Assembly: GCA_031256375.1 (NCBI GenBank)
Contig: JAIRQX010000040.1
Coordinates: 1 to 33,952 of the forward strand
Length of the DNA stretch: 33,952 nt
Reading direction: 5' to 3'
Source of the DNA: Deferribacteraceae bacterium
Lineage (GTDB): Bacteria > Chrysiogenota > Deferribacteres > Deferribacterales > JAISNW01
Every line of letters begins with the position of its first letter. The stretch's first letter is position 1. Below the pieces are notes generated by a model that searched no databases, had not been told where the DNA came from, and worked only from the letters and a program-made list of their open reading frames with translations. This document shows positions 1 through 33,952 of this stretch, piece after piece. The position numbers were made by a program, and so were the translations under genes.

Positions 1-207
1 CAGGAGATAGATGCCACAACCCGCGATGTAAACAACAATATGAGCGATCAGTTTACAATGATACAGTCAGTCAGCGACAATACAAACTCTATAGCCGCCG
101 GTATAGAGGAGAGTATGCACGCTGTAAGCGAAGTGGCGTCAACAGTATCCCATATTCAGAAGAGGGCTGAAGCGCTGAAACATATGGTTTCAAAATTTAA
201 GGTATAA
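1..207 (+). CDS. Methyl-accepting chemotaxis protein, C-terminal fragment
   Basis: The open frame runs in from the left edge and ends at TAA 205-207, giving 68 residues. The sequence is a heptad-like Ser/Thr/Glu-rich helix containing SIAAGIEESMHAVSEVAS. That is the typical last segment of the cytoplasmic signalling coiled coil of methyl-accepting chemotaxis proteins, which control the CheA kinase in response to ligands. The protein ends in a basic helix (MVSKFKV). The sensor domain and hairpin tip lie outside the window, so the ligand and exact class cannot be told. The family is recognised from pattern only, but the pattern is characteristic. Confidence 0.8.
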   Translation, partial: QEIDATTRDVNNNMSDQFTMIQSVSDNTNSIAAGIEESMHAVSEVASTVSHIQKRAEALKHMVSKFKV

Positions 208-217
208 TGCTCTCTCT

Positions 218-268
218 CATCGGAGCATTTCGATGAAATACTCCGGTGGGATGACAGAAAATTTTTTT
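218..268 (+). terminator. Possible terminator after the chemotaxis gene
   Basis: An 8-bp hairpin (218-225 with 241-248, one G-U pair) lies just past the stop codon. A run of T occurs at 262-268. The T-run is separated from the stem by about 13 bases, so this is a weak match to an intrinsic terminator. Confidence 0.3.
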
Positions 269-285
269 GTATTGCAAAAAAACGC

Positions 286-314
286 TTGATATGGTAAACG
301 TTATACCCTGTATT
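286..314 (+). promoter_or_regulatory. Possible sigma-70 promoter for the SRP RNA
   Basis: TTGATA at 286-291 and TGTATT at 309-314 are separated by 17 bases. This would start transcription about 30 bases before the SRP RNA duplex, so 5' trimming would be needed. The match is moderate and untested. Confidence 0.3.
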
Positions 315-349
315 TAAGTCTCGTCATATATCAGACGGTGATTTACAGC

Positions 350-454
350 GGTCAGACAGGACCTCCGCGGCGCGCCGCAGATGAACTCCGCCAGGGTCGG
401 AAGACAGCAACGGCAGTCCGCTGGCGCGGGCGCCGGAGCAATTCTGTCTGACCA
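350..454 (+). ncRNA. ffs: Signal recognition particle RNA, small bacterial (4.5S) type
   Basis: The RNA core of the signal recognition particle binds Ffh and directs co-translational membrane targeting. Positions 350-359 pair perfectly with 444-453, closing a single long hairpin of about 104 nt. The apical half holds the domain IV signature: CCAGGGTCGGAAGACAGCAA at 391-410, with the GGAA tetraloop and the asymmetric AGCA internal loop, followed by a GCGCGGGCGCCGG return strand resembling the E. coli 4.5S RNA. T-rich sequence (458-463 and 471-475) follows the duplex and could terminate the transcript. It lies between a chemotaxis gene and the ppiD-like gene and is probably its own transcription unit. 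Confidence 0.92.
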
Positions 455-501
455 CTGTTTTTTGGTGTTATTTTTATGAAACATACAGGAGTTGGATAGT
501 T

Positions 502-2103
502 ATGCTTACTTCCATACGAAAGAACAATAAAATTCTGAATGCTGTCATGTGGGTGGTTTTAGTTGCGTTTCTTGCCACCATATTCGTGGTGTGGGGAGTA
601 GGCGGAAAACAATCAGAAAGTTATTATGCCGCGCGTGTAAACGATCAGATAATAACTTATAACGATTACAGAAAGGCTTATGAATCCAAAGCGAATGAGC
701 TGCGCACAACACTCGGGGAGTACGCGGAGCAGATTATTAAAGATAACACCTTTTCCGGAATTGTTTTGGAAAATCTTGTAAATACGCAGCTCCTTCTACT
801 GGAAGCCAACCGGTTGAAAATTCCCGCCGGTGACACAGAGGTTGTTGAATATATAAGAAACGAGTCCGCTTTTATGACAGACGGGGTGTTTGATCCCGAG
901 CGCTATATGCAAATTTTAAGTTATGTCGGCTACAGATCCCCTTCAATATACGAAAATGAAATTAAAGATATGATCAAAATCAATAAATTACAGCAACTGC
1001 TGAACAACAGCTTTTCAGTCACCGATGAAGAGATCAGGCGCGAACATATTCACACTAATTCCAAACTGTCCGCCTCTTACTTCTCTGTTTCTGACGATGC
1101 CTATAAAACAGATGTTCCGCCTGACAAGGCTGTACTTGAGGATTATTATGCCAAAAATCAGGAAAGATACCGTTTTGCGCCTAAAATTAAAGTAAAATAC
1201 GCTGCATTCAGCATAGATAACTTCACCAATAAAACGGAGATAACCGATGAAGCCGTTAGGGAACGATATACGGCAGCCATAGCTGATTACACTGACGGCG
1301 ACAGTGTAATGCCGTATGACGAGGTAAAAGATGAAATACGCGCGTCAATGGAAGAGGAAAGCAAAAAAAACGCATACCGCAACCATCTTTACAGCCTTTA
1401 CCGTGATATTCTGAACGCAAGCAACCTGACCGCCTATCTTGTTAAAAACCCGGGAGCATTTGAAGTTCAGGAGAGCGAGCTGTTGGCTGAAGATGATCCG
1501 TTTGCGTTTTTTCAGTCGGATCCCGAACTGAAAAAAATCCTTTTTACCGCTTCAAAAGCGGAAATAACCCCGTTGATTGATTTTCAGGGCGCTGCATATA
1601 TATACGAAATTACAGAGAGGGAAAACTCTAAAATACCTTCTTTTGACGCAGTCAACAATTCGGTAGAGGCCGATTGGTTTGCTGATGCCGCCTTTAATGC
1701 CGCGCTTGATGATGTCAACGCTAAGGTGAATGTTGACAACATATCTTACGGAGAGTTTAAATCGCTTGCAGAGCAGTTTGAAACCGATGTCAATACAATC
1801 CAGCCTTTCAGGCGCAATGATATACTGCCGGACGCTCCTTGGGTGAAAGAGCTTGCCTTTGCCCTTTTTAAAGGAGACGAAGGGGATATTTTAAAATACC
1901 CCGAGCGTATCGGAAACCGGATTTATGTGCTGCGTATTGAAAAAGTTATCCCCCCTCCCGAAAATTATACTGAGGAGGAAAAGGATTTTCTTTTCCAGTA
2001 TCTGCTGTCGGTAAAAAGGGAAGACGCTTACACAGCTTTTATAAAATCGTTAAGAGTAAAGCATAAAGTGACAATGAACCCAAACATTATAAATTCATAT
2101 TGA
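502..2103 (+). CDS. PpiD/SurA-type membrane-anchored periplasmic folding protein
   Basis: This 533-residue protein has a short cytoplasmic N-terminus, one membrane segment at about residues 12-33 (VMWVVLVAFLATIFVVWGVG), and then a long periplasmic part. This is the PpiD topology. Residues 40-190 fit the SurA_N/SurA_N_3 chaperone fold (ARVNDQIITYNDYRKAYE, a VLENLVNTQLLLLEA helix, and FDPERYMQIL). PpiD helps newly exported outer-membrane proteins at the Sec translocon. The parvulin prolyl-isomerase region is hard to find: between residues 225 and 380 there is no clear HIL or GG-LG parvulin signature, so it may be chaperone only. A good ribosome site (AGGAG, 487-491) precedes the ATG. The next gene follows after 18 bp. 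Family call is strong; isomerase activity is doubtful. Confidence 0.8.
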   Translation: MLTSIRKNNKILNAVMWVVLVAFLATIFVVWGVGGKQSESYYAARVNDQIITYNDYRKAYESKANELRTTLGEYAEQIIKDNTFSGIVLENLVNTQLLLLEANRLKIPAGDTEVVEYIRNESAFMTDGVFDPERYMQILSYVGYRSPSIYENEIKDMIKINKLQQLLNNSFSVTDEEIRREHIHTNSKLSASYFSVSDDAYKTDVPPDKAVLEDYYAKNQERYRFAPKIKVKYAAFSIDNFTNKTEITDEAVRERYTAAIADYTDGDSVMPYDEVKDEIRASMEEESKKNAYRNHLYSLYRDILNASNLTAYLVKNPGAFEVQESELLAEDDPFAFFQSDPELKKILFTASKAEITPLIDFQGAAYIYEITERENSKIPSFDAVNNSVEADWFADAAFNAALDDVNAKVNVDNISYGEFKSLAEQFETDVNTIQPFRRNDILPDAPWVKELAFALFKGDEGDILKYPERIGNRIYVLRIEKVIPPPENYTEEEKDFLFQYLLSVKREDAYTAFIKSLRVKHKVTMNPNIINSY

Positions 2104-2121
2104 TATACGGAGGCAACGCAA

Positions 2122-2661
2122 ATGAATGTTGCTAAACTTACTGAAGATCAGCTCAGAACGACATTCCCCTTTGAAGCGTTATCGCGAGGGGAGGGTAGTG
2201 TCGGGCAATTTTACGATTGCATAGTAAAAAACGGTGATCTGTACGGAAAAATAAAAGGAAACCACGGCGTTTACAACGCTGTTTTATACACATCCAGAAC
2301 TCCGCTTACCGGAGAGTGTAATTGTAAAACTACGGATCTGTGTAAACATACCGCCGCTCTGGGGCTTTCTTATCTGTACACCCCGTGGGTTTTTAAATGC
2401 GAAGATAATATAGACCGCGCAAATCTTAAAAATATTGATGATATTCAGTTTTATGTGGCTATGACACCGCTCAGACAATTTGTGAATGAACTTAAGGAAC
2501 AAAAGATCGCTCTATCCAAGCTGGCGGAGATAACCAGAATTCCGCTGCAACAAATATCAGCGGCAATCAGGGACAGTGAAAATGGTACGCCGCACACGCT
2601 TACGGATATATTAAAACTTGCAATCCTTTATTTGTTAGATAGTAACGCTCTGAGAGCATGA
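2122..2661 (+). CDS. Small SWIM-type zinc-finger protein
   Basis: A 179-residue protein of unknown role. The only recognisable element is CNCKTTDLCKH at residues 66-76, a C-x-C-x5-C-x-H pattern that matches the SWIM zinc finger. That finger is usually found in proteins acting on DNA or other proteins, for instance alongside SWI2/SNF2 helicases. The residues before it (about 15-62) look like the small beta domain that often precedes the finger. The rest (100-179) is mostly helical with no signature. No helicase is joined to it here. An AGGAGG-like site precedes the ATG, and its TGA overlaps the ATG of the next gene, so the two are translationally coupled. The finger is clear; the function is not. 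Confidence 0.65.
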   Translation: MNVAKLTEDQLRTTFPFEALSRGEGSVGQFYDCIVKNGDLYGKIKGNHGVYNAVLYTSRTPLTGECNCKTTDLCKHTAALGLSYLYTPWVFKCEDNIDRANLKNIDDIQFYVAMTPLRQFVNELKEQKIALSKLAEITRIPLQQISAAIRDSENGTPHTLTDILKLAILYLLDSNALRA

Positions 2662-3431
2662 ATGCCGCGATTGTGCAAAACAGTTTGTGGAGTGATAAAC
2701 ACGGGCTGCTGATCCTTAAAGCCTCCGGGTTTGCGGAAACTTACAGGGCAGGGCGGATGTGTATGCTTTCAGTTACCGGTCAGTCCCTTATCTGTGATCC
2801 TTTGCTCAGACGTCCTTTTGCGCCGTATGATACGGATATTTCCGAAAACACCCTTTCCGTAATATATACCGTTTGCGGTCGTGGAACGCTACTGTTGTCA
2901 CAGCAGCCTGTAGGAACCGCCCTTTCTTTATCGCTTCCTCAAGGAAAACCTTTTACGGTTTTAAAAAATTCCAAAGCGGCACTGATAGCCGGAGGCGCGG
3001 GGATTGGTCCTATGCACTTTCTGGCTAAAACTCTATATAAAAACGGCTGCGATGTGACAGTATTTTACGGCGCCCGTACTGCCGGGGAACTTTATCCGCC
3101 GCTCAGAAAAACCCCCTCCCCTTACAGGTGGGTTTTATGCACAGAAGACGGAAGTCTAGGGTATAAAGGGGTTGTAACAACATTTTTTGCTGAAGAGGTT
3201 GCCTCTTTTGATATCTGTTACGCTTGCGGTCCGAAACCGATGATGCAGACTGTTCAGACTTTATGCGCCGGTAATAACAAACCGCTAGAGCTTTCATTGG
3301 AAGAAACAATGGCGTGCGGTATAGGCGTATGCTCCGGCTGTATGGTTAAAATAAGCGATAACGGCGTTGAAAAGATGAAACGCTGCTGCGCGGAAGGTCC
3401 TGTTTTTAACGGTAACAGCGTTATATGGTAG
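2658..3431 (+). CDS. pyrK: PyrK-type FAD / 2Fe-2S electron-transfer subunit
   Basis: A 257-residue protein of the ferredoxin-NADP reductase superfamily. PyrK passes electrons from dihydroorotate dehydrogenase PyrDB to NAD in pyrimidine synthesis. Visible features: an FAD-binding barrel with an RRPFAPYD variant of the flavin motif (51-58), the nucleotide-binding loop IAGGAGIGPM (110-119), YACGPKPMM (188-196), and the C-terminal 2Fe-2S site CGIGVCSGC (C220, C225, C228) with the last ligand C243 or C244. The ATG overlaps the preceding stop (ATGA). No pyrD lies next to it, so the partner must be elsewhere; a related subunit of another oxidoreductase (for example a sulfide dehydrogenase/NfnA-like beta chain) is possible. 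Length fits PyrK (about 250-280). Confidence 0.75.
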   Translation: MNAAIVQNSLWSDKHGLLILKASGFAETYRAGRMCMLSVTGQSLICDPLLRRPFAPYDTDISENTLSVIYTVCGRGTLLLSQQPVGTALSLSLPQGKPFTVLKNSKAALIAGGAGIGPMHFLAKTLYKNGCDVTVFYGARTAGELYPPLRKTPSPYRWVLCTEDGSLGYKGVVTTFFAEEVASFDICYACGPKPMMQTVQTLCAGNNKPLELSLEETMACGIGVCSGCMVKISDNGVEKMKRCCAEGPVFNGNSVIW

Positions 3432-3459
3432 ATAAAACGCGGAACAAAAGTTTTCAGCA

Positions 3460-3479
3460 GTATTTAAGGTCGTAAATAC
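3460..3479. repeat. 7-bp inverted repeat between pyrK and cbiD
   Basis: GTATTTA (3460-3466) and TAAATAC (3473-3479) form a perfect inverted repeat around a 6-base spacer in the gap before cbiD. It could be a protein-binding site or a weak hairpin. No T-run follows, and no cobalamin riboswitch elements were recognised nearby. Confidence 0.3.
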
Positions 3480-3549
3480 AAGCATACAAATATGAAATTA
3501 GTAGTCAGAACCCACAAAACGCAACCTATTTGCAACCTAATACTAAGTA

Positions 3550-4572
3550 ATGTCTAAAATATTTAATAGCATAAGTAAATTACAAAGCAAGCGCACGGGG
3601 TTTACGACCGGCAGCGCGGCAACCGCAGCAACAATTGCAGCCTATCTTGAACTTACTGGTAAAAATGTACCTAACATCATTAATATATGCCTCCCGGACG
3701 GCAGTACGTTGAATATACCTTTGGGTAAATATAACGGGGTAACAGGGGTCTTTAAAGATGCCGGCGATGATCCTGATGTCACAAACGGAATTTTCATTTA
3801 TGCGTTGGTAGAGATAACGGATGATGATAAAATAGTGATTGATGGCGGCAACGGGGTAGGCAGGGTCACAAAGAGAGGGCTTCCGTCGCCTATCGGAAAC
3901 GCTGCCATAAACCCTGTTCCCGTAAGGATGATTGAGGATAATCTACGTCCCCTTCTACCGGAAAGAGCCGGCGCTAAAGTAATGATATATGTTCCATGCG
4001 GTGAAAAAACAGCGGAAAAAACATTCAACAGCCGTCTAGGAATAACCAGAGGGATATCAATACTCGGAACATCGGGCATTGTATGGCCGATGAGTTCCGG
4101 TGCAGTTATTGCGGCTGTCCGTTGTGAGATAGATGTGCTTGCTGCCGAAAACACACCCTTTATATGGATGGTTCCGGGTAAAATAGGGGAAACGGCTTTA
4201 CGGAGAGCATTGCCGGAGACTGCTGTAGTGCAGTTCAGCAACTATGCAGGGGAAGCCTTTAGTTATGTAAAAGAAAAAGGTTACACTGCTGTCGGGGTTG
4301 CCGGGCATCCCGGAAAACTGGCTAAACTGGCTATGGGCGCCAAAAACACACATTCATCCTGTTTCACTCAGGCAAACAGCTATGTCAGATCTCTTTTCGG
4401 AATAAAAGATGAAATAATCGGCATTGAGGAGATATGTACTCAGGAATGGCGTAAATATCTTGATATACTTGCCTGCAAAATTTCATTGGCTGTAGGGAAA
4501 GAGTATGGTTTCCGATTGGTGAAAGTCAGGTTGTTCTCAATGGCGGGGTTGGAAGTTGGAAAATATGAATAA
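3550..4572 (+). CDS. cbiD: Cobalt-precorrin-5B C(1)-methyltransferase CbiD
   Basis: CbiD methylates C-1 of the corrin ring with S-adenosylmethionine in the anaerobic (early cobalt insertion) route to vitamin B12. The 340-residue protein starts with the diagnostic RTGFTTGSAATAA (15-27), followed by the central GGNGVGRVTKRGL (98-110) and GISILGTSGIVWPMS segments and late GVAGHPGKLAKL and HSS elements, all typical of the family. Length is normal. There is no strong ribosome site before the ATG at 3550, but no better downstream start leaves the RTGFTTG motif intact. The stop overlaps the start of cbiE. Only cbiD and cbiE are present here, so the remaining cobalamin genes must lie elsewhere. Confidence 0.93.
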   Translation: MSKIFNSISKLQSKRTGFTTGSAATAATIAAYLELTGKNVPNIINICLPDGSTLNIPLGKYNGVTGVFKDAGDDPDVTNGIFIYALVEITDDDKIVIDGGNGVGRVTKRGLPSPIGNAAINPVPVRMIEDNLRPLLPERAGAKVMIYVPCGEKTAEKTFNSRLGITRGISILGTSGIVWPMSSGAVIAAVRCEIDVLAAENTPFIWMVPGKIGETALRRALPETAVVQFSNYAGEAFSYVKEKGYTAVGVAGHPGKLAKLAMGAKNTHSSCFTQANSYVRSLFGIKDEIIGIEEICTQEWRKYLDILACKISLAVGKEYGFRLVKVRLFSMAGLEVGKYE

Positions 4573-5197
4573 ACTGTATCTAATCTCCTGCGGTCCCGGA
4601 GGAGCGGATGATATTACCATAAAAGCCTTTAATATTATAAAAAAATGTGATCTTCTTGCAGGATCTCAGAGGTTGTTAAAGACTTTCCGCCAAACAGCGC
4701 CGGTGATCACTCTTCCTGCCTCTTCCAAAAAGGCTGCAGCCATATTAAATAAACGCGGAGAGGAAAAAATAGGTGTCCTCCTTTCGGGGGATGCAGGTTT
4801 TTACAGTCAGGCGGCGGGTTTAAGACAGTATATTAATGAAAGGGAAATGATAACTGTTCCCGGCGTAAGTGTTGTGCAGTACGTTGCCGCTAAGTTGAAT
4901 ATTTCTTGGCAGTCTGCGGAGCTGATATGTCTTCATACAAAAGACATATCAAATGGGTTTGAGTTGCCGGACAAAGATACTATAATACTTCTTAAAGATG
5001 GCATAGACATAAAAACCCTTTTTTTACGATATCCAAAAATTATAAAGGAAAGGGATGTTTGGATTATGACCGCGCTGTCAGAACCGGACGAGCGACTGAC
5101 ACTATGGGACGGTAATAAATATATATGCCGTAAGCTGACAACAGTGGCAATATGCGAAAGAGAGGTTCATATAACGCAACCAATGTATCCGGCATAA
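4565..5197 (+). CDS. cbiE: Cobalt-precorrin-7 C(5)-methyltransferase CbiE
   Basis: A member of the tetrapyrrole methylase family that methylates C-5 during corrin synthesis. The ATG at 4565 is chosen over an in-frame TTG at 4556, giving 210 residues and an N-terminus (MNKLYLISCGPGGADDITIK) carrying the family glycine-rich loop. LLAGSQRLL, the VLLSGDAGFYS motif, and VPGVSVVQYVAAKLNISW are also as expected for CbiE. It overlaps the end of cbiD by 8 bp. In many genomes CbiE is joined to or followed by the decarboxylase/methyltransferase CbiT; here the frame ends after the methylase domain and the next gene is on the opposite strand only 7 bp away. Confidence 0.88.
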   Translation: MNKLYLISCGPGGADDITIKAFNIIKKCDLLAGSQRLLKTFRQTAPVITLPASSKKAAAILNKRGEEKIGVLLSGDAGFYSQAAGLRQYINEREMITVPGVSVVQYVAAKLNISWQSAELICLHTKDISNGFELPDKDTIILLKDGIDIKTLFLRYPKIIKERDVWIMTALSEPDERLTLWDGNKYICRKLTTVAICEREVHITQPMYPA

Positions 5198-5204
5198 GCG
5201 GATA

Positions 5205-8200
5205 TTATTCCTGCGTATCAATAACCGTTTTAAGTAACACATCCGCGATATATTTGCTCTCAAGCCGCATAATACTTTCTTCAGTTCTGCCGAAACTCAA
5301 CAGGTTTATACTGCCGTACCAAACTATGTGCCCATCAACAACGGCATACTTCTGATGAATTTTTGAACGTTCCGCAACTGTAATATTGTGATCTTTCAGT
5401 GTTTTGATGATTTGTACAACACGCTCACGGTCATTATTGTTATAATCGCTTGCGGGGCGTGTTACAATTGTGACTTTTACTTCTGAAGATACAATATTCT
5501 CAAACATTTCCAACATCTTTTCCGTCCGGTATTTGGCAAGGAAAGGGCTTACAACTACAGTCTCACGCGTAGAAGAGTATAAATCGGCTGTGAATACAGG
5601 TAAAAAATTCACACTGTCAAATAGAATGTTTTCTATATCCGGTTTATTCCCTTCATTTTTAAACTTATATCCGATTGCCGAATATCCTTTGATACGTTTG
5701 GCATACATACTGTCAAAAGGCGCGACTCGGATATCTGCATAGTCATATACCCGTACTTCGCGCTTGTTATCACAAAGGCGATGAAGCCGTCCGGCATATT
5801 GCGCAAGCGTACCCTGCCATGCGATAGGCATAGACAAAAATAATGTATCAAGGCGCGGTACGTCAAAACCTTCACCAATATATTTTCCGGTGGCAATTAT
5901 CACAAGCTGTTGGTCCACAGGCGTTGTTTTGATTTGCTCTGTCAGCCTTTTACGTTCTTCTGTTTTTTGTCCGCCCAAAAAAGCTATAAGATGCTGCACT
6001 TTTCCATTTAAAGCATTTTTAAAAAACTCCACATGTGACTTTCTCTCTGTTAAAATCAACGGGTTCCTGCCTTCTGACACAGCTTCAAGCACATCTGAAA
6101 TAATCATATTGTTTCTGTCTTCATCCCTGCTGATATCGGCGTAGAGTTCATTTATAGATAACCGTGTATTATCTTTTTCAGTTAATATATTAAAAGATGT
6201 AAATCTTGGGATTACAAAATGTTCAAAAGGACGCCGCTTTGCCTGTAACTTGGCATCATCTTTGTATCGTATTGGTCCGCAGTGCATATAAATAATAGGC
6301 TGATGCCCGTCCCGCCGCTTTGGTGTGGCAGTCAAACCGTATATGAATTTTGAGTTTACCTCTTTTAACACCATCTCAAATGTAACCGCAGGCACATGAT
6401 GGCATTCATCAACAATCACTATACCGTAGTTTTTTACTATATCTCTAACAACATTTCCATGAAACAGCGATTGTATAACGGCAACATCAATAACTCCGCT
6501 GAGATTATTTTTGCCACTTCCAAGCTGCCCGATAACGCTTAACTCCTTTTTACGTCCGCGTTTCTTTTCAAACTGCGGCAACTGCTCATTAATTGTTAAA
6601 AATTCTGACAGTCGTGTTTCCCATTGATCAAGCAGTGGTTTACGGTTTACAAGAACCAAAGCGTTGACCTTGCGTGCAGCAATCAAGGCGGCAGCTACAA
6701 CTGTTTTACCAAATGCAGTGCTGGCAGACAGAACACCGTTGTCATTTTCAATTAGTTTTTCAAATGCTTTCTCCTGTTCATCATGTAAAATTCCACTAAA
6801 AGAAACGTTTATGATTCTCCCTTCAGTACGTTTGTCCTGCCATATTATTTCAACATTTAGCTTTTCAAGTAACTGTTTAACTTCGATTTTACAACCGCGG
6901 GGCAAACAGAGATATTTTTCTGTTTCGTTTGATATAGATATGATACGGGGTTTATTCCATACAGGAAGTCGCATAGCCTGCGCCCTGTAAAATTCAGGGT
7001 TTCTGAAAGCGGCAAAACGTTTCAAACGGTTTAACGCCCGTTGAGATATACCCTCTTTCTGAATATATAACAAATTTGCTTCAAACACATACACTTCTGA
7101 CGGAAAATCTGTACGGACAAGGTGAGGTTCCGGCGTTTTCTTCTGCCACGGCGCTTTTAGTTCATCATCTTCTTGAGTTTGGTATAAGTTACCCAACTCT
7201 TCGCCTCTGCATAGCGCTGCAATAAAATGCTCAGCTTTATTTACAGTCAAACGTTTTATATTGCTCAAAAACTCCCATTGGTCAGAATATTTTACAAAAT
7301 TTTTGTCAATAAACACACTGTTACCATCTTTTCTTGGTTTGCGTTGAAGCGGCAGAGCTATCAGATTGCCGAAACCGCCTTTCGGCATGATATCCTGATT
7401 GGGAAAGAGTCTGTCGTAGGAGTTGAATTTCAGTTCGTGGCATTTCTCCATAGCGGCAGTCAGAATAGCTGTGCCAAGTTTGCGTGCGGATACGGCGGAT
7501 AACGGTTCATCAAAGAAAAACCAAATATGCGCGCCGTTACCGGAACGTGAACGTTCCACAGCAACAGGAATTTGATGTATTTCACATACTTTACAAACGG
7601 CGGAAACGTCTTGCCGCCAACCATCATGATCAAAATCAATAGCTAGAAACAAGCAGCTTTCGTCCGGCAGCATTGGATATATCCCTGCAACTTCTTTGCC
7701 GGTAAGATGCCGTATGACAGCATATTTATCAAATGGAACAAATTCACGGTATTTGCAATCTGTACACTTTTTATTAGGTTTCCCGCATACAATGTTCCAC
7801 TCATTTTTACAAACAGGCGAATATCCTGATTTTTTTCTGTTGCTGTTCTCCCAACGCCGTGCATATACATCCTTTCTTCCTTGGAAAAGGGATAAAAATA
7901 AATCAATTTTTTCGTCATTCGTACTGTAATTTGTAATAATAGGCGACAAAACAGAAACAGACACAATCTTGTGAGGTTTTCGCCGTATTTTATTTATAAA
8001 ATCTACGGATTGTTTTAATCCTTTCACTGTTTTTGTTTCCAAAACACAACGGCAGTTATGTTTTTCAGCAAGGGATAATTTATCCGATATAATAATTTTT
8101 CCCTCACCCAACGGCAAATGGTCACTTTGATCATTTGCATCATGTATGTGCATATGTCCAAGTTTGGCGGCTCTTTTCAATATAAAAGACTCATTGGCGT

Positions 8201-8765
8201 TTCCGATGCAAAAATCGTGTCCAATATCGTAGGTTAACATGAATTTATCGCTTTCCAGTAAAATATCTATCCCTTTTTGTTGAAAATCGTGATAAATTCC
8301 GCAGTTTTCTATACAGATAATGATATTGCCGTTACATATAGCCTTGTCACAAACATCACGGAATAAGCGCAGTCCCGAAAAATATCTTTCCTGATATTGT
8401 TCGAAAAGATAAATCTTTTTGTCCGGTAAGGTAAAATATACACCAACTGTCATGTGCATATTTATAATTGGCGCATTTATTTCTCTGGCAAATTCAATAG
8501 TTTGCAAGACGGTTTCCAGATAAGCGTTGGCAACAAAGGGATTAAAATCACAAACATTCAGATTTTCTTCCAGATGAATAGTAAGGTACTTTCCGGTACC
8601 GGCAAGCATTTTACTGATAATATCCGCATCCGCTTTGTTTATCTGATACTCCGGAATATTCATATTAAGTTCAACAAAATCCAGATCAAGATCGGAACAA
8701 AGCGACAGATTTGGCTCAAGAGCTGGATTTTCAATTAATACAGGCATACCGAAATGAATGGGCAT
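5205..8765 (-). CDS. Four-domain fusion: metal-binding TIM barrel + TOTE-type AEP primase + SF2 helicase + PLD nuclease
   Basis: A single 1186-residue frame. Domain 1 (about 1-262) is a xylose-isomerase-like/AP endonuclease family 2 TIM barrel with H64, H104, E153, D180-x-x-H183, H206/H208, D215-H216 and E243. Domain 2 (about 282-510) is an archaeo-eukaryotic primase of the kind annotated in TOTE conflict systems: a four-Cys knuckle (C319, C327, C334, C337), catalytic D377 and D379 in LAIDFDHDGW, SGNGAH (408-413), and DRLFPNQD...GGFGNLIALP. Domain 3 (about 650-1010) is a superfamily 2 helicase: Walker A STAFGKT (682-688), DECHH (786-790), TATP (812-815), and QYAGRLHR (989-996). Domain 4 (about 1060-1175) has one PLD motif, H1137-x-K1139 with D1144 and GSIN (1151-1154). 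A site resembling GAGG precedes the ATG. It converges on cbiE and follows the acidic-tail gene on the same strand. An anti-element or repair role is inferred. Confidence 0.9.
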   Translation of the reverse strand: MPIHFGMPVLIENPALEPNLSLCSDLDLDFVELNMNIPEYQINKADADIISKMLAGTGKYLTIHLEENLNVCDFNPFVANAYLETVLQTIEFAREINAPIINMHMTVGVYFTLPDKKIYLFEQYQERYFSGLRLFRDVCDKAICNGNIIICIENCGIYHDFQQKGIDILLESDKFMLTYDIGHDFCIGNANESFILKRAAKLGHMHIHDANDQSDHLPLGEGKIIISDKLSLAEKHNCRCVLETKTVKGLKQSVDFINKIRRKPHKIVSVSVLSPIITNYSTNDEKIDLFLSLFQGRKDVYARRWENSNRKKSGYSPVCKNEWNIVCGKPNKKCTDCKYREFVPFDKYAVIRHLTGKEVAGIYPMLPDESCLFLAIDFDHDGWRQDVSAVCKVCEIHQIPVAVERSRSGNGAHIWFFFDEPLSAVSARKLGTAILTAAMEKCHELKFNSYDRLFPNQDIMPKGGFGNLIALPLQRKPRKDGNSVFIDKNFVKYSDQWEFLSNIKRLTVNKAEHFIAALCRGEELGNLYQTQEDDELKAPWQKKTPEPHLVRTDFPSEVYVFEANLLYIQKEGISQRALNRLKRFAAFRNPEFYRAQAMRLPVWNKPRIISISNETEKYLCLPRGCKIEVKQLLEKLNVEIIWQDKRTEGRIINVSFSGILHDEQEKAFEKLIENDNGVLSASTAFGKTVVAAALIAARKVNALVLVNRKPLLDQWETRLSEFLTINEQLPQFEKKRGRKKELSVIGQLGSGKNNLSGVIDVAVIQSLFHGNVVRDIVKNYGIVIVDECHHVPAVTFEMVLKEVNSKFIYGLTATPKRRDGHQPIIYMHCGPIRYKDDAKLQAKRRPFEHFVIPRFTSFNILTEKDNTRLSINELYADISRDEDRNNMIISDVLEAVSEGRNPLILTERKSHVEFFKNALNGKVQHLIAFLGGQKTEERKRLTEQIKTTPVDQQLVIIATGKYIGEGFDVPRLDTLFLSMPIAWQGTLAQYAGRLHRLCDNKREVRVYDYADIRVAPFDSMYAKRIKGYSAIGYKFKNEGNKPDIENILFDSVNFLPVFTADLYSSTRETVVVSPFLAKYRTEKMLEMFENIVSSEVKVTIVTRPASDYNNNDRERVVQIIKTLKDHNITVAERSKIHQKYAVVDGHIVWYGSINLLSFGRTEESIMRLESKYIADVLLKTVIDTQE

Positions 8766-8911
8766 AGATTACAACCTCAATGGTCAGCGCGTACAGATGC
8801 GGGATTTATCAAAATACCGTCGCCAAATATCAGGTATATGCTCTTCTTTACAGAATTAAATCTTTAAAAGATGTAAGTTTTTCCTCTCATTTTTAGTATT
8901 TAAAGAGTTAA

Positions 8912-9568
8912 TCACTTATCATCATCATCATCGTCATCGTCATAGTCATCATCATCGTCGTCATAGTCATCATCATCGTCGTCATAATCATCATCATCGT
9001 CATAATCGTCTTCGTCATCATAATCTTCTTCTTCTTCTGCCTCTGCTTTAAGCAGTTCATCTATCACAATCATATCATCCGCATTAGCAGCGTCTATATA
9101 ACACTCGCCAATCATATCCTCGGTTATCCAGATGTATCCGTCACATTCCAATGTTGCGTAAAAAACAGTCCCGAGACAGGCATTGATTTCATCAACCTCG
9201 TCCTCATCTAGTTCATCAAATTCACAGTCATATATCATTTCAATATATGCATATACCTCAAAGTTTGAAAGAAGACCATCTTCGGTTATTTCAAAAGCCT
9301 GACCCTTTGGGTTTTCCGGTATATAAAGCCCGCTTTTTATCACGCGGATGTCAATAATTTTATCGCAATCCACGTTTGACATAAAATCATCCTCCTCGAT
9401 TTGAATAATGTTCTCATCTTTGGGGTGTACAAATATTTCCGGATATTCTTTAAAAAGCTTTTCTAAAGTTTTTTTCATCTCTGCGTTTTCTAATTGGTCG
9501 CCATCAGGTGTTTCACACGCCCTGAAAATATGTCCGGCGCCCCTGTAAACATAGTAACCTTTTTCCAT
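8912..9568 (-). CDS. Unknown protein with Asp/Tyr-repeat acidic tail
   Basis: A 218-residue protein that I do not recognise. Residues 1-170 look like a folded alpha/beta domain (YYVYRGAGHIFRACETPDG at the start; EVYAYIEMIYDCEFDELD; YIWITEDMIGECYIDAANADD), already rich in acidic residues. Residues 176-218 are nearly pure Asp, Glu and Tyr, arranged as repeats of Tyr followed by five to eight Asp, ending in Lys. The gene has a clear ribosome site (GGAGGG) and good start. It lies 146 bp upstream of, and on the same strand as, the primase/helicase gene, so the two may be co-transcribed. Tails of this kind can mimic nucleic acid or bind metal or basic proteins, but that is speculation. There is no signal peptide or membrane segment. 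Confidence 0.7.
   Translation of the reverse strand: MEKGYYVYRGAGHIFRACETPDGDQLENAEMKKTLEKLFKEYPEIFVHPKDENIIQIEEDDFMSNVDCDKIIDIRVIKSGLYIPENPKGQAFEITEDGLLSNFEVYAYIEMIYDCEFDELDEDEVDEINACLGTVFYATLECDGYIWITEDMIGECYIDAANADDMIVIDELLKAEAEEEEDYDDEDDYDDDDDYDDDDDDYDDDDDDYDDDDDDDDK
8915..9033 (-). repeat. Coding microsatellite encoding the Asp/Tyr tail (about 21-bp period)
   Basis: On the plus strand, near-identical 21-base units (ATAGTCATCATCATCGTCGTC) start at 8943 and 8964. An ATAATC variant follows from 8985 and shorter TCATCA/TCGTCA units flank them. Each full unit encodes one Tyr and six Asp. The period is a multiple of three, so copy-number change alters tail length without a frameshift. Confidence 0.8.
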
Positions 9569-9725
9569 AACAACCCTCCAAAATTATAGTATCTTCCGCA
9601 AATATCGGTAGAGTATACAAAGCGTGAAAACAAGTCAAACAAATTCTTTAATTAAAGCGATGTATGTAAATGCTATGACTTTGCTGTTTTTTTGTGTAGA
9701 AATGTTTATAAGTGTGTAGTATCTT

Positions 9726-9755
9726 TTGACGGGCGGAAGCATAGACAAATTATAG
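9726..9755 (+). promoter_or_regulatory. Possible promoter for birA-coaX
   Basis: TTGACG (9726-9731) is followed by TATAGC at about 9751-9756, with 19 bases between them. The -35 is good, but the spacing is longer than usual. It sits about 30 bases before the birA start, in the divergent gap with the acidic-tail gene. Confidence 0.3.
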
Positions 9756-9782
9756 CATTTAAAAACGAAATAGGGTGTCAGT

Positions 9783-10499
9783 ATGTTTGAAAAACAGATA
9801 ATATATCTTGAAAGCGTTGATTCAACCAACAAATATCTTATGGACGGAGAATTCGGGCAGGGAAGCGTTGTGTCAGCAAAATGCCAAACTCACGGCAAAG
9901 GTCGCGGGGGAAGGGAATGGAAATACGCGCCAGGGGAAAATCTTTTTTTCTCAGTAGTTTTGCCTATTCTTCCGCGGGAGAAACTTATGGGCGCACAGAT
10001 TGCAGCCGGATACGCTATAGTGGAAACTTTGATGGAGTATGCCGATATACGTCTTAAATGGCCAAACGATATAGTATGCGCGGACAGGAAGCTGGGCGGA
10101 CTGTTGATAGAGACTCATTTTGCCGGTTCTGTCCTGAAAAAAATCGTATTCGGGGCAGGGATCAATTTAAATAGTTATCCGCCGGAACTTTCAGCGCGTG
10201 CGACATCGCTCAGTGAGTTTACTGATGCGGAGCTGTTGCCGAATGTTATACTAAAAAAAGCGCTGGGACAGCTTGGCGATGTATTCAAAACATATACCTC
10301 CGGAGAATTGGATATTGCCTCTGAATGGGCGTATTATTCGGCATATTACTCAAAAAAAATGCACTTTCACAGAAACGGTACGTTAAAAATCCTTATTGAA
10401 AAAGGGATTACATCAGACGGCAGACTAATTGCCCAGAACGAACAGGGGGAAGAAGAAATTATCACCGAAGGGGAGATAGGTTATGATTTTCGTTTTTGA
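9783..10499 (+). CDS. birA: Biotin--[acetyl-CoA-carboxylase] ligase, single-domain BirA
   Basis: The enzyme activates biotin with ATP and attaches it to the biotin carrier protein of acetyl-CoA carboxylase. The 238-residue sequence shows the biotinyl-AMP loop GKGRGGREW (39-46 region), the catalytic KWPND (92-96), RKLGGLLIE (102-110) and FGAGINLN. The C-terminal SH3-like cap follows (about 190-238, ending EGEIGYDF). There is no N-terminal winged-helix domain, so it is a group I ligase and not a repressor of biotin genes. Its end overlaps the coaX start by 17 bp, so the two are coupled. It fits with accD in the same window. The ribosome site is weak. Confidence 0.92.
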   Translation: MFEKQIIYLESVDSTNKYLMDGEFGQGSVVSAKCQTHGKGRGGREWKYAPGENLFFSVVLPILPREKLMGAQIAAGYAIVETLMEYADIRLKWPNDIVCADRKLGGLLIETHFAGSVLKKIVFGAGINLNSYPPELSARATSLSEFTDAELLPNVILKKALGQLGDVFKTYTSGELDIASEWAYYSAYYSKKMHFHRNGTLKILIEKGITSDGRLIAQNEQGEEEIITEGEIGYDFRF

Positions 10500-11268
10500 T
10501 ATAGGTAATACCAATGTGCTTTTCGGAGTAATGGAAGAGGGAAAAGTGCTTTATCAGTTTCGTTTTCAATCAGAAACACAGAAAACTACTGATGAATACG
10601 CTATCTCTCTGCTGTATCTTCTGAAGCATCATGAGATTAACCTGAATAAGCTAAAAGAGGTAATGGTTTCAAGCGTTGTCCCACAGCTTACCTTTACCTT
10701 CGTAAGGCTTATCAGAAAATATTTTCATAAGGACGCGTTTGTGGTTACAACCGCAAGCAGCCATGGTCTTGACATTAAACTGGATGATCCCGGTACGCTC
10801 GGTTCTGACAGGCTGATGAGCGCGTTTGCCGCACACACTATGTTTAAAAAAAACTGTATAACAGTAAGTTTTGGAACTGCCACCACTATTGAAGCGCTAA
10901 CCGTAGCAGGAGAATTTCTGGGAGGAGTGATTTTTCCCGGAGTTAAACTGTCTGCGCACGGTCTTCACTCACGAACCGCACAGTTACCTGAGGTAAATCT
11001 GGCTAAACCGGAAAATGTTGTTGGTCGGAATACGGTGGAGTGCATACAATCAGGGTTGTATTACGGCTATCTGGAGCTTATGGATGGATTGATAGACCGT
11101 ATTATCAGAGAACAGTTTCAGAGCATGGAAGTTATAATTTTAGCCACAGGGGGTATGGGAGCGGGATTTGCGTCCGGCAGCAGACATAGTATTCGCTATG
11201 AACCGAGTCTTGTATTATACGGGCTATATTTTATGTATGAGAGATTATTTGTGAAAAAAAATACTTGA
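10483..11268 (+). CDS. coaX: Type III pantothenate kinase
   Basis: CoaX carries out the first step of coenzyme A synthesis, phosphorylating pantothenate, and is a member of the ASKHA kinase superfamily. The 261-residue protein begins MIFVFDIGNTNVLFG (the phosphate-1 loop), with DDPGTLGSDRL (about 96-106), SFGTATTIEAL (about 127-137), GGVIFPGVKLS, and LATGGMGAGFA near the C-terminus, all in the expected order and spacing. Type III kinases are not feedback-inhibited by CoA and often need a monovalent cation. The gene overlaps birA, a common arrangement. Confidence 0.95.
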   Translation: MIFVFDIGNTNVLFGVMEEGKVLYQFRFQSETQKTTDEYAISLLYLLKHHEINLNKLKEVMVSSVVPQLTFTFVRLIRKYFHKDAFVVTTASSHGLDIKLDDPGTLGSDRLMSAFAAHTMFKKNCITVSFGTATTIEALTVAGEFLGGVIFPGVKLSAHGLHSRTAQLPEVNLAKPENVVGRNTVECIQSGLYYGYLELMDGLIDRIIREQFQSMEVIILATGGMGAGFASGSRHSIRYEPSLVLYGLYFMYERLFVKKNT

Positions 11269-11361
11269 TAAATACACAAATTTCATAGATTGTAAATCTG
11301 TTAATATAGCGCTTTACGCTGTATCGTTTTTTGTATGAGGCACACTGAGGTAGGTAAAGAG

Positions 11362-12258
11362 ATGAGTAATGTCGGAGATTATATCAAACATAAACGTGAA
11401 GAGAAAAATGTCACAATCAAGCAAATATGTGATAAAACAGCGATAAGGATGCAGTTCATTAATCTGTTGGAGGTAGGGAATTTTGATGCGTTGCCGTCTT
11501 ATGTCCATGCTCACGGATTCTTGGAACAGTATTGCAAAGTGTTGGGGCTGGATTTTTATGGTGAGGTGAAACCGCTTTTTGATCAGGAGTGCCAAAAAGC
11601 AACTTTTGGGAAAACCCCGGAAGAAATAGCGTTAGAACAGGCTGAGCTGGAAAATGCAAGCAAAAAAACGCTTTATATGAAAATTAGCGCTATATTAGCA
11701 TTTTCACTGGTAATAGTTACCGGATTTTTGTTTTATAGTTTTATATATACCCCAAAAGTTGCTGATGGTTTATCAGCTAAAGGCGCTGTTATACATAATA
11801 ATGCAGATACCGGCGTTAACAATAATAATGACGGAGTTCAGGCTGCCGGTGACGATTTGGGCAATAATGCAGGTATGTCAGCCGGTCAGGAAGATACATT
11901 TCAAATATTGCCCTCTCCCCTTACATATCAGGACACCGCTTCACAGCCCCCTTCTTTAAATAATGCTGACAAACGCAAGGTGGTACTGACTTTTACAGAT
12001 CAATGCTGGGTCTATTTTAAGTCGGATACCGGCATAACAGAGGAATTTACAGCGGTGCGCGGTAACGAAAAAGTAATATATTTCTCAAACCATTTCAGCA
12101 TAGATATCGGAAATGCTTCTGCAATTTCCGTAGCCTATCTTGACAAAACATTTTCAGGATTCGGTAACTCCGGTCAGGCATTAAAAAATCTTTATTTTGT
12201 GGTTGATAGGGATGGGACTATGACGCAGCAGCGCACGCCGCCTCCGCCGGCAAGATAG
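11362..12258 (+). CDS. RodZ-like helix-turn-helix membrane protein
   Basis: A 298-residue protein with the RodZ layout: an N-terminal cytoplasmic HTH_25/Xre domain (about 4-70, DYIKHKREEKNVTIKQIC and SYVHAHGFLEQYCKVLGL), one membrane segment (about 107-128), an Asn/Gly-rich linker, and a periplasmic beta domain of DUF4115 type (about 190-280, KVVLTFTDQCWVYFKSD). RodZ links MreB to the cell-wall elongation machinery. The ATG at 11362 is preferred to an in-frame ATG at 11335 because a good ribosome site (GAGGTAGGTAAAGAG) precedes it. It lies 93 bp after coaX. It ends in a PPPPAR tail. No MreB gene is in the window, so the partner is inferred. Confidence 0.8.
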   Translation: MSNVGDYIKHKREEKNVTIKQICDKTAIRMQFINLLEVGNFDALPSYVHAHGFLEQYCKVLGLDFYGEVKPLFDQECQKATFGKTPEEIALEQAELENASKKTLYMKISAILAFSLVIVTGFLFYSFIYTPKVADGLSAKGAVIHNNADTGVNNNNDGVQAAGDDLGNNAGMSAGQEDTFQILPSPLTYQDTASQPPSLNNADKRKVVLTFTDQCWVYFKSDTGITEEFTAVRGNEKVIYFSNHFSIDIGNASAISVAYLDKTFSGFGNSGQALKNLYFVVDRDGTMTQQRTPPPPAR

Positions 12259-12339
12259 CAGATACCGCTTGTTAGGCGGGCGCATAATGTTGCTGTTTTG
12301 TCCCTCAATAAATAATATTATAAAAATACTAAAAATGTC

Positions 12340-12367
12340 TTGTTTTAAACCCCTGTTATGTTATATT
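12340..12367 (+). promoter_or_regulatory. Possible promoter of the iscS-like gene
   Basis: TTGTTT (12340-12345) and TATATT (12362-12367) are separated by 16 bases, just ahead of the AAGGAG ribosome site at 12378-12383. The -10 is close to consensus and the -35 only partial. Confidence 0.4.
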
Positions 12368-12392
12368 GTAGCTATATAAGGAGTTAGATATA

Positions 12393-13580
12393 GTGATCTA
12401 TATGGACAATGTGGCAGGCGCTAAGCCTGACGCAAGGGTTATAGAAGCGATGCTTCCTTGGCTGTACGAAAAGTACGGTAACCCTAGCGCGCATTTCTAT
12501 CCTCTGGGCAGAGAATCTTATGAGGCTATAGAGAATGCCCGCGCTTCTGTCGCAAGAATGCTTAACGCGGAAGCCGCAGAAAATATTATATTTGCCTCAA
12601 ACGGCACGGAGGCAAATAACATTGCGGTGAAAGGCTGTCTTGCAATATTGGGCAATTACGGCAAAAAACATATAATTATCAGTGAAATAGAACATTTTTC
12701 AATTCAAAATATATTGGTTAAAATGCTTAAAGACGGATGGCGGGTGACCAAACTTAAAGCCGGTAATTCAGGCATTGTTGATCCGGATGATTTAAAAAAG
12801 GCGATAAGGAAAGATACAGCCCTTGTCAGCATTGCCGCCGCCAACCCTGAGATAGGGGTGGTACAGGACAGTGTTACATTGGGAAAGGTATGCAAAGAAG
12901 CGGGTGTAATTTACCATATGGACGCTGTAGCGGCGTGCGGTCGTATTCCGGTTGATGTTCAGGCTATGGGGGCTGACATGGTCAGTATAGCCGGGCAAAA
13001 TTTTTATGGTCCCCGCGGCTCGGCAGCGCTTTATGTACGTAAAGGGTTAATGCTGAAACCGCTTTTTGACGGCGGCTATCAGGAGTTCGGAATACGTAGC
13101 GGCAGTGAGAATGTGGCGGGAATTGTCGGCATCGGGAAGGCTGCGGAGCTTGTTATTGATGAGATGCCGGAGTATGCCCCCCGGATGACGGAACTGGGGA
13201 CGCATTTTTCCTGTGAGCTTGGTAAGATGTTTGATTATCTGCATTTTACCGGCAGTATGAAACATCGCCTTCCGGGTCATGTCAGCTTTTGGATAGAGTA
13301 TATTGAAGGGGAATCTTTGCTTATGTGGTATGCGCTGAACGGTATATATGCCGCCAGCGGTTCGGCTTGCTCTTCAAACATACTTGCTGAAAACGAAGAT
13401 GATTTGAAAGCGTCCCATGTTCTGACAGCGGTAGGTGTTCCTACAGATATATGCGCCGGTTCTATGACATTCTCTTTTTCCAAATATACTACGCGGGAAG
13501 AGGTGGACAAAACGCTTGAAGTAACGCCGGGAATAGTACAGAAACTGGCTGAAATGTCGCCGTCATATAAAAGAAATTAG
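12393..13580 (+). CDS. IscS/NifS-family protein lacking the PLP-binding lysine
   Basis: A 395-residue aminotransferase class V fold protein. Cysteine desulfurases of this family take sulfur from cysteine with PLP and give it to IscU. Retained here: GTEANNIAVKG (71-81), H101 (PLP ring stacking), D177 (pyridine N), GSEN (237-240), and the mobile-loop sulfur carrier C326 in ASGSACSS. The lysine that forms the internal aldimine, normally in an S-G-H-K-x-Y-G-P-K context, is replaced: the sequence reads SIAGQNFYGPRG, putting N203 at the site, with Q202 for the His. The N-terminus (MIYMDNVAGAKPDARV) also departs from the usual DNNATT. From memory, A. fulgidus IscS has the same loss (Asp in place of Lys) and similar ends. 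GTG start with AAGGAG ahead. IscU, Nfu and CysS follow. Confidence 0.85.
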   Translation: MIYMDNVAGAKPDARVIEAMLPWLYEKYGNPSAHFYPLGRESYEAIENARASVARMLNAEAAENIIFASNGTEANNIAVKGCLAILGNYGKKHIIISEIEHFSIQNILVKMLKDGWRVTKLKAGNSGIVDPDDLKKAIRKDTALVSIAAANPEIGVVQDSVTLGKVCKEAGVIYHMDAVAACGRIPVDVQAMGADMVSIAGQNFYGPRGSAALYVRKGLMLKPLFDGGYQEFGIRSGSENVAGIVGIGKAAELVIDEMPEYAPRMTELGTHFSCELGKMFDYLHFTGSMKHRLPGHVSFWIEYIEGESLLMWYALNGIYAASGSACSSNILAENEDDLKASHVLTAVGVPTDICAGSMTFSFSKYTTREEVDKTLEVTPGIVQKLAEMSPSYKRN

Positions 13581-13619
13581 AGTATTTCAGTTTTGAAATG
13601 CTCACGTGGTATAAAGCGT

Positions 13620-13654
13620 CGTTGCAATCATCGTTTTTTATAATGATTGCAACG
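13620..13654. promoter_or_regulatory. 12-bp perfect inverted repeat overlapping a TATAAT, upstream of iscU
   Basis: CGTTGCAATCAT (13620-13631) and ATGATTGCAACG (13643-13654) form a perfect inverted repeat with an 11-base spacer. TATAAT occurs at 13639-13644, in the spacer and touching the right arm. No good -35 lies 16-18 bases upstream and no T-run follows. It could be an operator over an internal promoter for iscU-nfu-cysS, or an mRNA hairpin that separates expression of iscS from iscU. Confidence 0.6.
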
Positions 13655-13687
13655 TGTTAAATTGTTTCGGAACGGAGGTAAATTTAT

Positions 13688-14134
13688 ATGGCATCAGGAC
13701 CATACAGCGATAAAGTAATGGATCATTTTATGAATCCGCGCAATATGGGTGAGATTCCGGACGCAAATGCGGTGGGAGAGGTAGGAAATCCCGCATGCGG
13801 CGATGTAATGAGACTTTATATGAAAATCAACGATAACGATATTATAGAAGATGTCAAGTTTAAGACATTCGGGTGCGGGGCGGCAATAGCCTCAAGTTCT
13901 ATGGCGACTGAGCTTCTTAAAGGGAAGAAGCTGGACGAAGCAATAACCCTGACAAATCAAGCTATTGTGGATGCTTTGGACGGACTTCCGCCCGCGAAGA
14001 TACACTGTTCCGTTATGGCTGAACAGGGAGTAGAAGCTGCGCTGCTTGATTTCGCGAAACGTATCGGCAGAGATCCTTCTTTTATAGAAAAGATGAAAGC
14101 GGATAATAAAACAGATAAAAATAATACAAAATAA
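13688..14134 (+). CDS. iscU: Fe-S cluster scaffold protein IscU (NifU N-domain type)
   Basis: IscU is the scaffold on which Fe-S clusters are built from sulfur given by IscS. The 148-residue protein shows the three ligand cysteines C37 (NPACGD, with D39), C63 (FGCGAA) and C107 (HCSVMAE, with H106), and the family N-terminus YSDKVMDHFMNPRNMGE. It is close to normal IscU length with a Lys/Asn-rich tail of about 15 residues. It has a clear GGAGG ribosome site. The DNA before it carries a 12-bp inverted repeat. A separate nfu gene follows at a 15-bp gap. Pairing with an IscS-like protein that lacks the PLP lysine raises the question of where the sulfur comes from. Confidence 0.93.
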   Translation: MASGPYSDKVMDHFMNPRNMGEIPDANAVGEVGNPACGDVMRLYMKINDNDIIEDVKFKTFGCGAAIASSSMATELLKGKKLDEAITLTNQAIVDALDGLPPAKIHCSVMAEQGVEAALLDFAKRIGRDPSFIEKMKADNKTDKNNTK

Positions 14135-14149
14135 AAGGAGTATAATTTC

Positions 14150-14377
14150 ATGGATATGAAAACACAGATTGAGGATGTGATTAATCAGGTACGCCCCATG
14201 TTGCAAGCTGACGGAGGCGATGTTGAACTTCTTGGCGTTACGGATGACGGCATAGTAAAGGTAAGGCTTACGGGAGCCTGCGGAAGCTGCCAGTTCAGCA
14301 CGATGACGCTTAAACACGGCATAGAAAGCAGACTGAAAGAACTTGTGCCCGGAGTGAAAGAAGTACAGGCTCTTTAA
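14150..14377 (+). CDS. NifU C-terminal-domain / Nfu-type Fe-S carrier
   Basis: A 75-residue stand-alone Nfu domain. It keeps the two-cysteine CGSC motif (C44, C47; TGACGSCQFSTMTL) that holds a 4Fe-4S cluster between two copies, and the QADGGDVELLGV stretch typical of the family. Nfu proteins receive clusters from the scaffold and pass them to apoproteins. AAGGAG precedes the ATG. It lies 15 bp after iscU and 31 bp before cysS, so it is likely part of the same transcript. Confidence 0.92.
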   Translation: MDMKTQIEDVINQVRPMLQADGGDVELLGVTDDGIVKVRLTGACGSCQFSTMTLKHGIESRLKELVPGVKEVQAL

Positions 14378-14408
14378 ATTATGAAAATATCAGATTTCAG
14401 GATTTTAT

Positions 14409-15857
14409 ATGTTGCATATTTACAACACAATGAGTGCAAAAAAAGAGCTCTTCAAGCCCGTTTCGGACGGCAATATAAAAATGTATGTCTGCGGGGTGAC
14501 GGTTTATGATCTGTGCCACATAGGGCATGCCAGAAGCGCAGTTGCATTTGATGTGGTACGCAGAGGTCTTGAATGGCTTGGAATGTCAGTTACCTATGTT
14601 AAAAATTTCACTGATATAGATGACAAGATAATAAATAAATCCAACGCAACCGGCAGACCATGGCAGGAGATTACCGCTGAGTACATTCAAAAGCACAATG
14701 AGGATATGGACAGGATAGGTGTTCTGCGCCCATCTCACGCGCCTCTCGCAACTCAATATATCAAAGAGATGGTAGAGTTCTGCGAAAAACTTATCACAGG
14801 CAGACGGGCATACGAGTCAAACGGTGACATCTATTATCGCGTAAGCAGTTTTAACAGTTATGGTAAACTTTCCCGCCGTAATGCGGACGATCTTTTGGCG
14901 GGCGCGCGGGTGGATGTAAATGAACAAAAAGAAAACCCTCTTGATTTTGCCCTTTGGAAAGCTGCAAAACCAAATGAGCCTTCATGGGAATCCCCTTGGG
15001 GTAAAGGACGACCGGGCTGGCACATTGAATGCAGCGTTATGAGTGAAAAAATACTCCAATCTCCTATAGACATTCATGGCGGCGGACAGGATCTGATATT
15101 TCCGCATCACGAGAATGAGATAGCGCAAAGTGAGGCTACCAGCGGACGCAATCTCGCAAAGTACTGGATGCACAACGGATTTGTAAATATAAACAAAGAA
15201 AAGATGTCAAAATCATTGGGAAATTTCTTTACTATCCGCGACATACTTGAGGATACAGACCCTGAGACGCTGCGTTTCTTCCTTTTGACAACACACTACA
15301 GGCAGCCGCTGGAATTTGCGGACAGTAAACTCATTGAGGCGGAAAGCTCACTGGATCGCATATATACATTTAAAGACGAACTTGCAAACGCCATACCTTC
15401 AAAAAAAGGTGCAAATGACACAGCGGCGGCTGAAGAGATATACGAAAAATTTTATAAAGATTATAAAAACGCGCTTGAGGATGATTTTAACACCCCCGCT
15501 ATGCTGGCTGCGCTGTTTGATGCGGTCAGAATGGGAAACACTCTCCTGATTAATAAAGTAACAGCCCCTGTGCTTGAGACTTTGAGGACTGTATGCGCAA
15601 AAATGTTTGCAGATGTAGAAAACGTGCTTTTTGTAGCATACAAAAACAGCGATGATTGGTACAAATCAAACCTTTCCATCCCTGAGAAAGAGCTTAACAC
15701 AGCTATTGAATCACGCAACGCCGCCCGCAAAGAGAAAAACTTTGAAGGGGCAGACCGGATAAGACAGGAACTTGCCGCAAAGGGGGTTGAACTAGTGGAT
15801 ACGCCCACCGGGACAAGATACAGAACCAAAAGGCAGCGGACGCAAATTTTACTGTAG
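14409..15857 (+). CDS. cysS: Cysteinyl-tRNA synthetase
   Basis: A class I aminoacyl-tRNA synthetase that charges tRNA-Cys. The 482-residue protein has the HIGH signature (37-40, CHIGHARS), KMSKS (265-269), and the zinc ligands C28, C208 and a His-Glu pair in FPHHENEIAQSE (231-242), with the RPGWHIECS block. The C-terminal anticodon region is helical (EKNFEGADRIRQEL). Length is normal. No strong ribosome site is seen. The gene lies 31 bp after nfu; placing a Cys-tRNA gene beside Fe-S genes fits a cysteine-use theme. It converges with fmdB-like gene, with a 16-bp gap. Confidence 0.96.
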   Translation: MLHIYNTMSAKKELFKPVSDGNIKMYVCGVTVYDLCHIGHARSAVAFDVVRRGLEWLGMSVTYVKNFTDIDDKIINKSNATGRPWQEITAEYIQKHNEDMDRIGVLRPSHAPLATQYIKEMVEFCEKLITGRRAYESNGDIYYRVSSFNSYGKLSRRNADDLLAGARVDVNEQKENPLDFALWKAAKPNEPSWESPWGKGRPGWHIECSVMSEKILQSPIDIHGGGQDLIFPHHENEIAQSEATSGRNLAKYWMHNGFVNINKEKMSKSLGNFFTIRDILEDTDPETLRFFLLTTHYRQPLEFADSKLIEAESSLDRIYTFKDELANAIPSKKGANDTAAAEEIYEKFYKDYKNALEDDFNTPAMLAALFDAVRMGNTLLINKVTAPVLETLRTVCAKMFADVENVLFVAYKNSDDWYKSNLSIPEKELNTAIESRNAARKEKNFEGADRIRQELAAKGVELVDTPTGTRYRTKRQRTQILL

Positions 15858-15873
15858 TCAGGCAGGCAATTCT

Positions 15874-16146
15874 TTATTTTTTCGCTTCAGCATGAGCGCA
15901 CCCGCTGCACACAGGGGTATCGCCTTGTGACGCGCATGGCGGCGGAACATCCTTTTTGCCGCTTTTGTTTTTATAATCCGATGCATACCAACCTTGCCCT
16001 TTAAGATGAAAAGCCGGCGACGAAATCATCTTTTGCGCAGCGGATTCACATTTAGGGCAGTCCTTTTTCGCCTCGTCTTCCAAAAAAGGTTCCATAATTT
16101 CAAAAACATATTCGCAATTACTGCAATAATACTCATATATGGGCAT
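15874..16146 (-). CDS. FmdB-family zinc-ribbon protein
   Basis: A 90-residue protein with the FmdB/CxxC_CXXC_SSSS domain: MPIYEYYCSNCEYVFE, CPKCESAAQKMISSPAF. C8 and C11 pair with C35 and C38 (approximate) as a zinc ribbon. It keeps the WYASDYK element common in bacterial members. A second C-x-x-C lies near the end (VCSGCAHAEAKK). Members are often called putative regulatory proteins, but their function is not firmly known. AGGAG precedes the ATG. The gene is downstream of the molybdoenzyme operon on the same strand. Confidence 0.85.
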   Translation of the reverse strand: MPIYEYYCSNCEYVFEIMEPFLEDEAKKDCPKCESAAQKMISSPAFHLKGQGWYASDYKNKSGKKDVPPPCASQGDTPVCSGCAHAEAKK

Positions 16147-16234
16147 AAAAAACTCCTATACAAATCATTTTTGCTATAATATAGCTGTTCAGGCTAAAAA
16201 TCAAGAAGTATAAACAAAAAGCATATCATTCTTT

Positions 16235-17023
16235 TTATCCCAGTATATTAATTATTGTAAAAAATGATATACTTCCTATAAAAGTTCCGATCCAGCCTGC
16301 CAAGGTGAATATTCTACCCCTTTTTGAGAATTTCAGCGCAAGTTCCGCCATAAGCGGTCCCCCGAGACCGATAATTACGGTCCCGCCGTAAAAACACCAT
16401 GCCATATTACTGTTTATTATTTGCATATTAAGATATCTGTCAGCAGTATCTATGATTTTCAGATTTATCAGAAAACCGGCTACAGCAGATATTGTCATTG
16501 CTAGAAACATAAAACGCACAACAGCGCCTGAACGGAAATAGGGTCTTCTGAAAAAAATATGTCCGTAGCTTCCGGACAGGCAGGTAACAGCTGCAATATA
16601 AAGCGGTATAAACCAATGATTTAGCGCAGGTCTCGAAGCTTTTGTGTACACCAGCGAAAGTCCGTAACATACGCATACAGATAAGATAAAACCAAATATC
16701 GGCATCCATTTAGGCGTACTTTTTCCCATTGAGGATCTTATCGCTATAATAAACAGAAGTACGACAAGCAATACTGTTCCTATTGTCGCCATACTGAATC
16801 CTGTTGTAATATGGGATAACATACCTAACAAATTTGAAGGCGTCCCAAGACCCATAATGTGAATAACCAGCCCTGTCAGCATCAGAACAAATGCTGTACC
16901 TGTAAAAAAAGGATAGGATTTCCCGCTCCACTCACGGAAATTGTTCATTGAACCGAAAATAAATAACCCTATGCCGGCTGTTGAACCGGCGGTCAGCGCC
17001 ATTAAAGACCATTTTATAATCAT
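16235..17023 (-). CDS. DmsC-type membrane anchor subunit of a molybdoenzyme
   Basis: A 262-residue membrane protein with about eight hydrophobic segments (for example MALTAGSTAGIGLFIFGSM at the start, and VLLVVLLFIIAIR). The layout, size and place after an Fe-S subunit match the DmsC family of DMSO reductase-type anchors, which move electrons between quinone and the Fe-S subunit. It starts with an ATGA overlap with the preceding Fe-S gene. NrfD/PsrC-type anchors are larger and have a different pattern, so DmsC-like is preferred. The substrate of the complex is not evident from this subunit. Confidence 0.75.
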   Translation of the reverse strand: MIIKWSLMALTAGSTAGIGLFIFGSMNNFREWSGKSYPFFTGTAFVLMLTGLVIHIMGLGTPSNLLGMLSHITTGFSMATIGTVLLVVLLFIIAIRSSMGKSTPKWMPIFGFILSVCVCYGLSLVYTKASRPALNHWFIPLYIAAVTCLSGSYGHIFFRRPYFRSGAVVRFMFLAMTISAVAGFLINLKIIDTADRYLNMQIINSNMAWCFYGGTVIIGLGGPLMAELALKFSKRGRIFTLAGWIGTFIGSISFFTIINILG

Positions 17024-17616
17024 AAATTATTTGCTCTGGGTTTCCATGTAAGATTCCGTAGGATATAGCCGCCATTTGGATTGCTTGAGCCAATCTGTCT
17101 GAATCTTTTCAGGTTGTCGCCCGCCGCTTTGACAGCTATTGTCACAGGGTCGCCCGCATTATCCAGATCACCTATCATCCTTGCTCTGCCCGGGCAATTC
17201 TGCACGCAGTTTGCCTCTTCCCCATTATCTGTAAGCTGTGTGCAAAGGGTGCATTTTTCTGCTTTCGGATTTGCCCCGCTATTCAAAATTCTGGCGCTAT
17301 AGGGGCACGCTTCTACGCATTGCCCGCAGCCTATACACAGTTCGTGGTTAATCAAGACTGTTCCGTCACCCCTTTTATATGTCGCGCTTGTCGGGCAGAC
17401 TTTTATACACTCCGGCGGATTTTTTGCGTCACCGCAATGAAAACAGCCTCTGGGCAAGAAGTACATTTCGGTTGTAGGAAAAACCCCGCTTGTTTCCCGC
17501 TCCACCCATGTCCAGTATTTGCCTATTTCAACGTTATTTTCCGCTTTGCACGCTACTACGCACGAAAGACATCCTATACATCTGTTAATGTCCACTATCA
17601 TAGTTTTTCTCGGCAT
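17020..17616 (-). CDS. Four-cluster [4Fe-4S] ferredoxin-type electron-transfer subunit
   Basis: A 198-residue protein with 16 ligand cysteines in four groups: C13, C16, C19, C23; C58, C61, C70, C74; C94, C97, C100, C104; and C122, C125, C137, C141. This is the DmsB/PhsB/NrfC-type subunit that wires a molybdopterin catalytic subunit to a membrane anchor. No Tat or Sec signal is seen, so it is probably carried out with the large subunit. A strong AGGAGG site precedes the ATG; it lies 16 bp after the catalytic subunit gene. Confidence 0.93.
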   Translation of the reverse strand: MPRKTMIVDINRCIGCLSCVVACKAENNVEIGKYWTWVERETSGVFPTTEMYFLPRGCFHCGDAKNPPECIKVCPTSATYKRGDGTVLINHELCIGCGQCVEACPYSARILNSGANPKAEKCTLCTQLTDNGEEANCVQNCPGRARMIGDLDNAGDPVTIAVKAAGDNLKRFRQIGSSNPNGGYILRNLTWKPRANNL

Positions 17617-17632
17617 AATTAATTAACTCCTC

Positions 17633-20377
17633 CTACTTAGCCGGAAATTTCGGCATCCATCTCTTCAGCCTCGGGTCGCTGACTGATGTAATAATGCCTT
17701 CCGGCGCACCTTCTATGGCTTTATAGATTTTTACAGGGTAAGTTTTTAAAAGGTTTGCGCCTATTATCGGGTCACGGTATTTATCATCCACAAGCACATT
17801 TACGTTTGAGTAATGCCACCCATGCTCAGGACCCGGCAATTCGGGATAGTACCACGCATGATCAGCGGAGGCAACATCAGGGGCAATTCCGTGGAATATA
17901 TCAACTGTCTGCCGTATCTTCCCTTTATGATTTTCAATCCACACCCAGTCCCCCTGTTTTACACCGATTTTAGCAGCCAATTCAGGGTTAATCTGTACCC
18001 TAGGGAGAAGATGGTTTTCCCTGCAGTAGGGTGTCATACGCGTTTCAGAATGAAAATACACAGGCGAACGCACGCCGGTGAGAAGGGTGATATCATATCC
18101 ACGGGAACGCAGTTTTTTGCCATCTTCGGTAAATTCGCTCAGCGGCGGCTCTTTATAAACAGGCAGTTCATTTCCCGGATGATACGATTCAAGAATTGTG
18201 GAAAGAAGCTCCAAACGGGTTGTTGGAGTGGGGAAACCAGTCAGCCCGTCATTTCTAAGTGTTGTTTTCTCATAACGCCTGTACTCTCCCCATTCAACCG
18301 GCGATACTTGTTTGTAATCAAATACGCCCTGCTTTTGGAACTTTTCTTTAAAGTCATTCCAGTTTTTTATACCAAGACGGTCGTGCAGTAATGAAACCGA
18401 TCTGTCATTCAGCTCTTTCATATTGGGCCAAACAGAGGCTTTTGGGTTAGTTTCCAATTTTGGATCAAGGAATGGGATGTTCATCTTTTTTAGTAACTGC
18501 ACACATATTTCCGGATCAGGCCAAGCTTCCCCCTGAAATTTAACCGGTCCGGTCATTGCGCCCAATACCCCTTCCGCTCCCTGAGAAGCGCGGATCACTT
18601 CATTTTCCAGCCAATGCGCGGACGGTACGACTATATCAGCCAGTTCCGCTGTCGGTGTCATAAATATTTCAGCGGTAAAATTAAATTCCAGAGCTTTATA
18701 TGCTTTATAGTTGTTTGATGCATTGGCATTTTGGGTAAAACTGCCGGTCATACCGAAAAGAGCTTTTATGGGATAAGGTTTGCCAGTTATAGTCATGTCA
18801 GAAATTATTGCCATATCGCCTATTGCGGGAGCGGAGTACATAGTCAGCCCCCATGCCATGAGCGGCCATGCGGATGCTCCGGGGCATTCCCTGCGTTTTG
18901 CTGATTCAGGGTCAGGAATTGCGGTAGCAGCTTGGTACGGCAGGATTTTAAGATGATCATCAACATTATCATCCCCCCCTCTGTGACCGCCCTTGGTATC
19001 AATGTTGCCTGTAAGACTGCTGATTAACCATACGGAACGAATACTCTGGATACAGTTTCCCGCGTGTTCCAGCCCATTTCCCACAAATATGCCGCCGCCA
19101 TATTTAAACGATGAGTACAAATTGCACGCTTCCTTTATCAGTTTCGGGTCTAAACTGCATATTTTGCCCGTATATTCAGGCGTATATTTTGCGACTGACG
19201 CTTTAAGTTTATCAAATACCGTTACTGCTTTTACTTTTTTACCGTCTGCGAGGGTAACTGTCTGTACACCTTCTATCGCAGGCTTTAGTTTGGAGTAGTC
19301 ACCGGGCCATTCAGCTTTTGCGCCGTCAAAGAAAAGTATTTTTTTTGATACCGTATCGTAAAAAGCATATTTTTGAGAAGAACCGCCTTTCACCATGTCA
19401 GATTCTTTTACAATCCTTGTTTTTATATCCAATGGTTCAATTCCCGAATCGGACATCATCCCCTGACGGTAAGACCACGTGAAACCTGAAGGAGCAATCG
19501 CATCGGAATACAGAAACGCCGCGTTGGACCATTTTGTAATAAACTCTGCATCGTACTTTTTGTTGTCTATTATCTGTTTGATCCATGCCATAGCCATTGC
19601 CCCGTCAGTGCCGGGACGCAATGCCAGCCAATAATCAGCCTGCGCTCCAAGGTTTTGTTGGCGCGGACCTATTACAATATGTTTTTTGGCTTTGAATTTA
19701 CCGTCAACTGTTGCGGCGCCTGCCGTGTAATTGTTAGATATCTCTGTGTTGCCGCCCCATTGAACATAACATTCCACACCGTCATTCAGGCTGACGTAGT
19801 TACCGCCCCGGAAAAAAGTCATCGCCGCCGCCCACGCGCGCGGTCCTTTGCATACTTGCCCTGCTGTCATACCTATATTTGCACTGCCCAGCCCTTGCAT
19901 AACCATTTGGCAGGCATAGCTGGTAATACGGCTGGCGCCGTGGTGAAGCCTTATGGAGTTCGCGCCGTATTTGTTTTTAATATCCAAAAACTTTTTAGCT
20001 GCCGTTTCAAGCGCTTCGTTCCAGCTAATGCGTACCCATCCGGCTTCCTGTCCTTTCGGTTTTGTTCTTTTCATTGGATAGAGAAGCCTGTCAGGGTGGA
20101 AGCAAGTCTGAATAGATGCCAGAGCTTTGGAACAACAGTTACCTTTGGAACCATGGGATAACTTGTCGCCTGTAATTTTTATGGGGCGGTCGTTTTTTAT
20201 TGTAACCCACACAGAACATTCAAATTTGCCGCAGCCGCGGCAAATTGTGCGCACTTTGCGTATGCTGTCCGTCGGCGAATTCTGTGCAAAGCTAAGCCCG
20301 CCAAACTGCAATACGGGAGTGGCTACCCCGATTGCCGCCGCAGCTTTTAGAAAGCTACGTCTATTCATTTCCAGCAT
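17633..20377 (-). CDS. Tat-exported molybdopterin oxidoreductase, catalytic subunit (substrate unknown)
   Basis: A 914-residue member of the DMSO reductase (complex iron-sulfur molybdoenzyme) family. The ATG at 20377 is chosen over an in-frame TTG at 20392 because GGGAGGG lies 6 bases ahead. It starts with a twin-arginine signal (NRRSFLK, about residues 5-11). An N-terminal cluster site follows: C46, C49, C54 and C81 or C82. GMTAGQVCKGPRAWA places C176 where the Mo-ligating Cys/Sec lies in formate dehydrogenases, and ALRPGTDGAMAMAW is a typical Mo-bis-MGD segment. The late HAWYYPELPGPEHG motif also fits the family. With the Fe-S and DmsC-like subunits it would make a periplasm-facing reductase or dehydrogenase of the quinone pool. 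Thiosulfate, polysulfide, DMSO and others cannot be separated by eye. Confidence 0.88.
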   Translation of the reverse strand: MLEMNRRSFLKAAAAIGVATPVLQFGGLSFAQNSPTDSIRKVRTICRGCGKFECSVWVTIKNDRPIKITGDKLSHGSKGNCCSKALASIQTCFHPDRLLYPMKRTKPKGQEAGWVRISWNEALETAAKKFLDIKNKYGANSIRLHHGASRITSYACQMVMQGLGSANIGMTAGQVCKGPRAWAAAMTFFRGGNYVSLNDGVECYVQWGGNTEISNNYTAGAATVDGKFKAKKHIVIGPRQQNLGAQADYWLALRPGTDGAMAMAWIKQIIDNKKYDAEFITKWSNAAFLYSDAIAPSGFTWSYRQGMMSDSGIEPLDIKTRIVKESDMVKGGSSQKYAFYDTVSKKILFFDGAKAEWPGDYSKLKPAIEGVQTVTLADGKKVKAVTVFDKLKASVAKYTPEYTGKICSLDPKLIKEACNLYSSFKYGGGIFVGNGLEHAGNCIQSIRSVWLISSLTGNIDTKGGHRGGDDNVDDHLKILPYQAATAIPDPESAKRRECPGASAWPLMAWGLTMYSAPAIGDMAIISDMTITGKPYPIKALFGMTGSFTQNANASNNYKAYKALEFNFTAEIFMTPTAELADIVVPSAHWLENEVIRASQGAEGVLGAMTGPVKFQGEAWPDPEICVQLLKKMNIPFLDPKLETNPKASVWPNMKELNDRSVSLLHDRLGIKNWNDFKEKFQKQGVFDYKQVSPVEWGEYRRYEKTTLRNDGLTGFPTPTTRLELLSTILESYHPGNELPVYKEPPLSEFTEDGKKLRSRGYDITLLTGVRSPVYFHSETRMTPYCRENHLLPRVQINPELAAKIGVKQGDWVWIENHKGKIRQTVDIFHGIAPDVASADHAWYYPELPGPEHGWHYSNVNVLVDDKYRDPIIGANLLKTYPVKIYKAIEGAPEGIITSVSDPRLKRWMPKFPAK

Positions 20378-20511
20378 TACGCTCCCTCCCAATAAAAATA
20401 TATGATTATGAAATGCTCTATTTTTTTGTTTGCAGTTTAGCGTCCGGTAGACACAAAAGCAATATAAATATATCGGTATAAGTATCTTAAAATTGACACA
20501 TAGTGTAGAGA

Positions 20512-20541
20512 CGAGCGGTTTATAGGGGTATAAACCGCTCG
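20512..20541. repeat. 13-bp perfect inverted repeat in the molybdoenzyme leader
   Basis: CGAGCGGTTTATA (20512-20524), GGGG, TATAAACCGCTCG (20529-20541). Transcribed from either strand it folds into a tight, stable hairpin with a four-base loop. It is not followed by a T-run on either strand, so it is more likely an operator, an attenuator element or a stabilising hairpin than a terminator. Confidence 0.75.
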
Positions 20542-20752
20542 CAGGAGGGGTATAGCTGAGAAAGTTTCCTTTCCCGATGAGACAATAAAGATGACAACAG
20601 CAACCAGAACAGATGCATTGTTCACCTCTTAACAGGGGGTTTATAGATACGAATATCTCTAAACTTATATTTTATTTATCAAATAATGCGCATTTTGTCA
20701 ATATATTTTTTACTCGCGCGCGCAATATATAAGTTCCCCATCACATATATCA

Positions 20753-20785
20753 TCATTGCTGACAGATAAATACTATCCGCAATGA
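20753..20785 (-). terminator. Possible hairpin at the end of the groESL transcript
   Basis: TCATTGC (20753-20759) pairs with GCAATGA (20779-20785), with partial pairing inside. It is placed about 17 bases after the groEL stop, but has no T-run, so a terminator role is weak. Confidence 0.3.
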
Positions 20786-20801
20786 CAAAAGGAGGCGGTT
20801 T

Positions 20802-22746
<1,945 letters not shown>

Positions 22747-22786
22747 TTGTTTCCTCCATAATATTATTTATTTTTTTTGAGTGTTA

Positions 22787-22813
22787 TTAGCACTCTCATC
22801 TCCTGAGTGCTAA
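22787..22813. promoter_or_regulatory. CIRCE operator (HrcA binding site)
   Basis: TTAGCACTC (22787-22795), nine bases, GAGTGCTAA (22805-22813): an exact match to the CIRCE consensus. The HrcA repressor binds this site and is released on heat shock, so groESL is expected to be HrcA-controlled. It lies between the promoter -10 and the groES start. Confidence 0.97.
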
Positions 22814-22841
22814 TAATACATCGGGCAAAAATAAAAATCAA
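22813..22841 (-). promoter_or_regulatory. Sigma-70-type promoter of groES-groEL
   Basis: On the minus strand, TTGATT (22841-22836) and TATTAT (22818-22813) are separated by exactly 17 bases. The CIRCE element starts at the end of the -10, as in many HrcA-controlled groE promoters. Confidence 0.7.
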
Positions 22842-22858
22842 GTAAAAAATTAAAAAAA

Positions 22859-25852
22859 TTATATTGTTTTGCTAATCAGCGTTATAGCTTCATCGTATTC
22901 GCCAATCAACACATTTTGCAAAATATTTTCAATAAAGCCGCCGGCTTCCTCAGCTAGCGCAAATTCCTGTAAACTATTAACAGCTTCGTCTATTGCGACA
23001 GAATTCATATCAACAAGCGCAACTTTTAGTTTTGCAAGCAAAGGGTTCAGCGATGCCATATTTGCGCCGTTACCTTCCGGATTTATGCTATTATCCATAA
23101 TTATGCCGTTTACGCCTTCCAAAAACAATTCCATATCTGCCAGCAGCTTGTCGGTATGCGAATTGATAAAAGCCATATTTTTTTTATTCCCTGCAGTCTC
23201 AAGCGCTTTGGCGGTTTCGGATAAACTGTCCGCTCCAATTCCCGCGCAGCTATTCTTCAGCGTTTGCATATAATTTATATAAAGCGGTAAATCATCATTT
23301 TCAAGGCATAACTTTATCCGGTTAATTGTCTCAATCCCGTCTTTATGAAATAAAGCGAGTGACTGCAAATAATTTTCAACTTTTCCGCCGGTTGTTGCAC
23401 CCTCTTTTTTTACATCGTCACTGCCAACCGTTACCGGTTTGCCGGTATCACTCTCTTTTGTCACAGAGGTTTTGTTGTTATCTTTTACCAATCTGCTCTG
23501 TTTTTCTTTTGGAACCCATTTTTCCATAATTGTGTTAAGTTTAACTATATCAATCGGCTTTGATAAAAAATCGTTAAACCCTTTTTCCATAAACATCTCT
23601 TTTATGCCGGAAACAGCGTTGGCAGTCAGTGCGATAACCGGTAGTTCTTTAAATTTTTCCCCATCTGTCGCCCGTATACGAGCCAATGCTTCAATACCGT
23701 CCATTTCCGGCATCATATGATCCATAAACACAAGATCATAATGATTTGATCTAACCGCTTCAATAGCTTCCATACCGCCGCTACACAAATCAATCTTAAT
23801 TTTATAAGGCGCCAACAAGCCGCTGACCACTTTCAGGTTTGTATTAATATCATCAACAACCAAAACTTTTGCGTCCGGCGCAGTGAACCTTGCTGTAGTT
23901 TCCTTGTTTGTATTGTAATTAAAACTGACTGAAACCCCGTTAAGTATATTCGCAACAGAGGCGGAATATACCGGCATAGAAATAACGCTCATATTTTTAT
24001 CGGAAACCTCTTCTCCGAATCCGGTAAGCAATACAATATTCGCATCAGATCCAATTTTCCCGCATATTTTTTTTACTTTTTCAAGCAGGGCAAATTCAAC
24101 AAAAACAAAAGACCATTTATGGGCTGCCATCTTTTCATAAAATGCGGAATCATCTGAAACAAGCACACAGCGGACACCCAGATTGTCTATTGTGCAAACA
24201 ACGGAATCAGCATATATGTGGCGTCTTTCATATATAAGTACGCTTTTTTGGTCTGCGTTTTCAACGAATGCCAACTTTTCATGCCTGTGAAACTTTTGCG
24301 GCAGTTTGACGGTAAATGTGCTACCTTTACCATACTCCGAATAAACGGAGATATCTCCGCCCATCGCTTTTACAAGGTTCTGCGTTATGGCAAGCCCAAG
24401 TCCCGTTCCTTCAATCCCTTTGTTATTTGAGATATCAACCTGAACAAAATCACCGAACAGCTTCCCGATATGTTCCTGCTTTATTCCTTTACCACTGTCC
24501 GCAATCTCTGCCGTTAGATTAATACTATCTTCACTGATAATTTCTCCAAAAACAGTGAAGGATACAAACCCCTTTTCCGTATATTTAACAGCATTATTTA
24601 ATATATTAAGCAATATCTGGCGAAATCTTATTTCATCCCCGAAAAGCCTGTTCGGTATATTGCAGTCTATATTTACAACGAACTGTACATTTGAATCAAT
24701 TATCCTCATCCTGATAATACTGATTACGTCATTCACTAAGGATGAAAACATATAGTTACCCTGAACAATCTCCAGTTTTCCGCTCTCAATCTTTGAGAAA
24801 TCCAAAATATCATTGATTATTGACAGTAGGTTTGAACCCGCCTGCTTAATCGTTAGGATATGTTCATGTGCGGCGGCCGGTAATTTTTCGCGCAAAGCAA
24901 GTTCCGCCATACCTATTATTGCATTCATAGGAGTGCGTATCTCATGGCTCATCTTCGCCAAAAATTCGCTTTTATAACGGGTTGACGCCTCCGCTTTCTC
25001 TTTCTCATATTTGGCTTCAATTGTTTCTAATTTGAATTGCTGAACATGGTTCAGTTCGTAAAACATCTCCTGAAATTTGAGCGTTGTCTGTGCAATTTCG
25101 TCATTACTTTCTTTATTGCTGAAATGAACGTCAAAATCACCGCTAGAAACTTTTATTACCGCTGTTTCAAGCTCCAGAAGCGGAGCGGAGATAGATTTTG
25201 TAGTGGCAAATGACAGCACAACGGAGACAATTAACGATATTAAAACAACAACAAGTATTAAATATGCTTTTACCAAAGCATATTCGCTGTTTTTTATGGT
25301 TCTGGCTTCAGAATATTCCAGATTTTTATTAAACGCTATATTAAGATGGTAAATGAATGAATTGTAAATGGGATCAAGCCTGTGCATAGAAACGGTAAGC
25401 GCCTGATCCCGCTTGCCTTGTTCCACCAAATTAAAAACTTCATATAACACAGGGAGATAGGTCTCTTTATGCAATTCAAGGATATTTGCCATATCCTGTA
25501 TTTCGCCCGGAGTAAAAACATCGCTGAATTGCCCCTGAATTTCAAGATATCTGTTCAGGCTTTCAGTCAACTCTTCAGAGTGTTTTTTTGTTGTCTGTAC
25601 AACATACCGGCTGAGCGCCATGTCGCTGACATACAGCATATTATATACGCCGGAATTAATGATTGAAATGTTATCATATATCTCATTTAAAATAGTAACA
25701 TTGTGTATAGTTTTAACAGAGTAATGACCAAAATAGATAAGGTTTAAAAAGCCGATAATTCCTACTGTCAGGCAAAAAACCACCATAATGGAAAACGCTG
25801 TGAATAACCTTGCTTTAATCCGGACTTTTCTCAAACTTATTCCCTCTGTCAC
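22859..25852 (-). CDS. Hybrid sensor histidine kinase with degenerate receiver and His-less Hpt
   Basis: A 997-residue membrane kinase. Membrane segment at about 16-38, periplasmic helical sensor region (40-190), second segment about 192-216, HAMP (217-270), HisKA with H303 in MSHEIRTPMN, ATPase domain (N420, D452 in ADSGKGI, GTGLGLA 482-488). A receiver-like domain at about 535-640 lacks a clear phospho-Asp. A true receiver (662-780) has D711 in FMDHMMPEMDG and K765. A C-terminal Hpt-like domain (about 826-920) reads QTLKNSCAGIGA, so the usual His is Gln863. The start is GTG overlapping the TGA of the binding-protein gene; a TTG six codons on, preceded by GAGGGA, is an alternative. It probably reads the state of that binding protein and signals to a partner regulator. 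Confidence 0.88.
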   Translation of the reverse strand: MTEGISLRKVRIKARLFTAFSIMVVFCLTVGIIGFLNLIYFGHYSVKTIHNVTILNEIYDNISIINSGVYNMLYVSDMALSRYVVQTTKKHSEELTESLNRYLEIQGQFSDVFTPGEIQDMANILELHKETYLPVLYEVFNLVEQGKRDQALTVSMHRLDPIYNSFIYHLNIAFNKNLEYSEARTIKNSEYALVKAYLILVVVLISLIVSVVLSFATTKSISAPLLELETAVIKVSSGDFDVHFSNKESNDEIAQTTLKFQEMFYELNHVQQFKLETIEAKYEKEKAEASTRYKSEFLAKMSHEIRTPMNAIIGMAELALREKLPAAAHEHILTIKQAGSNLLSIINDILDFSKIESGKLEIVQGNYMFSSLVNDVISIIRMRIIDSNVQFVVNIDCNIPNRLFGDEIRFRQILLNILNNAVKYTEKGFVSFTVFGEIISEDSINLTAEIADSGKGIKQEHIGKLFGDFVQVDISNNKGIEGTGLGLAITQNLVKAMGGDISVYSEYGKGSTFTVKLPQKFHRHEKLAFVENADQKSVLIYERRHIYADSVVCTIDNLGVRCVLVSDDSAFYEKMAAHKWSFVFVEFALLEKVKKICGKIGSDANIVLLTGFGEEVSDKNMSVISMPVYSASVANILNGVSVSFNYNTNKETTARFTAPDAKVLVVDDINTNLKVVSGLLAPYKIKIDLCSGGMEAIEAVRSNHYDLVFMDHMMPEMDGIEALARIRATDGEKFKELPVIALTANAVSGIKEMFMEKGFNDFLSKPIDIVKLNTIMEKWVPKEKQSRLVKDNNKTSVTKESDTGKPVTVGSDDVKKEGATTGGKVENYLQSLALFHKDGIETINRIKLCLENDDLPLYINYMQTLKNSCAGIGADSLSETAKALETAGNKKNMAFINSHTDKLLADMELFLEGVNGIIMDNSINPEGNGANMASLNPLLAKLKVALVDMNSVAIDEAVNSLQEFALAEEAGGFIENILQNVLIGEYDEAITLISKTI

Positions 25853-27018
25853 ATATTTATTTTTTTATATACGGAATATACCCCGCCTTTGATCTGAATG
25901 ATATACACATTAGTGCGCGGGTTATTGTTTTCATCATATTTTATATGTCCGGTTATAACATCTGTTTCATTTACTTTCATAGCGGAAATAATATCGTCCC
26001 AGTTTGTGTTTCCCGCTTTTTTTATCGCTTCCGACAATATGTAAACGCATGTGTACGCGGTAGCGGAGCCTGACAGAGGTATCTGAGAGAAAGAGTCAAA
26101 ATAGTTTTGGGTAAACTGCGCAACAGCGGGATCATCATCGTCAAACGAGAAAGGTGATGTATAATAGACGTTTTTCATTGCGTCAGGATGATATACATAA
26201 GTCAAAATTCCGTCCCACGCGTCAGTTCCCAATATAAACATATTCTTTATTCCTGACTCGTACACGGCATTAACCAGCTTGGCAGCCGGAACATAATCTT
26301 CAGGACAAAAGATAATATCCGGCGGATTAGTCTCATATTTTTTTAAAATTGATTTAAAATCGTTTTCCTCTGAATAAATCTCAATCGCTGTAATTTGCCC
26401 GCCGTATTTCTCAAAAAATTTTATAAAAACATCGGATATTTGCCTGAGTCCGTCACTGTTTTTGTTACTCATAACAACCGCTGTTTTTGCGTTCAGTGAA
26501 TTGTATGCAAAACTTGCCATTGCTTCAGCCTGATACTCGTCTATAAAGATAGCCCGGAAAACATTTTTGCGTCCTTTTGTAACGCCGGGGTTTGAAGCGG
26601 ACGGGGAGATAACCGGTATGCCGTCTTTTTCAGACGCCTTGGCAAGCGCGATTGTTACGTCGCTGTAACTTGAACCGATAATGGCGGCGATCCCCTTCCT
26701 TTTCAAAACGTTATACTGCTCTACTATATAATCCTCGTCCCCTCTGTCATTCAAAACGATAATATCCAGCTTTTTACCCAAAACGCCTCCGTTTGCGTTT
26801 ATCTCTTCTTTGGCGATATATAAAGCGTTGGCTGCGCGAAGTCCCTCATCTGAAGATTCACCGGTTAGCGGAAGGAGCGCGCCTATAGTTATATATTCCT
26901 CTTGCTTCTGTTTAGGAAAACAACCATCAGTAAGCAGCGCCAAAAGGAGGAATGATAAAAAAAAAGCAAATCTCGCAAGTTTTTGGATTTTGCTGGTTAC
27001 AAATTTTCCTTCCGGCAT
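25849..27018 (-). CDS. Periplasmic binding protein, branched-chain amino acid receptor (LivJ) type, likely lipoprotein
   Basis: A 389-residue type 1 periplasmic binding protein (receptor ligand-binding family): ITIGALLPLTGESSDEGLRAANALYIAKEEINANGG, IGSSYSDVTIALAKASEKDGIPVISPSASNPGVT, and ITGHIKYDENNNPRTNVYIIQIK. The N-terminus has a hydrophobic segment ending LLTDGC, with C33 as a possible though imperfect lipobox cysteine. No ABC permease or ATPase genes lie nearby. Its stop overlaps the start of the hybrid kinase, so it more likely presents a ligand (such as an amino acid or similar small molecule) to that kinase than feeds a transporter. AAGAGG precedes the ATG. Confidence 0.88.
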   Translation of the reverse strand: MPEGKFVTSKIQKLARFAFFLSFLLLALLTDGCFPKQKQEEYITIGALLPLTGESSDEGLRAANALYIAKEEINANGGVLGKKLDIIVLNDRGDEDYIVEQYNVLKRKGIAAIIGSSYSDVTIALAKASEKDGIPVISPSASNPGVTKGRKNVFRAIFIDEYQAEAMASFAYNSLNAKTAVVMSNKNSDGLRQISDVFIKFFEKYGGQITAIEIYSEENDFKSILKKYETNPPDIIFCPEDYVPAAKLVNAVYESGIKNMFILGTDAWDGILTYVYHPDAMKNVYYTSPFSFDDDDPAVAQFTQNYFDSFSQIPLSGSATAYTCVYILSEAIKKAGNTNWDDIISAMKVNETDVITGHIKYDENNNPRTNVYIIQIKGGVYSVYKKINM

Positions 27019-27064
27019 AAAACCTCTCTTTCAGTTGTTTAAAATAGCTCACTTGTTCATCAAT

Positions 27065-27148
27065 AGCGAGGAACTTCGTTGCTAAACAATCCATTGGGAG
27101 CTTTTTTCCGCATGGATTGCCGCGCTTCAAAAAAACATTCCGCTCGCA
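27065..27148. repeat. Imperfect fold-back element (REP-like palindromic unit)
   Basis: CAATCCAT (27087-27094) pairs with ATGGATTG (27112-27119), and AGCGAGGAA (27065-27073) partly with TTCCGCTCGC (about 27138-27147), giving a long interrupted stem. The look (GCGAGGAAC..GTTGC..CAATCC) resembles repetitive extragenic palindromes. It lies in the 166-base gap between the HD-GYP gene and the binding-protein gene. Only one copy was noticed in the window. Confidence 0.45.
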
Positions 27149-27184
27149 AAGACGGTCAGTGTAATGTGAACTGCTATAATATGC

Positions 27185-28270
27185 TCACGGATTTTTTTTG
27201 TGAAGTATGGTAATTCTATAAAATTCTTCGGAAACTTTAAGAAATAAATCTTTCATGGCAGGATCAAAATGCGTTCCCATCCCGTCATTTATAATACTTA
27301 CAGCTTCTTCATGCGTTAACGCCTTTTTATATGGTCTGTCGGAGACAAGTGCGTCATAAACGTCAGCTATAGCCATTAATCTTCCCTGAAGCGGTATTTC
27401 ATTACCTTTAAGCCCTCTCGGATAACCGGTTCCGTCCCATTTCTCATGGTGTGTGGCGGCAAAAATTTTTGCGTGTTCCAAAAATGCCTGTTCTTTTGTG
27501 TTTTTCTTAATTTTTTCAATAACTTCTTCACCGAAAGTTGTATGCGTTTTTATCTGTTCAAATTCATCAGATGTAAGTCTGTCAGGCTTCTGAAGAATAC
27601 TGTCCTTTATATTGATTTTGCCTAAATCGTGTAGTTGCGCTGACTGCAAAACCAACTTAATATCCCATGAGGATATCTCTTTTTCGTATACGTCGTATTT
27701 CTGCAATGCTTTTATCAAGACGCCCAAATAAGACTGTGTTCTTTCAATATGTTTACCGGTAACGTCATCGCGGCATTCAACAAGCTCCGCCATAGCTTTT
27801 AAAATAGCTTCCTGAAGCTCAACAACTGTCTGAGTTTTCTCCTCTACCATACCCAGCAGATTATTGTTAAAATTTATAAGCTCCAGTTTTTGAGATTCAA
27901 CAAGCAGATGCAAATCAATACGCTTGAGCAGGAGAGGGGGGGAAAACGGCTTTGTTATGTAATCTACCGCGCCCAACGACAACCCTTCCAGTTCGCTTTC
28001 GGTGTCGCTTTTGCCTGTCAGGAAAATAACGGGGATATTTTGGGTTTCAATATTTCCTTTTAATACGCGTATTACTTCATATCCGTCCATTTCAGGCATT
28101 TCAACATCAAGTAGAATTAAATCAGGTTTATTCTTTTCAAGCATTTTTATAAGACGCACGCCGGAGTTCAGGGTAAAAACATTATACGTTTTGGTAAGAG
28201 TGTTTTTACCTACCGTTAAATTTGTCACATCATCATCAACCAAAAATATATTTTTTCGCTCAACGCTCAT
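27185..28270 (-). CDS. Response regulator with HD-GYP c-di-GMP phosphodiesterase domain
   Basis: A 361-residue RpfG-type protein. Receiver at 5-125 with acidic residues D12-D14, phospho-Asp D55 (LLDVEMPEMDGYEV) and K107. A short helix-rich linker (130-160) leads to an HD-GYP domain (160-355): HDLGKI (214-219), HH (274-275) and DGTGYPRG (279-286). HD-GYP enzymes break down cyclic di-GMP and so switch motility, biofilm or other behaviours. It is on the same strand as, and 166 bp upstream of, the binding-protein/kinase pair, so it is the likely output for that sensor. AAAGGA precedes the ATG. Confidence 0.93.
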   Translation of the reverse strand: MSVERKNIFLVDDDVTNLTVGKNTLTKTYNVFTLNSGVRLIKMLEKNKPDLILLDVEMPEMDGYEVIRVLKGNIETQNIPVIFLTGKSDTESELEGLSLGAVDYITKPFSPPLLLKRIDLHLLVESQKLELINFNNNLLGMVEEKTQTVVELQEAILKAMAELVECRDDVTGKHIERTQSYLGVLIKALQKYDVYEKEISSWDIKLVLQSAQLHDLGKINIKDSILQKPDRLTSDEFEQIKTHTTFGEEVIEKIKKNTKEQAFLEHAKIFAATHHEKWDGTGYPRGLKGNEIPLQGRLMAIADVYDALVSDRPYKKALTHEEAVSIINDGMGTHFDPAMKDLFLKVSEEFYRITILHKKNP

Positions 28271-28337
28271 AATACTCGTCCTTTGTTTTTCTCTTTACGG
28301 ATATTGTTTCAATATCTTCAGGATGCCGCTGTGTTTT

Positions 28338-29927
28338 TCATGAGTTTTTATACCGTATTTCCCCTTTCAAAACCTTTTCTCTCAGCTCCCTTTTAAGAAT
28401 TTTCCCCATTGGCGTCACCGGAAGGTTATCTATTATTATAAACGTCTTGGGAACTTTGAATGCGGCGAGGTTTTTCCTTGTGTAATCTTTAAGCTCCTGT
28501 TCATTAATATTCTCATCCGGGTCGGCTGTTATATAGGCAATCACAATATCGCTCCCGTCCGTATCCGGCACCCCTATAACGGCAGCGTCTTTCACCCCGT
28601 TATAAAGATAAAGCAACTCTTCGATCTCTCTCGGATAGACGTTCATCCCCTTTACAATTATCATATCTTTTATGCGGTCAACAATGGTGTAATAACCTTC
28701 TTCGTCCACAGTGGCTACATCTCCCGTGTGCAGCCAACCTCCTCTTAGCGCTTTTTCGGTTTCAACTGGCTGATTCCAATACCCCCGCATTACGCTGCCT
28801 CCCTGAACGCAAAGCTCCCCGGGCTGACCCTGAGGCGTCTCATTATCATTTTCATCCACAATCTTTACCTTAACGCTTGGAAACGGCACGCCAATAGTAC
28901 CTACTTTCGGTCTGTCCAGCGGATTAAATGATACAACAGGCGATGCCTCGCTGATACCGTATCCTTCAATAACATATTTACCATAGTTTTTATAAAATGC
29001 GTTTACCGTATCACGCGGCAGGCTTGCCCCGCCGCTGACGGTAACACGGAACGGATAGAATAAACGTTGAATGAATGATGATTTTTTCTTGGACATTGCG
29101 GAATATACCTGCGGCACACCGATCATAACTGTCGGACGTCTGAGTATAAGCGCGTTCTTGAATGCAGATTTTGTGGCATCCATAACTGACTCAAACATCA
29201 GCACACTCCCTCCTGAAACAAGCGGTCCCACAATACATGTCATAAAAGTGTAAGAATGAAAAAGGGGCAGAATACAAACGATACGCTCTTTTACCGGTCT
29301 TGCCTGCAAAACAACGGTGTAATCATAGGCGTTACAGAGAAGATTATAATGGGTTAATATAACCCCTTTGGGTTTCCCTGTGGTGCCTGATGTATATAAC
29401 AACGCCGCAACGTCTTCTCTGCCCGGATAAGAGGTTATTTCCACCCCGCTAACATCGTTACCGTTTATATTTATAGAGTCAAACGGGGCGTCTTCGTAAG
29501 TAAAAATTACTTTCAGCGTGTTTACACGGTTTTGGAGACCTGATACAAGTTTGGCGAAATTTTTTGAAGTAATCATATACTCCGCCTCACAGTCGTTCAT
29601 ATTTATCGCAAGCTCCCGCTCCGTAAGAAATGTGTTTACAGGAACCACAACCGCACCCAGCATTACTACGCCGAAGTACGCGAAAAGGTACTCAGGCGAA
29701 TTCCCCATCAAAACAACCACACGGTTCCCTTTTTTCACTCCGTTTTTGGAAAGAGTTTTTGCCGTGTGAACGATCTTTTCCTCCATCTGTTTATATGTGT
29801 AAACAATATTTTTAAAAAAGATATAATTCTTTTTAGGGTATAAGCTTGCGTTCCTGCTGAATAGCTCAAACAGATTAGCATGCTCTGAGTATTTAAACGT
29901 AAACGGTTTGTGTGTGATAACTGCCAC
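28338..29927 (-). CDS. Long-chain fatty-acid--CoA ligase (AMP-forming, FadD-like)
   Basis: A 529-residue acyl-adenylate-forming enzyme of the ANL family. It shows the P-loop-like LLYTSGTTGKPKG (177-188), the YGISEASP adenylate motif, GWLHTGDVATVDEEGYYTIVDR and IKDMIIVKGMNVYPREIE near the hinge, and the C-terminal Lys region (TPMGKILKRELR). This makes acyl-CoA from free fatty acid and ATP. GTG start with GGAG 6-7 bases ahead. It lies 17 bp after the aldolase gene, an odd metabolic pairing. The exact chain length or substrate (for example an aromatic acid) is not evident. Confidence 0.88.
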   Translation of the reverse strand: MAVITHKPFTFKYSEHANLFELFSRNASLYPKKNYIFFKNIVYTYKQMEEKIVHTAKTLSKNGVKKGNRVVVLMGNSPEYLFAYFGVVMLGAVVVPVNTFLTERELAINMNDCEAEYMITSKNFAKLVSGLQNRVNTLKVIFTYEDAPFDSININGNDVSGVEITSYPGREDVAALLYTSGTTGKPKGVILTHYNLLCNAYDYTVVLQARPVKERIVCILPLFHSYTFMTCIVGPLVSGGSVLMFESVMDATKSAFKNALILRRPTVMIGVPQVYSAMSKKKSSFIQRLFYPFRVTVSGGASLPRDTVNAFYKNYGKYVIEGYGISEASPVVSFNPLDRPKVGTIGVPFPSVKVKIVDENDNETPQGQPGELCVQGGSVMRGYWNQPVETEKALRGGWLHTGDVATVDEEGYYTIVDRIKDMIIVKGMNVYPREIEELLYLYNGVKDAAVIGVPDTDGSDIVIAYITADPDENINEQELKDYTRKNLAAFKVPKTFIIIDNLPVTPMGKILKRELREKVLKGEIRYKNS

Positions 29928-29944
29928 TTTTCACTCCAAAATTT

Positions 29945-30919
29945 TTAGGCTTTTCCCGCACTGCCCATGACATTCTCATTCTTGGACTTATACATTTTAA
30001 GAAGTTCGCTACGCGCCACTCCCAAATACTTTCTCGGATCAAACTCTTTCGGTTGTTCGGCAAATACTTTGCGCACCATTGCCGTAAATACAAGTCTGCC
30101 GTCTGAATCCACATTTATTTTGCATACCGCGCTTTTAGCGGCTCTTCTCAGTTGTTCTTCCGGTATCCCTACCGCATTTTCAAGATTGCCGCCGTGTTTA
30201 TTTATAATATCCACATAACTTGTCAGTACAGATGAAGCGCCGTGCAATACTATCGGAAATCCCGGCAGACGGCGTTCAACCTCCGCAAGGATATCAAATC
30301 TCAGCGGCGGAACCTCTTCCCCGGGCTTTACCTTAAATTTATACGCGCCGTGGCTTGTGCCTATTGAGATCGCTAAAGAGTCGCAGCCTGTCGCTTTTAC
30401 AAATTCTTCCACCTGATTTGGATCGGTATAATTTGAGTGTTCGGCGGACACTTCATCCTCTATCCCCGCAAGCACGCCAAGTTCCCCTTCTACTGTGACA
30501 TCATACTTATGAGCAAAATCAGTTACTTTTTTGGTCAATTCAATATTTTTGTCAAAAGGAAGATGTGATCCGTCAATCATAATAGAAGAAAAGCCGGAAT
30601 TAATACAGTCAACGCAAAGCTCATACGAATCCCCGTGATCAAGGTGAAGAGCTATTGGTATATTTGTTTTGAGGTCTTTGGAATACTGTACCGCACCCAA
30701 AGCCATATAACGCAGCATTGTAGAGTTGGCATAGCTGCGGGCGCCTTTGGATATCTGCAATATTACCGGGGAATTACTTTCGGCACATCCCTGAATAATT
30801 GCCTGAAGCTGCTCCAGATTGTTAAAATTGTACGCAGGTACCGCATAACCCTCTTTCATTGCTTTTGCAAACATCTCTCTTGTGTTAACCAGACCCAGTT
30901 CTTTGTAAGATACAGACAT
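29945..30919 (-). CDS. fba: Class II fructose-bisphosphate aldolase
   Basis: A zinc aldolase that splits fructose 1,6-bisphosphate or, in gluconeogenesis, makes it. The 324-residue protein has the class II metal and catalytic residues: D94-H95 in LHLDHGDS, H190 in ISIGTSHGAYKF, and H226 in VLHGASSV, plus GEVPPLRFDIL-type KPGEEVPPL. AGGAGG precedes the ATG. It follows the flavoprotein gene at a 28-bp gap and runs into fadD. Tagatose- or other bisphosphate aldolases are related, but the sequence reads as Fba. Confidence 0.93.
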   Translation of the reverse strand: MSVSYKELGLVNTREMFAKAMKEGYAVPAYNFNNLEQLQAIIQGCAESNSPVILQISKGARSYANSTMLRYMALGAVQYSKDLKTNIPIALHLDHGDSYELCVDCINSGFSSIMIDGSHLPFDKNIELTKKVTDFAHKYDVTVEGELGVLAGIEDEVSAEHSNYTDPNQVEEFVKATGCDSLAISIGTSHGAYKFKVKPGEEVPPLRFDILAEVERRLPGFPIVLHGASSVLTSYVDIINKHGGNLENAVGIPEEQLRRAAKSAVCKINVDSDGRLVFTAMVRKVFAEQPKEFDPRKYLGVARSELLKMYKSKNENVMGSAGKA

Positions 30920-30947
30920 GTTAAACCTCCTATCGGTTTTTTTATTT

Positions 30948-31499
30948 TTATCCGAAAAATGATATGCTCATCATTATTTCTTCTTTTTTTAACCGTACCC
31001 CGTCATGGTTATCATAAGCGCAGTTAGGCACGGTAATACCATAAAATCCGAGACTGTAACTATCTGCAATCCGTTTCATCCAGTGTTGGGCATTGTCTCC
31101 GTGGTCCCTCAGGGCAGAACCCTGAGTAAAAAGGAACAATAGTTTCGCCCCTTCCTTAAAACGGCTTATCTTCCGTGTATCTTTCATACAGTACCATCTG
31201 TCTGTAAACTGTTTGGTATCTCCGTTTACAAACCCCATATAGTTAGGCGCTATCAACACAAGCCTGTCAACTTCCGCCAGTCCTGCAAACAGCGGCGTGA
31301 GATCGTCCCGCTGTACGCATAAACTGTCCTGATCTTTACACTTTCTGCATGCCAGACACCCGCTATATCGAAGGTCCCTGAGATTAACCCTCTTTACATT
31401 CTCGTTAGCGTACTTTTCCACAATCATATCCGCCAAATATGCGCCGTTTCCGTCTTTTCTGGAACCGCATTCAATAAGAAGAGTACTTTTTATAAGCAT
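30948..31499 (-). CDS. Flavodoxin-fold NAD(P)H-dependent FMN reductase / iron-sulfur flavoprotein
   Basis: A 183-residue protein of the flavodoxin-like fold (NADPH-dependent FMN reductase family). The FMN phosphate loop is at LIECGSRKDGNGAYL (8-22). A CLACRKC stretch (48-54, with a further Cys in DSLC) resembles the compact cluster site of iron-sulfur flavoproteins. Later segments are VLIAPNYMGFVNGDTKQFTDRW and FLFTQGSAL. It could be a redox carrier or a quinone/flavin reductase. It is the first gene of a six-gene minus-strand run. The ribosome site is weak, so expression level is uncertain. Confidence 0.75.
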   Translation of the reverse strand: MLIKSTLLIECGSRKDGNGAYLADMIVEKYANENVKRVNLRDLRYSGCLACRKCKDQDSLCVQRDDLTPLFAGLAEVDRLVLIAPNYMGFVNGDTKQFTDRWYCMKDTRKISRFKEGAKLLFLFTQGSALRDHGDNAQHWMKRIADSYSLGFYGITVPNCAYDNHDGVRLKKEEIMMSISFFG

Positions 31500-31572
31500 T
31501 TCAAGTTACAGTTTAAACAATTTTTAAATTGCTTTCAAGTATGAAATCTGGCAGAATCCAAACAAAATCCAC

Positions 31573-31601
31573 TTGAATAATGGCGGGATTTTATCTATAG
31601 T
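31573..31601 (+). promoter_or_regulatory. Likely promoter of accD-folC
   Basis: TTGAAT (31573-31578), 17 bases, TATAGT (31596-31601). It places a transcription start near 31608, just ahead of the accD ATG at 31631, and supports that start over the GTG at 31616. Confidence 0.55.
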
Positions 31602-31630
31602 TTTAATCTCTTTGTGTGGGGAATATATTA

Positions 31631-32476
31631 ATGGGGTTAAGAGATTTTTTTCTGGACAATGTAACGAAAGTGTCCGATGAACAAAAAAAAAATATAAAGG
31701 AAAATTTATGGAGCAAGTGCGTAAACTGCGGAGAGATCAGTTATAAACAGGAGATAGGTCGGTGTATGTACACCTGCCCTGTTTGCGGGTATCATTACGC
31801 GCTTAAAGCCAAACACAAAATTGAGATCCTTATTGACGAAGGAACATTTTTTCCCATTGACGAAGGGTTGTCCCCTCTCGACCCGCTAAAATTCAAAGAC
31901 AGCAAAAAATACACTGACCGCATTAAAGCGGCGCAAAAAAAAACAGGGCTGAACGATGCGTATATATCGGGAAGAGCGAAACTGGGCGGTATAGATGTCA
32001 ACATAGGCGCAATTGAGTTTGGTTTTATGGGTGGAAGTATGGGGAGTGTAGTGGGGGAAAAAATCTGCCGCCTTATTGAAGATGCCGTTGAACGCAAATG
32101 CAGCGTGATTACAATAAGCGCCTCCGGCGGCGCGCGTATGCAGGAAAGTATATTGTCCCTCATGCAGATGGCGAAAACATCCGCCGCCCTCTCCCTACTG
32201 CGTAAGTATAAACTGGCGCATATATCCATACTTACCGATCCTACCGCGGGCGGCGTTACAGCAAGTTACAGTATGCTGGGCGATGTTAATCTGGCTGAAC
32301 CGGGTGCGTTTATAGGTTTTGCCGGTCCGAGGGTCATAGAACAGACTATCAGGCAAAAACTGCCGGACGGATTTCAGAGGTCAGAATTTCTGTTAAGCCA
32401 TGGGATGATTGATGCTATTGTTCACCGTATGAAAATGCGCGATACCCTGATAAACCTTCTTCAATTTTTTGGCTGA
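31631..32476 (+). CDS. accD: Acetyl-CoA carboxylase carboxyltransferase subunit beta
   Basis: AccD, with AccA, moves the carboxyl group from biotin to acetyl-CoA to make malonyl-CoA, the first step of fatty acid synthesis. The ATG at 31631 is chosen over an in-frame GTG at 31616 because of the promoter position and the GGGGA site. The 281-residue protein has the N-terminal zinc ribbon (C30, C33, C49, C52) and the crotonase-type core with GGSMGSVVGEKI, SASGGARMQES, and LTDPTAGGVTASYSMLGD. It is followed 3 bp later by folC. The accA, accB and accC genes are not in the window; birA at 9.8 kb would serve the same enzyme. Confidence 0.95.
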   Translation: MGLRDFFLDNVTKVSDEQKKNIKENLWSKCVNCGEISYKQEIGRCMYTCPVCGYHYALKAKHKIEILIDEGTFFPIDEGLSPLDPLKFKDSKKYTDRIKAAQKKTGLNDAYISGRAKLGGIDVNIGAIEFGFMGGSMGSVVGEKICRLIEDAVERKCSVITISASGGARMQESILSLMQMAKTSAALSLLRKYKLAHISILTDPTAGGVTASYSMLGDVNLAEPGAFIGFAGPRVIEQTIRQKLPDGFQRSEFLLSHGMIDAIVHRMKMRDTLINLLQFFG

Positions 32477-32479
32477 GTT

Positions 32480-33652
32480 GTGACCGGTATCTCACTGTTT
32501 GAAAAATTTTTCAGGGAAAAAGACGAGTTTGTCAGTCTTGAACTTACTTTATCCAGAATAAACCGCGCTTTGAAGCCGTTAAGTCTGCCCCGCGACACCC
32601 GAGTTATTCACATAGCGGGTACTAACGGGAAAGGTTCTACATCGCTGTTCTTATCACATCTGCTTTTCCGCAGGGGGTTTAACTCCCTTTTGTTTACATC
32701 CCCGCATATAACCGGCGTTGAAGAACGCATACAATATAACCTTAAACCGATTTCGCGGGAAACTTTTGACCGTATTTTTGCCCTTTCAGAAGATTTCTTA
32801 AAAAAACAGAATCTTTCATTTTTTGAAACTCTCTTCCTTATGACCATCCTGTTTTGCGAAGAGGTTAAACCTGATTTTTTGATTCTGGAAACTGGTCTTG
32901 GCGGCAGATTTGACGCGACAAATACAGATTTTATAAAGGGAAAAACCCCTGTTTTAACGAGTATGGGGCAGGACCACCAACTGCTTCTGGGTAGCGGGAT
33001 AAGTGATATAATCAATGAAAAAATAGCGATAGTAAAAGGGAATACCCCGTTATTTCTGGGTTATAACCCCGGTTTTGTTGTGGATTTCATAATCAACTCA
33101 TTGCCCGGATGTGATGTCCGTCCGCTCTTTAATGATCCCGCGGCGGTAAAAATTAGGGAAGAGACGGAAAATTTGTACCATAAGCCTTTTAGTTATAACT
33201 ACCTTAATGCTCACAGAGTTGCGGAATACTTACTGGATACGGAATTTTCCCCTGAACTTTTCCCTCTTCCTCCGTGCCGCATGGAAAAGTTCGGGCGGAT
33301 AATACTTGACGGCGCACACAACCCTGCCGCAATTATTTCAATTTTGCGCGGGCTGCCCTCACTTCCGGCAGCCGCAGTCGTAAGTTCCACAATTGAGAGA
33401 GATCTGTTTAAATTCTGTCGGGTTTTATCTTCTAAATCGGTGCGGATTTTTCTTACCGTTATACCCGGCAATCCACGCAGCTGCACGGAGGCGCAGCTGC
33501 GTAAAATTCAGAACAGGGATATATATTTAAACCCCGAAGACGCTTTAAATGCCGCACTAAAGGCTGTTACCGGCGACATACTGGTTTGCGGCTCTCTCTA
33601 TCTTTGCGCCTGTCTGCGTAATTCCATAAAAATAAAGTATATTTATGCGTAA
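32480..33652 (+). CDS. folC: Folylpolyglutamate synthase / dihydrofolate synthase
   Basis: A Mur-ligase-family enzyme that adds glutamate to dihydropteroate or folates. The 390-residue protein shows the P-loop HIAGTNGKGST (44-54), LETGLGGRFDATN, and the DGAHNPAA motif of the C-terminal domain. GTG start, 3 bp after the accD stop, so it is translated from the same message. It is a little shorter than most FolC (about 420), with a compact middle. The neighbouring accD-folC pair is a common arrangement in several bacterial groups. The last codons overlap the start of the next gene. Confidence 0.9.
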   Translation: MTGISLFEKFFREKDEFVSLELTLSRINRALKPLSLPRDTRVIHIAGTNGKGSTSLFLSHLLFRRGFNSLLFTSPHITGVEERIQYNLKPISRETFDRIFALSEDFLKKQNLSFFETLFLMTILFCEEVKPDFLILETGLGGRFDATNTDFIKGKTPVLTSMGQDHQLLLGSGISDIINEKIAIVKGNTPLFLGYNPGFVVDFIINSLPGCDVRPLFNDPAAVKIREETENLYHKPFSYNYLNAHRVAEYLLDTEFSPELFPLPPCRMEKFGRIILDGAHNPAAIISILRGLPSLPAAAVVSSTIERDLFKFCRVLSSKSVRIFLTVIPGNPRSCTEAQLRKIQNRDIYLNPEDALNAALKAVTGDILVCGSLYLCACLRNSIKIKYIYA

Positions 33653-33952
33653 CGTTACGCTGTTAACAGTTATCCTTGTGCTGTTTATAATTACGGTTCA
33701 GCCGCTTTGGGCGCAAGGGATTGTTACCCCGAAAAATACGTACAGACTGGAAGCTGATGAAGTTTTCGGCGCTGACAATGTATCTTTTACAGCCAGAGGA
33801 AATGTGTCGTTAGAGTTTAAAAACAGTGTCATAACTGCGGATGAAGCGACATATTTCCCGCAGAGCAAAACTCTCAACGCGACCGGCAATGTAACCATAC
33901 ATGATGATTTTCAGGAACTAAAGGCGGATGTGGTAACTTATGATCTTAATAC
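33645..33952 (+). CDS. LptA/LptD (OstA)-like lipopolysaccharide transport protein, N-terminal part
   Basis: The frame begins at an ATG overlapping the end of folC and runs off the window edge after 102 codons. A signal peptide (VTLLTVILVLFIITVQPLWA, then QG) is followed by repeated beta strands of the OstA type: RLEADEVFGADNVSFTARGN, ITADEATYFPQSKTLNATGN, LKADVVTYD. This domain forms the periplasmic bridge for lipopolysaccharide and also starts LptD. With only the N-terminus visible, LptA and LptD cannot be told apart. It shows a Gram-negative, probably LPS-bearing cell. Confidence 0.8.
   Translation, partial: MRNVTLLTVILVLFIITVQPLWAQGIVTPKNTYRLEADEVFGADNVSFTARGNVSLEFKNSVITADEATYFPQSKTLNATGNVTIHDDFQELKADVVTYDLN

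Follow-up and report, generated by a model that had tools for sequence, protein, structure and literature searches.

Domain organization of the fusion protein

The window analysed here is a stretch of 33,952 nucleotides from the draft genome of a Deferribacteraceae bacterium (1.95 Mb, 128 contigs, 95.6% complete). At positions 5205–8765 on the minus strand, an intact open reading frame of 1186 codons with 0 internal stops encodes a protein of 1186 residues, and this gene is the sole match in its own genome. According to the Pfam analysis, the protein contains in order AP_endonuc_2 (residues 22–259, 58.5 bits against a cut-off of 31.1), AEP-TOTE (PF22548, residues 285–512, 328 bits against 27), ResIII/DEAD/Helicase_C (residues 660–997; ResIII, 77 bits against 22.5; Helicase_C, 25.6 bits against 23.5) and PLDc_2 (residues 1064–1176, 34.7 bits against 27). 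Every one of these calls exceeds the curated cut-off. An earlier note on this DNA had given the coordinates, the length, the single frame, the four intact domains and the positions of the motifs (Cys4, D377xD379, K687, DECHH, QYAGRLHR and H1137xK1139), and all of these are right; the strand is minus.

The metal TIM barrel comprises residues 1–262 (7980–8765, minus strand, as are all features of the gene) and is followed by a junction of residues 263–281 (7923–7979). The AEP (PrimPol) domain of TOTE type, residues 285–512 (7230–7913), carries the motifs D377xD379, SGNGAH (408–413) and YDRLFPNQD. The Cys4 knuckle C319–C327–C334–C337 (7755–7811) lies within this domain, and its Cys columns are kept in most relatives. 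In a fold search, the domain matches the CAPP Prim-Pol (7nqd/7nqe); the NCBIfam model PrimPol_Msp gives 104 bits on the fusion protein, below its cut-off of 200. The helicase, residues 651–1036 (5658–6815), contains STAFGKT (682–688, with K687), DECHH (786–790), TATP and QYAGRLHR (989–996). It matches solved XPB structures by sequence and by fold; the fold search returned XPB and UvsW, XPB being the nearest, and thus both motifs and fold assign it to the XPB-like SF2 helicases. The C-terminal nuclease, residues 1064–1176 (5238–5576), has the PLD signature HxK...GSxN with a single HxK (H1137xK1139) and GSIN at 1151–1154, and the same C-terminal domain is present in the PLD-bearing relatives.

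The AlphaFold2 model of the whole chain has a pLDDT of 84.7 and a pTM of 0.63, and the barrel, primase, helicase and PLD domains are folded with good confidence. The barrel modelled alone has a pLDDT of 92.6. A linker of low confidence is located at residues 263–273 (pLDDT <50). Since the pTM is 0.63, the relative orientation and packing of the domains are not fixed by the model.

Gene neighbourhood

The neighbours of the fusion gene are housekeeping genes. The earlier note had described the frame as abutting cbiE by 7 bp, as if inserted beside a core operon. The gap is indeed 7 bases (5198–5204), and the two genes are convergent, tail to tail. In G002, the sole family relative in which both could be located, cbiDE and birA do not adjoin each other, and this relative therefore offers no empty site by which an insertion could be judged. 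An acidic ORF of 218 residues (8912–9568), also on the minus strand, precedes the fusion gene by 146 bp, and is possibly co-transcribed with it. This ORF has no Pfam or PADLOC match, and its long Asp-rich C-terminal tail is encoded by an imperfect tandem repeat (8909–9025, period 6/18/21). It was considered as a conserved partner and rejected, as no convincing homologue was found beside other TOTE genes.

In the scanned part of the window, no defence genes were found near the fusion; the sole PADLOC match is to a cysteine desulfurase whose gene lies next to a NifU-like one. A Pfam scan of 20 window ORFs revealed no partner genes with TPR, OB-fold or TBP, and no Cas gene was recognised among the window ORFs scanned (Pfam and PADLOC). 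The other large ORFs, such as GroEL, FolC and AccD, were named by their sequence, outside the Pfam scan. The TOTE conflict system is named after TPR, OB, TBP and Effector (PMC12458937). The window protein resembles these systems in its AEP domain (PF22548) and differs from them in that no TPR, OB or TBP partner was recognised around the gene, and therefore the name TOTE fits the domain and not the system. The TOTE-type core recognised in the earlier note stands in this restricted sense.

Among the neighbours of TOTE genes without a barrel are AbiEi/AbiEii, Abi_2, GmrSD, Schlafen AlbA_2 and a peptidase resembling IrrE. The PADLOC matches of 71 neighbours of such genes fall into 169 families, as against 6 families for 45 neighbours of stand-alone barrels; since the 169 include many redundant models for one small set of genes, these numbers are read as a contrast and not as a count of systems. 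At one locus (L139:192–6240), a GmrSD-type restriction gene is followed, after 7 bp and in the same orientation, by a TOTE primase–helicase–PLD gene. We infer a defence role from these neighbourhoods of relatives, and not from that of the window gene.

Relatives of the primase–helicase–nuclease core

Residues ~277–1181 have many clostridial relatives with 36–55% identity and with the same order of AEP, helicase and PLD domains. Several of these AEP-TOTE–SF2–PLD proteins (L037/L057, L090/L133, L039/L059 and L040/L060) agree with the window protein in domains and order from residue ~277 with 49–55% identity, whereas they begin with a coiled coil (others with a short DUF1653-like module) and lack a barrel. 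In the core tree, the window core is placed among the clostridial PLD-bearing proteins with moderate support (83/91 for a group of 13 rows). Shorter relatives without the PLD domain are found in a genome of the same phylum (G048) and on alphaproteobacterial plasmids, and TOTE cores are also present on several IMG/VR contigs and on plasmids. The domain arrangement of the primase–helicase–PLD part is already common, and only the join to the barrel is unusual. The clostridial TOTE primase–helicase genes are often split or contain stop codons (G234, G196, G230, G288, G539, G560 and others), which suggests that they are lost or inactivated rapidly.

CAPP Prim-Pols are DNA-dependent DNA primases and polymerases, and PrimPol–helicase forms are typical of mobile elements (PMC8211822). 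The CAPP-Helicase proteins, both CRISPR-associated and non-CRISPR (PMC8211822), are similar to the window protein in that an AEP Prim-Pol is followed by a helicase in one chain, as well as in the fold (7nqd/7nqe). In contrast, the window protein has an additional C-terminal PLD nuclease and an additional N-terminal barrel, and no CRISPR-cas gene was recognised among the window ORFs scanned; the non-CRISPR forms do not require a place in a CRISPR-Cas operon. By analogy, the window protein may be regarded as an effector of the CAPP-Helicase/TOTE-AEP type to which an extra nuclease and an extra barrel are added.

Ligands and ancestry of the barrel

Residues 1–262 are 36–63% identical to stand-alone clostridial proteins of ~265–285 residues. 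Four such AP_endonuc_2 barrels (L130, L131, L068 and L069) show 44–63% identity and share all the metal ligands; they differ from the window barrel in being separate genes. According to an alignment of 14 barrels, the homologues share the start point '..xFGMPxLIE', and thus the fusion contains the whole barrel from its natural start. In the barrel tree, the stand-alone barrels and the window barrel form one clade (support 100/100), in which L130 is the sister of the window barrel (100/99). This clade is separate from CbiR and from endonuclease IV, and the Nfo rows have their own branch (100/100). The earlier note had taken the barrel for a sugar isomerase or AP endonuclease. By ancestry it is neither, and it falls in a clostridial stand-alone clade with ligands of the Endo IV/CbiR type. 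Judged from the sequences, the barrel is an already known kind of protein, that is, a stand-alone clostridial one outside the Nfo and CbiR clades.

The ligand set of the barrel is H64, H104, E153, D180, H183, H206, H208, H216 and E243. All the metal-ligand columns of Endo IV and CbiR are retained, with H208 in addition, and columns 64, 104, 153, 180, 183, 206, 216 and 243 are identical in two Nfo sequences (L146 and L148). H64 and H104 are common to Nfo, CbiR and MJ1311. In the profile alignments, neither UlaE nor IolI, both mononuclear enzymes, has a residue that corresponds to H104. Such a pattern would suggest a site of the multi-metal phosphodiesterase type and not that of a simple sugar epimerase. 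The fold search with the barrel returned MJ1311, ketose 3-epimerases, UlaE and Endo IV.

As the ligands match those of Endo IV, and as the fold of the helicase is nearest to XPB, which is the partner of the nuclease Bax1 in archaea, a DNA-repair machine may be considered. In such a machine, the barrel would be an AP- or lesion-endonuclease, followed by the XPB-like motor, gap filling by PrimPol and trimming by the PLD domain, as an NER/BER-like chain in one protein. However, the genome encodes its own separate Nfo (L146), the barrel is outside the Nfo clade, and the barrel-less relatives adjoin defence and mobile genes and not repair genes. We consider this explanation improbable. The identity of the barrel as endonuclease IV itself is rejected on account of its clade and of the separate Nfo.

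Among the NCBIfam models, CbiR scores best on the barrel (36 bits), as it does on two of the stand-alone barrels. The scores of NF041277 on the barrel are 36–41 bits against a cut-off of 105, and therefore the barrel is not filed as CbiR. The likeness of the barrel to both CbiR and endonuclease IV is that of the metal-ligand pattern, and the clades are separate. If the protein were a cobamide-related enzyme, a CbiR-like barrel would be located beside cbiD/cbiE because of corrinoid remodelling; the NCBIfam match, the adjoining cbiE and the overlap of two stand-alone barrels with a histidine phosphatase-like gene could be understood in this way. Nevertheless, the score is far below the cut-off, the barrel is outside the CbiR clade, and the fusion gene and cbiDE are on opposite strands, unlike the members of the published CbiR set, which were selected as neighbours of the same orientation (PMC7733943). 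Moreover, it is hard to see why a corrinoid enzyme would be fused to a helicase. The cobamide link is rejected on score, clade and strand, and we regard this explanation as very improbable indeed.

Among 60 genomes searched, CbiR above the family cut-off was detected in 22, all of the same order or phylum, and in neither the own genome nor its four family relatives. The stand-alone barrel genes have no common neighbourhood and are found in non-defence settings. In two cases (L074:6062–7464 and L075:7090–8474), the barrel gene overlaps by 4 bp a histidine phosphatase-like gene of the phosphoglycerate mutase/CobC type, and this overlap hints that the barrel family may take part in a phosphate-ester pathway.

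The junction and the search for a second fusion

Sixty distinct TOTE-AEP N-termini were compared. Most of them consist of a leucine-zipper-like coiled coil and a spacer, ~40–130 residues in all. A short DUF1653-like module is present instead of the coiled coil in a few cases (L091, L104, L107 and L168); on L134, which is the same gene as L091, DUF1653 gives 20.1 bits, slightly below the cut-off. A barrel is present in only one of the 60, that of the window protein. A similar linker leads into the AEP domain in all the N-termini compared: ITNYS (277–281) in the window protein, comparable to VTNNS, ITNSS or VTNAS in relatives. As far as can be read from these sequences alone, a complete barrel has replaced the coiled coil directly ahead of the conserved TNxS linker. 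The DUF1653-like modules in place of the coiled coil indicate that the N-terminus is an exchangeable slot.

No second fusion of a barrel with a TOTE core was found in 1,336 genomes, a sample centred on the relatives of the window and on barrel-holding clostridial genomes, with large groups drawn evenly. The search of 72,556 plasmid and 50,697 phage records gave no place covering 80% of the query, and pattern scans of IMG/VR gave no fusion either. A scan of genome contigs yielded two stand-alone barrels only. At no other locus read is a barrel located beside a TOTE gene, and the own draft genome has no separate copy of either half. A paper joining TOTE with a xylose-isomerase-like barrel was not found in the literature searched, which is mostly open-access. 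The view of the earlier note that the form is undescribed therefore holds for the barrel fusion within these collections and papers, while the primase–helicase–PLD part is already common. What is new appears to be the join itself, both halves being known kinds of separate ancestry. The earlier note had regarded separate genes for barrel and primase in close relatives as speaking against its reading. They are literally separate genes in every relative found; since all of these relatives are outside the genus and family, the separation speaks for a fusion that is young or rare, and not for an artefact.

The reading frame continues across the join, which coincides with a domain boundary and lies in the interior of the contig, and the codon usage of the whole fusion gene is within the range of the neighbouring genes. 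Together with the lack of separate copies, these results make an assembly join unlikely. The draft state of the genome with its 128 contigs, the singleton nature of the fusion and the GC content of the barrel (0.359), which is more AT-rich than the rest of the gene (0.39–0.41), would be in line with an assembly or binning artefact uniting two unrelated stretches. Against the in-frame join inside the contig, the host-like codon usage and the absence of either half elsewhere in the genome, we give such an artefact very little credence.

The chief rival is a neutral or near-neutral fusion, in which adjacent or recombined genes merged and each half keeps its old job with no joint function. The fusion is a singleton in the 1,336 genomes, barrels and TOTE genes are not neighbours at any other locus read, and the TOTE genes of relatives, often split or stop-bearing, turn over quickly. 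As no second fused copy exists among those searched, there is no evidence that selection keeps the fusion. On the other hand, the exchange of the coiled coil for the barrel falls precisely on the domain boundary, and the intact frame of 1186 codons with all motifs kept and host-like codon usage indicates that the gene has probably persisted for some time. We take a neutral fusion seriously as a rival, although it seems rather unlikely.

Proposed function

The explanation that we favour, and consider somewhat probable, is that the gene encodes a mobile, defence-type primase–helicase–PLD nuclease of the TOTE-AEP/CAPP-Helicase kind, in which the coiled coil was replaced, in a lineage-specific fusion, by a stand-alone clostridial-type metallo-barrel. 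The function is inferred. As judged from the family, the XPB-like motor would open duplex DNA, PrimPol would prime or extend on the exposed strands, and the PLD domain would cut DNA, probably as a dimer because it has a single HxK motif. At the front, the barrel would contribute a metal-dependent step, either cleavage of a phosphodiester or binding of a substrate; it may supply the motor with DNA that is nicked or modified, or act on a nucleotide-like ligand. The coiled coil of the relatives may serve for dimerisation, and the barrel may take over this role. The natural role of the fusion protein would most likely be directed against invading DNA. The stand-alone barrels in non-defence settings and the lack of defence genes near the fusion in the scanned part of the window are points against reading it as a defence fusion.

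A more far-reaching version is that the N-terminal slot is a swappable sensor or targeting position. The protein would then be a four-enzyme, single-chain defence machine, in which the metallo-phosphodiesterase barrel sets off the motor, primase and nuclease by cleaving a specific nucleic acid, foreign or modified, or else a nucleotide signal. We regard this version as doubtful; if true, it would represent a new effector design.

In the favoured explanation of a defence-type enzyme with an exchanged N-terminus, this widespread, little-characterised family of primase–helicase–nucleases has an N-terminal slot that can be exchanged, holding a coiled coil, a DUF1653-like module or a metallo-barrel. 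The function of the barrel would be a handle on what the defence-associated primase–helicase–nuclease enzymes recognise, and it would also inform the uncharacterised clostridial barrel clade with Endo IV/CbiR ligands.
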